Part shown: positions 1 through 64,000 of the stretch, in pieces
Layout of the letters: every line of letters starts with the position of its first letter
How positions within the stretch are numbered: the stretch's first letter is position 1
Source: an uncultured Lachnospiraceae bacterium
Lineage (GTDB): Bacteria > Bacillota > Clostridia > Lachnospirales > Lachnospiraceae
Direction: 5' to 3'
Assembly: GCA_949893755.1 (NCBI GenBank)
Contig: CATLCV010000004.1
Coordinates: forward strand, 1-64,000
DNA length: 64,000 nt
Position numbers and translations under genes: made by a program
The notes under the pieces: generated by a model
Seen by the model: the letters and a program-made list of their open reading frames with translations, nothing else
Database searches by the model: none
What the model was told of the DNA's origin: nothing

Positions 1-291
1 GTCGATTGACGGCGCTGTGTGCCAGCGACACACGTTTAGCGCGGACCGAAACGGAGTGTAGACCAACGCAGTATATGAAGTTTTAGACGAGTCAAAGTTG
101 TAAGTTATTTAGGGACAGTTCCTTAGTGAAAGAGTAATTCTTTTTCCCTCAAAAGTTTACAAACACACTTGACAATACCTCTCTGAATCGAAAAAGAGGT
201 ATGACGTTACCGCTGGGAAATGCCGCAGGCCGCGCCAGGTATAATCTGACGCGGCCTGCAAGATTTCCAACCGTACAGGTGGAACATATTT

Positions 292-747
292 TTACCGCTT
301 CACTTTTATTACAATTTTCTTCACCCGGCATTTCTCCCCGGCGATACACCGGGGCTTGTGGGCATCCTCCGGGGGGACGACGGCAAGATCGCCTGCCTCC
401 AGCAGGATCTGTCCGCTCCTCTCCGGCTCCTCAAAAAATACCAGATCCTTTTCACTGTCATAAGGGGCTTTTTCTTTCAGATTCTCACGTTTCGCATATC
501 CAAACATTTCCCTTCCGGAAACCACATACTGGATATCAAAATATTGGTCGTGTGCTTCGAACGCGCATTCTTCCCACGGAATCGTGGTATATTCCTGTAC
601 ATTCGCGAAAACCTCTTTGCCGTCGATCTCCGTATTGCCGACCGGGAGGGCTTCCAGGTTCTCCGTCCTTAAAAAATGATATGCCTTTGCGAATTTTTCC
701 GACAGGTAGTCATATTTGTCTGCAAGCTTCAAAGTGGTTGTAAGCAT
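292..747 (-). CDS. YhcH/YjgK/YiaL family (DUF386) protein
   Basis: 151 aa; family-like pattern (AFEAHDQYFDIQYVVSGRE, FFEEP, GDLAVVPPEDAHKP); last gene of TRAP/YiaK cluster. Confidence 0.88.
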   Translation of the reverse strand: MLTTTLKLADKYDYLSEKFAKAYHFLRTENLEALPVGNTEIDGKEVFANVQEYTTIPWEECAFEAHDQYFDIQYVVSGREMFGYAKRENLKEKAPYDSEKDLVFFEEPERSGQILLEAGDLAVVPPEDAHKPRCIAGEKCRVKKIVIKVKR

Positions 748-774
748 AATTTTTCTCCTTTTTATCTCATTGCC

Positions 775-2061
775 TCAGAATAGATTTGGAAACAGCGCCG
801 CCGGTATTGCGAGGAATACATCCGAGAACACGATCATCAGCGCCAGCACCGCGATGGAGGACAGGAAGTAGGGCAGCACTCCCTTGAAGGATTCCTCAAT
901 ACTGATCCCGCTGATGGACCCTGCCAGCAGCAGGCACAGGCCGTAGGGCGGGGTGACCAGACCAAGGGCCAGGGTCACGACTACAATCAGCCCTAGGATG
1001 ATGGGGCTGACGCCCAGGGCGGTGGCGGAGGGCAGGATGATCGGCACAAACAGGATCATGGCCGGAACCGCATCCATAAAGGTTCCCACAAACATGAAGA
1101 ACAATACCACTACGACCAGGAATACCAGCTTTCCGCCGGGCATTCCCACGAAGATCCCCTGTACCTTTTCATTGAGCTGGTAGTAGCTCATCAGCTCACC
1201 CAGGGCATTGGCCGCGGCCAGCGCAAAGAGGGAGAGGGAGGACAGCTTCATGGTCTCGATCAGGATAGCCGGGATACGGCTGATCTTGATGGTATGGTAG
1301 AAAAAGATTCCGATGATCAGCGCGTATACGCAGGCAACCGCCGCGGATTCCGTAGGGGTGAACAGCCCGGACACGATGCCGCCGATCAGGATGATGGGGG
1401 TCAGGAGCGCCGGGAGCGAGGTCCAGATCTGCCTCATCACTTCTTTAGCTGGGACCTTTTCCCCTTTTGGGAAATTCTTTTTCTTCGAGTACAATACAAC
1501 CACAAGCATCATGGCCAGGCCCAGCATGATCCCCGGAACCAGTCCGGTCATAAACAAGGCGCCTGTGCCTACGTTTGCGATGCCCGCGTAGACCACCATG
1601 GTAATGCTGGGCGGGATGATGGAGCCCAGGGTGGAGGACGCGGCGGTGACGCCTACGGCCGTTCCCTTGTCGTAGCCCTGCTTTTCCATGGCCGGGATCA
1701 GGATTTTTCCGATCCCCGCGGTGTCCGCCTGGGAGGAACCGGAGATTCCGGCAAATATCATGGATACCAGGATATTTGCGTGGGCCAGGCCGCCCCGCAC
1801 GTGGCCGACGGAGGATTTGCACACATCGATCAGGCGGTCGGAAATGGAGCCTTCATTCATCAGGTTTGCTGCCAGGATGAACAGTGGCACAGCCAGCAGG
1901 GTAAAGCTGTTCAGTCCGTTGAACATTTTCGTAAATACCACGCTGTTGGGGATGATCGGCAGCGCGGCGATCCCTGCGAAGGATACGAAGCCAAGCGCAT
2001 AGGAGATCGGAACGCCGATCACGACAAATACTACAAAAAGAACGATCAATAAAATCTGCAT
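775..2061 (-). CDS. dctM: TRAP transporter large permease (DctM/YiaN family)
   Basis: 428 aa polytopic protein, TRAP-large-permease motifs (AGISGSSQADTAGIGKILIPAM, PPSITMVVYG-like). Confidence 0.93.
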   Translation of the reverse strand: MQILLIVLFVVFVVIGVPISYALGFVSFAGIAALPIIPNSVVFTKMFNGLNSFTLLAVPLFILAANLMNEGSISDRLIDVCKSSVGHVRGGLAHANILVSMIFAGISGSSQADTAGIGKILIPAMEKQGYDKGTAVGVTAASSTLGSIIPPSITMVVYAGIANVGTGALFMTGLVPGIMLGLAMMLVVVLYSKKKNFPKGEKVPAKEVMRQIWTSLPALLTPIILIGGIVSGLFTPTESAAVACVYALIIGIFFYHTIKISRIPAILIETMKLSSLSLFALAAANALGELMSYYQLNEKVQGIFVGMPGGKLVFLVVVVLFFMFVGTFMDAVPAMILFVPIILPSATALGVSPIILGLIVVVTLALGLVTPPYGLCLLLAGSISGISIEESFKGVLPYFLSSIAVLALMIVFSDVFLAIPAALFPNLF

Positions 2062-2140
2062 ATTACTTTCCTCCTATTAGAATCGGGTGACGCTCCGCCG
2101 GATAAAAAATCCGAAGGCAGCTCACCGAAAGGCATTCAGC

Positions 2141-2620
2141 CTAATTTTTCATGAGATCTTTGACATCCTCGACAATCTGCCCGATCAGGTACAGCGCGGA
2201 GGTCGCCCCGCACACCGGGATGCACAGCCAGGTCGGTCCCCGTTTAAAATCCGGAATGCTCACCCAGCGGTAATTCCAGAACTGCACAGTCACCCGGCAC
2301 CCGTAGTAGAACATCAGCACCGCAACAGTCAGCATGATCAGCGCGATCACGATGCCAAGTATTTTTTTCAGCTTCACGTTGGTCAGCTTATCGCTCACCG
2401 ATGTAAATGCGAAATGCTGTTTTTCATAGACCATAGCCGCGGCTCCCATAAATGCCGCCCAGATAAAGGCGTACATGGACACGTCCTCGGTCCAGATCGC
2501 GGCGATCCCGGCATAGCGGCATGCCATCTGGATCACCACGCTTCCCAAAAAGATACACAAAAAGATTCCGCCCACTGCAATCTGGATCTTCTGCAGATAA
2601 CCCAATGCTTTCTTCATCAT
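2141..2620 (-). CDS. dctQ: TRAP transporter small permease (DctQ/YiaM family)
   Basis: 159 aa, 4-TM pattern, between DctM and DctP. Confidence 0.9.
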   Translation of the reverse strand: MMKKALGYLQKIQIAVGGIFLCIFLGSVVIQMACRYAGIAAIWTEDVSMYAFIWAAFMGAAAMVYEKQHFAFTSVSDKLTNVKLKKILGIVIALIMLTVAVLMFYYGCRVTVQFWNYRWVSIPDFKRGPTWLCIPVCGATSALYLIGQIVEDVKDLMKN

Positions 2621-2697
2621 TTTCCTCCATTAAAAACTGCATATTTTTTGTTGCTGAAACCACACCGTGCCGACTGCGATTTAGCCGCACGGCCGGA

Positions 2698-3747
2698 TTA
2701 TTTTTTCAATGCTTCGCCTTCCCTGCGCACCATTTCCAGGTAATCCTGCATTCCGTATTCCTCTGCGAAATGATCCTGGATGGGGATGGCAATTTCCTTA
2801 AACGCGTCGATATCCACGTCCTCAAATTCTGTGATCTCCGCGCCGTCAGCCGCCACCTGTGCCTTGGACTCCTCAAACATGTCATAGGTGACCTGGCGGT
2901 TTTCCTCCGTGGCCACGCGGCAGGCTTCGTCGAACCAGCCCCTCTGTTCCTCGGTCAATGCCTCATAAAACTGCCCCGTAGTCAGGAATAAACGGGTAGT
3001 ATAATCGTGGTGGGTTTCGCTGACGTATTTTCCGTTGTCCGTCTTGTGGTGCTCCTTCAGGCGGAAGCTGGTATAATCATTTTCCGCGGAATCCACAACG
3101 CCCTGGCTCAGTGCCTGGTAGAGCTCGCCCCATGCGACGGAGGTCGGGATCGCCTTGCAGTTTTTCCAAAATTCCTGCACCACCGGGGTGCTCTGGGTAC
3201 GGATCGTCATGCCTTTTAAATCTTCCGGCGAGGTGACAGGCTTCTTTCCATAATAATCGCGGACGGAGCTGGTCCAGTAGCCCATGATCTTAAAACGGTC
3301 ATCCATTTTTTCACTGAGCAGGTCGCTCATCCCCTGGCCAAATTCCCCGTCCATGCAGGCTTCCCAATGGTCGAAGCTGTCAAATAGATACAGCAGGGAA
3401 AACATATCGATCTCATTGACTCCGAGAAGTGTCATAAATCCGGGAGACGCTACAGTCAGGTGGATGGCTCCCAGCTCCAGCTTTTCCACCAGTTCGGATT
3501 CATTTTCCCCTAACGTTCCGTGGTGCAGGGTAGCAGTGGCCCTTCCGCCGGATACCTCCTCCAGCACCTCCTTGAAACGGATGGCCGCCTTGGAGTAAGG
3601 ATTTTCCAGGGAAGTCTGGTTGTGGGCCAGGATGATATTGATCTCGGGCTTGGGCTTGCCGTCGTCCGAAGAGCCGGAGGAACCGCATCCGGTCAGGCTG
3701 GTCAGCAGCAACACCAGGGACAGACAGAAGCAGCAGAATTTTTTCAT
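2698..3747 (-). CDS. dctP: TRAP transporter substrate-binding protein (DctP family), lipoprotein
   Basis: 349 aa; lipobox LTGCGSS; TIRTQSTPVVQEFWKNCKAIPTSVAWGELYQALSQGVVDSAEN typical of DctP. Confidence 0.93.
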   Translation of the reverse strand: MKKFCCFCLSLVLLLTSLTGCGSSGSSDDGKPKPEINIILAHNQTSLENPYSKAAIRFKEVLEEVSGGRATATLHHGTLGENESELVEKLELGAIHLTVASPGFMTLLGVNEIDMFSLLYLFDSFDHWEACMDGEFGQGMSDLLSEKMDDRFKIMGYWTSSVRDYYGKKPVTSPEDLKGMTIRTQSTPVVQEFWKNCKAIPTSVAWGELYQALSQGVVDSAENDYTSFRLKEHHKTDNGKYVSETHHDYTTRLFLTTGQFYEALTEEQRGWFDEACRVATEENRQVTYDMFEESKAQVAADGAEITEFEDVDIDAFKEIAIPIQDHFAEEYGMQDYLEMVRREGEALKK

Positions 3748-3839
3748 GATGATTTACCTTTCCTTTCTATAATAAATGTGGTTGTGCAGAAAACATGATT
3801 TCGAGAGGATTTCTGCATTTATTTCCATACAGTTTGTTA

Positions 3840-4844
3840 CTACATCGCCAATACGGATTCCCAGATTTCCTCGATGACCGGGATGCCCTGCTCCATATTG
3901 TCCTTCATGGCCTGGAGCGCCCGCTCTCCGGGATACAATACGCTCTTGCCTTCCTTTGCCGGCCGGGAGGATTTGACATCGGCGATGATGTTGTCCACGA
4001 TCTCGTCTGTGAGCTCGGCGCTGTTCGCCTTGGACGGATCGATGGCGATCATCACCTGGGAGAGTCCCACCTCGTCTCCGAAGGTTCCGATCTTGCTGAC
4101 GGAATTGCCGTTGGTCAGCACGGTGGCGATCAGGTCCAGGGCGATGGAAATGCCGCTGCCCTTCCAGTAGCCCATGGGAAGCACCCGCCAGGTCTTTTCA
4201 ATCTCGGCCGGGTCGGTGGTCAGATTGCCATCCGTATCGTAGCCGCCCGGGACAGGAAGGGAAAGCCCGTTTAACCGGCAGTTCTCAATCTTTCCGTAGG
4301 AAAACTGGGATACCGCGCAGTCCACGACAACGTGGCGGCCGCCGCTTCTGGGGACGGCGAAGATGATGGGATTGTTGCCGATCTTCCGGTCCGCGCCTCC
4401 CCATGCAGGCATATTCGGCATGGTGTTGGACCAGCAGATCCCGATGCAGCCCTGGTCCGCCGCCTGGAATCCGTAGCTTCCGCCCCGCATCCAGTGGTTG
4501 TTATTTCCCAAGGCGACGATGCCGATCCCGTATTCCTTCGCAAGCTCACAGGCCCGGTCCATAGCCAGCTTCGCGTTCAGGGGGCCGAAGCCTCTATGGC
4601 CGTTCCAGCGCTCCATGGCGCCCAGGCGCAGCTCGCAGGTTGCGGTGATGTCCGGGTCGATCTCGCCCTTCTCCAGATAGCTGATCACCCTGGGGAAACG
4701 GTTCAGGCCGTGGGAGTACACTCCCGCCAGGCTGTTCTGGGCGAAGATCTCCGCCGCCGCCAGGCCCCGCTCTTCGTTAAATCCCTTCTTTACCAGCACC
4801 CGTTTGAATTCTTTTACCATGGTCTCATAAGGTACACGCTTCAT
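3840..4844 (-). CDS. Ldh/malate-lactate dehydrogenase family oxidoreductase, YiaK (2,3-diketo-L-gulonate reductase)-like
   Basis: 334 aa; SHGLNRFPRVISYLEKGEI, NNHWMRGGSYGFQAADQGCIGICWSNT; neighbours YiaMNO/YiaL-like genes. Confidence 0.87.
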   Translation of the reverse strand: MKRVPYETMVKEFKRVLVKKGFNEERGLAAAEIFAQNSLAGVYSHGLNRFPRVISYLEKGEIDPDITATCELRLGAMERWNGHRGFGPLNAKLAMDRACELAKEYGIGIVALGNNNHWMRGGSYGFQAADQGCIGICWSNTMPNMPAWGGADRKIGNNPIIFAVPRSGGRHVVVDCAVSQFSYGKIENCRLNGLSLPVPGGYDTDGNLTTDPAEIEKTWRVLPMGYWKGSGISIALDLIATVLTNGNSVSKIGTFGDEVGLSQVMIAIDPSKANSAELTDEIVDNIIADVKSSRPAKEGKSVLYPGERALQAMKDNMEQGIPVIEEIWESVLAM

Positions 4845-5002
4845 TTCTCAAATCCTCCTGTTATTCATTGTGGTAGTTGCCTAGTACTCCCGCAGAAAGG
4901 TCTGGGGGCAGATAATTTACACTCACGGCCGATGAACTCTGCTGTGCGTATTCTGTCTGCGGCAGGTGTTTCGCAATCGGTTTCACTATTTCCAGATTTT
5001 CT

Positions 5003-5017
5003 ATGTGATTAACACAT
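5003..5017. promoter_or_regulatory. Operator-like inverted repeat ATGTG-ATTAA-CACAT
   Basis: Perfect 5-bp arms in the intergenic region upstream of the YiaK/TRAP operon. Confidence 0.4.
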
Positions 5018-5072
5018 AAAATAAATCGATTGTTATGTGTAATTACTGAAAATGCTATGAAAATACTTTATT

Positions 5073-5084
5073 GCAATCGATTGC
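5073..5084. promoter_or_regulatory. Palindromic operator-like site GCAATCGATTGC
   Basis: Perfect 12-bp palindrome; core CAATCGATTG recurs at 5248-5257 and as ATCGATTG at about 5026-5032. Confidence 0.5.
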
Positions 5085-5247
5085 TAAATCTGAAATTATA
5101 GTAGCATATGAGTCAGAAGATTTCAACAAGAATCGTATTGTCATTTTTCACATTATTTTGAACTTAAATTTGTGCATAATTACTAAAACAAAAATGGAGG
5201 GTGCTAAAATGATCCAGTATAAGAAAATAGCAGATAAATCAAAATTG

Positions 5248-5257
5248 CAATCGATTG
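5248..5257. promoter_or_regulatory. Second palindromic site CAATCGATTG
   Basis: Same core as 5073-5084 within 200 bp. Confidence 0.45.
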
Positions 5258-5410
5258 TTAAACGAAAGAGAAAGTTCATTCTTAACAGTTCCAAAAGAAA
5301 ATAAAGAAGGGGCCTGCCGGAAAAGGTTTCGCTTCTATAGTAGAATTGAAATCACATATTCCGTACAGCCCCTCAGGAATGGTCTCAAAGCTTGTGTTTA
5401 AAATCTGCGG

Positions 5411-7147
5411 CTATTCCGCTGGCCTCTCATGCTCCGTATGCAGCAGCGTATGTGCCTTATGCGAATTTGGATTTCCGAAGTAGCTTTCATACATCGTCCG
5501 GACGTCCGGATTTTCGTGTGAAAAACGTAAGGACGCATTCTCATCCAAATCGTAGAGATTCTTCCCACGCTCAAAGGCGCGCTCTTCCCCGTCATGGATG
5601 GGCTGGCCGCCGCCGCCCACGCATCCGCCGGGACAGGCCATGACCTCTACAAAATCATACTGCGCCTCCCCGCGCCGGATCCGATCCAGCAGCGCCCGCG
5701 TGTTGCCGAGTCCGCTGACCACGGCGGTCCGCACGGTGATGTCGTCGATCTGGAAGTCGGCCTCCTGCACGCCGTGGTTCTGATTGAAGCCCTGGCTCCG
5801 GACACTGGTAAATGCCTCTGCCGGAGGATTGCTTCCTTTGAGGAGGAAGTAAGCGCTCCGGAGGGCCGCTTCCATCACGCCGCCGGTGGCCCCGAAGATG
5901 ACGCCTGCGCCGGTGCCCTCCTGCATGGGCCGGTCCCCGGGGATGTCCTCCAGGGTATCCGGGCTGATGTGGGCCGAACGGATCATTTTCACCAGCTCTC
6001 TTGTGGTGATCACCGTGTCCACGTCATGTCCCGCGTATTCCTCATAGAACAGCTCCATCTCGCATTCCGCCTTTTTCGCGACGCAGGGCATCACGGAGAC
6101 GGTGTAGATCTGCTCCGGAGCCACCTTTAACTGCTCTGCAAAATACGTCTTCATCACGGCGCCGAACATCTGCTGTGGAGACTTTGCGGTGGAAAGGTAT
6201 CTGACCAGGTCCGGATACTGGGTCTTGATAAACCGGATCCAGCCCGGGCAGCAGGAGGTGAACATGGGGCGCTGCTTCAATTCGCCGGAGGTAAACCGCT
6301 TGAGAAATTCCGTCCCTTCCTCCATGATCGTCAGGTCTGCGGAAAATGTGGTGTCAAACGCATAGTCCGCGCCCATTTTTTTCAGGGCATCCAGGATCTT
6401 TCCGACAGTGGCCTCTTCGCTTTTCAATCCCAATTGCTCTCCCCATGCCGCGCGCACGGCAGGAGCCACCTGAGCTACAACGATCTTTTCAGGATCGGCA
6501 ATGGCATCCCAGACCTTTTCCGTGTCGTCCCGTTCACGCAGCGCGCCCACCGGGCAGTGGGTGATGCACTGTCCGCAAAGGGCGCAGTCCGCCTCCTCGA
6601 TGCTGCGCAGCCGGGACACATTGACCGTCGTCCGGGAGCCGGTCCCCTCCACATCCCAGACGCCCAGTCCCTGCACCTTGTCGCAGATCTGCACGCAGCG
6701 CATGCATTTGATGCATTTTGCAGAATCACGGATGAGGGGGAAGGACTGGTTCCATTTCTGGCGTTCCAGCGTCTGCCGGTACGGGATCTGTAAAATGTTC
6801 AGGTCGTTGGCGATTTTCTGCAGGCTGCAGTTTCCGCTTCTTGCGCAGGTCACGCACTGACAGTCGTGCTGGGAGAGGATCAGCTCCACGGTGGTCTTCC
6901 GGTGCTTCCGGACCTTGGGACTGTTGGTAAAAATGACCATGCCCTCCTCTGCCACGTTGTTGCAGGAGGTGATCAGCTTTTCCTTTCCCTCCAGTTCCAC
7001 CACGCACACGCGGCACGCCGCGATCTCATTGATATCTTTTAAATAACACAGCTTCGGGATATGGATTCCGTTCTGCGCGGCAGCGTCCATAATGGTCGTA
7101 TTCTCCTGTACCGAAATCTGCTTTCCGTCAATTGTAAGATTTACCAT
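5411..7147 (-). CDS. hydA: NADH-dependent-type [FeFe] hydrogenase, catalytic subunit
   Basis: 2Fe-2S N-terminus, CxxCxxCxxxC ferredoxin motifs, H-cluster motifs FTSCCPGWIRF, VMPCVAKKAE, VMACPGGCVGGGGQP, small-subunit tail; start at MVNLTIDGK. Confidence 0.95.
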   Translation of the reverse strand: MVNLTIDGKQISVQENTTIMDAAAQNGIHIPKLCYLKDINEIAACRVCVVELEGKEKLITSCNNVAEEGMVIFTNSPKVRKHRKTTVELILSQHDCQCVTCARSGNCSLQKIANDLNILQIPYRQTLERQKWNQSFPLIRDSAKCIKCMRCVQICDKVQGLGVWDVEGTGSRTTVNVSRLRSIEEADCALCGQCITHCPVGALRERDDTEKVWDAIADPEKIVVAQVAPAVRAAWGEQLGLKSEEATVGKILDALKKMGADYAFDTTFSADLTIMEEGTEFLKRFTSGELKQRPMFTSCCPGWIRFIKTQYPDLVRYLSTAKSPQQMFGAVMKTYFAEQLKVAPEQIYTVSVMPCVAKKAECEMELFYEEYAGHDVDTVITTRELVKMIRSAHISPDTLEDIPGDRPMQEGTGAGVIFGATGGVMEAALRSAYFLLKGSNPPAEAFTSVRSQGFNQNHGVQEADFQIDDITVRTAVVSGLGNTRALLDRIRRGEAQYDFVEVMACPGGCVGGGGQPIHDGEERAFERGKNLYDLDENASLRFSHENPDVRTMYESYFGNPNSHKAHTLLHTEHERPAE

Positions 7148-8973
7148 ATTTTTTCTCTGCCTCCTTTGAAGATTCCATATCCGAAATGGTCGCACCGCAG
7201 GCACCGGGATGCCTCCTGCTTCGCTTCCGTTTCTGTCATGCAGTTTTCCACGCCCTCAAAATCACAGCTCCGGACGCAGGCTTCCCGTTCCGTGAGATTT
7301 ACGCGGCCGCAGGGCGTCCGGTCCTGAAGGTTTGCTTCCGGGATCTCCACATCGCAGGAAATCTGATGGTGGAAGCCCAGGTATTCATCAATATTCGCGG
7401 CAACCACCTTTGCGGCGGCGATGGCCTTGATCACGGATGCCGGGCCGCTGGCGCAGTCTCCGCCTGCAAAGACGCCGGGCATATGCTCAAATGCTCCCGT
7501 GCTCTTGGTCACGATCTTTCCCCGCTCTACCGGGATTCCGGCTTCCTCAAAGTGTCCGGTCTCGATGTTCTGTCCGATGGCCACCACCAGGACGTCGCAG
7601 GGTATGTACACGTCCGGCTCTCCGGTGGGACGGATGCCGGCGCGTCCGCCTTTGATGGAGCTGACCATCTGGGGCGTCACGTAGATCCCCTTGATGCGGT
7701 TCTGGACGTCAATGTCCAGGGAGGCAGGAGCTTTTAAGGTCTGCAGCTCCACGCCCTCAGCCACCGCGCCCTCGATCTCGCCGGGAAGGGCCGTCATATC
7801 CGCCACTCTCCTACGGTAAACAATGCTGACCTTTTTGGCGCCCAGCCGTTTGGCAGTGCGGACCGCATCCATGGATACATTTCCACCGCCGATCACCGCC
7901 ACTTCCTTTCCGGTCAGGTCCATGATCTGGCTGCTTCCTACATTCCGGAGGAACTGGACCGCGGACAATACGCCCTCCGCGTCCTCCCCCTCCAGCCCCA
8001 GCTTTTTGTCCGTGCTGGCTCCGATGGTAATGAGTACTGCGTCGTATTCCTGCTGCAGCTGCTGGATCGTAATGTCCCGGCCGATCTTCAGGCCGTGCCG
8101 GACCTCCACACCGGTCTTTAGGATGGCCTGGATATCCTCGTCCAGGCGGTCCTTCGGAAGCCGGTAATTGGGGATCCCGTAGCGGAGCATGCCGCCCAGC
8201 CGGGGAAGCATTTCATAGACCACGGTCTGATGGCCCATGAGCTGCAGATAATAGGCCGCGCTCAAGCCTCCCGGGCCGCCGCCCAGGATCGCGATCCGTT
8301 TTCCGGTGGAAGGGGCGCATCGGGGCGGATCCACCTCTCCCGCAAAGTCCGCGGCCACCCGTTTCAGCCCGCGGATGTTGACGGAGTCGTCCATCATATT
8401 GCGGCGGCATCTGGCCTCGCAGGGGTGTTCGCAGATAAAGCCGCAGGTGGTGGGGAACGGATTGTCCTTCCGGATTAGCCGGATCGCGTCCGCATACCTT
8501 CCCTCGCCCACCAGCGCGATGTAGCCGGGAATGTCTACGTGCGCGGGACACAGGGATACGCAGGGAACAGGCTGGCTGTAAGTACAGGTGCAGCGGCCGT
8601 TCTGGATGTGCCCCACATAATCATCCCGGTAGCCGATCAGTCCCTTGTAAACCATGTGGGCTGCTTCATAACCGATGGCGCAGTCCGCGGACTCCATGAT
8701 GGAAAGGGCGGTCTGCTCCATGAGGTCCAATGTCTCCATTGAGGCATTGCCGTCCAGCACATCCTTGATCAACTGGTTCAGCTGCCCCAGCCCGATCCGG
8801 CAGGGAGTGCATTTTCCGCAGGTCTGCGCATAACACAATTCCAGAAATGCCCTGGCCATATCCACCGGGCACAGCCCCGGAGGGCTGGATTCGATTCTTC
8901 GCTCCAGATCCTTGTAAAGCTCTTCCATAACGATCCTTGCTCTCTTGGGCGAAGCGATTTCTAGTCTGCTCAT
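7141..8973 (-). CDS. Flavoprotein: NuoF C-terminal 4Fe-4S domain fused to glutamate-synthase-small-subunit/NfnB-like FAD/NAD(P) module
   Basis: CGKCTPCRIG motif followed by CPAHVDIPGYI, GGGPGGLSAAYYLQLMGH, GGGNVSMDAVRTAKRLGA, GVFAGGDC. Confidence 0.9.
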   Translation of the reverse strand: MSRLEIASPKRARIVMEELYKDLERRIESSPPGLCPVDMARAFLELCYAQTCGKCTPCRIGLGQLNQLIKDVLDGNASMETLDLMEQTALSIMESADCAIGYEAAHMVYKGLIGYRDDYVGHIQNGRCTCTYSQPVPCVSLCPAHVDIPGYIALVGEGRYADAIRLIRKDNPFPTTCGFICEHPCEARCRRNMMDDSVNIRGLKRVAADFAGEVDPPRCAPSTGKRIAILGGGPGGLSAAYYLQLMGHQTVVYEMLPRLGGMLRYGIPNYRLPKDRLDEDIQAILKTGVEVRHGLKIGRDITIQQLQQEYDAVLITIGASTDKKLGLEGEDAEGVLSAVQFLRNVGSSQIMDLTGKEVAVIGGGNVSMDAVRTAKRLGAKKVSIVYRRRVADMTALPGEIEGAVAEGVELQTLKAPASLDIDVQNRIKGIYVTPQMVSSIKGGRAGIRPTGEPDVYIPCDVLVVAIGQNIETGHFEEAGIPVERGKIVTKSTGAFEHMPGVFAGGDCASGPASVIKAIAAAKVVAANIDEYLGFHHQISCDVEIPEANLQDRTPCGRVNLTEREACVRSCDFEGVENCMTETEAKQEASRCLRCDHFGYGIFKGGREKIW

Positions 8974-9186
8974 TCTATTTCCTCATCCTTTCACGTGCAG
9001 ATAAATTTTTCTTGCAATAATAAATTATCATACAAAGAATTTTCTGTCAATAATTGTTATTATAAAGACAATTTTGTTATTTTTGGGACAATCATGTTAT
9101 ATTTGAAACGAAGTTGATAAAAAATTAACTGATTTTTGTTTTGGAGAACCAATACACAGAATTTTAGATAATAAAAATTTTTTATA

Positions 9187-9215
9187 TTGACAAAAAAGTT
9201 GAAAACTGATATCAT
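9187..9215 (+). promoter_or_regulatory. Sigma-70-type promoter TTGACA-N17-TATCAT
   Basis: Near-consensus hexamers with 17-bp spacing upstream of SDR gene. Confidence 0.75.
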
Positions 9216-9276
9216 CGGTCGCATGACACAGCGGAAGTGTCAGGCAACTTAAAAAAAATACATAAATTGTCATGCT

Positions 9277-9322
9277 TTAGGAACTGCGCAAAAAGGCAAG
9301 TTATTTTTGCACAGTTCCTTAG
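9277..9322. repeat. Dispersed hairpin repeat (family B), TTAGGAACTGCGCAAAAA...TTTTTGCACAGTTCCTTAG
   Basis: Long inverted repeat; reverse-complement near-copy at 62265-62311. Confidence 0.8.
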
Positions 9323-9341
9323 AAACGGGAGGAGGTATTTT

Positions 9342-10112
9342 ATGCAGCATTTAAGGAGAATGGAAGGAAGAGTGGTTTTACTGACCGGAGGAGGCGGCGG
9401 GATCGCCAGAGGGGTTGCCCGTGCATTTGTGGATGAGGGGGCGAAGATGATCCTGACCGATATCTTTCCGGAGGGGATGGAACGGGCGAAGAAAGAGCTG
9501 GAGGAGGAGTTCGGGGCAGAGGTATTCACCTGCCTGGCGGACGGCTCCAAAGAGGATGAGGTAAAGGCGGCCATTGAAGCCGGGGCGGCTCATTTCGGCA
9601 AGCTGGACGTACTGATCAACAGCGCCCAGACCTCGGCTTCCGGGCTGACTCTGGTGGAGCATACCCAGGCGGATCTGGACAAGGCGATCTACTCCGGGCT
9701 GTACGCTACATTTTTTTACATGAAGCACGCCTTTCCCTACTTGAAAGAGGCCAAAGGCTCTGTGATCAATTTTGCATCCGGCGCGGGGATCTCCGGCAAG
9801 CCCGGCCAGAGCTCTTACGCGGCCGCAAAGGAGGGAATCCGGGGATTGTCCCGCGTGGCGGCAAATGAATGGGGGATTTATGACATCAATGTAAATGTGG
9901 TGCTGCCCCTCGTGATGACCGACAAGCTGGCCCAATGGGGAAAGGAAAATCCGGAAATGTTCCGGAAGAACCTGGATGAGATCCCGCTGGGAAGATACGG
10001 GGACGCGCAGAAGGATATCGGGAAGGTGTGCGTGTTCCTTGCCAGTTATGACGCGAAATATGTTACCGGAGACACCCTGTTCATCCAGGGCGGGGTGGGG
10101 ATGAAGCCGTAA
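9342..10112 (+). CDS. SDR family NAD(P)-dependent oxidoreductase
   Basis: VVLLTGGGGGIARGVA, INSAQ, YAAAKEGIRGLSR; RBS gggaggagg at 9328-9336. Confidence 0.93.
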   Translation: MQHLRRMEGRVVLLTGGGGGIARGVARAFVDEGAKMILTDIFPEGMERAKKELEEEFGAEVFTCLADGSKEDEVKAAIEAGAAHFGKLDVLINSAQTSASGLTLVEHTQADLDKAIYSGLYATFFYMKHAFPYLKEAKGSVINFASGAGISGKPGQSSYAAAKEGIRGLSRVAANEWGIYDINVNVVLPLVMTDKLAQWGKENPEMFRKNLDEIPLGRYGDAQKDIGKVCVFLASYDAKYVTGDTLFIQGGVGMKP

Positions 10113-10180
10113 AGAGAAGAAAGAGAACAAAGAGGGGCGCTGGCCGGCCGGAAGCCAGGCATTGTTCTGGCCGGAGCTAT

Positions 10181-10250
10181 GTACATCGCTGCATTCGTTC
10201 CGAAGCAAATAGCGTCTGATATTTACTCGGTTATGAATGCAGCGATGTAC
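10181..10250. terminator. Large inverted repeat (16-bp perfect arms GTACATCGCTGCATTC / GAATGCAGCGATGTAC)
   Basis: Arms 10181-10196 and 10235-10250, 38-nt loop, between convergent SDR and LacI genes; possible bidirectional terminator or small element. Confidence 0.5.
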
Positions 10251-11239
10251 TATGTACTCTCCCGCTCCACGATATCTGACAGGAGCATGATCTTCCGCGG
10301 ATTCTGCCGCCCTTCGATGGCATCGATCAGGATCCTCGCCGCTTCGGAAGCCATTTCTGTCATCTTGTTATCCAGGGAGGTGAACCGGGGGCAGCACAGC
10401 TCCCCGTAAATGGTATTGTCAATCCCGATGACCGCCATTTCCTCCGGAATCTGGATGCCCGCGTCCCAGAATGCGCGCATCCCGCCGGCGGCGATCAGGT
10501 CCTCGGAATAGATCACGCCCCGGATGTCCGGATACCCGCTGATCAATTGCCGGGTGATCTGGTAGCCGCTTTCCCTGGAGGCTTCGCAATCCAGGATCAC
10601 CAGGGAAGCCTCAGAGTGACCGTAACGGGACATGGCCCGCTTGAACCCCTTGATCTTTTCCAGGCTGCTGGGAGTGTCCCCGGTTCCGACAAATGCAATC
10701 TGTTCGCGCTGCTTTTTGACCAGGAGGTCTACGCAGTGCTCCACGCCGTTGCACTCATCCGCCAGGACGCAGTATACGTTAGGCAGGTCGAACTGCCCGT
10801 TGGCAAATACGACGGGAATATGGGAAAAATGCTCTTTGATGCCGTTTTCTACTGTGTCATTCTGAAAAACCGAGCCCACGATCAGGACGCCGTCTACCCG
10901 GCGCTGCTCCAGGATCCGGATGGCCTCGATCATTTCCCCGGCATGGGAGCCGGCATTTAAAATGATTCCGCAGTAGCCCTTTTGGCGGAGATACGTTTCC
11001 ACGGCATAGGTCAGGTCGGTGTGGTGCGCGCTCCGGATATCCGCCAGAAGGATGCCGATCAGCCGGGTGTTCTTGTTGACCAGGCCCCGGGCATTCTCAT
11101 CGGGGGTGTAGTTGTGCTCCTTTAACAGGGCTTTTACCTTTTCACGGGTGGATGCTTTGATCCCCGGCTTGTTGTTGATCACGCGCGATACAGTGCTTGC
11201 GGATACGCCGGCAAGCTCGGCGATATCGTAGATGGTCAT
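10250..11239 (-). CDS. LacI family transcriptional regulator
   Basis: MTIYDIAELAGVSASTVSRVINNKPGIKASTREKV HTH and periplasmic-binding-like domain. Confidence 0.95.
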   Translation of the reverse strand: MTIYDIAELAGVSASTVSRVINNKPGIKASTREKVKALLKEHNYTPDENARGLVNKNTRLIGILLADIRSAHHTDLTYAVETYLRQKGYCGIILNAGSHAGEMIEAIRILEQRRVDGVLIVGSVFQNDTVENGIKEHFSHIPVVFANGQFDLPNVYCVLADECNGVEHCVDLLVKKQREQIAFVGTGDTPSSLEKIKGFKRAMSRYGHSEASLVILDCEASRESGYQITRQLISGYPDIRGVIYSEDLIAAGGMRAFWDAGIQIPEEMAVIGIDNTIYGELCCPRFTSLDNKMTEMASEAARILIDAIEGRQNPRKIMLLSDIVEREST

Positions 11240-11413
11240 GATGGCCTCCTGTCTGATGGGCAGATTTTTCTGTCCCCTGGTATAAATATACCAAATACAG
11301 CGTTGACAGACAATCTGTTTTATGAAAAATAGTTGTAACTGCAAATTCGTTTCGAAAATAAATTCCAGCTGTGCGGTGATGATACCGATCAAAATGGAGT
11401 TGAGGAGGCGGAT

Positions 11414-12643
11414 TCATCCACGCTCCCTGAGCAACGCCAGGATCTTATAGCCTATGATCAGCTTCGCCTGTTCTTCGCCATTGTTAATATCACATGCGCA
11501 AATTTCTGATATTTTTTCGATACGGCGAACGATGGTATTGCGGTGTGTAAACAACTTTTTTGCAACCTGGGAAATATTGCTGTTTAAAAGAATATATTCA
11601 TACAGAGTGCTGATATAATCGGTTCCATGTCCTGCGTCATACTGCCGTAATTTTTCCAGAGCAGGGTGGATATACTCTTTCAGGCTGATATTATCTGGAA
11701 TATGAAGCAATATGTCATATAATACAACATCTGAAAATCTGTTAATGGTTGCCAGTGCATCTATTTTGTCCGCCGTTTCGAGAGCGCGGATGGCCTGTCT
11801 GTAGTACATCTGTATTTCACAGATATCTGAAAAAGGATTGCTCAGACCTGCCAGCATATGATAGGAATGAAGAACAACGGATAACTGATTTATGACACGA
11901 TTCAGTTCATCCTCATTATCGGCAGTAAACAATATCAGGACACCCTGATCATAATAGATGGCACGAAGCCTTTCATAATGCAGTTCCAGGTGCTCTTTCA
12001 TATAAAAAAATTCCGTATAGGAAAAAGCAGGATCCTGCTGTATATACCGTGCCGCAGCGACATAATAATATTCAGTTGTTCTTTTGAAGATATGATCCAA
12101 TATTGCCTGATGATATTCTTCAGCGGAATCCGTACCTGTGATCAAACTGCGTATGATCTCATCAAACGGCTCTCCGTCTGTTTTTGTAGTTTCGTAGGAA
12201 TGCATCTGCTGCAGCGCGATGGACAATGCTTTACATACAAGATCCGTTCTTTCTGTAATATCTTCATAGAATGTCTGTCTGGATTCGATACAGACGATAT
12301 ATCCGATGATCCGTTTTCCGACCATGATCTGGTTTACGACCCGCCGTATACGATTTTCATCATAATCCGTAATAATGGGCTTCTTCTTTTGGTGAACCCT
12401 GCGCATCAGTTCTTCCACCCAAACCTGCTCGGTATATTTTTCTCTGATTTCTTTTTTCCCTTCCGTAATCGTGTCGTTCCACAAGTCGTCCTCCACTTTG
12501 CCATACGTATGAAAAGCAATTACATGAAAAGTGGAGTCCAGGAGCATTAAAGGATTCCCTAAAACTTCTGCCCCATACTTTACGATGTCTTTGATATTTC
12601 TGCCTTCCGACAGCATCTGAAAAAAGATATCCTGAAATGCCAT
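11414..12643 (-). CDS. PucR/CdaR-like helix-turn-helix transcriptional regulator
   Basis: C-terminal LNSNISQVAKKLFTHRNTIVRRIEKISEI; start chosen at MAFQDIFF. Confidence 0.82.
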   Translation of the reverse strand: MAFQDIFFQMLSEGRNIKDIVKYGAEVLGNPLMLLDSTFHVIAFHTYGKVEDDLWNDTITEGKKEIREKYTEQVWVEELMRRVHQKKKPIITDYDENRIRRVVNQIMVGKRIIGYIVCIESRQTFYEDITERTDLVCKALSIALQQMHSYETTKTDGEPFDEIIRSLITGTDSAEEYHQAILDHIFKRTTEYYYVAAARYIQQDPAFSYTEFFYMKEHLELHYERLRAIYYDQGVLILFTADNEDELNRVINQLSVVLHSYHMLAGLSNPFSDICEIQMYYRQAIRALETADKIDALATINRFSDVVLYDILLHIPDNISLKEYIHPALEKLRQYDAGHGTDYISTLYEYILLNSNISQVAKKLFTHRNTIVRRIEKISEICACDINNGEEQAKLIIGYKILALLRERG

Positions 12644-12806
12644 AATCTTCTCCTGTGTGTAATAGTACAAAATCACTGCTGCTGTTTTGTATTATAATAC
12701 ATTGCTGTAAAAATGACAATGCAATATAATGTGTATAACTCAATTATCTGACAATATCAGACATCGATTGTCTGATCATGGTATCAAAAAAGAAAGAGGT
12801 GGCAAA

Positions 12807-14750
12807 ATGAAAAATAATTTTGAAAAGCTGTTTGAAAGAACGTACATAGGAAAGCATGGTGTGAAAAACCGTTTTGTTTACGCGCCTATGGGGATCGGCT
12901 ATAACTATGCCAGCGGCTGCATTGATGATCCCGGCATCGAATATTATTCGGAGCGGGCACGCGGCGGAGTCGGAATGCTGAATATCGGCTTTCAAAATGT
13001 AAGCAATAAGCTGGATCCCATGATGATGCAGGCATACGGTATCGGAACACCTATGCAGGAAATGGGATGGGCAAGGCTCTGCGAACGGGTACATGGATAT
13101 GGTACATCCGTTATGGTACAGCTCAGCTGCGGACTTGGCCGGTGTGCTCAGGTCATTCCCGGCGTACCCAATGTCTCTGCTTCAGTAAATAATAATTTTT
13201 GGGATCCCTCCACGCAGACACGGGCTCTCAGCACGGAAGAGGTCCGGGCGATCCCCGGCTGCTTTGAGGCTGCTGCCGCTGCATGTAAAAGGGCGGGGGT
13301 AGACTGTATTGAGATCCATGGACACGTGGGATATCTGTTGGATCAGTTTATGACCCCTCTCTGGAATCGCCGTGAGGATGAATACGGTCCTCAGAGCTTT
13401 GAGAATAAAATGCGGCTGACAACAGAGATCTATGAAGCATGCCGGAAAGCTGTCGGTCCGGATTATCCGATCGTATTTCGAATGGTGATCGAGCATAATA
13501 TCCCGGGAGGACGGACCAGAGAGGAGTCTGCGGAAATCATCCGGTATCTGGATGGTCTGGGGGTGGATGCATTTGACGTAGATATGGGATGCTATGATGC
13601 GTATGAATGGATCTTTCCAACCGCATATATGGAGGATGGATGCATGGTAGACGATGCAGGCGCATTTGCAAAATCTATCACAGATAAGCCGGTATTTACT
13701 GTAGGCAGCCATACACCTGAAACTGCGCTGAAAGCCGTGGAAGAAGGGAAATCCGACTTTATCGTGGTCGGCCGCGGAATGCTGGCAGATCCGGAATTTG
13801 CCAACAAGCTTTATTACGGACACCGTGAAGATATACGCCCCTGCATCAAGTGCAACAGGTATTGTCTGAGTGCTACCGGCCGTTCCTGCGACAGTTCCTG
13901 TTCCGTAAATCCACAGGTGCTTCATGAAAAAACTTATGCGATCACAAAAAAGCCGGTCAGCAGAAATATTGCCGTCATTGGAGGCGGCGTTGCGGGAATG
14001 GAAGCAGCGAGAGTCGCCGCACTGTCCGGGCATTCCGTTACAATATATGAAAGAAGCGGCGGGCTTGGAGGCCAATTGATTCCAGCGGCTGCTCCGTCGT
14101 TTAAAAACAGAATCCAGATGCTGAATGATTATTATCAGGTTCAGCTGAAAAAGCTTGGCGTATCCATTGTCTATAATAAGGAAATCCATGCCGATTCTCC
14201 GGAATTAAAGCATGCTTACAAGATTATTGTAGCAACCGGCGCGAAAGCGGCTATCCCTCCAATTCCGGGAATTCATAATGAAAATGTGATGGAAGTTTCC
14301 AATCTGCACAGGTCAGGCTCATCGGTATCGGGCCAGAAGGTGATCATAGCCGGCGGCGGCCCTTCCGGATGTGACTGTGCGCTGGAGCTGGCAATGGAAG
14401 GAAAAGAGGTCACGATCATAGAAATGCTGCCGAAATTGTATCCTACGGCAACTGTTGATAACCGTTACAGTGTGGAACGCCGGATCCGTGAAGAAAATAT
14501 CTGCGTTATGACCGGAACAAAGATCAAAGAGCTGACACCGTCTGGAGCAATTGTTGAAAATGCAGATGGAGTTCAGGAACTGCATGCAGACACGGTAATA
14601 CTGGCAATGGGCATGAAGCCGGATCATGAAATTGCGAAAAGCATAGCAGACAAATATGTAAACGCCGTAATCATCGGAGATTGTAAAGCAATCGGACAGA
14701 TCGGAGAAGCAGTTCATGATGGATTTATGGCCGGATGGACGATTGAGTAA
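12807..14750 (+). CDS. Old-yellow-enzyme-type FMN/4Fe-4S/FAD oxidoreductase (2,4-dienoyl-CoA reductase-like / enoate reductase family)
   Basis: TIM-barrel OYE N-terminus, CIKCNRYCLS...C cluster motif, GGGVAGMEAARVAALSGH and GGGPSGCDCALELAMEG Rossmann motifs. Confidence 0.92.
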   Translation: MKNNFEKLFERTYIGKHGVKNRFVYAPMGIGYNYASGCIDDPGIEYYSERARGGVGMLNIGFQNVSNKLDPMMMQAYGIGTPMQEMGWARLCERVHGYGTSVMVQLSCGLGRCAQVIPGVPNVSASVNNNFWDPSTQTRALSTEEVRAIPGCFEAAAAACKRAGVDCIEIHGHVGYLLDQFMTPLWNRREDEYGPQSFENKMRLTTEIYEACRKAVGPDYPIVFRMVIEHNIPGGRTREESAEIIRYLDGLGVDAFDVDMGCYDAYEWIFPTAYMEDGCMVDDAGAFAKSITDKPVFTVGSHTPETALKAVEEGKSDFIVVGRGMLADPEFANKLYYGHREDIRPCIKCNRYCLSATGRSCDSSCSVNPQVLHEKTYAITKKPVSRNIAVIGGGVAGMEAARVAALSGHSVTIYERSGGLGGQLIPAAAPSFKNRIQMLNDYYQVQLKKLGVSIVYNKEIHADSPELKHAYKIIVATGAKAAIPPIPGIHNENVMEVSNLHRSGSSVSGQKVIIAGGGPSGCDCALELAMEGKEVTIIEMLPKLYPTATVDNRYSVERRIREENICVMTGTKIKELTPSGAIVENADGVQELHADTVILAMGMKPDHEIAKSIADKYVNAVIIGDCKAIGQIGEAVHDGFMAGWTIE

Positions 14751-14798
14751 AGCAAGGTGCAGGGCATGCCGGATGAAGGCGCGGCCTGTAACAGGAAC

Positions 14799-14835
14799 AG
14801 AAGAGGAGCGGTCAGTCTGTGACCGGCTCCTCTTT
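14799..14835 (+). terminator. Rho-independent-like terminator AGAAGAGGAGCGGTCAGTCTGTGACCGGCTCCTCTTT
   Basis: Hairpin after OYE gene; near-identical copy at 19804-19842. Confidence 0.75.
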
Positions 14836-15082
14836 CGGTGTGTGTGGGCGAGATAATACTGAGCACGGTTACTTTGGGAATTTTGTTTCTTCGGATTCCT
14901 TCTCTTCTTCCTCAAGCTCCTGAACCTGTGCAGTCCCCGAAAAAGCTTCCAGCATCTTGCGTATCTCATTCTGGGCTATGGGATTGGAACCCAGAGACAG
15001 GCTTAACAATCGGGTAAGAACTAATTTATATATCCTCTTTTTCATTCCTATTCTCCATTTCAATTTCTGCGTTTCGGCTTGT

Positions 15083-15871
15083 TTACATACAAAAAAGAAG
15101 CCATTGTTTGAAAATAAAATAGTCCTTCAATTCGCCCATATCGCCATGTTCAATATAGCCGGACATCGAGAGCAGAATGTTCACGTAATCGTGCTTAAAG
15201 GAGCGCAGACCGCTGTACATGGCTTCCAGATTGTGCGTATAGTCCTGCAGATACTCCAAGGCTTTCTGCCTGATTTCCGCCTGCGCCTGCTCCTGCCAGG
15301 AACGGCGCATGGCCAGAAGCAAAAAAAGCATGACGAGCAGATACCCGGAAGTATGTAAGGCATTATTATAGATCATCCTGCCGAGGGAGCCGTTTTGCCC
15401 CAGGATCAGATCGTCGAACAGATAGATGGTGATCAGGAGCAGCAGTGCGGCATCGATCAGATACCAAGTCTGCCGGAGGCGCAGGATCCCCTTGCCTGAC
15501 AGCAGCAGTTTTTTCAGAAGCCTGCCGCAAAACAGTGTGATCAGATAAAACAGACAAACACGCAGCAGATTGACACCGAAGGAAATATACCATATATACT
15601 GCGGATCCGAGAATGCAGGGGGAATCAGCATATGCAGAAACTCTGACACAAGATCCTCTGTTACGATGGCAAGCACAAATCCGATCATACCCATGCAAAC
15701 ATTCTGGGGCGCGGTATCCCGGCAGGTGAGCAGTCCAAACATACAGGCAGCCGCCAGGATCCCGAACAGCCCATATGGGATACAGGACAGAAGCGTGACC
15801 GGCACTCCGGCAAGCAACAGCAGCATATAAAGCGCAATAAACGCTTTCAGGCCCATTCGCTGGGGCCACAC
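15083..15871 (-). pseudogene. Truncated AgrC/GHKL-type sensor histidine kinase (membrane domain + H-box only)
   Basis: TM-rich N-terminus, FKHDYVNILLSMSGYIEHGDMGELKDYF H-box, then stop with no ATPase domain; upstream in-frame sequence linked by frameshift at T6 run. Confidence 0.75.
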
Positions 15872-15950
15872 ATTACGAATGGAAAGGGAAAGCAGAAAAA
15901 AGACAGCAGCATTTCGATCAATTCCTCCCGTTCGGATTTTTGATTATAAT

Positions 15951-16003
15951 TTGTCACCAATTTTCGTAAGAAAATTGATGACCTGCCTGCGCTTCAGCGC
16001 AAT
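15951..16003 (+). repeat. Dispersed palindromic 53-bp repeat (family A)
   Basis: TTGTCACCAATTTTCGTAAGAAAATTGATGACCTGCCTGCGCTTCAGCGCAAT; other copies 21473-21525(-), 40345-40397, 40410-40462. Confidence 0.85.
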
Positions 16004-16256
16004 GCCTAAACGGCATTGAGTTAAATTCGATGGCGAATACTTTTGTGTCAGTTATGTTTGCTATGCTTATTTATAACGCATGGACCAGGGATAAAAATGA
16101 GTAGCTGCAGAAAATAGCGTAAGCGTCCATAATCTTGAAAGACCATATACCCTATGATAAAATATAGCAAAATGAAAGAGCATTTTGAAAGAAGCTGCGC
16201 CGCTTTTCGGCAGACTATTTCAAGGCAGCTCTTTAGACAGCGGGGAGGACATCTGG

Positions 16257-17312
16257 ATGATGACGTCAAAGCATCTGGTCATTGTGATATATATCATAGA
16301 AATGTGCTGTGTATGTGTAGGGATTTTTTCAATTGCCGGATTAAAAGGCATAAAAAAGCAGGCGCAGTCGGCCTGTTCGAAGCTGGCTGTCCTGCTGCTT
16401 ATACGTCTGATCGTCAAAATGGTGTACTTTTATGTGGAATATTACATCAGAACATGGCCGCTCAATATTGCGATCAATACGGCAATGGATGCAACATACG
16501 TCATTTCTATCCTGCTGTGTTTTTTCATTGTGGAAGAAATAACGGAGATCCGATTCCCAAAGCAAAAGATATTTCTAATTTTATCAGCCGGGGTTTATGT
16601 GACAGGGTTCGAAGTGATTTCCTTTTTTTGGATCGATCCGGTTTCGAATGTGGAGATTATAGTAGAAAAAGGATTCCCGCGTGTCTTTTACTATTTTAAT
16701 GAAATATTTTTCTTAAGTATGGTACTTTTACATTGCTTTCAATATCTGCGTGTACTGGAAGGGCTTCGGAAAACAGAAGATACACGAAAAAGAAAAATAT
16801 ATCATGGATGCCGGCTGGTCCTGCTTAATAATTTTTGGTATTCTTTGTACGTTTTTATCTGGAATATCAGTTTTTTTGTCTCATGGGGGAAAAAGTTTCG
16901 TTCGTTAAAGCCGCTGGATGGAGTTCTGTTTTTTATACTTTTTCTGATCGTAATATATATTTATGCGGTTCACGATATCTGCAGATCAGAAACAATGGAA
17001 TCCAATTGGCAGGGAGGGATAGGGACAGATCTGGATTCTTCCGCCGCAGGCTGGAAAAAGAGGCTGTCAGAGCTGTCACAGAAATATATGCTGACAAAAC
17101 GTGAAATAGAAATTTTGGAGCTTCTGCTCAACGGAGAAACTTATCAGGGAATAAGTGATAAGCTGATCATTTCTGTCAATACAGTAAAGAAACACTGCTC
17201 AAATATTTATCAAAAATGCGGAGTAAAAAACAGGAATCAGATTTTTGCAATGCTGAATTTCGGCGACACTCTGAATTCTGAAAGGTTTATAAACCGGGAT
17301 AAACTTCAATAA
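16257..17312 (+). CDS. LuxR-type HTH regulator with N-terminal multi-TM domain
   Basis: C-terminal YMLTKREIEILELLLNGETYQGISDKLIISVNTVKKHCSNIYQKCGV; hydrophobic N-terminal helices; start uncertain (ORF opens at 16185). Confidence 0.82.
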   Translation: MMTSKHLVIVIYIIEMCCVCVGIFSIAGLKGIKKQAQSACSKLAVLLLIRLIVKMVYFYVEYYIRTWPLNIAINTAMDATYVISILLCFFIVEEITEIRFPKQKIFLILSAGVYVTGFEVISFFWIDPVSNVEIIVEKGFPRVFYYFNEIFFLSMVLLHCFQYLRVLEGLRKTEDTRKRKIYHGCRLVLLNNFWYSLYVFIWNISFFVSWGKKFRSLKPLDGVLFFILFLIVIYIYAVHDICRSETMESNWQGGIGTDLDSSAAGWKKRLSELSQKYMLTKREIEILELLLNGETYQGISDKLIISVNTVKKHCSNIYQKCGVKNRNQIFAMLNFGDTLNSERFINRDKLQ

Positions 17313-17354
17313 ACTATGCCATATTGAACCGCACAGCCGGAAAAATTATATGAT

Positions 17355-17399
17355 ACAAAAGGGTAATCTGAAAGATATTTATGCAGATTACCCTTTTGT
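17355..17399. terminator. 16-bp perfect inverted repeat ACAAAAGGGTAATCTG / CAGATTACCCTTTTGT
   Basis: Perfect arms, 13-nt loop, A/T-rich ends, between LuxR and M28 peptidase genes. Confidence 0.7.
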
Positions 17400-17523
17400 G
17401 CAATTTACAATTTTAAAGGTCTTCTGCTATTCTGCAGTCATTAGCTGCAGCAAAAAAAGTAATTGTTCAGGTGACTGTCCGGAACAGCCCCTGTTCAAAA
17501 TGGATCAAACGAGGAGGAAGACT

Positions 17524-19797
17524 ATGAAGAAAATGTATGTATGTCGGATGCTGAAAAAATTATCAGTAACAGTACTATCCGCTGCTGTTTTATGCAGTAC
17601 AGTAACCGGATGCCGGAAGGGATCAGAACCGCAGACGGAAGCAGAAAACCTGGAAGAAGCAAGAACTGCTGAAACAGAAGATACGAAGTTGAATGAACCA
17701 GAAACAGACATATTCGAAGCGAAAGAGCTTTCTATCAATATGCTGGATAAGGAGGAACTGGAAAAGATTCAAAGCCTGATTGACCCGGAATATGCTTATG
17801 ACTTCATATATAAATGTTCAAAACTGGGAAATGACGGGAATGAACTTGGATTCCGTAATGCCGGAAGTACCGGTGAAAAAAAGGCACAGAAAATCATTGA
17901 GCAGGAGATGAAGGAACTTGGCCTGCAGGAGGTGGCTGTCGAGCCGTTTGATGTAGATACCTGGGAATTTACATCCGCGGATATCACAACATCTGACGGA
18001 ACCCGGATCATATTGAGCGCATTGGCAGGCTCTGTCGGACTGGACAACACGCTGGATACGGAAATGGTCTGGCTGGGCAAAGGAACGGCTGCTGACTATG
18101 AAGGAAAAGATGTCAGAGGAAAGGCAGTATTGATCGAGTTTGACAATATGGCGGATTACTGGTTCAGCGCGCCGCAGTATGAAGCGGAGCTGCATGGAGC
18201 GGCCGCAGTAATCTGCTCTATTCGCAGCGAAGCGAATAATACGACCGAGGAAGGAATGCTCTGCTTTGACGGCTGCCTCAGAACGACCATCCCATGTCTG
18301 AGCATTTCTAAAAAAGACTGTAAATATTTAAGAGAACAGATCGATGCCGGCAAGGAGCAGATCGCGTTAAATGCAAAAATGACTGTGAAGCCGGGACAAA
18401 GTGCAAATATTATTGGATACATAGAAGGAAAGAATCCGGATCATATCATCTCACTTGGAGGCCATTATGACGGATGGTATCATTCGTTTCAGGATGACCT
18501 GTATGGTGTCGGTATGGAACTGGCGATTGCAAAGGCAATCCTGGAATCGGGATATCAGCCGGAATATACCATTGCATTTATCGCATTTGGTTCAGAGGAA
18601 TATGGAGTGGCAGATACGGTATTTGATGACTGGTGCATTGGGGCATGGTCCATGGTCAGCAAAAATCATCCGGAATGGGTGGGAAAGTCTCTTGCGCATC
18701 TTGAATTTGACAGTATCCGTCCGGATATGGATACCTATTGCCTGAATACGACACCAGAGCTGGATTCATTTTTCCGAAAATATGCGGAAGAATTTGACGA
18801 GACGACGCTTCCGGAACAGGTAACAAATGGAATCGCGTTTATGGAATGGGCAGGCCCCTGGTCACAGGATTACAGCTTTACAAGAAGCGGCATTCCGGGA
18901 ATTGCTTCCAGGCAAAGCTCTACGGAGTGGAAACGGTCATCCTATCATACACAGTTCGATGATGAGACTGCCTGGAATGAGGAACTATTTCGTTTTCATG
19001 CAAAGGAATATATGCAATGGCTGTATACGCTGGATCATGCGGCGATCGTTCCGCTTGATTTTTCCAATATAACGGATATGCTGGCGGAAGGACTGGATAC
19101 AACAGCTGTGGAAGACACGGAGATCGAGTCAGATTACAGAGATGCGATTGAAAAGCTGGGGAGGATTTCTGGCGAATACTATACTTCTATTCAGAGAGTA
19201 AATATGCTGTATACGGATATTCTAAAGAACAGTGATCTGCCGGAGGAAGAGTTGGATGAGGTGAAAAAAGCGATAGAACAGGAACTGTCCATTGTACTGG
19301 AGATCTATAAAATGATCGAAGATGATTTTGTAGGAATGGATCAGTGGCAGACAGTGGCTTTCCGCGATCAGTATACTGCGGCAAATTATCAGAACCTTCT
19401 GGCTGTAAAAGAAGCTCTGGAAAAGAAAGACGGGCATGCGGCTCTGGATGCGCTTGCAGCTGTAGATACCACGTACCTGACCTGTTTCAGCAAGGAGGTC
19501 TATGAATATGTAGGTATCACCGGGATCAATGGAGCTAAGCAGTGGGCAAAAGGCAAGGCCGTCACGATGCTGGATACCTACGATACATGGCACGCGATCC
19601 AGAAAAAGGTGGATGCAGAATCGGAAGACTTTGAATCGGAGATCGAGATGACGGATGATCTACTGAAACAGGAGCAGACCATTATCGAGGAAGTGCTGGA
19701 GCAGGGCAGTGATATCCTGAATCAGGCAGCTGAGAAGCTGGAGGATTCAGACATTGCGTCTGTGATTGAATTGGAAGAGAAGATATTGGGGTTATAG
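17524..19797 (+). CDS. M28 family metallopeptidase-like secreted lipoprotein
   Basis: Lipobox TVTGCRK; GGHYDGWYHSFQDDLYGVGMELAIAKAI, FIAFGSEEYGV; ~758 aa. Confidence 0.88.
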   Translation: MKKMYVCRMLKKLSVTVLSAAVLCSTVTGCRKGSEPQTEAENLEEARTAETEDTKLNEPETDIFEAKELSINMLDKEELEKIQSLIDPEYAYDFIYKCSKLGNDGNELGFRNAGSTGEKKAQKIIEQEMKELGLQEVAVEPFDVDTWEFTSADITTSDGTRIILSALAGSVGLDNTLDTEMVWLGKGTAADYEGKDVRGKAVLIEFDNMADYWFSAPQYEAELHGAAAVICSIRSEANNTTEEGMLCFDGCLRTTIPCLSISKKDCKYLREQIDAGKEQIALNAKMTVKPGQSANIIGYIEGKNPDHIISLGGHYDGWYHSFQDDLYGVGMELAIAKAILESGYQPEYTIAFIAFGSEEYGVADTVFDDWCIGAWSMVSKNHPEWVGKSLAHLEFDSIRPDMDTYCLNTTPELDSFFRKYAEEFDETTLPEQVTNGIAFMEWAGPWSQDYSFTRSGIPGIASRQSSTEWKRSSYHTQFDDETAWNEELFRFHAKEYMQWLYTLDHAAIVPLDFSNITDMLAEGLDTTAVEDTEIESDYRDAIEKLGRISGEYYTSIQRVNMLYTDILKNSDLPEEELDEVKKAIEQELSIVLEIYKMIEDDFVGMDQWQTVAFRDQYTAANYQNLLAVKEALEKKDGHAALDALAAVDTTYLTCFSKEVYEYVGITGINGAKQWAKGKAVTMLDTYDTWHAIQKKVDAESEDFESEIEMTDDLLKQEQTIIEEVLEQGSDILNQAAEKLEDSDIASVIELEEKILGL

Positions 19798-19803
19798 CAG
19801 CTG

Positions 19804-19842
19804 AGAAGAGGAGCGGTCAGTCTGTGACCGGCTCCTCTTCTT
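19804..19842. terminator. Terminator hairpin, copy of 14799-14835 sequence
   Basis: AGAAGAGGAGCGGTCAGTCTGTGACCGGCTCCTCTTCTTTTT; lies inside the 3' end of the convergent CDS. Confidence 0.7.
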
Positions 19843-20812
19843 TTTCAAATACAATCTTCTCCATAACACTCAGAATTGCCGTTTTATTTTTTTCATGCAG
19901 ATAGACTTCATTCAGCTTTCGCTTGCTGTAATGGAGATACGTTCCCTGCGTGTACTGTACCAGAAGATCTGTAAAAAAACGTTCCCAGCTAAAATACTCC
20001 CGGCTTTCTATAAAATCATGCGGATGTTCCAGAATATTCCGCACAGCATTGCCGTCAATCAGGCCGGATTTTAATATGAGCCACTCAAATGATTCCGGAA
20101 GATAACATTTTGTACTCGGATGGAGCTTCATATACTGAGACAGCTCGTTCATTTCAGGACCTATGGACGCGCCGTCTGCGACAACAAGCGTATTCTCATG
20201 ATCCAGTTCCTGCAATTCATCCTTTAATCTTGATTTCCCGCCTGCGCTTCTGCAGGGAATGTGATGTTCGCCGCACACAGAATCGAAGAAATCAAATCCT
20301 GAATTAGAATCCTCTACGACTACCGCATCCGGCCTTATCTCTGCCGAAACTTCTCCACTGCTGTATATATGGTAAAATTCATTATAGACCCTTTTCATAT
20401 CATGGTATTTTCCCGCCGTATGGATCCCATATATTTCTTCCACGGAATACGGCAGATTCGGTAATTCTTCCCTGGTGATGATGACAAAATAATTGTCAGA
20501 CGCCTTTGCCATTCCCGCAAATTCTGTTGTCTTTAGAAACAGGTTATCTTCATCCAGAAAAATGATCTGATCATGCAGGGTCGGCAGGACGAGCTTCCAG
20601 TCAAGCTCATCTAAGATACGGCATTTTTTCTCACATTGGATTTCGACACCCGAACTGTCTCCGCGGCGCGCTGCCAGCGCGATCATGGAATACAGCGTTG
20701 TTTTTCCTGTGGCGCTGTCCCCGCGGATGACCGTAATATTTCTTCGGATGTCAAATTCATAGCGGAGCCTTTTATTCTGTACTATGACGTGATAAGTTCC
20801 TTTCATTGTCAC
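19817..20812 (-). CDS. P-loop ATPase-like protein paired with DUF4869 protein
   Basis: Walker A GDSATGKTTL, Walker-B-like DQIIFLDEDN; overlaps stop of upstream gene. Confidence 0.75.
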   Translation of the reverse strand: MTMKGTYHVIVQNKRLRYEFDIRRNITVIRGDSATGKTTLYSMIALAARRGDSSGVEIQCEKKCRILDELDWKLVLPTLHDQIIFLDEDNLFLKTTEFAGMAKASDNYFVIITREELPNLPYSVEEIYGIHTAGKYHDMKRVYNEFYHIYSSGEVSAEIRPDAVVVEDSNSGFDFFDSVCGEHHIPCRSAGGKSRLKDELQELDHENTLVVADGASIGPEMNELSQYMKLHPSTKCYLPESFEWLILKSGLIDGNAVRNILEHPHDFIESREYFSWERFFTDLLVQYTQGTYLHYSKRKLNEVYLHEKNKTAILSVMEKIVFEKEEEPVTD

Positions 20813-21258
20813 CGCTCCTTTATATTCAGCGCCTCATGAAAATATTCACGATAGCTGTGTATCACCCTGCCGGTGTTGAGCATCAACGCGTCAAATTCAT
20901 CTGCCGAGCTGAAATCCAATACATGGTGCAGATTGATGGTCAGCTCCTTCCGTTTTCCAATCTCCACGATCCACTTTGCGCAGTTATCCCCGCAGGAGGA
21001 CGCATTGAAAATCTTCCCGGTATCATCAAACATCATCAGGATCAGAGTTTTTACCCCTCCCGATATTTCCTTCGGGGAAATGGGGCCCAGTACCGGGCTT
21101 TCGATCAGATGGGCGCTGATCACCTCGGATCTGTCGATATCCTTTATCATTTCCACAGACAGCGGGTCTGTGATCCATTCATCCTCGTATTGGTTGTCAA
21201 AATACGTCGGCGGATGGTAGATCGAATTTTCAATTTCTCCAAAAACAATTTTCAGCAT
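20809..21258 (-). CDS. DUF4869-like protein
   Basis: 149 aa; family recognised from MLKIVFGE...SPKEISGGVKTLILM; TGA/ATG overlap with downstream ATPase. Confidence 0.7.
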   Translation of the reverse strand: MLKIVFGEIENSIYHPPTYFDNQYEDEWITDPLSVEMIKDIDRSEVISAHLIESPVLGPISPKEISGGVKTLILMMFDDTGKIFNASSCGDNCAKWIVEIGKRKELTINLHHVLDFSSADEFDALMLNTGRVIHSYREYFHEALNIKER

Positions 21259-21472
21259 ATGGCTTCCTCCTGAAAAGGCAGTGTATAGTTCGATGGCTGG
21301 CTTGTGACCGTGCAGCGCAGTATACGATCCAGAAGTGGGATAGCTCCGGTGTCCGTTTCTGCAAATCCTTCCTGCAATGATTGTAGCGCGAAAATAAAAT
21401 CAATGCAAGATGGGATTTTGAGCAACGGCTATCGATAAGTATTCCATTTGGAATCCTGCTGCGGTATAATGA

Positions 21473-21525
21473 ATTGCGCTGATGCGCAAGCAGGTCATCA
21501 ATTTCCTGACGGAAATTGGTGACAA
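21473..21525 (-). repeat. Dispersed 53-bp repeat (family A), minus orientation; partial second unit follows to 21551
   Basis: ATTGCGCTGATGCGCAAGCAGGTCATCAATTTCCTGACGGAAATTGGTGACAA. Confidence 0.85.
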
Positions 21526-21594
21526 ATTATAATGAATTGCGCTGATGCGAATGAAATCCATTAACAGATCAGAACACGAGGAGGAACAAAAAGC

Positions 21595-22149
21595 ATGATA
21601 TTTGAACGTAAAATGATCCATCTGAAGGACGGCCGCACATGTATACTGCGTCCCGCGGAAGCAGAGGATTCGAAAGCGATGATCGAATGCCTTCGGACCG
21701 TCTCTTCCGAAACCCCATTTCTCCTCAGAAATGAGGATGAGGTTACAATGACAATTGAAGCAGAAGAACACTTTTTAAAAGCGAAAAGCGAGGATCCGCG
21801 CGAAATTATGATGGCGGCAGAAGTGGACGGCGAGCTTTCAGGAAACTGCGCCATCATGTCCGTCGGCGGTCTGCGCCGCATCTCCCACCGGTGCGGATTT
21901 GCAATTTCACTGAAAAAAGCCTATTGGGGACTTGGTATCGCATCCGCATTGATGGAGTATGCATTTCTTCTGGCAAAGGAAATGGGCTATGAGCAGGTGG
22001 AACTGGAAGTGGTTGACGGAAACGACCGGGCAAAAAGCCTTTATGAACGATTTGGTTTTCAGGAAACCGGAAAAAACTGCCGCGCCCTCAAGTACGATGA
22101 CGGCAGTTATCGGGATGAATACAGGATGGTAAAGATTTTGCATGTCTGA
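21595..22149 (+). CDS. GNAT family N-acetyltransferase
   Basis: 184 aa; YWGLGIASALMEYAFLLAKEMGYEQVELEVVDGNDRAKSLYERFGFQETG. Confidence 0.93.
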   Translation: MIFERKMIHLKDGRTCILRPAEAEDSKAMIECLRTVSSETPFLLRNEDEVTMTIEAEEHFLKAKSEDPREIMMAAEVDGELSGNCAIMSVGGLRRISHRCGFAISLKKAYWGLGIASALMEYAFLLAKEMGYEQVELEVVDGNDRAKSLYERFGFQETGKNCRALKYDDGSYRDEYRMVKILHV

Positions 22150-22310
22150 CATTTTTATCCGGTTTTTCTTTCCCTTTTCCACTGGAATCTGCTATAATGG
22201 AAATGTCTTAAGCCGTATTAATACATTTTCATTGCAGACGCGCTATAAAGCAGCTGCCGGAACAGCGCATTTTCAGATGCAGTGAAAACCTGATCGGAGG
22301 ATGGAATATC

Positions 22311-23075
22311 ATGTTGAATGCGAATAGTGCGGTGCCGCTGTATCAGCAGCTTTCAGATGATTTGAAAAAACGAATCGAATGTGGGGAATTCCGTACAGGG
22401 CAGAGCATACCCAGCGAAGCAAAATTATGTGAATACTATAAGGTCAGCCGGATCACAGTGCGCAATGCGATCGCTGATCTGGTGGAACAGGAGATTTTGG
22501 TGACATACCACGGAAAAGGTGCATTTGTCAGGACACCCAAAATCTCGTCCAGTTTAAGCACATTTAACGGATTTACTTATTTCTGCAGTGTAAATCATAT
22601 TGACACCTATACACATATGCTGGAAAAGGTGAAGCAGCCCTCATCAACCACGATTTCAAAAAAGCTGGAGTTGGATAAAACAGTCGATATCGTTTATTTA
22701 AAAAGGCTGCGTCATGTCAATCAGAAACCAGTCATGATCGAGCATGTTTACCTGCCCTGCTCTGAGTTTTCGTTTCTGCTGGATCTGGATATGGAAAACC
22801 GATCCCTGTATGAAGAGATTGAGAAACATACAGGGGTACGGCTGCAGGATAATTGCTACACTTCGATTGTTTTGGAAACAAGCCTTACTACGGAAGAGGA
22901 GCAGGAACTCATGGGCCTGTCCGAGCCGGATGCGGTTTTTGTACTGACAGAAACCGTATATTTGAATACCGGGAAACCGGTTCATGTAACAAAGCAGATC
23001 CTATCCGGTGACTATTTTAAATTTTTCCTGTCGAACCAAGTAAACCAGTTGTCAATGAACTGGAAAAAGGTGTAA
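22311..23075 (+). CDS. GntR family (HutC/UTRA) transcriptional regulator
   Basis: PLYQQLSDDLKKRIECGEFRTGQSIPSEAKLCEYYKVSRITVRNAIADL. Confidence 0.94.
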   Translation: MLNANSAVPLYQQLSDDLKKRIECGEFRTGQSIPSEAKLCEYYKVSRITVRNAIADLVEQEILVTYHGKGAFVRTPKISSSLSTFNGFTYFCSVNHIDTYTHMLEKVKQPSSTTISKKLELDKTVDIVYLKRLRHVNQKPVMIEHVYLPCSEFSFLLDLDMENRSLYEEIEKHTGVRLQDNCYTSIVLETSLTTEEEQELMGLSEPDAVFVLTETVYLNTGKPVHVTKQILSGDYFKFFLSNQVNQLSMNWKKV

Positions 23076-23085
23076 GGAGGACTCT

Positions 23086-23808
23086 ATGTCTGAGATAAAT
23101 ACAAAAATTGATCCAAACAGTATGATACCCATGTATAAGCAGATTATCAGTGTGATGAATAACAGAATTGAAAAAGGGGAGCTCAAGCCCGGGGATAAGC
23201 TGCCGTCAGAGACAGAGCTGATGAAGGAATATCAGGTCAGCCGTATTACGATCCGGGCGGCGATCAGTGAACTGGAGGAAGCAGGACTCGTCATCCGTTC
23301 CCGGGGGAAGGGAACCTTTATCGCATCCAAAAAAGAGCTTTATTCAGCAGATGACCGAATCGGTTTCACACATTCCTGCCAGCAGGAAGGAAAATCCGCA
23401 GCAACGGAAGTAATAGGGATTACATGGGAATACCCTACCCTGTCAGATATAGAATATATGAAAATCGAAGAGGACAGCCCGATTCTTATAACCAGGCGTC
23501 TGAGATCTGTGGACGGAGAACCCACCATGATAGAAATCAATCATTACGGGCCGCAGTTTCGGTTTCTTGAACAGGAAAATCTGAGCGGCTCCCTGTATGA
23601 TATTTTACAAAAGCACAAAATTATTCTGGGGAAGAGTATACGGACACTTGAAGTTGTTTATGCAAATGCGCAGGAGGCGAATCTGCTAAATCTTAAAAAG
23701 GGAGATGCGCTTTTATTGTTTACAGACAAGCATCAGGATGAAAATGGAAAGCCATTGTTTATTTCAAAACAAGTCTATTGTACAAAACGACTAAAATTTT
23801 ACCTGTAA
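23086..23808 (+). CDS. GntR family (HutC/UTRA) transcriptional regulator, second tandem copy
   Basis: PMYKQIISVMNNRIEKGELKPGDKLPSETELMKEYQVSRITIRAAISELEEAGLV. Confidence 0.94.
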   Translation: MSEINTKIDPNSMIPMYKQIISVMNNRIEKGELKPGDKLPSETELMKEYQVSRITIRAAISELEEAGLVIRSRGKGTFIASKKELYSADDRIGFTHSCQQEGKSAATEVIGITWEYPTLSDIEYMKIEEDSPILITRRLRSVDGEPTMIEINHYGPQFRFLEQENLSGSLYDILQKHKIILGKSIRTLEVVYANAQEANLLNLKKGDALLLFTDKHQDENGKPLFISKQVYCTKRLKFYL

Positions 23809-23882
23809 AAAGGAAAAAAATGAAATATTCTCAAAGAAAAATAGTATTTTTGACTAAAATGTCGAAGATGCTATTTTTTTTG

Positions 23883-23938
23883 TTGACAAAAGAATCCTCC
23901 ACGTGATAAACTCTCTGTAACAAGATGTTATATAACAT
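23883..23938 (+). promoter_or_regulatory. Promoter (TTGACA...GATAAA) and perfect palindromic operator ATGTTATATAACAT (23925-23938) for PTS operon
   Basis: 14-bp perfect palindrome downstream of -10; related site at 28629-28642. Confidence 0.65.
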
Positions 23939-23968
23939 ATTATTACAAGAATAGGAGGAGTGATAAGA

Positions 23969-24391
23969 GTGAATAGGATTTTACTTGCAAGCCACGGACC
24001 GCTCGCACAGGCGATGAAGGTTACCGCAGAATTCCTGATGGGTGAAAATGAAAATGTGAAAAGCATGTGCGCCTATGTGGATGAAGGCTCCAAAGACCTT
24101 CCGAAGATGGTGGACTGTTGGTTGGAGGAGTGGCAGCCGGAGGATTCCTGGACTGTGATCACAGATATTTTCGGAGGCAGCGTGAATAATGAATTTCTGG
24201 CAAGGACTGCAGAACATGATTTTTTTCTCCTTTCGGGAATGAGCCTGCCGCTGGTGCTTTCCATCTGGGGTGAGGAAGAGCCACTGAGCAGGATGAAGAT
24301 GGAAAAGCTGTTAGATGAAGCAAAATCTACTATACAGCTGTGCAATGGACTGCTGGAAGAAAAGGCAGGCGCATCGGAAGAGGACTTTTAG
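23969..24391 (+). CDS. PTS mannose-family EIIA component
   Basis: NRILLASHGPLAQAMKVTAEFLMGE (IIA-Man active-site His); GTG start with AGGAGG upstream (alternative GTG 23960). Confidence 0.88.
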   Translation: MNRILLASHGPLAQAMKVTAEFLMGENENVKSMCAYVDEGSKDLPKMVDCWLEEWQPEDSWTVITDIFGGSVNNEFLARTAEHDFFLLSGMSLPLVLSIWGEEEPLSRMKMEKLLDEAKSTIQLCNGLLEEKAGASEEDF

Positions 24392-24491
24392 CATTGATTT
24401 GGATCCGCATCTGTTTTACGGCAGGCCGCCTGCGCGGCAGGTGCTTTGCGGCCAGCTGTATCAACTATATTGAAAAGCGAGGAGAAAAAAT

Positions 24492-24965
24492 ATGATCAAA
24501 TTGGTAAGAGTAGACCACAGGTTAATTCACGGACAGGTTGCAATGGCATGGACACAGTCACTGGATGTAGACTGCATCCTGGTTGCAAATGATTCGGTTG
24601 TCAATGACGACATCCGTAAGACCACTATGAAACTGGCGAAGCCGAATGGCGTAAAGCTGGTTATTAAAAACATTGAAGATTCCATTGCCGCCCTGAATAA
24701 GGGTGTGACAGACAAATATAAATTGTTCATTATCGTGGAAAGTATTGAGGATGCATACCGTCTATGCTCCGGATACCAGGGGATTCGGTCCGTGAATCTG
24801 GGCGGATGCAAACCGAAGGAAGAAGCGGTAAAGACCATTTATAAGACGATTCCTGTAACTGCCCGGGATGAGGAATTGCTAAAAGAGCTGCTGCGCAATG
24901 GGGTCGAGGTCGAGATACGGCAGGTGCCGGGCGACCAGAAAATGATTGTAAAAGAAAATATGTAG
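24492..24965 (+). CDS. PTS mannose/fructose/sorbose EIIB component
   Basis: MIKLVRVDHRLIHGQVAMAWTQSLDVDCILVANDSV. Confidence 0.95.
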   Translation: MIKLVRVDHRLIHGQVAMAWTQSLDVDCILVANDSVVNDDIRKTTMKLAKPNGVKLVIKNIEDSIAALNKGVTDKYKLFIIVESIEDAYRLCSGYQGIRSVNLGGCKPKEEAVKTIYKTIPVTARDEELLKELLRNGVEVEIRQVPGDQKMIVKENM

Positions 24966-24978
24966 GAGGAGGGACATC

Positions 24979-25749
24979 ATGTTAGTTCAGGCAGTTTTAA
25001 TCGGTTTGATCGCAACGCTCGTAACTTTTGAGTGGATGCTGGGTACAAATCTGGGCTCCCGCCCCATTATCACAGGTGTGCTGGTAGGGCTCGTTATGGG
25101 AGATCTGCAGACCGGGATTATTTTGGGAGCTACCCTGGAAATGGTATTTATCGGTTCTATTACATTGGGAGCCGCAGTTCCGCCGGATGTGATCACAGGC
25201 GGCATTTTAGGAGCTGCATTTGCAATCTCAACGGGGAAAGGAGCTGACGTGGCGCTTGCGCTTGCGTTTCCCATCGCAACATTATATCTGATCGTGGATA
25301 ACGTACTGACATTAGGTTTGCTGCCGTTTTTTGTACATAAAGCGGACGCTTACGTTGAAAAGGGAGATTTTAAAGGGATGGAGCGGATGCATATCCTGGG
25401 CGGTTTCGTTGTAAAAAGCCTGCCGCGGGGGATCATATGCGGTGTTGCGTTCTACCTTGGAACACCGGTGATGAACCGTGTATTGGAAGCAATTCCGCAG
25501 TTTGTCCAGGACGGACTGGTAGCGGCGGCCGGATTTATTCCTGCGCTTGGTATTGCGCTTCTGGCAAGAATGATCCTGACAAAGAAAACAGCAGTTTTCT
25601 TTGTGCTGGGCTTTGCGATCGCTACATATCTTGGAGTTCCGATGCTTGGCATCGCGATCATGGCAGGTGCTCTGGCAATCATCCTGGTACAGATACAGAG
25701 CGGACAGACAACAGCAGTACAGGAGGTAACGGACGATGACGACTTCTAA
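24979..25749 (+). CDS. PTS mannose-family EIIC component
   Basis: Polytopic; RPIITGVLVGLVMGDLQTGIILGATLEMVFIGSITLGAAVPPD. Confidence 0.94.
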   Translation: MLVQAVLIGLIATLVTFEWMLGTNLGSRPIITGVLVGLVMGDLQTGIILGATLEMVFIGSITLGAAVPPDVITGGILGAAFAISTGKGADVALALAFPIATLYLIVDNVLTLGLLPFFVHKADAYVEKGDFKGMERMHILGGFVVKSLPRGIICGVAFYLGTPVMNRVLEAIPQFVQDGLVAAAGFIPALGIALLARMILTKKTAVFFVLGFAIATYLGVPMLGIAIMAGALAIILVQIQSGQTTAVQEVTDDDDF

Positions 25750-26557
25750 TGTAAATGAAAACAAGATTGGCAAAAAGGAGCTGCGGTCTATCTTTCTGAG
25801 ATCACTGACCCTGGAATATTCCTGGAATTATGAGCGGCAGCAGCATATGGGATATTGCTTTGCCATGCTTCCCGCGATCCGGAAAATTTATGAGGAAAAA
25901 GAGGCACAGATTGAAGCGGCAAAAAGGCATATGGAATTTTTTAACACAACACCATATATTTCAACCGCTGTGCTGGGGATCTCTGCCGCAATGGAAGAAA
26001 GCAACGAAAAAACAGAGGATTTTGACACATCATCGATCAATAGTGTAAAGGTTGCACTCATGGGACCGCTGGCCGGAATCGGTGATTCCATGTTCTGGGG
26101 AACCCTGAGAGTCATTGCGACAGGCATCGGAACCTCGCTTGCACTGCAGGGAAATATCCTGGGACCGATTCTGTTCTGGCTGATATACAATATTCCGGCT
26201 TTCGCAGTCAGATGGTTCTGCATGAAGGCAGGATATGGGTTCGGGACGAATTTCCTGAATAAGATTGAAGAATCCGGGCTTATGCCAAAGCTGACATACG
26301 GCGCGGCCGTTCTTGGACTTATGGTCATTGGGGCGATGATCCCCAATATGGTCAGTGTATCGATCGCAGGAGCACTTGGCAGCGGGGAAGCCGCGGTGGC
26401 GGTACAGGATATTCTGGACGGTATTATGCCGAATCTGCTTCCATTTGGCCTGACACTGGGAATTTATGGCCTGCTGCAGAAAAAGGTGAAGGTATCCTGG
26501 ATTCTATTATTCCTGACATTACTGGGGATCGTTGGAACATTTTTTGGGGTTTTTTAA
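25736..26557 (+). CDS. PTS mannose-family EIID component
   Basis: RSLTLEYSWNYERQQHMGYCFAMLPAI, MGPLAGIGDSMFWGTLRVI. Confidence 0.95.
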   Translation: MTTSNVNENKIGKKELRSIFLRSLTLEYSWNYERQQHMGYCFAMLPAIRKIYEEKEAQIEAAKRHMEFFNTTPYISTAVLGISAAMEESNEKTEDFDTSSINSVKVALMGPLAGIGDSMFWGTLRVIATGIGTSLALQGNILGPILFWLIYNIPAFAVRWFCMKAGYGFGTNFLNKIEESGLMPKLTYGAAVLGLMVIGAMIPNMVSVSIAGALGSGEAAVAVQDILDGIMPNLLPFGLTLGIYGLLQKKVKVSWILLFLTLLGIVGTFFGVF

Positions 26558-26621
26558 TTGAGAGGAACAAAAGCAATATAAAAAAGAAACGATGCAAGTT
26601 TTATGAACGGAGGTTTTCAAG

Positions 26622-27620
26622 ATGGTAACATTTGATGAAAAACAGATTTTGGAAAATGGTGCTTATATTTACAGTAAACGGGCAGAAATAGAAGCCATTG
26701 CGGACGCAGTTTGCGAGAAAGGCTTTGATAATATCCTTTTTACATCTTCCGGCGGTTCTCTGGCAATGATGCAGCCCTTTGACTATATGATTTCCGTGAT
26801 GTCCAGCCTGAATGTACAGTCACAGATTTCGGCGGAATTGCTGACAGTCGGAAACCAGCAGCTTACAAACCGGACTATTGTCTTTATGGCATCAAAATCC
26901 GGAGATACCAAAGAGACAGTGGCAGCGGCAAATTATGTAAAAGAACGCGGAGCGACGATCATATCTGTGCTCGGCGTGGAGGATTCCCCTCTGGGAAGGC
27001 TTTCGGACTATTCCGTTGTCTATAAGAACGGACGTCCCCAGGAATATGTTCTGTATCTCCTGATTGGAAAGCTTTTGAAAAACACAGGATTTTTTGAAGA
27101 CTATACACAATTTGCGGATGAACTGAAGCATTTGCCGGCAGGGCTTGTATCTGTTGGGAAGGCGAGTGACGAAAAGGCCCGCGCATATGCCATGAAATAT
27201 AAGGATGATCCTTACCAGATCTGGATCGGATCCGGCAACCTGTGGGGACCAACCTATTCCTTTGCCATGTGTGTTCTGGAGGAGTCACAGTGGCTGCGGA
27301 CCAAGTCCGTCACTTCGCCGGAATTTTTTCACGGCACCATTGAACTGGTAGAAAAGGGAGTCTGCGTGGCACTGAATATGACGGAAGGGCAGACTAGAAA
27401 ATTAGACGAAAGAGTCCGGGACTTTGTCGGACAATATACGGATGACTTCACGGTATTTGATACTGCGGATTATGAATTGCCTGGAATCAGCGGCAAATTC
27501 AGGTGGATGCTGTCACCGGTCGTGATCAATGCGGTATTATCCAGGGTAAGCAAGAACTTTGAAGACATCAGAAATCATTCGTTGGAGATCCGGCGCTACT
27601 ATCGGAAGGTAGAGTATTAG
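26622..27620 (+). CDS. SIS domain protein, FrlB/GfrE/GfrF-like deglycase
   Basis: 332 aa, SIS motifs SSGGSLAMMQP, ASKSGDTKETV; C-terminus RRYYRKVEY. Confidence 0.85.
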   Translation: MVTFDEKQILENGAYIYSKRAEIEAIADAVCEKGFDNILFTSSGGSLAMMQPFDYMISVMSSLNVQSQISAELLTVGNQQLTNRTIVFMASKSGDTKETVAAANYVKERGATIISVLGVEDSPLGRLSDYSVVYKNGRPQEYVLYLLIGKLLKNTGFFEDYTQFADELKHLPAGLVSVGKASDEKARAYAMKYKDDPYQIWIGSGNLWGPTYSFAMCVLEESQWLRTKSVTSPEFFHGTIELVEKGVCVALNMTEGQTRKLDERVRDFVGQYTDDFTVFDTADYELPGISGKFRWMLSPVVINAVLSRVSKNFEDIRNHSLEIRRYYRKVEY

Positions 27621-27721
27621 ATAATGATTCAGAGCGGCAGCGGTAAGTCAATACTTGGCCTGCTGCTCTGGACAGTTTCAATATCAATAAATTACCGGAA
27701 CAGCTTATTGGAGGTAGAAAG

Positions 27722-28573
27722 ATGAAAATAGCTGGAATCGGAGATAATGTGATTGACCGTTATATGAACCTGGGTGTGATGTACCCGGGCGGCAATGCGG
27801 TAAATGTAGCGGCCCACGCCAGTAAGCTGGGGGCGGAGGCCGCATATATCGGAAGCATCGGCGCTGACAGGGAGGGCAGAATCATACAGTCGGCCCTGGA
27901 GAGTCTGCAGGTCGATCTTTCTCAGTGTATTTTTGATCCGGAATCTACCACGAAGAAATGCGATGTCAATGTTTTTGACGGCGAACGGCATTATATCGGG
28001 GCGGATGAAGGAAAAAAGTGGGCGCATACGACAAGGATCCGGGAGGAGGATATCAAATATCTGAAGGATTTTGATGCCATACACACAAGCTGCAATGCAA
28101 AGCTTCATGAGGATATTTATAAATTAAAGGAGCTGCCGGGTATGGTGACCTTTGACTTTTCGGTAAAGGATAAATACCGTACGCCGGAGTTTCTCTCCGT
28201 GACCTGCCCGTATCTGGAACTGGGCCAGTTTTCCTGCGACCATATGGAAGAACCGGAGATCAAAATGCTGCTCAGGCAGGTCTATGAACGGGGCTGTAAA
28301 AATGTTCTTGCGACACTCGGAAACCGAGGTCAGATTTTTTATAACGGCAAAGATTATATCCGCGGAAAGGTATACTATGTGGAGCCATTGGATACGATGG
28401 GAGCCGGCGACTCCTATCTGGCAGCCCTGCTTGTATGTCTGTTGGGACATGGCTGGAAGAAGGGCACCGTGCTCCAGGAGGACGTGATCCGTATCGCCCT
28501 GGATAAAGCTGCAAAATACTCATCACAGAATTGCCGGAACGAAGGAGGATTCGGATTCCGAAACAAGATATGA
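27722..28573 (+). CDS. frlD: PfkB family sugar kinase, fructoselysine 6-kinase (FrlD)-like
   Basis: GIGDNVIDRYMNLGVMYPGGNAVNVAAHASKLG; DTMGAGDSYLAALL. Confidence 0.82.
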   Translation: MKIAGIGDNVIDRYMNLGVMYPGGNAVNVAAHASKLGAEAAYIGSIGADREGRIIQSALESLQVDLSQCIFDPESTTKKCDVNVFDGERHYIGADEGKKWAHTTRIREEDIKYLKDFDAIHTSCNAKLHEDIYKLKELPGMVTFDFSVKDKYRTPEFLSVTCPYLELGQFSCDHMEEPEIKMLLRQVYERGCKNVLATLGNRGQIFYNGKDYIRGKVYYVEPLDTMGAGDSYLAALLVCLLGHGWKKGTVLQEDVIRIALDKAAKYSSQNCRNEGGFGFRNKI

Positions 28574-28628
28574 TGAATTGTTTGGAACAGCGGCAGTTAC
28601 TCTTTTTTTAAAAAACTCTTTACATATA

Positions 28629-28642
28629 ATGTTATATGATGT
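28629..28642. promoter_or_regulatory. Second GntR-operator-like site ATGTTATATGATGT(ATTATTAC)
   Basis: Matches ATGTTATATAACAT(ATTATTAC) of 23925 in position-specific fashion. Confidence 0.5.
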
Positions 28643-28692
28643 ATTATTACGTCATAGAAAATAATAAATCAATTTTACAGGAGGGACAAATA

Positions 28693-29706
28693 ATGTTTAA
28701 CTTTGACATTCCACGTTACGAAAAGGTTGTAGGAGACGCGATCGCATTGAGACCGCAGATTGAAAAGGCTGTGGACGAGATCTGCAGCCAGGGATATTCC
28801 AATCTCTTTTTTATCGGATGCGGAGGAACCTATGCACATTCACTTCCGATGAAATACTGGCTGGATACGACTTCTGATCTGGAGACCTACAGTGTGATCG
28901 CGGCAGAATTTATGGCAGCAGGGCACAAGAAATTTACCAAAGACTCTGTATGCGTATTTTCCACAAGAAGCGGTAATACAAAGGAAATTGTAGAAGCACT
29001 CAAGTACTGCAAGGATGCGGGTGCACGTACAATGGTTTATGTATCCAACGACAACACACCGGCCTGTGAATACGCAGATTATAAGTTCTTCAGCTTTGCG
29101 GAGGATGACTGCTTATGCGAAGCGATTTATACATATATGATTACATTGCTGTCCAGATTTTTGAAAAATGCGGGACAATTTGACAAGTACGGGGAATTCA
29201 TGGAGCAATATGGAAAAATCGTTCCCTATCTGATCAAGGCAAAGGAACAGCAGGAAGAAAAATGTGCAAAAATGGCCGCAGAGCATAAGGATACGGAATA
29301 TCATATGATCATTGGATCCGGAATGCTGTGGGGAGAGGCATATGACTATGCAATGTGCATCCTGGAGGAAATGCAGTGGATTAAGACAAAATCAATCCAT
29401 GCGGCGGAATATTTCCATGGAACACTGGAACTGGTGGAAGAAGATACAAGCCTCATTCTCTTCTACGGCGAGGATGAGACAAGGCCGTTGATGGATCGGG
29501 TAATGAATTTCAGCAAGAATATTACCAAGGTAATCAATGTATTTGATACTGCTGAGACAGAGCTTCCGTTTACAGAAGCAGAGTATCGAAAGATTGTATC
29601 CCCGATGGTGATGTACGCAATGACAGAGCGCCTGAGCTGCCACTTGGAGAAAGAGCGGAATCACCCTCTTACAACCAGAAGATACTACCGGCAGATGGAA
29701 TACTAA
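28693..29706 (+). CDS. SIS domain protein, FrlB-like deglycase (second paralog)
   Basis: GCGGTYAHSLPMKYWLDT, STRSGNTKEIVEALK; C-terminus RRYYRQMEY; RBS ggaggg before ATG 28693. Confidence 0.86.
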   Translation: MFNFDIPRYEKVVGDAIALRPQIEKAVDEICSQGYSNLFFIGCGGTYAHSLPMKYWLDTTSDLETYSVIAAEFMAAGHKKFTKDSVCVFSTRSGNTKEIVEALKYCKDAGARTMVYVSNDNTPACEYADYKFFSFAEDDCLCEAIYTYMITLLSRFLKNAGQFDKYGEFMEQYGKIVPYLIKAKEQQEEKCAKMAAEHKDTEYHMIIGSGMLWGEAYDYAMCILEEMQWIKTKSIHAAEYFHGTLELVEEDTSLILFYGEDETRPLMDRVMNFSKNITKVINVFDTAETELPFTEAEYRKIVSPMVMYAMTERLSCHLEKERNHPLTTRRYYRQMEY

Positions 29707-29720
29707 GAGAGAAGGCCGGC

Positions 29721-30599
29721 ATGATAAAAGTAATAGCCAGTGATATGGACGGCACGCTGCTGGGTGAGGATCACAAGCTGGCGCCCCGCACGGCGGAAGC
29801 AATCCGCCGTGCATGCCGTGCGGGCATCCGCTTTATAGTGGCGACAGGGCGTGATTTTAAGGAAGCGGTACAGGAGCTGGAAGAGACAGGGATTACCTGC
29901 GATTATATCCTGTTAAGCGGCGCAGAGGTACGCAATCCACAGCAGCAGATTGTGAACACACTGCAGATAGACATGGAATTGTGCAGGAAAACCTATGACA
30001 TGCTGAAAGAATATCCGGTATCGGTCACGTTTATGACCGGGCAGTTCGACTACAGCATTGGAAATCCGGAAAAACTGGAAGAAGATCTGCTGCAGAGTCT
30101 ACAGGAATATTTTCACGGTATGGATCCAACAGAGATTATGAAAACGGAGATGTATCGGAGTATCAGGAAAAATAGCCGAAGGGTTCGGGATTTTCAGGAA
30201 CTGGATGAAAAAAATGTTCCAGTGTATAAAATTTATGTTTTCGGCAAAGAGCCGGAACAGCTGCAGAAGATCGAGATGCGCCTGGAGAAGAACCGCAGGC
30301 TTGTGGCGGCTTCGTCTGCTGCCGATAATCTGGAGATTACCGATGTTCGGGCCCAGAAAGGGCCTGTGCTAAAGGCATATATCGAATCTCTGGGGTATAC
30401 GATGGATGAGGTGATGGTCTTCGGCGACAGTATGAACGATTATTCGATGCTGTCTATGGATTTTGGAGCAACCATCGCAATGGGCAATTCCGAGCCGGAG
30501 ATCATAGCAGCTGCAAAATATCTGACAAAATCTAATGAAGAATACGGCGTTGCATATGCTGTTGAAGAAATGTTAAAAAATATCCCTGCTAAGCAGTGA
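29721..30599 (+). CDS. Cof-type HAD-IIB family hydrolase
   Basis: IASDMDGTLLGEDH, VMVFGDSMNDYSMLSM. Confidence 0.94.
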   Translation: MIKVIASDMDGTLLGEDHKLAPRTAEAIRRACRAGIRFIVATGRDFKEAVQELEETGITCDYILLSGAEVRNPQQQIVNTLQIDMELCRKTYDMLKEYPVSVTFMTGQFDYSIGNPEKLEEDLLQSLQEYFHGMDPTEIMKTEMYRSIRKNSRRVRDFQELDEKNVPVYKIYVFGKEPEQLQKIEMRLEKNRRLVAASSAADNLEITDVRAQKGPVLKAYIESLGYTMDEVMVFGDSMNDYSMLSMDFGATIAMGNSEPEIIAAAKYLTKSNEEYGVAYAVEEMLKNIPAKQ

Positions 30600-30632
30600 G
30601 TTCAGGCAACTGTTCCGCTGCTTATTTTTTTT
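30590..30632 (+). terminator. Rho-independent terminator of PTS operon
   Basis: TAAGCAG...CTGCTTATTTTTTTT. Confidence 0.65.
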
Positions 30633-30778
30633 AGACTCGTTAAATCATGAATTTTATGTCGAAAGCACGCAAGCGGTTGATAAAGGTGATTCGAAGGAGA
30701 ATGAGATCTGGTGACTATACACACGGCACAAAACAACTTCTTCTTATAAAAATAATTTTGAATGCAAGACATATTACA

Positions 30779-30807
30779 TTGACACACATAGTAATATTTG
30801 ATATGAT
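30779..30807 (+). promoter_or_regulatory. Promoter TTGACA-N17-TATGAT
   Basis: Near-consensus, 14 bp before PadR translation start region. Confidence 0.75.
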
Positions 30808-30826
30808 GTACCTGGAGGTGATGCAG

Positions 30827-31174
30827 ATGCCGGGACCGAATATCAACAGCGACCTGATCCGAGGCCATATCGACACCATTATCCTGCGGATTTTGCGGGA
30901 CGGCGATAACTACGGCTATGAGATCATAAAAGCGGTATCCGTAAACAGCGGCCATGAATATGAATTGAAGGAGCCTTCTCTGTACACCAGCCTGAAGCGC
31001 CTGGAAAAGCAGGGCTATATCAGCAGCTACTGGGGGGACGAATCCCAGGGCGGGCGCCGGAAATATTACCATATTACGGAGAGCGGCAATGCAGCCTATG
31101 AAAAAGCCCTTGCGGAATGGTTTTACGCGCAGAAGATCATTACAATGCTTCTCCAGGGAGGTGACAGCCAATGA
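30827..31174 (+). CDS. PadR family transcriptional regulator
   Basis: HIDTIILRILRDGDNYGYEIIKAV...YELKEPSLYTSLKRLEKQGYISSYWG. Confidence 0.93.
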   Translation: MPGPNINSDLIRGHIDTIILRILRDGDNYGYEIIKAVSVNSGHEYELKEPSLYTSLKRLEKQGYISSYWGDESQGGRRKYYHITESGNAAYEKALAEWFYAQKIITMLLQGGDSQ

Positions 31175-31273
31175 CGGAACTGAAAGAATATGTGGACGTA
31201 TCGATCGTGATCCCCGTTACATTCAGCAGTTTTACGAGAAACCTGAGAAAATGCTCTGTACAGGAGGGACGGG

Positions 31274-31789
31274 ATGAGTAAAAAAAGTAAAATGATCCTC
31301 TGCCTTTTAGCGGCTGCCGCGATATTATTCTGCTGGATTCAGTTCCAGGTGATCCCGGGGCGGACGGCAAAACAGGCGGAGTATGAGAGGAATCAGAAGG
31401 ACGCTCTGACACATGACATTTCCGTGGTGGAAGAGTTTAGGAATCCTTATATGGGAAATGCAGTCAATACCACAGGTGTATTCGGCGTACTGCCGTTCAG
31501 CGAGCTTCTTGCGGGGTTCGAGATGGATTCGGAAAACTGCGCGCTCAGCGTAACGTATTCCGGTACGGTGCAGAAGCTGGGAGAAGAAAAGGTGCGGCGG
31601 AATCTGGTTTATAATTCGGCCGCGGCGATGGCGGCGATCGATAATCTGGCGGAGATCAACTATTTGTTCCCGGACGGCAGCTTTACCTTCCGCAGAGAAG
31701 AACTGGAGGAGATGCTCGAAAGCACGCTGTCCGGCCTGCTGGACGACCAGGCGGTCTGGAATGAAGTCGTGCGGGAGAACTTATACTGA
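31274..31789 (+). CDS. DUF4825-like membrane-anchored protein
   Basis: 171 aa, N-terminal TM, conserved-looking VVEEFRNPYMGNAVNTTGVFGVLPFSE; downstream of PadR. Confidence 0.7.
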   Translation: MSKKSKMILCLLAAAAILFCWIQFQVIPGRTAKQAEYERNQKDALTHDISVVEEFRNPYMGNAVNTTGVFGVLPFSELLAGFEMDSENCALSVTYSGTVQKLGEEKVRRNLVYNSAAAMAAIDNLAEINYLFPDGSFTFRREELEEMLESTLSGLLDDQAVWNEVVRENLY

Positions 31790-31820
31790 GCGACAGATAA
31801 ATCTGCCGTTCAGTATAATA
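31781..31820. repeat. Palindromic hairpin repeat (family C) TTATACTGAGCGACAGATAAATCTGCCGTTCAGTATAA
   Basis: Imperfect palindrome overlapping DUF4825 stop codon; related copy at 60499-60534. Confidence 0.7.
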
Positions 31821-32059
31821 GGCTGGCGCACAGCAGGAAAGTTTTTCTTGCTATTTTACAAATACTCTGTTATCCTGTAAACAGTCTAAACAACAGCGTT
31901 CTTGCTGTTAGACAATTCTTGCCGTAAGGCGTTCATTTTCGGCTATTTTGATGTCTCTACGATACAGGAGGACTTCGCTCAGCAGGTTTTCCGTATTCAA
32001 TGAAAAAATCCGATGATGAAAAGCAGCACAAAAAAACAGAATACAGGAGGTAGTGCAGA

Positions 32060-33088
32060 TTGAACACAGGATTACAGAAGTATTTTCCAATGATCCGGAC
32101 ACGGGCAGAGGTATTAGCAGAGATTCAGAGCCAGCCGAAGCTGTCAGGGATTTTTCAGAACTGGAAAAAAGAACAGCAGGAAGAATTTTTAGATTGCGTC
32201 ACAGGCGCGAAAGGAGTAAAGGTTTTATACGATGCCTTTTTTAAAGAAATCATGAATCCGGAGACAGCGCCGGAAAGGCTGGAACAATTCCTCTCACTCA
32301 TTTTGGGAGAACAAGTGAAGATCAAATGTGTCCTCCCCACAGACAACAGCAGGATTGCCGATGAGAGCAGCCTTTTGATCATGGATATTCTGATCGAGCT
32401 GGAGGATGGGAGTCTTGCAAATTTGGAGGCGCAGAAGGTAGGGTATCTGTTTCCGGGACAGCGCGTCGCATGCTATTCCGCAGATTTGCTTCTGCGCCAG
32501 TATAAACGGGTGCGGGGAGAAAAAGGAAAGGCATTCAGTTACCGGGATATCAAAAGGGTGTATACTCTCATACTATATGAAAAGAGCAGTGGAGAGTTCC
32601 ATAAATTTCCGAACGAGTATCTCCACCGAATCCGACCAGAGTCAGATACCGGGCTTGAATTGGAATGGCCACAAGAGCATGTATTGATTCCGCTTGACAT
32701 TTTCCGTGCAAAGCTGCAAAATAAAGGTATCGATAACGAACTGGATGCATGGCTGACATTCTTGAGTGTGGATGAGCCGGAGATGGTTGGACAGCTTATC
32801 AAAGAGTATCCACAGTTCAAGCCCATGTATCAGCAAATCTATGATATATGCCGGAATATGGAAAGGGTGATAGAATTGTATTCAGAGGAGTTGAGAATAC
32901 TGGACAGGAATACGGTGCAGCTGATGATCGATGAGATGCAGGATGAGATCGATGAGATGCACGATGAGATTGACGGGCAGAAGAAGATTCTTATTCAGAA
33001 GGATGAACAGCTGTCACAGAAAGATCAGCAAATAGAGCAGCAGCTTCAAGAAATAGAACGTTTAAAAAAGCAGCTCTCAGGAAAATAA
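32060..33088 (+). CDS. Rpn family PD-(D/E)XK nuclease / putative transposase
   Basis: MILDILIELEDGSLANLEAQKVG nuclease core, C-terminal coiled coil DEMQDEIDEMHDEID... Confidence 0.87.
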   Translation: MNTGLQKYFPMIRTRAEVLAEIQSQPKLSGIFQNWKKEQQEEFLDCVTGAKGVKVLYDAFFKEIMNPETAPERLEQFLSLILGEQVKIKCVLPTDNSRIADESSLLIMDILIELEDGSLANLEAQKVGYLFPGQRVACYSADLLLRQYKRVRGEKGKAFSYRDIKRVYTLILYEKSSGEFHKFPNEYLHRIRPESDTGLELEWPQEHVLIPLDIFRAKLQNKGIDNELDAWLTFLSVDEPEMVGQLIKEYPQFKPMYQQIYDICRNMERVIELYSEELRILDRNTVQLMIDEMQDEIDEMHDEIDGQKKILIQKDEQLSQKDQQIEQQLQEIERLKKQLSGK

Positions 33089-33200
33089 GAAACGATTTAC
33101 AACAAAAAGAGCCGGCTGCTTCAGGATATTCCATCTATGAAACGGCCGGCGTTTGTATTTCTCTGTAATTAATACCGCATCCAGGAGGCCATAGAACATT

Positions 33201-33605
33201 ATGAAAAGTATAAAAAGAAAAATAAAATGGACTATGTATACAGCGCTGATGATCCTGCTGCTGACAGCATGTGGAAAAAACGAAGAAACTGTACTAAAGC
33301 CTGGCATTTACACATTGCAGGGTTATGAACGTGAGGTCCCCGGAGATTTTACCATTACGATCTTTGATGACAGAACATTTCAATGCTACGAGACTCCGAT
33401 CAGCAGCTATATCGGAATGGGGCATTATACCATAGAAAAGGATGTGGTGACGCTAAAGGAAGATGCCGCAGGCTGTACCGGAGACGTCAACTATTATCAG
33501 ATTGCAGACGAAAATTTATTGTTTATCAGCGAGGGATCTTATAACTATCATTTTGTCCCGTTGGAAGACGGCGCGTCATTCACATGGACATCGGATATAA
33601 AATAG
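33201..33605 (+). CDS. Putative lipoprotein
   Basis: 134 aa with signal peptide and lipobox LLTACGKN. Confidence 0.65.
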   Translation: MKSIKRKIKWTMYTALMILLLTACGKNEETVLKPGIYTLQGYEREVPGDFTITIFDDRTFQCYETPISSYIGMGHYTIEKDVVTLKEDAAGCTGDVNYYQIADENLLFISEGSYNYHFVPLEDGASFTWTSDIK

Positions 33606-33650
33606 AAGGAAAGCGAGATTATAAGGAACTGCAGGAAATGGAATCTGTAC

Positions 33651-33742
33651 TATACCTTGTGAAACGGCCGAATGGCCATAATGGGATGCCCTTGGGTATA
33701 CCTTGTGAAATGGCCGAATGGCCATAATGGGATGCCCTTGGG
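33651..33742. repeat. 46-bp near-perfect tandem direct repeat (x2)
   Basis: TATACCTTGTGAAAYGGCCGAATGGCCATAATGGGATGCCCTTGGG repeated with one mismatch; contains GGCCGAATGGCC palindrome. Confidence 0.9.
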
Positions 33743-33868
33743 TATAAAAGAACAGAATTTCTACTACAGGTTCAATGACAGATTGGGAAGTTTTTATTAT
33801 GATGATCCTGATACAGGCAATTTGTAATGGAATATGGCCATTCCATTCAGAAGGAAGGAGACAGGATC

Positions 33869-34243
33869 ATGAAAGTAAGAACAGATTTTGTAACAAATTC
33901 GAGCAGCAGCAGTTTTATTTTGGCGAGGAAAGGGGAACTGACGGAGAAGCAAAAGGATATCATTGTGCAGCTTGTTGTGGATAGAATGCTTGGCGAAAGG
34001 ATACTGATCCCTGAAAATAGTGAGGAAGAAATACAAAAAGTATTTGAAGAGCATTATATTGAAGAAGACGATCAGAAACAGATCAGAACTGCATTAAAGG
34101 AAGGAAAATCCATTTACAGCGGTTGGATCAGCTTTGAAGAAAGTGATTATAATCTGGCAAATATGTTCACCAGACTGTGGGAAAAATTAGAGGAAGCGGA
34201 CAGCGATCATTTTGAAACCATTGACGGCTCATTGGATTATTAG
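33869..34243 (+). CDS. Small acidic protein with N-terminal KVRTDFVTNSSSSSFI motif
   Basis: 125 aa from ATG with ggaaggagac RBS; 14 bp before radical SAM gene. Confidence 0.75.
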   Translation: MKVRTDFVTNSSSSSFILARKGELTEKQKDIIVQLVVDRMLGERILIPENSEEEIQKVFEEHYIEEDDQKQIRTALKEGKSIYSGWISFEESDYNLANMFTRLWEKLEEADSDHFETIDGSLDY

Positions 34244-34257
34244 GGGCAGGACAGGGT

Positions 34258-35352
34258 ATGAGGATACGAAAAGAAAAAGAGTTCTTATCCTTTTTTGATG
34301 AAGAGACCGGGCGGTATATGCGGACAGGCATCATCAAAGGGGGAAAGGATACAGGGGAGGACCCTTTTATGAGTTCCTTCCCGGAGCTTCTCGATGTAGG
34401 GATCATGGGGCACTGTAGGCATGGAAAAAGCGGATTATGTATAAAAGCAGGTGTAGAATGCTACCAGGACGGCCTGCACGCGGAACAGCCCAATATGAAG
34501 CTGCAGGATTTTAAAGAGCTTACAGCCCAGTGCCGGGGGAAGACGTATCAATTTGCTTTGGGCGGCTGCGGAGATCCGGATCAGCATGAGAATTTTGAGG
34601 AGATACTGCATTTATGCAAAAACGCAGGTATCGTGCCTAATTTTACGACCTCCGGGCTTGGAATGAATAAACACATTGCCACACTTTGTAAGAAGTACTG
34701 CGGTGCAGTTGCTGTCAGCTGGTATCGAAGTGAATACACGCTCCATGCCATAGAATTGCTGACGGCGGCCGGGGTGAAAACAAATATCCACTATGTTCTG
34801 GGCAGGCATACGGCTGCGGAAGCACTGCAGAGATTAAAAGAACGCAGCTTTCCCGAAAAGATCAACGCAGTTGTGTTCCTGCTTCACAAACCAGTGGGAT
34901 TAGGCAGCCGCGGCAATATGATCCGGCAGGATAACGAAGACTTCCGAAGGCTTATAGAGTATGTATCTTCCGAGTCCTGCCGCTATAAAATCGGGTTTGA
35001 TTCCTGTACGGTTCCCGCATTGATCAGGCATCCGGGAAATATAGACGCAGACAGCCTGGACACATGCGAAGGGGCCAGATGGTCAGCCTATGTCACTCCG
35101 GATATGAAGCTGCTGCCCTGCAGCTTTGACAATCAGGAGCAGAGATGGGCGGTGGATCTGAAAACACATTCTGTGCAGGAAGCCTGGAACAGTGAGCGCT
35201 TTGAGGAGTTCAGGAATCATTTCCGCAGGGCATGCCCCGGGTGCGGGATCAGGGCACAGTGCATGGGCGGCTGTCCCATCAGACCGGAGATCGTCTTGTG
35301 CAGTGGGAAAGAGAATACAGTCACAGAAGCAGCAGGCGGACGGATTGGATGA
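34258..35352 (+). CDS. Radical SAM/SPASM-like protein with Cx7Cx6C N-terminal cysteine motif
   Basis: GHCRHGKSGLCIKAGVEC...LGGCGDPDQHENFEEIL...CPGCGIRAQCMGGCPIRPEIVLC. Confidence 0.82.
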   Translation: MRIRKEKEFLSFFDEETGRYMRTGIIKGGKDTGEDPFMSSFPELLDVGIMGHCRHGKSGLCIKAGVECYQDGLHAEQPNMKLQDFKELTAQCRGKTYQFALGGCGDPDQHENFEEILHLCKNAGIVPNFTTSGLGMNKHIATLCKKYCGAVAVSWYRSEYTLHAIELLTAAGVKTNIHYVLGRHTAAEALQRLKERSFPEKINAVVFLLHKPVGLGSRGNMIRQDNEDFRRLIEYVSSESCRYKIGFDSCTVPALIRHPGNIDADSLDTCEGARWSAYVTPDMKLLPCSFDNQEQRWAVDLKTHSVQEAWNSERFEEFRNHFRRACPGCGIRAQCMGGCPIRPEIVLCSGKENTVTEAAGGRIG

Positions 35353-35399
35353 ACCAGTCCGTCCCCTTTTATGGCCTTTTATTTTCCACAGATTCGGTG

Positions 35400-36554
35400 C
35401 TATTCTATCACGCGAAATGCTTCACAAGTCATGGAGCTCCGTTTGCTGCCGGTGAGAGTACCTTCGATTTCAACGTACAGCCCTTTTTCATGGGCTTCGA
35501 TGGCCCTTCCATAGTCATTGTGGTCAAGCAGTACGGCGGTGCTTCTCTTTTTCTCATGTTCATCCAGATATACCACGGAGATTTTTCCGTTTTTCCGCTG
35601 AGTTACATCAGGGGAAGACTCCAGTTTATTGATTCGCCCGAGAATCTTTGTTAAGGTTTTCTTCTTTTCTTTTAACCTTCCCGCAGCAGTCAGAAGGGGC
35701 TGGCAGTAATCGTGTGTAAGCAATATTTTACTTCTCACGTCCATTTTGTTTTTTACTGCAGGAGACCATTCTGCCGTAAACTCAACATTGGCGCCCTCTG
35801 TATCAAGATTCAGTCCGGTCAATGCTTCGTAAAAATTTGCGCTTATGATATCCGTGCTGCTTTTTGAAAGCAGACCGTCCAGGTTGCCCTCATCAATATG
35901 CTCCTTGATCTGGAAAATATTATCCATTACACGTGTAGTCACCTGCCTGGTCAGGGATCTGGCGCACTGCTCCTCATCGGAAAAAATACTCAGCTGCTTA
36001 TAGCCTTCCTCTTCATCTAATTCGGCAAAGGGACAAACGACAGAAACTACATAACTTCCGACCTCTGTCTGTCCAAAACGGCAGCCGGATAAAAATTGGG
36101 AAACGGCATCATCTGTTCGTCCCTGATGATATTTTCTGGGATGAAGGATATCCCGCGTTGCCGCGCCTAACAGCTTTTTGGCATTTTCATACATACGGAT
36201 GGCATCGTCAAAAAGAATACTTCCGGCCTCAATATCATTCCGGATCAGTCTGATCTTCAAGATATCTGTGTTGGGATTCAGCAAGTATAACATGACCTGT
36301 TCTACAGATTTATTTTCTGCTTCGGCAACGGTTGTTACTGCTTTATACATTGCCTCTTTGTAGTCAGACAGCTGTTTTTCAACAGGGATGATCACCTGGT
36401 AAAAAGCATCATTTTCTTCAAATTGAAAAATCTTTATATGTGTTTTTTTGCTGGGAAAAAGATTCCATCCGGTATCTTTTAAATATTTAGAAAAAGCAAG
36501 TGGATTGATTTTTTCTGTCAGATCTAAAAAATTAACGGAATAAATCATGGCCAT
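35400..36554 (-). CDS. Uncharacterised protein encoded with DUF4365-like protein
   Basis: 384 aa; start overlaps 3' end of upstream gene by 10 bp. Confidence 0.75.
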   Translation of the reverse strand: MAMIYSVNFLDLTEKINPLAFSKYLKDTGWNLFPSKKTHIKIFQFEENDAFYQVIIPVEKQLSDYKEAMYKAVTTVAEAENKSVEQVMLYLLNPNTDILKIRLIRNDIEAGSILFDDAIRMYENAKKLLGAATRDILHPRKYHQGRTDDAVSQFLSGCRFGQTEVGSYVVSVVCPFAELDEEEGYKQLSIFSDEEQCARSLTRQVTTRVMDNIFQIKEHIDEGNLDGLLSKSSTDIISANFYEALTGLNLDTEGANVEFTAEWSPAVKNKMDVRSKILLTHDYCQPLLTAAGRLKEKKKTLTKILGRINKLESSPDVTQRKNGKISVVYLDEHEKKRSTAVLLDHNDYGRAIEAHEKGLYVEIEGTLTGSKRSSMTCEAFRVIE

Positions 36555-37054
36555 TCCTCCCTTGCAATTTTTACTAAAAAATCATTTAATGTTTCTGGGT
36601 TTAATACATTGCTCTTATTGATTTTAATGGTGACTGTATTGGAATTGGCAGACTCCAAAGCATTAGAAAATTCTGCCCAGTACATACATCCTTTGATCAG
36701 TAATTCATCTGTGCTCCAGGAAATCCATTCCTCTTCATTTTCAGGCAATACCAATAGACCAAGTATAATGGGGGTGGTTGCCGGCAGACATAGATCATTA
36801 TAGTTTTTTACCTTCAATTTATAAGTTAGAACATTTCCATGATCTGTGTACTGGCTGTTTGATGAAGTACATTTTAATTGTATCCTTAATTCAGCATTAC
36901 ATTTTAATCCATTATCCAAAAGGATTCTCTTGCGGAGAGTACCATCGGTACTGTCGTCATCATGACGGACAGTTTCATACGCTATGCCGGCGTATGCACA
37001 TAATGCAGAAATATAACTGATGCTGATGTCCTCTTTTATCTGTGTCACTTGCAT
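36545..37054 (-). CDS. DUF4365-like (predicted PD-(D/E)XK nuclease fold) protein
   Basis: Pattern HDDDSTDGTLRKR...ELRIQLKCTSS (D...QxK core) at typical position; RBS AAGGAGGGGAGG. Confidence 0.75.
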   Translation of the reverse strand: MQVTQIKEDISISYISALCAYAGIAYETVRHDDDSTDGTLRKRILLDNGLKCNAELRIQLKCTSSNSQYTDHGNVLTYKLKVKNYNDLCLPATTPIILGLLVLPENEEEWISWSTDELLIKGCMYWAEFSNALESANSNTVTIKINKSNVLNPETLNDFLVKIAREEWP

Positions 37055-37077
37055 AGCGATCCTCCCCTCCTTAGTAT

Positions 37078-37134
37078 GCTATTATACGTTACATGTCGCG
37101 CCTGGTCAAGGTGTGATATGTAATGTATAATAGC
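37078..37134 (-). promoter_or_regulatory. Promoter TTGACC-N17-TATAAT embedded in 17-bp inverted repeat
   Basis: Arms GCTATTATACGTTACAT (37078-37094) and ATGTAATGTATAATAGC (37118-37134), one mismatch; -10 in proximal arm. Confidence 0.75.
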
Positions 37135-37293
37135 AGTCAGAGGGACAATTGGCCGGATGCCTTGCACCGTGAGTTGTATCCCGCTGCAAGGCACCGCATG
37201 GGATTCACCGTTCCATAAATTTGTTAAGAAAAAATCGTATTGTCCCTTTCACGCATATTTGCTATACTTTATGATAATAGAAGGAGGGTGCCT

Positions 37294-38723
37294 ATGAAAA
37301 TCATAAATATCCCTGTCGGAACTTCGAATTTTGCCGAGATCCGGAGGAAAGGCAGCTATTTTATCGACAAAACAGGTCTGATCGTACAGCTGCTGAAAAC
37401 ACAAAGTACAAAAGCGACATTGATCACACGGCCCCGCCGTTTCGGAAAAACACTTTGCATGAGTATGCTGTCGGAATTTTTTGACATACAAAAGGAAAGC
37501 AGGCATTTATTCGCCGGGCTTTCTGTCAAGATAATGACTCACTGGAACTTGCGGTGATCACAGGCTGTCTTAGGATCGCCAAAGAAAGCATTTTCACCGG
37601 GACGAATAATTTCGTGTCCGATACCATTTCCGATACGCAGCTCAATGAATACTTTGGATTTACCCAGGACGAAGTGAACCGTCTGCTTGCAGACACAGGG
37701 CTTACGCCTTATGCAGCTGAGATCAAGGAATGGTATAACGGTTATCATTTCGGTGATTTCGATGTGTATTGCCCCTGGGATGTCATGAACCATGTACAGA
37801 ATCTGCTTCTGGATCCGGGCTCGAAGCCTAAAAATTTCTGGGAAAATACGAGTGACAATGCCATCATCCGTACCTTTTTAAAAAGAACGGATTTTGATGT
37901 AAATGACAAGTACGAGACACTGCTTGCAGGAGGATATATAGTAGAACCTATTGAGGAAAATCTCACTTATGATGTGCTGGAGGGGTCGGAAGAAAATCTG
38001 TGGAGCCTGCTGTATCTGACGGGATACCTGACAAGAGCACGCCTGGAGGAGATTCCGGAGCTGCAGCTGCTTCCCGGCCAGTATGCGCTGAAAATTCCCA
38101 ATAAGGAGGTTCTTGGGATCTTTAAGAAAAGTGTTAAAGCCTGGCTGATGGAAACTACCGCGCAAAAAGACCGGAGGGAATTATTTGCGGCATTGTGGGA
38201 TGCGGACGCAAAACGGCTGACGGAGTTGATCTCGGATCTGCTGTTTGATACCATCAGCTATCATGATTATGCCGAAAGCTTCTACCATGCATTTCTCACC
38301 GGACTGTTCTCTAACGCCGGATACCGGGTGGAGTCCAATTATGAATATGAAAACCGGATCATTGTCCAGAACAGGACTACGCATTTACTGCGCTGTCCGT
38401 ATGATAACATAAAAATTGCAGAAGCAAGCCCCATTGCCGAAGGCAATTTTCATGGGCTTGCAGGTGCATCTGTGAAGGATACTGAACAGATGCACTTAGG
38501 ACGATCCGATATTGTGATCAAAGACCGGAAAAACCGCAGAGCCGTTGTCCTGGAGGCAAAGCGGACATACGATGAGGATAAGCTGGAGAGTGACTGCGAC
38601 GAAGCGCTTGCGCAGATTCAGAAGAAACGATATGTAAAAAAGGCAGAGCGCGACGGGTATAAGAATGTAGGCAGGCTGGGCATTGCGTTCTTTCAGAAGA
38701 AGTGCCTGGTGAAAAAAATGTAA
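37294..38723 (+). pseudogene. AAA-ATPase-like/PD-(D/E)XK nuclease (DUF1703-type) gene with internal deletion and frame change
   Basis: 5' ORF has IPVGTSNFAEIRRKGSYFIDKT...TRPRRFGKT; 3' ORF 37554-38723 has ITGCLRIAKESIFTGTNNF...VVLEAKRT; region between (Walker B) missing and frame shifted near 37530. Confidence 0.85.
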
Positions 38724-38802
38724 AAGGGGCGGGTTTCCGCCCCAAAGCTTCGCTGATAGATTTACAACATTTGTTTCGTTCAGCACCCTCTCTTTTATCT
38801 GT

Positions 38803-39312
38803 CTATAGTTTCAAGCTATATTGCAGCAGTGTATAATGCTGTCCGTCTTTGCTGTCTATTTTATCTGCCGAAGAAATCAGCAAAAAACCGAAGGACTTTG
38901 CCAATAAATTAGAAGCCCTGTTTTTTTCTCTTGCCGAATAAAGAAACTCTTTTGCACCGAATTCTTCTTTACAATATTGAATCAGGCATCGAAGGATCTG
39001 TTTACCAAACCCCTTTCCCACATAATCCGGTCCTAAACAGATCCCGGTTTCCTGATATACGTAAGGCCCGATCTTCTCTATGCCGGCGAATCCGATCGCC
39101 TTACCGCTTAATTTTTCATAAACGAGATAGGTGTCATGTTCTTTCTGAAACGCAATGGTTTTCAAGATTCTTACTTTAGCGTCTTCTTCGGTTTCCGTAA
39201 TATTCCAGGCCATATACTTCGCGCTTTCCGGCTGCGACCAGACATTGCGGTACATTTCTTCCCAGTCCGAAAATTTTGCTTTATCAAGAATAAGGCTCTC
39301 GGTTTCAATCAT
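38803..39312 (-). CDS. GNAT family N-acetyltransferase
   Basis: MIETESLILDKAKFSDWEEMYRNVW; ICLGPDYVGKGFGKQILRCLIQY. Confidence 0.9.
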   Translation of the reverse strand: MIETESLILDKAKFSDWEEMYRNVWSQPESAKYMAWNITETEEDAKVRILKTIAFQKEHDTYLVYEKLSGKAIGFAGIEKIGPYVYQETGICLGPDYVGKGFGKQILRCLIQYCKEEFGAKEFLYSAREKNRASNLLAKSFGFLLISSADKIDSKDGQHYTLLQYSLKL

Positions 39313-39352
39313 TTTTAAGCACTCCTTTTTATTCCCGCGAAGCAACGATGTA

Positions 39353-39931
39353 CTAAGTAGCCATGCTTGCATGGATATTTGAGTTTGTCCAGTAATGCGT
39401 GACATCAAAGCTCTCTGACTTTGCCGAGAGCGGAAGCCGTGAGGGATGCCGCGGATGATGATGCCTGGTAGTAGATTTTATGACTCCATTTTCTTCCTTT
39501 CCGAAAGCAATAAATCGGCAGGAATACTTGTTGGCGATCCCGTAAATATCATATAGACAATCCATCAGATAATCACGTTCCATAATAGGCTCTCCCCAGG
39601 CTGCCCACAGGGTCAAATTTGTTTCCCGCAAATATCGTTCGATATAACGCAGATTTTCATGATGCAGATCATCATCCCGGGCTACAGGCAGGCATTTAGG
39701 ATCAGTAGAGCGATGCGGATAAACATTGAACATCATCCAGCTGTCGAAACCATTTCGCTTTGCAATCTGCTCAACCATATGTAATGTTTTATCTGCATAT
39801 TCATGATTAGCGGTACTCGGATTCACACCGAAGCAGATAAGCGGATGATTCCCGGAAACGCCTAATACAAAACGCCTGCGAAGATCGTCGCCAATATAAA
39901 TGTCCGGTGCGGTTTCCCATTGATACTTCAA
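39353..39931 (-). CDS. DUF1643 domain protein
   Basis: RRRFVLGVSGNHPLICFGVNPSTA, MMFNVYPHRSTDP. Confidence 0.87.
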   Translation of the reverse strand: MKYQWETAPDIYIGDDLRRRFVLGVSGNHPLICFGVNPSTANHEYADKTLHMVEQIAKRNGFDSWMMFNVYPHRSTDPKCLPVARDDDLHHENLRYIERYLRETNLTLWAAWGEPIMERDYLMDCLYDIYGIANKYSCRFIAFGKEENGVIKSTTRHHHPRHPSRLPLSAKSESFDVTHYWTNSNIHASMAT

Positions 39932-39935
39932 TATA

Positions 39936-39965
39936 TTGTCCTCCCCTGCTTACGCTTCAGCGCAA
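39936..39965 (+). repeat. Internally deleted copy of 53-bp repeat (family A)
   Basis: ATTGTC + CCTGCTTACGCTTCAGCGCAAT. Confidence 0.55.
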
Positions 39966-40035
39966 TTCATATTGTTTCAAGCTCCCAATGTACTCTTCCC
40001 AGCACCGTTGAAGCCGCAAATAATCATTCCTGTTC
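39966..40035 (-). pseudogene. 5' fragment of a P-loop ATPase/kinase gene
   Basis: MGTGMIICGFNGAGKSTLG then truncated into the family A repeat fragment. Confidence 0.6.
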
Positions 40036-40235
40036 CCATATTCGGGAGATTTGCGGAGGAAAGGGAAAACCAGAGACCTTTACGTTCCTCGGGTTTACAC
40101 ACTACTGTTCGAGAAGTAAGAATGGGAAGTTCAGGGGGAAGAGAAAAAACTGTTTTACAATGACCTTTGCAAAGAGCCGGATGCGGGAAAGCCGTATGTC
40201 CGGTTTCGTAGAGGGATGCGGGGAGTACCCCCCCC
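40034..40235 (+). pseudogene. Remnant of group II intron reverse transcriptase/maturase and intron 3' region
   Basis: Frames split: FGRFAEER / GKGKPETFTFLGFTHYCSRSKNGKFRGKRK, then GAGCCGGATGCGGGAAAGCCGTATGTCCGGTTT. Confidence 0.72.
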
Positions 40236-40256
40236 CCACACACATCTACTAAACAC

Positions 40257-40329
40257 TGGAGACAACAGGACTCGAACCTGCGACCCTCTACACGTCAAGC
40301 AGATGCTCTCCCAGCTGAGCTATGTCTCC
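40257..40329 (-). tRNA. tRNA-Val (anticodon GAC)
   Basis: GGAGACA-TA-GCTCAGCTGGGAGAGC-A-TCTGC-TTGACGT-GTAGA-GGGTC-GCAGGTTCGAGTCCTGT-TGTCTCC-A cloverleaf. Confidence 0.95.
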
Positions 40330-40344
40330 ATAGAATATTGTATT

Positions 40345-40397
40345 TTGTCACCAATTTCCGCAAGAAAATCGATGACCTGCTTGCGCATCAGCGCAAT
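40345..40397 (+). repeat. 53-bp repeat (family A), tandem unit 1
   Basis: TTGTCACCAATTTCCGCAAGAAAATCGATGACCTGCTTGCGCATCAGCGCAAT. Confidence 0.9.
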
Positions 40398-40409
40398 ACA
40401 TATTATATC

Positions 40410-40462
40410 TTGTCACCAATTTCCATAAGGAAATTGATGACCTGCTTGCGCATCAGCGCAAT
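40410..40462 (+). repeat. 53-bp repeat (family A), tandem unit 2
   Basis: TTGTCACCAATTTCCATAAGGAAATTGATGACCTGCTTGCGCATCAGCGCAAT; period 65 bp. Confidence 0.9.
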
Positions 40463-40846
40463 ACATATTATAACAGATACAGCAACAAAATAGCAAGAAA
40501 AAAATCCACCGATTTCCAGTGCTTTAATGCATTTTTATGGGCGAGCATGTGGACGGGTTCTGCTGCGTGGAGCTGGTTGGACATTTTGAAAAGGCCGGCA
40601 CAGAGGCTAAGCAGGAAGAAAGGATCCTGCGCAACCTGTATCAGTTATTTTCCTACAACTCCTTAAATAGTAACGGAAAACGGAAGCGGATTAAACCTGA
40701 CAATTTGCAGAGTTTGATATATCATAGGATGAGCCGGCAAAAAAGAAAGACCATGAAACTTTTTTCTATAGATACTGGTATATATTTATATCAAAGGACA
40801 ATATCCATACGGCCGTTTTACAAAGCAACAGGAAGGGGGAAGAAGG

Positions 40847-41392
40847 ATGGATGACATGGAAACAATGGAACGTTTAAGAAAAAAGGAACAAAAAGCATTG
40901 GAAGAGATCATAAAAGAATACAATCCCTATGTTTCGGCGATCGTATATAAAATTCTGTGCGGATATGCGGCGGAAATAGATATACAGGGGGTGATCAACG
41001 ATGTCTTCTTCCGGTTATGGGAAAACGCGGACAAATTTGACGCACGGAAGTATACGGATCTGAAACCCTATCTGGGCGCGATCGCAAGAAATACCGCGAT
41101 CAATGAAAAAAATAAAATAGTACAAAATCTGCCTCTGGATGAGCACATTCTGGGCGAGATGAACGATTCCTTTTCAGAAATAGAGAAAAAGCAGATCCTT
41201 CAATCTGCTATGGCACAGCTGAGCAAAAAAGATCAGGTTATACTGCTAAAGTTTTATTTCCAGGGCAAAAAGATAAAAGAAATTGCAAAAGAAGAAAATA
41301 TGCCCTTATCAACAGTCAAAATCAATTTAAAAAGAAGCAGGAGCAAATTGAAAAAAATTTTAGAAGAGGAGGGATTTATCTATGAAGATTAG
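40847..41392 (+). CDS. ECF-type RNA polymerase sigma factor
   Basis: DVFFRLWENADKFD, AIARNTAINEKNK, EIAKEENMPLSTVKINLKRSRSKLKKIL. Confidence 0.93.
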   Translation: MDDMETMERLRKKEQKALEEIIKEYNPYVSAIVYKILCGYAAEIDIQGVINDVFFRLWENADKFDARKYTDLKPYLGAIARNTAINEKNKIVQNLPLDEHILGEMNDSFSEIEKKQILQSAMAQLSKKDQVILLKFYFQGKKIKEIAKEENMPLSTVKINLKRSRSKLKKILEEEGFIYED

Positions 41393-42230
41393 TTTTTATG
41401 AGCTTTTTGATCTCATGGCGGAAGAGGCATTGGAACTGCTGTCAGAGGATACGCCGGACAGCGAAACGCAATCTTCATCAGAAGCTACAATAAATGGCGT
41501 TTTGGAAATGATCAGCCAAAAAGAACGTCCTCATGTCTTCAAAAAGAAAAAAATGATACGCAGGCTGTTATTAGTGGCTGTAATAGGAATCGGAGTGTCT
41601 GCGGCCGCAGTTGCGCTTGCGGATCAGCCGATTATTTCGAACGGTGTCTTACTGAGGACTGGGGCAGAAGAAATTAATGATGCCAACCGTGCATATGTGG
41701 GAAAAGAGATGAGAGCAGGACATACATCGGTAGAAGTCCGGAGGGAATCAGAAATCCGGGAGGAAGCGGCGGCCGGAACGCCATCCCGGATGGAATCTGA
41801 AAGAACCTATGAGCTGCCCGATTTTATCAAAGGGATAGAATCGTATGAAAAATTGCCATATGCAATGGATACGTTTGAATCGAAGAAAGAGGACGGATAC
41901 TATACGACTCCGGAAATCATATTTACCAATTACGCAATGGTGATCTTTACAAAAGAAGGTAACAAGGGTTGGAAGTTAAAAAAGGGGCAGACGCTTTATT
42001 TTGAAACAGAAGAGTATCCTTCCGAAGTAAACCAGGGACGGGGACAGGCTATCATATATACGTATATTTTGGATGGAAAATTGATGAATCAGGATTACGG
42101 TGACGGTCGGCGCGGACTCTCCCAGAAATATGATTTAAAAGCAGAAAAAAGCGGAGAGTATTACTTATGCCTGATAGGAGCGAGTTCGGATCCGATCTCA
42201 ATAAAAAGCGGACGTCTGTATGTGGAATAA
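41382..42230 (+). CDS. Membrane protein, putative cognate anti-sigma/regulatory protein
   Basis: 282 aa, cytosolic N-terminus, one TM (RLLLVAVIGIGVSAAAVAL), overlaps sigma gene. Confidence 0.65.
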   Translation: MKISFYELFDLMAEEALELLSEDTPDSETQSSSEATINGVLEMISQKERPHVFKKKKMIRRLLLVAVIGIGVSAAAVALADQPIISNGVLLRTGAEEINDANRAYVGKEMRAGHTSVEVRRESEIREEAAAGTPSRMESERTYELPDFIKGIESYEKLPYAMDTFESKKEDGYYTTPEIIFTNYAMVIFTKEGNKGWKLKKGQTLYFETEEYPSEVNQGRGQAIIYTYILDGKLMNQDYGDGRRGLSQKYDLKAEKSGEYYLCLIGASSDPISIKSGRLYVE

Positions 42231-42247
42231 AGGGCCATTACAGCCCC

Positions 42248-43108
42248 TTACATTGCACCGTCCGTATCCGCCGCCACCGCCTTTCTATAATCCGAAGCCG
42301 ACATCCCCGTTTCCTGCTTAAAAAGCTTATTAAAGACACGCATATCCGAGAACCCGCTTGATAAGGCGATCTCTGTGATGGAATGGCTGCTTACTGTGAG
42401 CAGCCATTTTGCATGCTCGATCCGCGTGTTTTTTACATAAGCCTGAAAGGTGATCCCCATATGCTTTTTGAAATATTTAGAAAAATAAGTAGGGTGAAAG
42501 CCGCAGAGATCCGCGCACTCCTGCAGCGAAACGTGAGAGCGGTAATTTAAAGCGACATATTCGATCGCCAGACGCAGCTTTTGCACGGCTTCCCTGTTTT
42601 CAGAATTGTTTTCTCTCTTCGGAAAAGACCGGATCACAACTAACAGCAGAAGATTCATGAAGGTCTTGATGGAAAATTCCCATGCAATTTCCTGGCGAAG
42701 GTATTCGTCATGCATACTGAGGATCAGCGTTTTTACTTTTGAGTAGGTCTCAGGCGACCAATAGCTGCTGAGCGTATGCCGTTTATATAAATATTTGGAG
42801 TAATTCGCTTTATGCTTTGGATTTGTATATTTTTCCCCGACTGTAAGATTCAGGTCAGTCTCGATAATGAAGCGTTCGCAGTAGGATTCGGGCTCAGGCA
42901 GCGCATGGTTGATGTATGGGGGAATGATTGCGATCATCCCTTCCGTTAAAGTATAGAGGGTTTGTTCATAGATTATTTTCAGTTCGCCCTTTTTGATATA
43001 GATGATTTCCATTTCATGGTGGCAGTGAGGAGAAAAAGACTGACTGCCGTTCATAACCGTATCCCTGTAGGGGAACTGTTCATTTTTAAAATGTGTCTGA
43101 TAGAGCAT
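42248..43108 (-). CDS. AraC family transcriptional regulator
   Basis: Cupin N-terminus, C-terminal HTH LQECADLCGFHPTYFSKYFKKHMGITFQAYVKNTRIEHAKWLL. Confidence 0.94.
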   Translation of the reverse strand: MLYQTHFKNEQFPYRDTVMNGSQSFSPHCHHEMEIIYIKKGELKIIYEQTLYTLTEGMIAIIPPYINHALPEPESYCERFIIETDLNLTVGEKYTNPKHKANYSKYLYKRHTLSSYWSPETYSKVKTLILSMHDEYLRQEIAWEFSIKTFMNLLLLVVIRSFPKRENNSENREAVQKLRLAIEYVALNYRSHVSLQECADLCGFHPTYFSKYFKKHMGITFQAYVKNTRIEHAKWLLTVSSHSITEIALSSGFSDMRVFNKLFKQETGMSASDYRKAVAADTDGAM

Positions 43109-43370
43109 ATGGATTCCCTTCCGTTCATTTTTATATTTGTGTCTGTTCAGTACCTTCCCGGATCACCCGCAATCCCATGAAAACTGCCTTCGGCAATGAG
43201 GACCGCTTTTACTGATATTTACTTTTTTACCAAAAAAAATGAGCATCGTCAATGGAATGGCAAGATATATGTACTGCTTGTTAATTCCATGAATAGCCAT
43301 TTACGGACGGAAAAAATATAATGTGCTTACAGTGATAACTGAAATAAAAAATGAAATGGAGGAACTGAAA

Positions 43371-44480
43371 ATGCACAAAATTGGAATTGTAGGATGCGGA
43401 GGGATCGCACATCAAAAACATTTTCCGGCACTGAAACGTGCTTCGGACCGCGTGGAGATCGCGGCGTTCTGCGACCTGAAAAGAGAAAGGGCAGAGGAAG
43501 CGGCCAGGGAGTTCGGTGTGCCAGGAGCCAGAGTGTATGAAGATTATCATGAAATGCTGGAGAAGGAAACAGAAATCGAGATCATCTATGTCCTGACTCC
43601 CAATGTGTCTCACTGTCCCATCAGCGTGGCGGCATTTGAAGCCGGAAAGCATGTATTATGCGAAAAGCCGATGGCGGCGTCCGTGGAGGATGCGGAAACA
43701 ATGATGGCCGCATGGAAAAAGAGCGGAAAGATGTTTACGATCGGATATCAGAACAGATACCGCGCGGACAGCCAGACCATGAAAAGACTTTGCGATGACG
43801 GAGAAATGGGAGAGATCTATTACGCGCAGGCCCATGCGCTGCGCAGAAGAGGCGTTCCGACCTGGGGAGTATTTACAGACAAGTCCCAGCAGGGCGGCGG
43901 TCCTCTGATCGATATCGGAACACATTCGCTGGATCTGACCCTGTGGCTGATGAATAACTATGAGCCGGCTTCTGTGACAGGGGTGACATTTGATAAGCTG
44001 GGAAAGACACTCCAGCCGAAGGATCAGGGGAATTTCCTTGGGACATGGGATCCGGAGACCTTTGAAGTAGAGGATGCGGCATTCGGATTTATTACGATGA
44101 AGGATGGCTCTTTGATCACATTGGACGCTTCCTGGATCCTGAATTCTACGGAAGAACGATGCGCGTCCGCATATCTCTGCGGAACAAAGGCGGGAGCGGA
44201 ACTGACAGGGGTAGGCGGTTCCGATAATCTGAAATTGTATTTGAACAAAGTGATGGGCGGAAAGCAGGTAAAGATTGATGTAGATACCAGTGCCGGTGGC
44301 GTGGATTTCTTTGACGGAGATTCCTCCAACCCGGAAGACATGGAATGCAAGGTATGGTTAGACGCAATTGAGGGCAAGGGAGAGCTGACAGTAAAACCGG
44401 AACAGGCATTTGTTGTGACAAGGATCCTGGACGCGGTCTACAGATCCGCCAGGGAAGGAAAGCCGGTTGTATTTGATTAA
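43371..44480 (+). CDS. Gfo/Idh/MocA family oxidoreductase
   Basis: KIGIVGCGGIAHQKHFPAL, KHVLCEKPMAASVEDA. Confidence 0.95.
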   Translation: MHKIGIVGCGGIAHQKHFPALKRASDRVEIAAFCDLKRERAEEAAREFGVPGARVYEDYHEMLEKETEIEIIYVLTPNVSHCPISVAAFEAGKHVLCEKPMAASVEDAETMMAAWKKSGKMFTIGYQNRYRADSQTMKRLCDDGEMGEIYYAQAHALRRRGVPTWGVFTDKSQQGGGPLIDIGTHSLDLTLWLMNNYEPASVTGVTFDKLGKTLQPKDQGNFLGTWDPETFEVEDAAFGFITMKDGSLITLDASWILNSTEERCASAYLCGTKAGAELTGVGGSDNLKLYLNKVMGGKQVKIDVDTSAGGVDFFDGDSSNPEDMECKVWLDAIEGKGELTVKPEQAFVVTRILDAVYRSAREGKPVVFD

Positions 44481-44587
44481 GCCAGCAGGAAGAGAAGCAG
44501 TGTAAAGAATCGTATGAAAAAAATACGGGAATCGCCCGTATGAAAAAGCTGCTTCGCAAATTGGTTACAAAAAACGGAGGTATCAAA

Positions 44588-45448
44588 ATGGGATTAAAAG
44601 TAGGAATCCAGCTCTATTCAGTAAAAAATAAAATGAAAGAAAATCCGCTCCAGACGATCGGGGATGTTGCAAAGGCGGGGTACAAGTATCTGGAGGTAGC
44701 AAACCATAACGCGCTTGAGGATGACGGTGTAGGTTTTGGAGTATCCGCGGAGGAGTTGAACGGTGTGCTGAAAAAAAGCGGAAGCAGTATCATAAGCGCG
44801 CACATCTTTCCTTTTACAGAAGAAAATTATAAGAGGGTCGCGGAATACAACCAAAAAACAGGAAACCATATCCTGGTCTATCCCATGGACACATTTCAGG
44901 ATTACGATGATGTGATGCGTAAAGTCGAAATGTATGAAAAAATGGGAGCGGCTGCGGCAAAGGAAGGAATGGTATTTCTCTATCATAACCATTATCAGGA
45001 ATTTCAGAAATTCCATGGGAAAACCGTGATGGAGTGGATCCTGGAAAATACGGATCCGGCACATGTGAATTTTGAGCTGGATACGTTCTGGACGCTGCGC
45101 GGAGGTTACGATCCGGTGCAGATCATGGACCAGTTCGGCACCCGGATCAAAATGCTGCACCAGAAGGACTACGCGAAAGACGCGCCGAATCCGGTCAATA
45201 TGTTTGACGTCGTGGGAGAGGATACATATATCACACGGGAGGTATTCGGGAAATATAAAAAGGACGGAGACTTTGTTGAGATCGGCTACGGGCAGATGGA
45301 CATTCAGAGCATCATCAACAAGGCGCTGGAATTGGGGAGCATCGAATATATTGTACTGGAACAGGATGCCACGAAGCTGGACGAGCTGGAAAGCATCCGG
45401 CGCAGTATGGAAGGCTTCCGCCGGTTCCAGGGAATCGATTGGCAGTAA
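44588..45448 (+). CDS. Sugar phosphate isomerase/epimerase family (AP endonuclease 2-like TIM barrel)
   Basis: KVGIQLYSVKNKMKENPLQTIGDVAKAGYKYLEVA, YHNHYQEF, FELDTFW. Confidence 0.92.
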   Translation: MGLKVGIQLYSVKNKMKENPLQTIGDVAKAGYKYLEVANHNALEDDGVGFGVSAEELNGVLKKSGSSIISAHIFPFTEENYKRVAEYNQKTGNHILVYPMDTFQDYDDVMRKVEMYEKMGAAAAKEGMVFLYHNHYQEFQKFHGKTVMEWILENTDPAHVNFELDTFWTLRGGYDPVQIMDQFGTRIKMLHQKDYAKDAPNPVNMFDVVGEDTYITREVFGKYKKDGDFVEIGYGQMDIQSIINKALELGSIEYIVLEQDATKLDELESIRRSMEGFRRFQGIDWQ

Positions 45449-45523
45449 GGAACTGTATGGAAATAATTTGTGCAGATTGCGCAGGATCGTTTCCAACAGT
45501 TCCTGACAGAAAGGTGTGTGAGT

Positions 45524-46582
45524 ATGAAAACAATAAAACTGGGAATCATCGGCTATGGCTTCATGGGGCAGTGGCATCGGAATCACGCGGGGACTCTGAA
45601 AGAGGTTGAAATCCTTGCGGTCTGCGATACGGATCAGGCAAAGCTGGAGAAGGCGCCCCGGGATGTAAAGACTTTTACAGACTATCAGGAGCTTTTAAAA
45701 CTGGATGAAATAGAATGGGTCGTGATCTGCGTGCCCAATCATCTGCACTGCCGGATCGCGGTAGACGCGGCGGACGCGGGAAAGAACCTGATCGTAGAAA
45801 AGCCATGCGCATTGAATGTGGAGGAATTTGACAGGATCAGCCAGGCAGCAAAAAGGAACAACGTTCTTTTTACGGTAGACCAGAACCGGCGCTGGGACAG
45901 GGACTATGCGATCGCCAAAAAAACATATATGGAAGGAACCCTGGGAAAGGTATTCATGATCAAATCCAGCCATTACGGTGTATTTGGAAGAATGCACGAC
46001 TGGCATGAATTTAAAGAGTACGGAGGTGGCATGCTGTATGACTGGGGCGTTCACCTCATTGACCAGATGCTGGAGCTGGTGCCGGAAAAGATCACCCAGA
46101 TCTTTGCGGATATGAAATGTGCCGTCAATCAGGAAGTGGACGACTATTTCCGTATCCTGCTCCGGTTCGAGAGCGGATTAACAGCGGAGATTGAGCTGGG
46201 TACGTTCCTTCTGGCTCCGATGCCGAGATGGTATATGTCCGGAGATCAGGGGACACTGGTTGTAGAACAGATAAAAGCAGACAAGGGCGCTGTCTACCGG
46301 GCGGGAGACTTCCGCGCGGCGCTTCCGGAACAGGCGGAAAATATCGACGCGGGACCCACTAGGACATTTTCTGTAAAAGCAAGTGATGTGGTACATACTG
46401 AAAAGATGCCTGAGGTAGACCTGACATATAATGACTGGAATGATTTTTTCAGAAACCTGATCGGGGTGGTAAATCATACAGAAGAAATGGCTGTAAAACC
46501 GGAACAGGTCAGAAGGGTGCTTCAAGTCATGGAGGCTGCAAGGGAATCTGCCGCATGCGGCAGGTCGGTAGATTTTGAATGA
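45524..46582 (+). CDS. Gfo/Idh/MocA family oxidoreductase
   Basis: KLGIIGYGFMGQWHRNHAGTLKEVEILAVCD, KNLIVEKPCALNVEE. Confidence 0.95.
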   Translation: MKTIKLGIIGYGFMGQWHRNHAGTLKEVEILAVCDTDQAKLEKAPRDVKTFTDYQELLKLDEIEWVVICVPNHLHCRIAVDAADAGKNLIVEKPCALNVEEFDRISQAAKRNNVLFTVDQNRRWDRDYAIAKKTYMEGTLGKVFMIKSSHYGVFGRMHDWHEFKEYGGGMLYDWGVHLIDQMLELVPEKITQIFADMKCAVNQEVDDYFRILLRFESGLTAEIELGTFLLAPMPRWYMSGDQGTLVVEQIKADKGAVYRAGDFRAALPEQAENIDAGPTRTFSVKASDVVHTEKMPEVDLTYNDWNDFFRNLIGVVNHTEEMAVKPEQVRRVLQVMEAARESAACGRSVDFE

Positions 46583-46702
46583 ATATCGAAAATTGCAGAG
46601 AATGCGGCAGGACGGTAGATTTTGAATAAACATCGGAGCGCGGCGGAGAAGGGCGGATGCCCTCAAAAGAGCCGGCATGCTCTGACAAGAAAGAGGTGAA
46701 TT

Positions 46703-47623
46703 ATGAAATTAGGATTTGTAAGTGCGATCCTGGATCAGAGCAGCTATGAAGAAATGATAGATACTGCATCTGAGCTTGGCTTCGCATGCGTGGAGGCGGC
46801 CTGCTGGCCCCAGGAAAAGGCGGAGCGGCGTTATGCCGGGGTCAGCCATATTGACGCGGAACGAGTGTTGGAGGATGAAAAGTACGCGAAACATATCCTG
46901 GACTACAGTGCAGGAAAAAAGGTGGAAATTTCTTCCCTTGCGTATTACCCGAATACAATGGATCCGGATCTGAATAAGCGGAAAACGGTCATCAGCCATC
47001 TGGAACATGTGATCCGGGCAAGCCATAAGCTGGGAATCGGAATGGTCACTACATTTATCGGAAGGGATCAGACGAAGAGTATTGAAGAAAATCTGGAGCT
47101 TGTAAAAGAACTATGGCCGCCGATCATCCGGCTGGCAGAAGAACTGGAGGTTAAGGTGGCGATCGAAAACTGCCCGATGCTGTTCGGCAGGGATCAGTGG
47201 CCGGGCGGACAAAATCTGATGACCACGCCTGCTGTCTGGAAAAAGGTATTTGAGATCCTGGACAGTGATTTCCTGGGAATCAATTATGACCCGTCACATT
47301 TTGTATGGCAGATGATCGATTATATACAGCCGCTTTATGAATTCCGCAGTAAGATATTCCATGTACATTACAAGGATATCAAGGTGTACAGGGACCGTCT
47401 GGATCAATGCGGGGTCATGGCATATCCGCTGGACTTCATGTCTCCCAAGCTGCCGGGACTCGGCGATGTGGACTGGGGAAGATATGTGTCCGCTCTGACA
47501 GATATCGGTTACGACGGTTATTCCTGTATCGAAGTAGAGGACAAAGCCTTTGAAGGAAGCAGCGAAAAGATTCTGGATTCATTGAAGCTGAGCAAGCGCT
47601 ATATGGAGCAGTTTGTGATATGA
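46703..47623 (+). CDS. Sugar phosphate isomerase/epimerase family protein
   Basis: KLGFVSAILDQSSYEEMIDTASELGFACVEAACW, NYDPSHFVWQMID, HVHYKDI. Confidence 0.93.
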   Translation: MKLGFVSAILDQSSYEEMIDTASELGFACVEAACWPQEKAERRYAGVSHIDAERVLEDEKYAKHILDYSAGKKVEISSLAYYPNTMDPDLNKRKTVISHLEHVIRASHKLGIGMVTTFIGRDQTKSIEENLELVKELWPPIIRLAEELEVKVAIENCPMLFGRDQWPGGQNLMTTPAVWKKVFEILDSDFLGINYDPSHFVWQMIDYIQPLYEFRSKIFHVHYKDIKVYRDRLDQCGVMAYPLDFMSPKLPGLGDVDWGRYVSALTDIGYDGYSCIEVEDKAFEGSSEKILDSLKLSKRYMEQFVI

Positions 47624-48789
47624 CGGTGAAAAAAGAACCGCTTTGGGGAAGAGCGTATGTATTTCTCTCCCTCGCCAATTTTTTCAGCTGGCTCAGCTAT
47701 AATATGATCACTCCGGTCATGACAGGCTATATGGAATCGCTGGGCGCGGGAGTTTCGATCTGCGGGATCGTAGGAGGACTGTTCGCGTTCGCGTCCTGCC
47801 TGTCCCGCCCGGCAAGCGGATATCTATCCGACTGTTATAACCGGAAGCTTTTGATGGGGATATTTACCGTCGTTATGGCGTTTTCCGTATTTGTATATTC
47901 TGTGGTTCCCTATGTCCCTGTGATCCTTGTATTCCGTACCGTTCATGGGATGGCGTTTGCGGTGTCGAGTACGGCAAGCCTGGTTCTGGTGAGCGAATGC
48001 GTGCCGGAATCGAGAATGGCAGAGGGCGTCAGCTATTACAGCATCATGTCCGTTGTATCTATGGCAGCAGGGCCGAGCCTTGGGATCTGGATCAGCGGAA
48101 GGTTCGGGTATCGGATCTGCATGCTGGCGGCTGCGGTGATCCTGGCGGCAGCCGGAGTGATCAATTTTCTGATCCCGTATCAAGCACGGGCGGAAGAAAA
48201 GAAAAAGCGTGACCGCAGGATCCGGATTTCCGGCCTTGTGGAGCCGAAGCTGATCGGACTCAGCGGGGTAAACGCGGCATTTACCATGGTGCAGGGGATC
48301 ATCAGTGCGTTTCTTCTGCCTATGACATTGGAGAAAGGGCTGGGAGGAGCAGGGTTTCATTTTACATTGAGCGCGGTCGTCCTGATCGCGGCCAGAATCT
48401 TAATGGCAGAGCATATGAACCAAATGTCTCTGCGGCAGAATCTTTACCCTGCGTTTCTCTGCGGCGTACTGACACTTGTGCTGGTCGGAAGAGCGGACGC
48501 GGAGTGGTTCCTGATCGCTGCCGCGGTGACAAAGGCATTTTCACATGGGATGTCCCAGCCCGCGCTCCAGACAGAAGCCATCCGGGTCGTTCCGGCAGAG
48601 AAGAGAGGGGTGGCGTGCAGCACGATGTATATAGGAGGAGATCTGGGACAGGCATTGGGGCCGATGCTGGGCGGCATGGTTGCCGATGTGACCGGGTACA
48701 GCAATATGTATCTCTGGTGTATCGTGCCGTTGGCGGCGGCATGGGCTTACTTTTTAAAAAGAGAAAAGCAGCAAAACAGTAGTTTTTGA
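47620..48789 (+). CDS. MFS transporter
   Basis: 12-TM pattern; RPASGYLSDCYNRKLLMG; ATGA overlap with isomerase. Confidence 0.92.
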   Translation: MTVKKEPLWGRAYVFLSLANFFSWLSYNMITPVMTGYMESLGAGVSICGIVGGLFAFASCLSRPASGYLSDCYNRKLLMGIFTVVMAFSVFVYSVVPYVPVILVFRTVHGMAFAVSSTASLVLVSECVPESRMAEGVSYYSIMSVVSMAAGPSLGIWISGRFGYRICMLAAAVILAAAGVINFLIPYQARAEEKKKRDRRIRISGLVEPKLIGLSGVNAAFTMVQGIISAFLLPMTLEKGLGGAGFHFTLSAVVLIAARILMAEHMNQMSLRQNLYPAFLCGVLTLVLVGRADAEWFLIAAAVTKAFSHGMSQPALQTEAIRVVPAEKRGVACSTMYIGGDLGQALGPMLGGMVADVTGYSNMYLWCIVPLAAAWAYFLKREKQQNSSF

Positions 48790-48881
48790 GACGCTCTAAT
48801 GCTGTATTGTATGTTGCAATTCGTCTGGAACTTATATTGAAACAGAGATATGAAACAAAATATGAATATTCCTGACTTCGT

Positions 48882-48910
48882 TTGACTAAAATATAAAAGA
48901 ATGCTATGAT
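48882..48910 (+). promoter_or_regulatory. Promoter TTGACT-N17-TATGAT
   Basis: Near-consensus, upstream of AAA ATPase/TOPRIM pair. Confidence 0.7.
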
Positions 48911-48953
48911 ACCTATATAAAAAAGTCAATCACAAAGGTGAGGAGGATGCGGC

Positions 48954-50399
48954 ATGATAAGCTCTGTAGTTCGTTTATCTGAACTTCGTATTCAGAATTT
49001 CAAAAATGTAAAAAATGGAGTGTTGAATTTCAACAACCGAAGGAAAAATTACAGAGCGGGTATTTTGGGGTTATATGGACAGAACGGCTCCGGTAAGACG
49101 GCCTTGATCGATGCGCTGCAGCTTCTGAAATATGCGCTCTGCGGAAAAACAGTTCCGGCAGAGATGGCGGAGTTTATCCATGTGGACGCACAATATGCCG
49201 CGCTGTCCTATACATTTCACATTACCATGCCGTCCGGAAGGTATGACGCTTTCTATGAATTTTGCATTCGAAAAGAGGAAGATGCCGGGGAGCAGAATTT
49301 TGACGCAGATATTGTCCGTGAGCCGCAGTCAAGGCTGGTGATCTTCGACGAAGTCCTCAGCTATTCCTTCGCGGGAGCAGGCAATCAGAAAGGAACAGAA
49401 GAAACGATCAGAAAAGGGCCGTTGATCGATACACGCACGGAAAAGGTTTTCGTACCGGTTTCAAAGTATGAATGCCTGATCGGAAAAGATAAGAGCAGAG
49501 CCATGGATCTTCTGGTAGCAAAGAAAATGTCAGCCAATACCGCAAGGTCATTCATTTTTTCAAGGGAACTGCTGAATGCGGTCAGAAAACAGCAGAAAAT
49601 AAAAGAGCGTGACACGGAATTTATGCGGCACCTGGCGCTGCTGGAAAGACTGACCCTCTATGGAAACTATGAATTATTTGTCATAAACACGGCGAATACG
49701 GGGATGATCAGCATGAACGCGCTTCCTTTGGCCTTCAAATATGCAGGGAAGGACAGCGGGGCAGTAGGACAGATGATGCTTCCTTTGGAAGATCCCGCCT
49801 TGATTCCAAAAGAAGCCGTGGAAATTGTGGAAAAGGTAATCCGTGATATGAACATTGTTCTGGAGCAGATGGTTCCCGGGCTTCGGATCGGCTTGAAGGA
49901 GCTTGGTATCCAGACATTAAACAATGGAAAAATCGGAAGCCGTATCCAGCTCATTTCCTGCAAAAACAGCAGAGAGATTCCGCTAAAGCATGAGTCGGAA
50001 GGAATTAAAAAGATGATCTCGATTCTCCAGCTTTTGATCGTGATCTATAATCAGGAATCGATCACAGTGGCAATCGATGAATTGGATTCCGGGATTTTTG
50101 AATATCTGCTGGGGGAGATCCTTCGGATCATTTCCGAAAAAGGAAAGGGCCAGCTGATTTTCACCTCACATAACCTCCGGCCTCTGGAAACGCTGGACAG
50201 AGGATTTATTGCATTTACAACAACGAATCCTGTAAAAAGATATATCAGAATGACGAATATCAAAGACAACCATAACCTGCGGGATTTCTATTTCCGGGAT
50301 ATTGTCCTTGGCGAACAGAGTGAAGAGATCTATGAGCCGACCAACAATGCGGAAATCGCATTGGCATTCAGAGAGGCAGGTGAGATCAGTGGCTCGTAA
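48954..50399 (+). CDS. AAA15/AAA21-type ABC-like ATPase (PARIS AriA/OLD-like)
   Basis: Walker A GLYGQNGSGKTALIDAL; HESEGIKKMISIL signature; Walker B/D-loop ITVAIDELDSGIFEYLLGEIL; H-loop FTSHNLRPLE. Confidence 0.85.
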   Translation: MISSVVRLSELRIQNFKNVKNGVLNFNNRRKNYRAGILGLYGQNGSGKTALIDALQLLKYALCGKTVPAEMAEFIHVDAQYAALSYTFHITMPSGRYDAFYEFCIRKEEDAGEQNFDADIVREPQSRLVIFDEVLSYSFAGAGNQKGTEETIRKGPLIDTRTEKVFVPVSKYECLIGKDKSRAMDLLVAKKMSANTARSFIFSRELLNAVRKQQKIKERDTEFMRHLALLERLTLYGNYELFVINTANTGMISMNALPLAFKYAGKDSGAVGQMMLPLEDPALIPKEAVEIVEKVIRDMNIVLEQMVPGLRIGLKELGIQTLNNGKIGSRIQLISCKNSREIPLKHESEGIKKMISILQLLIVIYNQESITVAIDELDSGIFEYLLGEILRIISEKGKGQLIFTSHNLRPLETLDRGFIAFTTTNPVKRYIRMTNIKDNHNLRDFYFRDIVLGEQSEEIYEPTNNAEIALAFREAGEISGS

Positions 50400-51084
50400 G
50401 AAAATCGTCTTTGTAATCGTAGAAGGGCCGTCGGACGATGAAGCATTGGGCGTTATTTTCAGCCGCCTTTATAATAAAAATGCGGTACACGTGGAAATCA
50501 CACATGGAGATATTACTTCGGAATTGTCTGCCGTTCCTGGAAATATAGCATCGAAAATAGGCAATCTGATCCGTGGGTATGCGAAGTCGAACCATTATAG
50601 AGCAGCGGATTTCCAGGAAGTGATCCATCTTATTGATATGGACGGTGCATATATTCCAGAGACGGCAGTTGTGGAAGATTTGGAAAAGAAAAAGCCATTT
50701 TATACCACAACAGAAATCCGGACGGCAAAACCGGTTCAGCTGTCTGCTCGAAACAAAAGAAAAAGAGAAAATATTGACCGCATCTGCTTCATGCATAAGG
50801 TGTGGGGATCTATTCCGTACAGTGCCTATTACATGTCAGCAAATTTGGATCATGTTCTGTATGATAAGCTCAACAGCACAGATGACGAAAAAGAAAATGA
50901 CGCCTATGCATTTGCTAAAAAATATAAAGATCACTTGGAAGATTTTCTGACATTCATATCAGATTCAGATTTCTCCGTATGCAGTGATTTTAGAGAATCA
51001 TGGGAATATATAAAAGCGGAGAGGCGTTCTCTTGAGCGGCATACAAATCTTGGAATCTGCTTTAAAACCATGAAAGATTACTGA
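50389..51084 (+). CDS. TOPRIM-like effector candidate paired with ATPase
   Basis: GTG start inside ATPase 3' end; VFVIVEGPSDDEALGVI (Glu motif) and VIHLIDMDGAYI (DxD motif). Confidence 0.72.
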   Translation: MARKKIVFVIVEGPSDDEALGVIFSRLYNKNAVHVEITHGDITSELSAVPGNIASKIGNLIRGYAKSNHYRAADFQEVIHLIDMDGAYIPETAVVEDLEKKKPFYTTTEIRTAKPVQLSARNKRKRENIDRICFMHKVWGSIPYSAYYMSANLDHVLYDKLNSTDDEKENDAYAFAKKYKDHLEDFLTFISDSDFSVCSDFRESWEYIKAERRSLERHTNLGICFKTMKDY

Positions 51085-51184
51085 AAACATTCCAAAATAG
51101 GTATTGCCAACAGCCCCGGAAGCATGTATAATTTTTACAGAAATTTCATGGAACAAAATCATTTTTGGAGAGAGGTGGTTGACG

Positions 51185-51805
51185 TTGGATGACACCAGAA
51201 CCCGGATTATTTCCGCCGCGATGAAGGCTGTGCGGGAGTACGGCCTGGAAGGGGTGCGGATCCAGAATGTCAGCGATCTGGCGGGGATATCCCCCGGGGC
51301 ATTGTACCGTCACTTCAACAGCAAGGATCAGCTGATCGAGGAATGCTTTACCTATGTGGACAAGCAGGCGGCAGAGATCTTCGAGCATTTAAAGTTCAAC
51401 CCTGTGGCCATGGCCGCCGACCCGATCGGAACGGTGAAAAGCCTGTGGCTGCCGTATTTCCGTTTTTGGGTGGCGCATCCGGATGAGACGGTATTCTATC
51501 ATCGGTTTCGAGACAGCACCTTTTTCCCGAAATATCATGAAACCCGGGACACGAGTTATTTCAGCTCCTTCGTCGGTATGGTACATACATTCAAGGCGAC
51601 GTTTCCCCGCCTGAAAACAATCAATCAGGATCTGCTGTGGCTTCATATTCTTACATGCACCGTGCTGTATGCCAAGTATGTAGTAGAGGGCGTGCTCCCG
51701 GACGATCAGGAGACGGAAGACACGGTATTCAGACTGCTGTGTACCGGACTGAGCGGTTATCTGAAGCCGGAGAAAGCCAAAAAGGGAAAAAGAATTGAAA
51801 AATGA
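51185..51805 (+). CDS. TetR/AcrR family transcriptional regulator
   Basis: TRTRIISAAMKAVREYGLEGVRIQNVSDLAGISPGALYRHFNSKDQLIEE; TTG start after gagagaggtgg. Confidence 0.9.
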   Translation: MDDTRTRIISAAMKAVREYGLEGVRIQNVSDLAGISPGALYRHFNSKDQLIEECFTYVDKQAAEIFEHLKFNPVAMAADPIGTVKSLWLPYFRFWVAHPDETVFYHRFRDSTFFPKYHETRDTSYFSSFVGMVHTFKATFPRLKTINQDLLWLHILTCTVLYAKYVVEGVLPDDQETEDTVFRLLCTGLSGYLKPEKAKKGKRIEK

Positions 51806-51807
51806 AG

Positions 51808-51842
51808 ATATGCCCTTCTGAATCAACGTGGGGCATATTTTT
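51808..51842 (+). terminator. Rho-independent terminator ATATGCCC...GGGCATATTTTT
   Basis: 8-bp stem followed by T tract after TetR gene. Confidence 0.65.
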
Positions 51843-51905
51843 GGCGTATGCAGTAAATAAACATTTACTTACGGAACAGGGATTTAAGAAAGGACAGGAA
51901 TCACT

Positions 51906-52823
51906 ATGGAAAAAATTTTGATCGTTGATGACAGTATCTTGCAGGCAGCCCAGTTAAAAACCATTTTGGAGGACGAGTATGAGATCACCACCGCGCATAC
52001 GGCGGAGGAGGGGCTTAGCCTTGCCAGCACTGAAAATTATTCCCTGATCCTGCTGGATGTCGTGATGCCGGGGATGGACGGTTTTACGCTGCTGAAAAAG
52101 CTGCAGGAGGAGATCATTACCCAAAGTGTACCGGTGATCCTGATCACCAGCCTGACTGACATCGAGAACGAGCAGTATGGTCTGATCCTGGGGGCGGTGG
52201 ATTATGTTACAAAGCCGTTCCACGCACGGATCATAAAAGCACGGGTCAATACCCATGTCAAGCTGTATAAATACCGGCGGCAGATCGAGCAGCAATCCAT
52301 GACGGATCAGCTGACGGGAATCGCGAACAGGCGGAAGTATGAGGACTACAGTATTACGAAATGGAACGAAGCGATTCGCCTGCGGGTCCCGTTTACGATC
52401 TGTATGTTTGATATTGACCGCTTCAAAGTATACAATGACACATTCGGCCATCCCGCGGGGGATAAAGTCATTGAAGCGGTAGCAAAGACAGCGGCTGCGC
52501 ATTTGAAGCGCAGTACGGATTTTCTGGCCCGTTACGGAGGAGAAGAATTTGTAGTGATCCTTTTGGGAGACAGCGCTGAGAAAGCATTTGCGCATCTGAA
52601 AAAGATCCGGCAGGAGATCGAGAATCTCCACATTCCTCATGACCCTTCCGTTTCCCAATGGGTCACGGTCAGTATCGGGGGCGTAACTGTCATGCCGCAG
52701 AGGGAAAGCTCCTATGACTCTTACTTAAAAATTGCGGATACGATGCTGTACGACGCGAAAAAAAGCGGCCGCAACAGAGTGATCTGGGCGGACGAGAAAA
52801 TGAAGCAGCTGCATGAAAAATGA
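51906..52823 (+). CDS. Response regulator-diguanylate cyclase (REC-GGDEF)
   Basis: ILIVDDSILQAAQLKTIL receiver; LLDVVMPGMDG; RYGGEEFVVIL active site. Confidence 0.95.
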   Translation: MEKILIVDDSILQAAQLKTILEDEYEITTAHTAEEGLSLASTENYSLILLDVVMPGMDGFTLLKKLQEEIITQSVPVILITSLTDIENEQYGLILGAVDYVTKPFHARIIKARVNTHVKLYKYRRQIEQQSMTDQLTGIANRRKYEDYSITKWNEAIRLRVPFTICMFDIDRFKVYNDTFGHPAGDKVIEAVAKTAAAHLKRSTDFLARYGGEEFVVILLGDSAEKAFAHLKKIRQEIENLHIPHDPSVSQWVTVSIGGVTVMPQRESSYDSYLKIADTMLYDAKKSGRNRVIWADEKMKQLHEK

Positions 52824-52850
52824 TGTGTGACAGGATCAGGAGGTAAGAAG

Positions 52851-53714
52851 ATGCGTCTATTTGGCCTATTTGGAAAGGGCAGCAAGGAACAGCCGAAGGA
52901 AAATGAACAGAAGACGGAAGAAAACAGCCAGGCGGAGATTACGGCTTATTCCGGTATGCGTGTAGAGGTAACGACCTTTGAAGGCGAGCTGCTTTTTGTC
53001 GCAAAGCTGGTGAACCTGCGGGAAAATCAGGCAGTGCTGCAGCAATATTCGGAGACGGAGCGTTCCAAAGAGATACTGCAGCAATATACCGAGGAGGAAG
53101 AAGACGGGAAGACGCAGGAAGCGGGAAGCGGCGCAAATGCAGGGCCGGAGTCCCTGGAAGTGGTATTTGCCAGGATGCTGGCGGAGCAGGCGGAGAAGGA
53201 GCAGGATTCGGAAGAAAAGAAGCAGAAGGAACCGCTCCATGTCAGGATCCGCGGGTACAATGACCACGAAAGAAAAGCGGTTTATATGGAGGGCTTCATT
53301 ACGCCCGAAGAAAAACATACATGGAAGGTGGAAGAATTAACGGTTACCCGGATCGGAAATGACCGCGCCTTTTTCCGCCTGGAAACGAATCTTGACGCGG
53401 TCGTTACCACATTCGGCGGATTTTCCGCCAGGGAGCAGGACTGTAAAATGCTGAATATCAGTGTCGGGGGCGCCCGCATCCTCTCAGAGCAATTATATCA
53501 TGAGGGGGATAAATTCCTGCTGAAGGTGCAGCTTCTGGAGGACAGGCCGATGTCCGTGATGTTCTGTGAAGTGCTGCGCGTCTTCGAGAGAGAAGACTCA
53601 AAATATGAATATGGCTGCCGGTTTTTAGAGCTGAACGAAGAGGATCAGGACAAGATCACCCAGAACATTTTTGCGGCCCAGCTTGCGGAACGCCGTAAAA
53701 AGCGGGGGCAGTGA
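52851..53714 (+). CDS. PilZ domain protein
   Basis: C-terminal FSAREQDCKMLNISVGGARILSEQ...CRFLELNEEDQDKI PilZ-like motif; next to GGDEF gene. Confidence 0.78.
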   Translation: MRLFGLFGKGSKEQPKENEQKTEENSQAEITAYSGMRVEVTTFEGELLFVAKLVNLRENQAVLQQYSETERSKEILQQYTEEEEDGKTQEAGSGANAGPESLEVVFARMLAEQAEKEQDSEEKKQKEPLHVRIRGYNDHERKAVYMEGFITPEEKHTWKVEELTVTRIGNDRAFFRLETNLDAVVTTFGGFSAREQDCKMLNISVGGARILSEQLYHEGDKFLLKVQLLEDRPMSVMFCEVLRVFEREDSKYEYGCRFLELNEEDQDKITQNIFAAQLAERRKKRGQ

Positions 53715-53728
53715 GATTATGGGGCAGG

Positions 53729-53751
53729 GGGACGGGCTTAAAGCCCGTCCC
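53729..53751 (+). terminator. Hairpin terminator GGGACGGGCTTAAAGCCCGTCCC
   Basis: Perfect 11-bp arms followed by TTGTCTTT. Confidence 0.75.
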
Positions 53752-53853
53752 TTGTCTTTCCGATACACGCATTCATCTTAAAATGTGTTTATGTCAGCTG
53801 TGTAATCTGTTGTTTCAGATTTTCCCGGGACACGTCTGGCCATGGTGTGATAT

Positions 53854-55230
53854 CTAACACTTCTTCCCCCCGGCACGGTACAGATATTCCCCCACTGCCG
53901 CCGAAAGAACCGTTCCGATGATCTTTACCCACAACGCGAACCAATTTCCTGCGGCGATATCGTCCGCGAACATATAGTACAGGCAGATGCAGATACAGCC
54001 GAAGCAGAGGATCCCGCAGACCCACATCCCCGCGTTGCCGCCCGGTACCCTGTACACGCGTTTTCTCTCCGCGTCGCTGTAGCGCAGCCGGACCGCCGCC
54101 GCAAACATCACCAGATAGGGGATCATGAAGATTACAAGGCTGAAGGAAAAAATGTCCCAGAAAATGGCGTTTGCCTCTTCGCTCCCCAGCAGGAAATTCA
54201 GGATCAGGAGCACGGCGGAAAGGACTCCCATCACGATATAGAGATTTCCCGCGGTGCCGTATCTGCTCCTTGCGCCGAGAAAACGGTTCCGTTTGTCCAG
54301 CTCTGCCGCGATCAGGCTTTCATTTGCCCCCAGAGTCCAGGAGATCATGTTGGAAACCAGGGTCAGGCAGGACACGATCACCAGGATTCCCAGGATCGGT
54401 TTCTGGCCGGCGCCGAACACGGAGCACAGCTCTTCCAGCGCATAGTAAAATCCGTCCATGGTATCGATAGTTTCTGCCGGAAGCGCCGCCAGCATGCCGA
54501 AGGTGCCGATCACGTACAGGACGGTGATCGCAACGCCGGCCAGGATGGACATTTTCGGGATCGTTTTTTCCGGGGTGTCGATCTTATCGCCGATGGAACC
54601 GATCAGCTCAAATCCAAGCAGATTGTATACGATGATCGCCAATCCGGAGGACATATCGCTCATGGAGGTGATCTTAAAATCATCGATGGTAAATGCATTT
54701 GCCGGTCCGTTCTTGATCACATAGGCCGCGCCCAAGACTCCGAAGATCACGAGAATCGCCATTTTACAGATTGACGCAATGGACGTAAGAGTCACGGAAA
54801 GCTCCACGCCTCGGTAACCGATCCAGACAATGAGCCAGCTCATGATCAGGGAAATGGCCGCGATCACCCATACGGACGCGTCCGGGAAAAATGTATAGCT
54901 GAGCCAGTATGCGAAGGTCAGAAATACCGCCGGCATCCAGAATGCCACGTTGATCCAGTAAAACCAGCCCACCTGCACCCCAACATGCTCTCCGAACGCG
55001 CGGGTGCACCATGACGTGATCCCGCCCGCGTCCGGGTAGGTGCTGCCAAGCTCCGCGTTCAGCAGGCCGTAGGGTATGAAAAAAATGATTGCGAAAATGA
55101 GCCACATGGTAATGGATCTTACTCCCGCAAAGGCGGGCGCCCCTGCCAGGGAATCCAATACAAGGACACTGCATATTGTAAATAAAATGGTCTGTACCAG
55201 ACTTACTTTTTTCTCCTGAGTTTCTCCCAT
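53854..55230 (-). CDS. APC family amino acid/polyamine permease
   Basis: 458 aa, 12-TM pattern, NAELGSTYPDAGGITSWCTRAFG; adjacent to agmatine deiminase. Confidence 0.91.
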   Translation of the reverse strand: MGETQEKKVSLVQTILFTICSVLVLDSLAGAPAFAGVRSITMWLIFAIIFFIPYGLLNAELGSTYPDAGGITSWCTRAFGEHVGVQVGWFYWINVAFWMPAVFLTFAYWLSYTFFPDASVWVIAAISLIMSWLIVWIGYRGVELSVTLTSIASICKMAILVIFGVLGAAYVIKNGPANAFTIDDFKITSMSDMSSGLAIIVYNLLGFELIGSIGDKIDTPEKTIPKMSILAGVAITVLYVIGTFGMLAALPAETIDTMDGFYYALEELCSVFGAGQKPILGILVIVSCLTLVSNMISWTLGANESLIAAELDKRNRFLGARSRYGTAGNLYIVMGVLSAVLLILNFLLGSEEANAIFWDIFSFSLVIFMIPYLVMFAAAVRLRYSDAERKRVYRVPGGNAGMWVCGILCFGCICICLYYMFADDIAAGNWFALWVKIIGTVLSAAVGEYLYRAGGKKC

Positions 55231-55356
55231 GTTATTCCACTTCCTTTCCAGACTTATATATGAAAAGTAACGGGCGGTATGCCGCAGTCATACCCCGACA
55301 TACCACCCTGAAAAAATCACTCTACTTCGTATCTGTTCAGTCTCCCCGCAGGTACC

Positions 55357-56478
55357 TTATTTCTTTTTTAATGCGGCGATCGCTGCCGAATCCGGCTGCT
55401 GCAATGCCATGCAATGGATATTTCCGCCGCACATGGACCATTCCCTGGTGTAGATCTTGATGATCTCCCGTTCCGGCATGATCTCTTTAAAGATCTTGCA
55501 GGCTACCTCATCCATGGGATCATCATACTGCGGTACAAGCAGGCCGCCGTTCACAAAGTAGCTGTTGATATAGGTGACAGCCAGCGGAAGCCCGTCCTCC
55601 CGGGAAGAAGCGCTTTCGGAAATATCAACGCCCTCGCTCTGCTCCTTGGAAATATGCAGCACTGCCGGGATCGGGATCTTGTGGATCTCAAATTTGCGCC
55701 CCTTCGCGTCTGTAGCTTCGCTCAGGATATCATACGCGGCTTTCAGATTGGGATACTGGGGATTCTCCGGATCGTCCGTCCAGGAAAGGGCGAGTACGCC
55801 GGGCCGGACGAAGAAGCAGACATCATCAATGTGGCCGTCCGTCTCGTCAAACGCCATTCCGTCTTTCAGCCAGATCACTTTTTCCAGTCCCATATATTGT
55901 TTAAAATATTCTTCGATCTCTTCTTTGGTCAGCTTCGGATTCCGGTTCTGGTTGAGGACACTGTTCTCGGTCACGATCAGGGTACCTTCGCCGTCGATCT
56001 GCATAGCCCCGCCTTCAAAAACCACCTTTCTCGCGTCATAGCGGTCATAATTTTCCAGGTCAAGGAGCTTAGTTGCAAATTCCTGATCACGTTTCCACGG
56101 GAAGTACAGTCCTCCCTCCAGTCCGCCGTAAGCGTTCCAGCCCCATGTGACACCGCGCATCTCGCCTTCGTCATTGATCACATAGAAGGGGCCCTTGTCC
56201 TGCGCCCAGGCATCGTCGATCGTCATCTCCACCACGCGGACCTCCTCCGGAAGACGCGCCCTGGCGTTCTCATACTGGTCCGCGGAACAGAAAACGGTCA
56301 GCGCTTCGTGCTTGATGATCTCCTTTGCCACTTCCACCAATACCCTCTGTCCGGGCTTTCCGCCGTCCCGCCAGGTATCCTGCCTCTCCGGCCAGATCAG
56401 AAAATCCTGTTTCCTCGGTAAAAATTCTGCGGGCATGTAAAATCCGTCTTTTTTGGGGGTGCTCTTAATTGTTCTCAT
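55357..56478 (-). CDS. aguA: Agmatine deiminase
   Basis: MPAEFLPRKQDFLIWPERQDTWRDGG, DDAWAQDKGPFYVIND, WNAYGG, GHIDDVCFFVRPG, GGNIHCM. Confidence 0.95.
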   Translation of the reverse strand: MRTIKSTPKKDGFYMPAEFLPRKQDFLIWPERQDTWRDGGKPGQRVLVEVAKEIIKHEALTVFCSADQYENARARLPEEVRVVEMTIDDAWAQDKGPFYVINDEGEMRGVTWGWNAYGGLEGGLYFPWKRDQEFATKLLDLENYDRYDARKVVFEGGAMQIDGEGTLIVTENSVLNQNRNPKLTKEEIEEYFKQYMGLEKVIWLKDGMAFDETDGHIDDVCFFVRPGVLALSWTDDPENPQYPNLKAAYDILSEATDAKGRKFEIHKIPIPAVLHISKEQSEGVDISESASSREDGLPLAVTYINSYFVNGGLLVPQYDDPMDEVACKIFKEIMPEREIIKIYTREWSMCGGNIHCMALQQPDSAAIAALKKK

Positions 56479-56719
56479 ACGATCGTGCTCCTTTCGGTCT
56501 GTTTTTTTCTTATAATTTATTATACTGAAATTTATGTTTTGCGCCATTACCCGCAGGCTTCCTATCTCAAAATGGTACCTTCTGTTTCAGGAGGGTACCC
56601 AAAAGTTCTATCAGGGATCCGGACAATTAATTATTCTGGAAATATGGCTTATTAACAGCGGACCGATTTACTATTTTCGTAAACAATGATAAAATAAATT
56701 CAGGGAGGGGCGAAATAAG

Positions 56720-57577
56720 ATGATTACTTTAGATAACAGTCAGTGGAATCAATTGGACGAAATGATTCTGAATTTACATATACAGAAGGATGTCACTGCA
56801 TTGCAGACGCAGATCCTGGAGCAGCTCGCGGTTTTGATTCCCCACCGGCGTTCCTTTTTCGACCTGTGTACCACGCAGAACGGGCAGCGGGTCTTTTTCG
56901 CGCCGGTTTCCCTGAATATGTCCGAAGAAGAGCTTGCTGATTATTACAAAAACTACCAGTACTCCGATTATGTGGCGTGGAGCTTTTCCAATCACAGCTC
57001 CACGATCTACCGCGATTCCGATATGATTGGGCGTTCTTTGCGGGAGAATTCGGATATTTATAAGCAGTGGATGAAGCCGATGGATATCTACTACAGCCTG
57101 GGATGCACGATCTTCAGCAGCAAGCAGCTTCTGGGATCCATTACCCTGTTCCGCAGCGAGCAGGAGGGGGATTTCACGGATTCCGAGCTGGGCATGCTGG
57201 AAGTGATCACCCGGCATCTCTCCGCGCACTTTACCTTCTTATGGCCGTATGGAATCTTTCCCAGTCTTACGGCTCATTTTGCAAATGCTGCTGAGAAGGG
57301 CGGGCTGAGCGCAAGAGAAAGCGAGATTGGCGAACTGATCGCGGCAGGACATTCCAATTCCGAGATCAGCCAGATCCTTTTCATCAGTGAGAACACGGTG
57401 AAAAAACATGTCAACAGCCTGTACCGGAAGCTGGGAATCACAAGCCGGACACAGCTTCTGCGGATGGTTTATGAGAAGATGAGCATTGCGGCAGCGCTGC
57501 CGGAGGAACAGGCGGAAAAATACGGCGGTCACAGAAAGTTCACAAAAAAATCAGCACTCCCTATTGACGAGTGCTGA
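56720..57577 (+). CDS. LuxR family transcriptional regulator
   Basis: C-terminal LSARESEIGELIAAGHSNSEISQILFISENTVKKHVNSLYRKLGITSRTQLLRM. Confidence 0.9.
   Translation: MITLDNSQWNQLDEMILNLHIQKDVTALQTQILEQLAVLIPHRRSFFDLCTTQNGQRVFFAPVSLNMSEEELADYYKNYQYSDYVAWSFSNHSSTIYRDSDMIGRSLRENSDIYKQWMKPMDIYYSLGCTIFSSKQLLGSITLFRSEQEGDFTDSELGMLEVITRHLSAHFTFLWPYGIFPSLTAHFANAAEKGGLSARESEIGELIAAGHSNSEISQILFISENTVKKHVNSLYRKLGITSRTQLLRMVYEKMSIAAALPEEQAEKYGGHRKFTKKSALPIDEC
57551..57577. promoter_or_regulatory. CIRCE (HrcA operator) element TCAGCACTC-N9-GAGTGCTGA
   Basis: 9-bp arms, exactly 9-bp spacer, close to consensus TTAGCACTC-N9-GAGTGCTAA; upstream of hsp20. Confidence 0.9.
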
Positions 57578-57592
57578 TTTGCGTGTTATAGT
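57564..57592 (+). promoter_or_regulatory. Promoter TTGACG-N17-TATAGT overlapping CIRCE
   Basis: -35 inside CIRCE spacer/arm, -10 at 57587-57592. Confidence 0.75.
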
Positions 57593-57747
57593 ACAGATAG
57601 AACAAAGGAGAAGGAAAGAAAGGAACCGCTTAGAAGTCCCGTTTCCTTCCTGGTATAATCCGCAGGAAGTATCTTGATACGAATTATACGAAGCATCCCC
57701 GGTTCGAGTTAACAAGTTGTTTTTCATTAGAAAAGGAGCGATGACTT

Positions 57748-58224
57748 ATGATGACACCCAGTATTTTTGGAGAAAATTTATTTGATGATTTATTTGATGG
57801 ATTTTTTGATTTCCCCGCATATGACAACAGGACAATGGAGAAAGCACAGAGGAAGCTGTACGGACGCCACGCAATGCATATGATGAAGACAGACGTACAG
57901 GAGCATGATGACCATTATGAGGTAGACATTGACCTGCCTGGTTTTCAGAAAGAAGAGCTTTCCCTGGAACTGAAAGACGGATATCTGGTAGTCAGCGCGG
58001 CAAAGGGGCTCAGCAAAGACGAGGAAGATAAGAAGACCGGAAGGTTTGTACGCCGGGAGCGGTATGCGGGCAGTATGAGCAGATCGTTCTATGTGGGAGA
58101 AGAGGTAAAGCAGGAAGACATCCATGCCAAGTATGAGAGCGGGGTACTGAAGCTGGCGATCCCAAAGCCGGAAGAGAAAAAGCCGCAGGTTGAGGAAAAG
58201 AAGTATATTGCCATCGAGGGATAA
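57748..58224 (+). CDS. Hsp20/alpha-crystallin family small heat shock protein
   Basis: VDIDLPGFQKEELSLELKDGYLVVSAAKG, ESGVLKLAIPKPE. Confidence 0.96.
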   Translation: MMTPSIFGENLFDDLFDGFFDFPAYDNRTMEKAQRKLYGRHAMHMMKTDVQEHDDHYEVDIDLPGFQKEELSLELKDGYLVVSAAKGLSKDEEDKKTGRFVRRERYAGSMSRSFYVGEEVKQEDIHAKYESGVLKLAIPKPEEKKPQVEEKKYIAIEG

Positions 58225-58260
58225 TGGCCCCTCTTTTAATAGATGAAGCAACGGATATAC

Positions 58261-58307
58261 AACCCGGAGCGCGGGACAGTGCAGAAGCTGTCCGGCTCCG
58301 GGTTTTT
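58261..58307 (+). terminator. Terminator AACCCGGAGC...GCTCCGGGTTTTTG
   Basis: 10-bp outer stem with inner GGACAG/CTGTCC stem, T tract. Confidence 0.8.
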
Positions 58308-58464
58308 GTGATTTGGATAAGAGGGGAAAATGGCAGGATACATTGACTGAAATGCTGCGTATGAGTATAATTAAAGAAAAAGTATTGTTAGAGATAACTC
58401 GGTAAAGAGGCAATGCGAGCCGGATATGACACAAAAAGCAATACAAAGTAAAGGAGACTGTTTT

Positions 58465-59088
58465 ATGGACAAAAAAGCAATGTACAAGTTAACCTATGGA
58501 TTATTCGTCCTGACCGCAAAGGCAGACGGCAAGGACAACGGCTGCATCATCAACACGGCCATTCAGGCGGCATCGGAGCCGAACCAGATGAGCATTGCAG
58601 TTAACAAAGCAAATTTTACCCATGATATGATCAAACAGACCGGAGAATTTACCGTATCGATCATCAGCCAGGATGCGGATTTTGAACTGTTCAAGCGGTT
58701 TGGGTTCCAGTCAGGGCGGGACGCGGACAAGTTTGCCGGCTTTGCCGCATATGAGACCGGGACCAACGGCATCCGGTATATTACGGCAGGTACCAATGCG
58801 TATATTTCTGTGAAGGTAGAGAAGACACAGGATCTGGGTTCCCATACGATGTTTATCGGGACCATCACCGATATGGAGGTTTTGAGCCAGACACCGTCGG
58901 TTACTTATGAGTATTATTTGAGCAATATCAAACCGAAGCCGCAGGCAGCAGGCAAGACGGAGAGCGGCAGGACGGTATGGCGCTGCCGGATCTGCGGGTA
59001 TGAATATGTGGGGGCGGAGCTGCCGGAAGATTTTATCTGCCCGCTGTGCAAGCATCCGGCTTCGGATTTTGAGAAGGCGGTATCATAA
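58465..59088 (+). CDS. Flavin reductase-rubredoxin fusion (high-molecular-weight rubredoxin-like)
   Basis: N-terminal flavin-reductase-like; C-terminal WRCRICGYEYVGAELPEDFICPLCKHPASDFE. Confidence 0.93.
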   Translation: MDKKAMYKLTYGLFVLTAKADGKDNGCIINTAIQAASEPNQMSIAVNKANFTHDMIKQTGEFTVSIISQDADFELFKRFGFQSGRDADKFAGFAAYETGTNGIRYITAGTNAYISVKVEKTQDLGSHTMFIGTITDMEVLSQTPSVTYEYYLSNIKPKPQAAGKTESGRTVWRCRICGYEYVGAELPEDFICPLCKHPASDFEKAVS

Positions 59089-59141
59089 AACCGCAGATAC
59101 TGTGGTTCTTGCTCATTTATATCAATTAGTGCTTGAAAAGT

Positions 59142-59176
59142 AAAGGAAAGGCTTCTGACTCCGGATGCCTTTCCTT
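59142..59176. terminator. Bidirectional-type terminator AAAGGAAAGGC...GCCTTTCCTTT
   Basis: 11-bp perfect arms between convergent genes. Confidence 0.75.
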
Positions 59177-59190
59177 TTTGGAATCGGAGC

Positions 59191-60318
59191 CTATGTAAAC
59201 AATGCGTCCAACGGCTCTGTCTTTTTGTACTGGACATATTTTCCTTTCACCGCCCGGCTCACGGTAGACACAGAGACACTCAAGTCCGCCGCGATGTCCT
59301 CCATTCCCATGGGCTTCAAGGAGTCCCGATGTATAAAATAATCCTCCTGCCGCGCCAAAATCGCTTCCATAACGCGGGTAATGGTTTTTCGCCTCTGCTC
59401 CACACAGCCGAACACAAACCTGGCCCGTTCCAGCCGTTCCTTGAAGTAAGCGGTGAGCTCGGGATCCGTCGCGTCCTTCATCATGTGGATGTAATAATCG
59501 CTGAACCGGTATTCCCCCATCCACTGGTCATTGATCTCCACGGTCCATTTTCCGCCCGGGCGGGACACGATGATATCCGGCACAACATAGGACGATTCCT
59601 CTGACTGGATGTCCATGAGCGGGCGGGGGTTCAGGCTTCCGATCAGGTGGATATATTCCTTGACCCGGATTGTGGAAATGCCCAGGCTCCGGGAGATGGT
59701 CCCGATCTGTCCGCTGACCAGCTCTGTCAGATAATCCCGCAGAAGCACGCATAATGTTTCATCGGCAAGATCCTTTGCCTCCAGCTGCCTGATCAGGCAT
59801 TCCGCCAGATTCGGCGCAAAGATCCCCGCAGGCTCGAGCTCCCGCAGGACGGCAAGGCACTGATCCAGCTCCTCCTTCGGATAGCCGGACTCGGCGGAGA
59901 GCTCGCCGGTATCATGGGTGAAAAATCCCTTCTCGTCCAGACAGTCCACCAGATAGCTCATCATTTTCATCTGCTGTTTGGAATAGTCCTTCCAGTTCAG
60001 CTGTCCCAGAAGGAGTTCCTTTACCGGGTCGCCGGATCTGGCCGAAAATTCCTGCTCAAAATGTTCCCTGTCGTCAGGATTGCCGGGGTGCTGGTCTGCA
60101 TAGGAAGTCCCGGCATCGGACTCAGAGAACTTTTCAATGCTTGTCATCAGGTCGTTTTCCCGCTGCTCCGCACGCTCCAGCAACGGGTTTTCCAGATATT
60201 CATTTACCATAAAATCCTCCAGCTCCTGGTTGGTGAGCGAGAGAATATCCAGGGACTGTACCTGACCGGCGGACAGGACCTGCTTCTGCTCGGCGGCGGT
60301 GTAATTCGTTAAATCCAT
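59191..60318 (-). CDS. rpoN: RNA polymerase sigma-54 factor
   Basis: LDILSLTNQELEDFMVNEYLENPLLE; DIAADLSVSVSTVSRAVKGKYVQ (RpoN-box-like). Confidence 0.92.
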   Translation of the reverse strand: MDLTNYTAAEQKQVLSAGQVQSLDILSLTNQELEDFMVNEYLENPLLERAEQRENDLMTSIEKFSESDAGTSYADQHPGNPDDREHFEQEFSARSGDPVKELLLGQLNWKDYSKQQMKMMSYLVDCLDEKGFFTHDTGELSAESGYPKEELDQCLAVLRELEPAGIFAPNLAECLIRQLEAKDLADETLCVLLRDYLTELVSGQIGTISRSLGISTIRVKEYIHLIGSLNPRPLMDIQSEESSYVVPDIIVSRPGGKWTVEINDQWMGEYRFSDYYIHMMKDATDPELTAYFKERLERARFVFGCVEQRRKTITRVMEAILARQEDYFIHRDSLKPMGMEDIAADLSVSVSTVSRAVKGKYVQYKKTEPLDALFT

Positions 60319-60498
60319 AGGCTTCCTCCGTAATTTGTATTTTTCGTTTTGTTTCTCTTTTTTAGTATGATTCCGCTCTTTTTTGTCCTATGTATCTGCT
60401 CAGGATCTTCACAGATACGTAGGAACTGCTTTTGTATCTTAAATAAGTATACGAGAAAACTCTGCCATTTACAATACGATAACGAGAAAACTTTTAGT

Positions 60499-60534
60499 TA
60501 TACTGTGCGGCAGATTTATCTGGCGCGCAGTATA
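60499..60534. repeat. Palindromic hairpin repeat (family C), second copy
   Basis: TATACTGTGCGGCAGATTTATCTGGCGCGCAGTATA; cf. 31781-31820. Confidence 0.7.
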
Positions 60535-60724
60535 CTTCAAAGCAACTTCAAAATGCGTTTGAAGTGTTTGAACTAATTGAATTTTACGAGCTTACGGAAA
60601 ATACATATGTTTATTTATGGCAGCGTAGTAAATTAATCCTGACAGGATTAAAATTCATTTGATTATCTTCTATAATATGGATATACTTAGCAGCTGCGGA
60701 TCAGGAAACGGATATGGAGGCAAT

Positions 60725-61954
60725 ATGGAGAATATTTTTATATCGGATATCGCAATAGAAAGTGTCAGGCACTTGAAAAATATTACGATACCGCTGTCAG
60801 GCGGGGAAAGAAAGCATTTGATTCTTACAGGAAAAAACGGAAGCGGAAAGACGAGTGTACTGGAGGCGCTGTCTGATTATTTAAATCTCCGAATTACCTC
60901 CGAAGAGGTGGCAGATATATTGAGCCAGTTAAACGGACTTCTGCAAGACCCGGAAACCAGGCGGGAGAAAAAAAACTGGATTGAATATCATGAAAAAAAA
61001 TTGGAAAAAGCGGGCGCCGCAAAAACAGGCGTAAAACTACAGTTTAATTGTCAGGAGGAATTACTGAGAGACCGCTTTAAAGAAGGAGAATTTGTTTTAG
61101 CATACTATAAAGCAGAGAGGGCATTTCGTGCAGAGCAGCCAGGCCATATTGAAAAGGTAGAGCTGAAAGATATATATACGATGGAAGAGACGCCGCGGCA
61201 GGAATTTATAAAATATCTGGCGGATCTCAAGGTGACGGAAGCATTGGCCAGAAGTAACAGAAAACAGGAAAAAGCAGAAGCAATTGCAGAATGGTTCGCG
61301 AAGTTTCAGGATTTGCTGCAGAAAATATTTGACGACTCATCTCTTGAACTGATATTTGAAGAAGATACATTTTCATTTTCCATAAAGGAAAAAGACAGAG
61401 AAGTTTTTGACTTCAATACATTGGCGAGCGGCTTTGCGGCGGCTTTGGATATCATCTTAGACGTAATGATGCGAATGCAGAAAAGCAAGGGACGGATATT
61501 CGATTTCAACATGCCGGGAATTGTTCTGATTGACGAAATCGAGACTCATCTTCATCTTGAACTGCAGAAGAAGATACTGGATTTACTGACAACAATATTT
61601 CCAAATATCCAGTTTATCATGTCTACGCATTCGCCTTTCATATTGAACAGCCTGTCCAATGCAGTGATTTATGATCTGGAAAAAAGGATGCTCGTACAAG
61701 ATGGGCTGGCGAATATTCCTTACAGCGGCATTGTTGAGGGATATTTTAATTCCAGCGAACTGTCATATTCGTTAAAAGAGAAATATGAGAGATATAAGAT
61801 ACTTACTCAGAAACATGACCTGTCAGATGATGATTTTGAGGAGATTGCGCAACTGGAAATGTATTTGAACGAGATTCCGGATTACCTGGCGCTTGGCATT
61901 ACCACAGAATACCAACGGATCAAAATGGAATTTGAGAACAGGGAGGACCTTTGA
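60725..61954 (+). CDS. AAA ATPase, Septu PtuA-like
   Basis: Walker A ILTGKNGSGKTSVLEAL; IVLIDEIETHLHLELQKKILDLLTTIFPNIQFIMSTHSPF; TGATG coupling to HNH remnant. Confidence 0.82.
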   Translation: MENIFISDIAIESVRHLKNITIPLSGGERKHLILTGKNGSGKTSVLEALSDYLNLRITSEEVADILSQLNGLLQDPETRREKKNWIEYHEKKLEKAGAAKTGVKLQFNCQEELLRDRFKEGEFVLAYYKAERAFRAEQPGHIEKVELKDIYTMEETPRQEFIKYLADLKVTEALARSNRKQEKAEAIAEWFAKFQDLLQKIFDDSSLELIFEEDTFSFSIKEKDREVFDFNTLASGFAAALDIILDVMMRMQKSKGRIFDFNMPGIVLIDEIETHLHLELQKKILDLLTTIFPNIQFIMSTHSPFILNSLSNAVIYDLEKRMLVQDGLANIPYSGIVEGYFNSSELSYSLKEKYERYKILTQKHDLSDDDFEEIAQLEMYLNEIPDYLALGITTEYQRIKMEFENREDL

Positions 61955-62237
61955 TGGTTAAGGTAAAACGTACGTTTCCGGCCCCTGCGAAGTAATTAAT
62001 AAAAAGAATACGGGGTTGAGAGATTGCAAAACGGAGATGAGATTTCAGGAGCTTACCAGGGAAATGAATCTGCTGTATGATAATCTTGAAGAAATAAAAA
62101 AGCACCCGGATTCTAAATTCGTTTTGAGAAAATTGAAAGCATTGCTGAGGAGAGAATCGGCATTTGCGGCATTTAAAAGGGAGTATATCCGGGAACATGC
62201 AGAGCGTTTCCCTCAGCTCAGGCAATATATTGAATGA
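61954..62237 (+). pseudogene. Core-deleted PtuB/TIGR02646-like HNH endonuclease remnant
   Basis: N-terminus MVKVKRTFPAPA then stop; other frame continues EVINKKNTGLRDCKTEMRFQEL...RRESAFAAFKREYIREH; HNH core absent. Confidence 0.68.
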
Positions 62238-62264
62238 TACAATGAGTTACTGTTTGGAAAGTGG

Positions 62265-62311
62265 TAAGGAACTGTGCAAAAATAACTGGCCTTTTTTTGC
62301 GCAGTTCCTAA
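62265..62311. repeat. Dispersed hairpin repeat (family B), inverted copy of 9277-9322
   Basis: TAAGGAACTGTGCAAAAATAACTGGCCTTTTTTTGCGCAGTTCCTAA. Confidence 0.8.
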
Positions 62312-62356
62312 GCTCCTTACAGCGTGAACTCTTCACCGAGTTACTTTCAGTATAAT

Positions 62357-62998
62357 TCAGCCCGCCAGATACAACCGATACAATGCGCCCAACTCCCGGA
62401 TTTCCCGCATCAGCCTTCCCTTCTCCTTCTGGAAATCCCGGCGGGGCAGAAGCGCAATCCGCTGAACCACGGCAAAATTCAATCCGCAGATCAAGGAGAT
62501 CGCGGCATCGGGATCTAAATCCTTTTTCAATTCCCCCTCCTGCTTTGCCCTTATCAGCAGATCGGTGAAAAATCCGGTAAGCCTGTCCGCATGAGGACGG
62601 ATAAGCTGCGCCATGGCTTCCATGGTATCGGGCGTTTCCTGATTCTGTGAATGCATTTGAAATAAAAGCAGCAGTGACAGCTCCTCCTGATGCTCCATGG
62701 CGTCCGCAAAAAAATCCTCTATAAACCGTAAAAAGTCGTCCAGAGCATTTTCACCGGATGAAAAATTTTGATATACAGGCGTCCACTGCCCGAGGATCTC
62801 CTTTTGCAGCGCCAGCAGAATATCATCACTGTTTTTAAAATATTTGTAAAGCGTGACCGCAGAAATGTCCAGTGTACGGGCCAGCTTTTGGATATTGAAG
62901 GAATCCATTCCCGCGGCAAGGATCATGGCACGGGCGGCATCTAAAATTTCTTCCCGCCGTTTTCGGCGGATCTGTTCAAAATAAGCGGATTGATCCAT
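62357..62998 (-). CDS. TetR/AcrR family transcriptional regulator
   Basis: RREEILDAARAMILAAGMDSFNIQKLARTLDISAVTLYKYFKNSDDILLAL. Confidence 0.93.
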   Translation of the reverse strand: MDQSAYFEQIRRKRREEILDAARAMILAAGMDSFNIQKLARTLDISAVTLYKYFKNSDDILLALQKEILGQWTPVYQNFSSGENALDDFLRFIEDFFADAMEHQEELSLLLLFQMHSQNQETPDTMEAMAQLIRPHADRLTGFFTDLLIRAKQEGELKKDLDPDAAISLICGLNFAVVQRIALLPRRDFQKEKGRLMREIRELGALYRLYLAG

Positions 62999-63032
62999 TG
63001 TAATTCTGTCCTTTTCATTTTTCTGAGGTGTC

Positions 63033-63989
63033 TTAACATATAAATTCAAAGGGAATAGCCGGTATATCTGCCTGGTTGTACAGATTGACCAGATACCACC
63101 GGGTCCGCGCGAATTCTACAGAGACCTTCCCAGTTCCTTCCGGAAGCAGGATCACCAGCTTCTCACCTTCCACATCAGCGTCAACTGGAATTTCCTCTCT
63201 GCGGTCTGCGCCGCCTTCCGCATCAGCCGCAGCCAAACACTCATCTCCGTAGCCTGCCCCATGCCCGGCTTCTTCACAAGCAGACTTCCCTGCGCCGCAT
63301 ATTTCCGCCGGATAGACATGCAGTGCCTCCACTACACCGCCCTTGACCTTCAGCCCGCCCTCCGCGTTCTGAAACGCGATCTCTATGCGGCTGCCGTCCC
63401 GCCGAATGCTCTCTGCCGTGGGCGCATCGCATAGCAGTGATTCTCCGTATACATGTCCTCTCGCCAGAAGCGCAAGGCGTTCCCCTACGACCTTTTTGTC
63501 CTTCGGATGAATGTCCATCCGCTCGCCCGCATCAGAAATAGAGCATAAATATGCATTGCTTACGGTTTTCGCAGCCATTTCCTGACAGCTTCGGATCGTC
63601 ATGTAATCCCGATTTCCCGGACCGTCCAACAGCCAGTTTTCCCACCCCGGAAGCTGCACGAACAGGAAGGGAAGCTCTGCATCTTTCCAGAGCGCGCGCC
63701 AGTCCCCGATCAAAGCGGCCAGCATGTCCCGGTACAGGCACTGCTTCCCGGGCTCATCATCACTTTCGCCCTGATACCAGAGGAATCCGCGGATCCCATA
63801 GGGGGCGATCGTTTTCAGCATATGCTCATACAGGGAGCCCGGAATTTCACACGGCATCATACATTCCAGATAGTCCTCCGTGCCGGCCGGCATGTTCTGA
63901 AAGAAATCCACCAGCTCTTCGGGGCTGAGTGTTCTTGGCAGCACGGTTTCCCCGAAAGGATCCCCAAAGGGGTCTCCCCTGTGGTTCAT
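63033..63989 (-). CDS. Sialate O-acetylesterase-like (SASA/SGNH) esterase, probably 5'-truncated by window edge
   Basis: IAPYGIRGFLWYQGESDDEPGKQCLYRDMLAALIGDWR, FLFVQLPGW, DAGERMDIHPKDKKVVGERLALLA. Confidence 0.88.
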   Translation of the reverse strand: MNHRGDPFGDPFGETVLPRTLSPEELVDFFQNMPAGTEDYLECMMPCEIPGSLYEHMLKTIAPYGIRGFLWYQGESDDEPGKQCLYRDMLAALIGDWRALWKDAELPFLFVQLPGWENWLLDGPGNRDYMTIRSCQEMAAKTVSNAYLCSISDAGERMDIHPKDKKVVGERLALLARGHVYGESLLCDAPTAESIRRDGSRIEIAFQNAEGGLKVKGGVVEALHVYPAEICGAGKSACEEAGHGAGYGDECLAAADAEGGADRREEIPVDADVEGEKLVILLPEGTGKVSVEFARTRWYLVNLYNQADIPAIPFEFIC

Positions 63990-64000
63990 CGGATTGCCGT

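What the first reader, a model, noticed from the sequence alone, without database searches (positions are those of the whole stretch)
33869..35352. NSSSSSF-tag protein beside radical SAM/SPASM enzyme with atypical Cx7Cx6C motif
Seen: small acidic protein beginning MKVRTDFVTNSSSSSFI, 14 bp before a radical SAM-like enzyme whose N-terminal cysteines are C-x7-C-x6-C rather than CxxxCxxC, with a Cys-rich SPASM-like C-terminus (CPGC...CMGGCP...C). From memory, similar N-terminal Ser runs occur in multiple Firmicutes proteins, but I know no assigned function. Inference: the Ser-rich N-terminus is a recognition or modification site for the enzyme.
Basis: partly seen in the sequence, partly recalled or inferred. 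Interest (0 to 1): 0.72.

Follow-up and report, generated by a model that had tools for sequence, protein, structure and literature searches.

The report
Protein tag paired with radical-SAM enzyme
Gut bacteria and large phages carry one radical-SAM enzyme gene beside genes for many unrelated proteins that all begin with the same 16-residue stretch (MKxRxDFVTNSSSSSF); the two occur together so consistently that the stretch is very probably the enzyme's recognition and modification tag, a protein-modification system we could not find described anywhere.

Summary
In detail: a 124-aa protein (33869-34243) begins MKVRTDFVTNSSSSSF, and 14 bp later lies a radical SAM/SPASM enzyme (34258-35352) with a CX7CX6C cluster motif. 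The proposed linkage is real and much larger than suggested. Of 80 bacterial relatives of the enzyme, 76 have a tagged protein on the same strand, median ~14 bp away. In the other direction, 10 of 14 viral contigs picked by the tag alone carry the enzyme; among 325 genomes of the order, 8 of 9 tag carriers also have it (p ~ 4e-12). Phages carry arrays of up to 7 tagged proteins. About 69 body families share nothing detectable but the tag. Tag flavour (R/K4, D/G/S6, T/S9) follows the genome and enzyme clade, not the body: 97% versus 63% agreement. AlphaFold predicts a floppy tag on a folded body, and an enzyme closest to the peptide-modifying SuiB, SkfB and anSME. T4-like phages RB16 and Miro have it too (PHROG 7293 and 7397, both 'unknown function'). 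Best reading: the enzyme recognises and radically modifies the FVTNSSS segment of all tagged proteins. Chemistry and purpose are not shown. CX7CX6C is a clade-specific enlargement of CX3CX2C. No literature match was found.

The parts
33869..34243 (+). tagged protein gene (124 aa), ATG to stop
   Evidence: conserved body family of ~57 members in gut bacteria
33869..33916 (+). N-terminal tag MKVRTDFVTNSSSSSF (16 codons)
   Evidence: same 16 residues on 265 unique proteins in 69 body clusters; residues 1-10 predicted disordered
33917..34240 (+). folded alpha/beta body of the tagged protein, no known fold match
   Evidence: AlphaFold2 pLDDT mostly above 90; no Foldseek hit with E below 0.001 in PDB or BFVD
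34258..35352 (+). radical SAM/SPASM enzyme gene (364 aa)
   Evidence: fold matches SuiB Z 26.1, SkfB 23.6, anSMEcpe 22.0
34414..34461 (+). CX7CX6C radical SAM cluster motif, C53-C61-C68
35065..35301 (+). SPASM cysteines C270 to C348 (two auxiliary clusters expected)
33850..33860 (+). likely ribosome-binding site of the tagged gene
   Evidence: sequence GAAGGAAGGAG, 8 bp before ATG 33869
35338..35364 (+). intrinsic terminator-like stem (11 bp) that overlaps the enzyme's stop codon
   Evidence: one found, 1.9 expected in shuffles: weak on its own

Best explanation
The two genes form a stand-alone protein-modification cassette. The 16-residue N-terminus is a transferable tag. The radical SAM/SPASM enzyme binds it and modifies residues inside it, most likely in the strictly conserved [F/Y]-V-[T/S]-N-S-S-S segment. 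Candidate chemistry, in order of my preference: (1) a C-C crosslink from the aromatic ring of F/Y7 to the beta carbon of T/S9 or N10; (2) oxidation of one of the conserved Ser residues, as anaerobic sulfatase-maturing enzymes do. The folded body, different in each tagged protein, then carries the modified N-terminus. Shown: genetic linkage, unrelated bodies, tag conservation at protein level, tag-enzyme co-variation, and an enzyme fold shared with peptide-modifying SPASM enzymes. Inferred: binding, modification, the site and the chemistry. Unknown: what the modification is for.
For: Linkage from the enzyme side: 76 of 80 bacterial loci have a tag ORF, all on the same strand, median ~14 bp, 53 upstream and 23 downstream; three of the four exceptions are loci cut at a contig end on one side, the fourth (L022) has a tagged near copy, L023. 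Linkage from the tag side: 10 of 14 viral records chosen only by tag DNA carry the enzyme; 8 of 9 tag genomes among 325 of the order, Fisher p 4e-12; with a relaxed pattern nearly every remaining enzyme-positive genome shows a variant tag near the enzyme. In T4-like RB16 and Miro enzyme and tags co-occur although ~20 kb apart. Unrelated bodies: 69 clusters; profile comparison of two body families aligns only the first 24 residues, of another pair only the first ~41. Co-variation of tag and enzyme. Protein-level constraint: near-zero entropy at K2, N10, S11, S12, S13, S15 while all six Ser codons are used. Disordered tag, folded body. Enzyme fold: all top matches (SuiB, SkfB, anSME, CteB, ChlB, PqqE) act on peptides or proteins. 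SPASM enzymes make Phe-Ser (i,i+2), Phe-Asn (i,i+2) and Trp-Asn (i,i+3) C-C bonds (PMC11002830), which fits F7-T/S9 or F7-N10.
Against: No modification has been observed. No RiPP recognition element, protease or exporter is conserved beside the pair. A tag could be recognised without being modified. Co-variation of tag and enzyme is partly expected from shared descent of neighbouring genes. The tag search patterns fixed K2 and N10, so their invariance is partly imposed. Phage enzymes of the G-tag and K clades lack the last SPASM cysteines, so the chemistry may differ between clades.
Confidence: 0.66

Rival explanations
1. RiPP-like leader logic: the tag is only a docking leader, and the enzyme modifies residues in the body of each tagged protein.
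For: A conserved N-terminus followed by very diverse sequence is the layout of RiPP leader families; some bodies have conserved Cys/His or D/E/H sets. Co-variation of tag and enzyme fits docking as well as modification.
Against: Bodies are folded domains of up to 919 aa with no common acceptor motif. The constraint runs residue for residue through S15, further than docking alone should need; no protease or exporter is conserved.
Confidence: 0.15
2. The tag is a localisation, assembly or packaging signal (for example into a phage compartment or virion), and the enzyme is linked because it serves the same process, not because it acts on the tag.
For: The tag is on many unrelated proteins, as targeting signals are; arrays in one phage clade sit next to tail sheath and virion genes.
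Against: Bacterial loci often consist of just the enzyme and one tagged protein, with no compartment or virion genes. Tag flavour follows the enzyme clade. Tag without enzyme is hardly seen in near-complete genomes.
Confidence: 0.12
3. The enzyme is not a tag modifier but acts on a small molecule or nucleic acid; tagged proteins bind it through the tag as adaptors or regulators.
For: Viperin-like enzymes also appear among fold matches (Z ~19), and one phage member hits a pVip model weakly (E 9e-05).
Against: Viperins cover fewer residues and score below SuiB/SkfB/anSME; the window enzyme has a full SPASM set, typical of peptide modifiers; one small-molecule enzyme would not need up to 7 different tagged partners.
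Confidence: 0.05
4. Chance or compositional artefact: Ser-rich N-termini are common and the neighbourhood is accidental.
For: Low-complexity Ser runs are common in general; one chance hit was seen (G123).
Against: The reversed-pattern control is 0 in nearly all genomes; linkage 76 of 80; p ~ 4e-12.
Confidence: 0.01

Closest known systems
SPASM radical SAM peptide cyclases and sactipeptide/streptide maturases (SuiB, SkfB, CteB, ChlB)
   Same: Fold over the whole chain (SuiB Z 26.1 over 318 residues, SkfB 23.6); SPASM auxiliary-cluster cysteines; short cognate gene next door.
   Different: Sequence identity only 12-17%; the partner is not a small precursor peptide but a folded protein of variable family; no leader-removal or export genes; CX7CX6C motif; no RRE found.
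Triceptide (3-CyFE) and darobactin/dynobactin radical SAM enzymes
   Same: Chemistry that would suit a conserved aromatic-x-[T/S]-N segment (PMC11002830).
   Different: Those act on the cores of small precursor peptides; membership not shown, only analogy.
Anaerobic sulfatase-maturating enzyme (anSME)
   Same: SPASM enzyme that modifies a Ser or Cys of a full-size protein; anSMEcpe is a high fold match (Z 22.0).
   Different: anSME acts on one protein family at an internal motif; here one enzyme is linked to dozens of unrelated proteins through an N-terminal tag.
PHROG 7293 (enzyme) and PHROG 7397 (tag)
   Same: RB16 enzyme matches PHROG 7293 at E 2e-271 and the window enzyme at 2.9e-25; 31 of 69 tagged representatives match PHROG 7397.
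   Different: Both are listed as unknown function, with no connection between them in the library; no NCBIfam or Pfam family covers the system.

Membership tests
Radical SAM superfamily | Three cysteines binding a 4Fe-4S cluster, usually CX3CX2C | tested here: inconclusive
   Window enzyme has CX7CX6C; relatives form a series CX3CX2C, CX5CX3C, CX7CX2C, CX7CX6C. No PF04055 hit. Cluster binding itself was not tested.
Radical SAM superfamily | Partial or full TIM-barrel radical SAM fold | tested here: met
   AlphaFold2 pLDDT 94.3; 318 residues on SuiB, Z 26.1
SPASM-domain enzymes | C-terminal SPASM domain with cysteines for auxiliary clusters | tested here: met
   PF13186 30.2 bits (cut-off 21.5), TIGR04085 29.3 (27). 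Not met in full by phage K- and G-clade members.
RiPP maturase-precursor system | Short precursor peptide with leader and core | tested here: not met
   Partners are whole proteins up to 919 aa; the window partner is a folded 124-aa protein
RiPP maturase-precursor system | Leader peptidase, exporter or RRE in the cluster | tested here: not met
   Only enzyme and tagged protein are conserved across 80 bacterial loci, plus an HTH gene in 20
RiPP maturase-precursor system | Enzyme modifies the linked ribosomal product | not testable with these tools
   Needs co-expression and MS
Triceptide-forming (3-CyFE) enzymes | Aromatic-x-x motif crosslinked in the partner | not testable with these tools
   F7-V8-T9-N10 is compatible; no chemistry data
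anSME | Equivalog-level sequence match and sulfatase partner | tested here: not met
   No anSME model among NCBIfam hits; the linked gene is not a sulfatase
Known anti-phage defence proteins | Match to a PADLOC model | tested here: not met
   No match for either window protein at E 0.001

The most novel reading that the evidence does not exclude
A general protein-tagging system: phages and gut bacteria put a portable 16-residue N-terminal tag on many unrelated proteins so that one dedicated radical SAM enzyme installs the same radical-made modification on all of them, comparable in logic to a lipobox or sortase signal but with radical chemistry. Enzyme and tag evolve together.
Probability: 0.5. 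Interest if true: 0.93.

Novelty: new variant of a known kind. Interest (0 to 1): 0.83.

Why it matters
Radical SAM enzymes are known to modify small precursor peptides or single protein families. Here one enzyme family is tied to about 69 different protein families through one short N-terminal tag, in T4-like and other large phages and in gut bacteria of several phyla. If the tag is modified, this would be a new class of protein labelling, would give a first function to hundreds of 'hypothetical proteins' in phage genomes, and could give a genetically encodable tag for radical-made modifications. The question is directly testable with two genes in E. coli.

Tried and rejected
Chance Ser run: rejected by reversed-pattern controls and linkage. 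Shared ancestry of whole tagged proteins: rejected by body clustering and profile comparison. DNA-level conservation of the tag: rejected, all six Ser codons are used. A third conserved partner (protease, transporter, RRE): none found in 80 bacterial loci; only an XRE-type HTH in 20. Known domains in bodies: Pfam gave only one BspA-type LRR protein and weak single hits; PDB profile searches of three body families gave nothing convincing, and a weak hit near the noise (E 0.009) for the zinc-ribbon-like body family was not pursued. Fold of the window body: no Foldseek match in PDB or BFVD. Defence system: no PADLOC match for the window pair. Plasmid location: no match in PLSDB. Literature: no paper with the motif, and none found linking phage and SPASM enzymes in this way; most subscription papers are not held. 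PDB sequence search with the window enzyme alone gave only spurious PPR hits plus a weak PqqE hit; the family profile gave SkfB and PqqE.

Full report
OBSERVATION. The first encodes a 124-aa acidic protein beginning MKVRTDFVTNSSSSSF (33869-34243) with a good ribosome-binding site. After 14 bp comes a 364-aa protein (34258-35352) with C53-x7-C61-x6-C68 and a complete SPASM cysteine set (C270, C288, C326, C329, C335, C339, C348). Pfam and NCBIfam recognise only the SPASM domain; no named family covers the protein, and the tagged protein has no credible family.

LINKAGE, FROM THE ENZYME. In 291 genomes of the same class the enzyme is in 5 and the tag DNA pattern in 4; three coincide, adjacent, and the fourth tag hit is a ~39-aa chance ORF. 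A scan of 85,000 species genomes with a 5-sequence alignment gave 230 relatives; 80 were fetched. Of these, 76 have a tag ORF, always on the enzyme's strand, 53 upstream and 23 downstream, median distance about 14 bp. Of the four others, three are cut at a contig end on one side, and the fourth (L022) is a near copy of a tagged locus (L023). Hosts are mostly Lachnospiraceae and other Clostridia, with single genomes of Synergistota, Chloroflexota, Actinomycetota, Bacteroidota and others; most are metagenome bins, so odd hosts need care.

LINKAGE, FROM THE TAG. Viral contigs were selected only by a DNA pattern for FV[TS]N-Ser5-F written with AGY serine codons. Of 14 such records, 10 carry an enzyme of this family, mostly within a few kb; the other four records have none, and they may be fragments. 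In 325 genomes of the window's order: tag 9, enzyme (E below 1e-30) 13, both 8; Fisher p 4e-12, or 9e-11 without the window genome. The ninth tag genome is 78% complete, with the tag ~1.5 kb from a contig end. A relaxed pattern then showed that enzyme-positive, tag-negative genomes mostly carry variant tags near the enzyme (KYRRSFVTNSSSSSF, KIRKGFVTNSSSTNF, KIRSDFVTNSSSVSY, KYRTGFVTNSSSSSN). The two left without one have enzyme fragments.

PHAGES. IMG/VR holds at least 119 relatives, most of the closer ones beside arrays of 1 to 7 different tagged proteins. Neighbours in one clade include tail sheath and virion proteins, so these are true tailed phages. In that clade several loci showed no tag by any pattern used. 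Isolated T4-like phages (RB16, Miro, Lw1, KP15 and others, about 170 records) have the enzyme, annotated at best 'radical SAM superfamily protein'. In RB16 and Miro no tag lies beside it, but each genome has exactly two GFVSNSSSSSF proteins about 20 kb away, on both sides of a vWA-domain gene. So the association holds without adjacency.

THE TAG. 265 unique tagged proteins fall into 69 body clusters, lengths 47-919 aa. Profile-profile comparison of two large body families aligns only the tag and a few following residues; another pair gives the same plus a weak extension. Among 262 tags, entropy is near zero at K2, N10, S11, S12, S13 and S15 and rises to background by position 19; all six Ser codons are used. 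K2 and N10 were required by the search pattern; at S11-S13 and S15 it allowed Thr, yet Ser is found. Position 14 is tolerant. AlphaFold2 predicts a well-folded body (mean pLDDT 88) with residues 1-10 at about 50. The tag behaves as a portable, flexible N-terminal segment.

CO-VARIATION. Tags come in flavours at positions 4, 6 and 9: RDT, RDS, RGT, RST, KDT, RGS. On a tree of 139 enzymes, RGS is confined to one clade of phages, KDT almost wholly to the clade with CX3CX2C and a shortened SPASM domain, RDS to one supported clade; 24 label changes in all against a shuffled mean of 54.5. Shared ancestry alone would do some of this. The sharper test is inside genomes: where one locus has two or more unrelated bodies, their flavours agree in 97% of 231 pairs, against 63% when flavours are shuffled within body families (0 of 2000 as high). 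The same body families carry D-, G-, S- or K-type tags according to genome. So the tag follows the genome and its enzyme, not the body.

THE ENZYME. The family shows a graded series of cluster motifs: CX3CX2C, CX5CX3C, CX5-7CX2C, CX7CX6C. The window's motif is therefore a clade-specific enlargement within a family whose other members are canonical, not a random oddity. The predicted structure is confident (pLDDT 94.3) and matches SuiB (Z 26.1), SkfB, anSME, CteB, ChlB and PqqE, all enzymes that modify peptides or proteins, above all others. SPASM enzymes normally carry two auxiliary clusters, twitch enzymes one (PMC9012708).

MECHANISM. Shown: linkage, diversity of bodies, protein-level conservation, co-variation, enzyme class. 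Inferred: the enzyme binds the tag and modifies it. The most constrained reactive segment, [F/Y]7-V-[T/S]9-N10-S-S-S, matches the spacing of known SPASM products: Phe to Ser or Asn at i+2 in triceptides, Trp to Asn at i+3 in dynobactin (PMC11002830). This is analogy, not membership. Ser oxidation as by anSME is the next option. The purpose is open: the cassette is sporadic (about 4% of genomes of the order), sometimes linked to a small HTH gene (20 of 80 bacterial loci), and multiplied in phages.

NOVELTY. PHROG 7293 (enzyme) and 7397 (tag) exist as unknown-function families. No paper in the searched library holds the motif, and the searches for such a system found nothing. The enzyme is of a known kind; a portable tag linking one radical SAM enzyme to dozens of unrelated proteins is, to my knowledge, not described. 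I rate it a new variant of a known kind, with a real chance that it is a new class of protein labelling.

LIMITS. No chemistry was tested. The tag-side viral scan used AGY codons only. Phage contigs may be fragments. Pattern-imposed positions are noted above.

Noticed in passing
window 33651-33742: Two adjacent 46-bp direct repeats (98% identical) containing GGCCGAATGGCCATAATGGGATGCCC directly upstream of the tagged gene.
   Followed up: no
L122:674-2083; also L123, L124, L125, L179: In five phage loci a reverse transcriptase, in L122 fused to a YspA/SLOG domain (PF00078 + PF10686), lies directly or shortly upstream of the enzyme; it resembles DRT/UG and CRISPR-linked RTs.
   Followed up: partly
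20 of 80 bacterial loci, e.g. L028:11151-11462: A ~105-aa XRE-type helix-turn-helix protein (PF01381) sits beside the enzyme/tag pair; not seen in the window.
   Followed up: partly
NC_014467.1 66610-71000 and NC_041981.1 67179-71549: The two tagged proteins of T4-like phages lie on both sides of a 739-aa vWA-domain protein.
   Followed up: partly
L100-L192, body family of alignment A6: The most widespread phage body family ends in Y-x-D-x-DG...LEH...SHH with invariant D, E and H residues, as in a metal or catalytic site.
   Followed up: no
L003:2551-3981: One tagged protein has a hydrophobic stretch and an AMA-A site right after the tag, like a signal peptide or membrane anchor.
   Followed up: no
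window 37240-38723: AAA-ATPase-like gene (RPRRFGKT type) that appears split by a frameshift; the same family recurs near other bacterial loci.
   Followed up: no
L107, L123, L125, L179: tRNA-His guanylyltransferase-like (Thg1-type) proteins near the tag arrays in several phages, judged from sequence only.
   Followed up: no

What the first reader, a model, noticed from the sequence alone, without database searches (positions are those of the whole stretch)
35400..37134. DUF4365-like nuclease + uncharacterised 384-aa protein in a tightly regulated two-gene operon: candidate defense/conflict system
Seen: 169-aa protein with a nuclease-like core (HDDDSTDGTLRKR...ELRIQLKCTSS) overlaps the start of a 384-aa protein with no family I recognise. 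The operon has a strong promoter (TTGACC-N17-TATAAT on minus strand) whose -10 lies in one arm of a 17-bp inverted repeat (1 mismatch), an architecture fitting autorepression. It sits amid a radical SAM pair, Rpn nuclease and decayed PD-(D/E)XK genes. Established: DUF4365 proteins are predicted restriction-endonuclease-like. Inference: the partner senses or regulates and the pair is a defense or toxin-antitoxin-like module.
Basis: partly seen in the sequence, partly recalled or inferred. Interest (0 to 1): 0.8.

Follow-up and report, generated by a model that had tools for sequence, protein, structure and literature searches.

The report
DUF4365 nuclease–OB-protein candidate phage-defence pair
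Two overlapping bacterial genes encode a DNA-cutting enzyme and a partner that probably senses nucleic acid; they travel together on plasmids and in dormant viruses and match a catalogued but untested phage-defence candidate (PDC-M02), so the find is real but not a new kind of system, and the 'self-regulating' DNA element in front of it is an ordinary scattered repeat.

Summary
The two-gene operon is real. Gene A (36545-37054, minus, 169 aa) is a DUF4365 nuclease; gene B (35400-36548, minus, 382 aa from the better start) overlaps it by ATGA. Both match PADLOC's candidate system PDC-M02 (A 1e-51, B 7.5e-176), so the pair is catalogued but, as far as I could find, untested. Wherever both genes are intact they are paired: 30 full-length pairs plus a Nostocales short form, on plasmids, integrative elements and temperate phages, twice right behind a CI-like repressor. 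D37, Q59 and K61 of A are invariant in 30/30 and correspond to the published SPARDA DREN triad D41/Q60/K62; A's model matches only SPARDA nucleases in PDB. B has an N-domain, a middle domain (GxTxxGS) and a C-terminal OB-fold; Nostocales forms lack the middle domain. The operon is a 1.85-kb present/absent segment: a sister genome has 53 bp there. The 'autorepression' palindrome is a copy of a dispersed genus repeat (13 copies in this genome) and is absent upstream of the closest operons. Best reading: an Argonaute-free, DREN-like effector held and triggered by an OB-fold nucleic-acid sensor. Defence role likely; mechanism inferred.

The parts
36545..37054 (-). Gene A: 169-aa DUF4365 (PD-(D/E)XK-fold) nuclease, PDC-M02A; catalytic candidates D37, Q59, K61
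   Evidence: Pfam E 1.5e-18; PADLOC 1e-51; AF2 pLDDT 91, Foldseek PDB top 8 all SPARDA DREN, E 2.9e-6 to 2e-4; D37/Q59/K61 30 of 30
35400..36548 (-). Gene B: 382-aa PDC-M02B partner: N-domain (~1-91), middle domain (~95-295, invariant T161, G164, S165), C-terminal OB-fold (~297-382)
   Evidence: PADLOC 7.5e-176; AF2 pLDDT 84.5; Foldseek OB matches RPA/SSB/LysRS E ~2e-3; domain limits from Nostocales short form
36545..36548 (-). ATGA stop/start overlap of A and B (translational coupling likely)
   Evidence: sequence
37081..37109 (-). Sigma-70-like promoter TTGACC-N17-TATAAT
   Evidence: sequence; -10 equivalents precede the homologous operons L033-L035
37077..37135 (.).
35371..37221 (.). Present/absent segment: sister genome G007 has about 53 unrelated bp at this position between the same flanks

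Best explanation
This is a member of PADLOC's candidate defence system PDC-M02. A is a DUF4365 nuclease of the same catalytic type as the effector (DREN) of the short-Argonaute system SPARDA, but here it is a free-standing protein with no Argonaute or APAZ domain. B is its sensor/regulator: its OB-fold probably binds a nucleic acid that appears during infection (single-stranded DNA or RNA is the most natural ligand), its N-domain probably couples to A, and its middle domain adds regulation. By analogy with SPARDA, A would be inactive as a monomer and switched on when B assembles on its ligand, then cut DNA unselectively and stop the infected cell or the invader. Shown: families, pairing, invariant catalytic residues, folds (predicted), mobility. 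Inferred: complex formation, ligand, activation by assembly, antiphage outcome.
For: PADLOC matches of both genes. Pairing with stop/start contact in every locus with both genes intact, in Bacillota, Alpha/Betaproteobacteria, Spirochaetota, Actinomycetota, cyanobacteria and phages. A: D37/Q59/K61 invariant 30/30; these correspond to NbaSPARDA DREN D41/Q60/K62, where D41A abolishes nuclease activity and defence (PMC12205087), and to Q62/K64 of TmuRE (PMC10810196); Foldseek and PADLOC Aga_REase (7.7e-5 for a homologue) point the same way. B: OB-fold by structure, by a Pfam OB hit in one member (0.023) and by a weak match of the B profile to the DnaE OB region. Temperate phages with head/tail genes next door; directly behind a CI-like repressor in L052 and L050; end of a Mycobacterium prophage, a zone described as lysogenically expressed (PMC8092301). 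Beside Druantia III, a type III methylase, GmrS/HEC-06-like and AbiD genes, cas3. Sporadic: 3/399 Bacillota genomes, 1/12 in the genus; empty site in a sister.
Against: No experiment on this family was found; PADLOC status is itself a prediction from genome context. The OB ligand is unknown and OB-folds also bind RNA, proteins or sugars. B's middle domain has no recognised fold. A's structural match to DREN is TM 0.56-0.63. No complex of A with B could be modelled here. Four cases of broken or missing A beside intact B also fit a toxin-antitoxin reading.
Confidence: 0.5

Rival explanations
1. Toxin-antitoxin module: A is a constitutively toxic nuclease, B a tight antitoxin; function is plasmid/prophage maintenance or abortive infection after B loss.
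For: Two-gene overlapping operon on plasmids and prophages; in four loci A is lost or broken while B stays intact (L042 by IS1, L098 by an IS6-family element, L110 by frameshift, L101 absent), and intact A with broken B was not seen.
Against: Nuclease gene comes first and the partner is the larger, three-domain protein with an OB-fold, unlike most antitoxins; the supposed autoregulatory operator is not operon-specific; DREN alone is inactive in SPARDA (PMC12205087). The 4:0 count is small and most loci were found through B.
Confidence: 0.2
2. Type IV-like or sequence/modification-dependent restriction: B (OB + middle domain) recognises foreign or modified DNA directly and A cuts that DNA only.
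For: PD-(D/E)XK effector with a nucleic-acid-binding partner; neighbouring restriction genes in several loci.
Against: No methylase or motor is part of the pair; no fold known from modification-dependent restriction (for example SRA, EVE or YTH) was found in B.
Confidence: 0.2
3. Housekeeping or phage-biology role (for example DNA repair or phage genome processing) rather than defence.
For: OB-fold related to DnaE/SSB/RPA modules; genes occur inside phage structural regions.
Against: Sporadic in genomes, present/absent at a syntenic site, moves among plasmids and prophages at unrelated positions, tolerates loss of A.
Confidence: 0.1

Closest known systems
PADLOC PDC-M02 (PDC-M02A + PDC-M02B)
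   Same: Both genes match their models over full length, adjacent on one strand, A before B
   Different: Nothing structural; PADLOC gives no mechanism. Nostocales relatives with a 175-181 aa B lacking the middle domain are an architectural variant that still hits the models
SPARDA: DREN(DUF4365)-APAZ + short pAgo (Novosphingopyxis baekryungensis, Thermocrispum municipale)
   Same: DUF4365 nuclease with D..QxK triad and the same predicted fold
   Different: No Argonaute, no APAZ, no guide machinery; the nuclease is a separate 169-aa protein and the partner carries an OB-fold
phrog_27905 / phrog_27927 (phage protein families, unknown function)
   Same: A hits 7.6e-14 and B 5.9e-18: the pair is known from phages without function
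   Different: PHROG families are unannotated; only part of B is covered
Leptospira phage LE1 protein Q6NE06
   Same: Full-length structural match to B, E 7.6e-24, 381 aa
   Different: Whether LE1 also has gene A was not checked

Membership tests
PDC-M02 (PADLOC) | Gene A matches PDC-M02A | tested here: met
   PDLC04297, 1e-51, residues 1-168
PDC-M02 (PADLOC) | Gene B matches PDC-M02B | tested here: met
   PDLC04321, 7.5e-176, residues 1-382
PDC-M02 (PADLOC) | A and B adjacent, co-oriented | tested here: met
   4-nt overlap
PDC-M02 (PADLOC) | Antiphage activity | not testable with these tools
   No wet-lab data; no paper in the library names PDC-M02
DUF4365 nuclease | Pfam PF14280 above gathering score | tested here: met
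   67.6 vs 24.3 bits
DUF4365 nuclease | Conserved D..QxK catalytic residues | tested here: met
   D37, Q59, K61 in 30/30; correspond to DREN D41/Q60/K62
SPARDA | Short Argonaute (MID-PIWI) in the operon | tested here: not met
   No Piwi/Ago match for B in Pfam, PDB sequence or fold searches
SPARDA | APAZ domain fused to the nuclease | tested here: not met
   A is 169 aa and DUF4365 covers 8-158
Type II toxin-antitoxin | Autoregulation through an operator palindrome at the promoter | tested here: not met
   Palindrome is a dispersed genus repeat, absent from homologous operons
Type II toxin-antitoxin | A toxic alone, neutralised by B | not testable with these tools
   Only indirect: 4 loci with A lost, B intact; none the other way

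The most novel reading that the evidence does not exclude
An Argonaute-free DREN system: the SPARDA-type nuclease works with a compact sensor whose essential parts are an N-domain and an OB-fold (as the Nostocales short form shows), so that nucleic-acid-driven assembly of an OB protein, rather than an RNA-guided Argonaute, switches on collateral DNA cleavage.
Probability: 0.3. Interest if true: 0.65.

Novelty: new member of a known kind. Interest (0 to 1): 0.42.

Why it matters
PDC-M02 is a catalogued candidate for which I could find no published mechanism. The catalytic triad shared with SPARDA, the OB-fold, the natural short form and the position behind prophage repressors turn it into a testable hypothesis: one effector nuclease family run by two unrelated sensors (guided Argonaute, OB protein). 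It would also show how a defence gene cassette is carried by prophages for use against competitors.

Tried and rejected
Autorepression by the inverted repeat: rejected. B as an unknown or housekeeping family: rejected. E. coli carriers of the phage version, for a decay census: none found in 5,426 genomes. A shared domain between short B and Druantia DruH, suggested by a 6.7e-6 PADLOC hit, was not confirmed on a Rhizobium DruH. Sequence search of PDB with B gave nothing useful. The genome-contig scan with B alone found only three close relatives. One PADLOC call failed on a coordinate error and was repeated without that entry. Pfam hits of B below the gathering score (HexPS-like, 0.045) were dismissed as chance.

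Full report
WHAT IS THERE. The minus strand carries two genes. A runs 37054-36545 (169 aa). A is DUF4365 by Pfam, well above cut-off. B has no Pfam or NCBIfam family but both genes are full-length members of PADLOC's candidate system PDC-M02, A at 1e-51 and B at 7.5e-176. Each also hits an unannotated phage family. A third-party paper states that PDCs come from a guilt-by-embedding screen and that most await experimental validation (PMC12988326); no paper in the library names PDC-M02.

THE PAIR IS CONSERVED AND MOBILE. Relatives were gathered from genome contigs, plasmids and phages, viral contigs and whole genomes. In every locus holding both genes intact, A lies directly before B, usually with overlapping stop and start. 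Relatives come from Lachnospiraceae (63-79% identity of B) to plasmids of Phaeobacter, Methylobacterium, Entomospira, Streptomyces, Caballeronia, Tistrella and Nostoc and a Mycobacterium abscessus prophage (about 20-25%). Searching with A instead of B gave the same picture on plasmids. A and B distances correlate (Mantel r 0.84, 0 of 2000 permutations as high), which shows joint inheritance, not contact. The pair is rare and patchy: 1 of 12 genomes of the genus and 3 of 399 in the phylum with a full match (two further weak hits were DnaE-like proteins). Sister genome G007 has the same flanking genes with only about 53 bp between them where the window has 35371-37221, so this 1.85 kb was gained here or lost there.

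CONTEXT ELSEWHERE. On viral contigs the neighbours are real phage genes: major head, portal, terminase, tail. In L052 and L050 the pair follows a CI-like repressor in the same direction, where lysogens express genes. In Mycobacterium prophage prophi102-2 it is genes 1-2 at the end of the prophage; the source paper describes att-proximal cassettes of these prophages as lysogenically expressed (PMC8092301), though it does not discuss this pair in the passages I read. Defence genes lie near several copies: a Druantia III pair in Rhizobium (DruH by PADLOC, helicase by annotation), a type III methylase, GmrS/HEC-06-like and AbiD genes in Entomospira, cas3 in Streptomyces. I did not test enrichment statistically.

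GENE A. AlphaFold2 with 16 sequences gave pLDDT 91. The only significant PDB matches are eight SPARDA chains (E 2.9e-6 to 2e-4, TM 0.56-0.63 on the query). Residues D37, Q59 and K61 are identical in 30 of 30 aligned homologues. In NbaSPARDA the catalytic residues are D41, Q60, K62; D41A abolishes nuclease activity and defence, Q60A abolishes and K62A impairs activity; the isolated DREN domain is monomeric and inactive and is switched on by tetramerisation in a filament (PMC12205087). A profile alignment to the DUF4365 chain 9qbq places the D and the QxK in register, though at a non-significant E of 0.51.

GENE B. AlphaFold2 gave pLDDT 84.5. Nothing in the PDB matches the whole chain; the best partial matches are OB-folds of RPA, LysRS and SSB at E about 2e-3 and higher. 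The profile of B weakly matches the OB region of DnaE and one member hits Pfam's OB family at 0.023. A viral model, Leptospira phage LE1 Q6NE06, matches the full length. The middle domain holds the most conserved stretch, (R/K)xGQTExGS, with T161, G164 and S165 in 30/30; I found no known site like it. Nostocales plasmids carry a B of 175-181 aa that aligns to residues 1-90 and 296-380 and skips the middle. Their A genes form one clade (95/92) nested among full-length systems, so the middle domain was probably lost once and is dispensable for whatever is selected. The Azospirillum B (185 aa) keeps only the N-domain and is a different or decayed case.

THE PALINDROME. Copies sit between unrelated genes. 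Closest operons L033-L035 have a -10 box and RBS at the same place but no such palindrome. It may supply the -35 here; it is not evidence of autorepression.

HOW IT PROBABLY WORKS. Shown: catalytic-type nuclease, constant partner, OB-fold partner (predicted), mobility, temperate-phage carriage. Inferred: B binds a nucleic acid made during infection, assembles, brings A together and activates cutting. The toxin-antitoxin rival draws on four loci where A is broken or gone and B is intact (IS1 in L042, IS6-type in L098, frameshift in L110, absent in L101) and none the other way; this also fits an effector that is costly to keep. My split of belief: conflict/defence role in general about 0.85; among mechanisms, sensor-activated nuclease 0.5, toxin-antitoxin 0.2, direct restriction 0.2, non-defence role 0.1.

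VERDICT. A real, conserved, mobile pair, member of the known candidate system PDC-M02 and not a new system. What this work adds is a mechanism hypothesis with named residues and domains, a natural short variant, and the removal of the regulatory claim.

Noticed in passing
window 37077-37135; other copies L003, L004, L005-L032, L059-L077: Family of dispersed palindromes (core GTTACANGTCACACCTTGACCAGGYGTGACNTGTAAC), 13 close copies in this genome and several in two sister genomes, none in nine others; some copies are extended by 'TCAGGCCGTCATTT', one (L019) by symmetric flanks. REP-like or terminator-like; origin not determined.
   Followed up: partly
window 33645-33750: About 96-bp dispersed repeat with dozens of copies in this genome and two sister genomes, some in tandem; folds strongly as RNA (z -3.9) and matches no Rfam family.
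   Followed up: partly
window 33827-35352: Small protein with an N-terminal stretch KVRTDFVTNSSSSSF next to a radical SAM/SPASM protein (34258-35352): looks like a peptide-modifying pair; in sister G007 the rSAM gene has an internal gap of about 95 bp relative to the window.
   Followed up: no
window 37240-38723: Gene with PDDEXK_9 C-terminus split by a frameshift (37240-37557 and 37554-38723); relatives are multi-copy in the genus.
   Followed up: partly
L092, L093, L101-L106, L110, L112: Nostocales plasmids carry a shortened PDC-M02B (N-domain plus OB-fold only), often beside a tyrosine recombinase or ParA genes.
   Followed up: yes
L042 4677-5960; L098 4636-4968; L110 2983-3484: Gene A interrupted by IS1, by an IS6-family element and by a frameshift respectively, while gene B stays open.
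   Followed up: partly
L113 1235-11001: Druantia III (DruH, DEAD/DEAH helicase) divergent from a PDC-M02 pair on a conjugative Rhizobium plasmid.
   Followed up: partly
L035 7456-9149: The pair sits between topoisomerase-like and primase-like genes with a relaxase-like gene nearby, as cargo of what looks like an integrative conjugative element.
   Followed up: no
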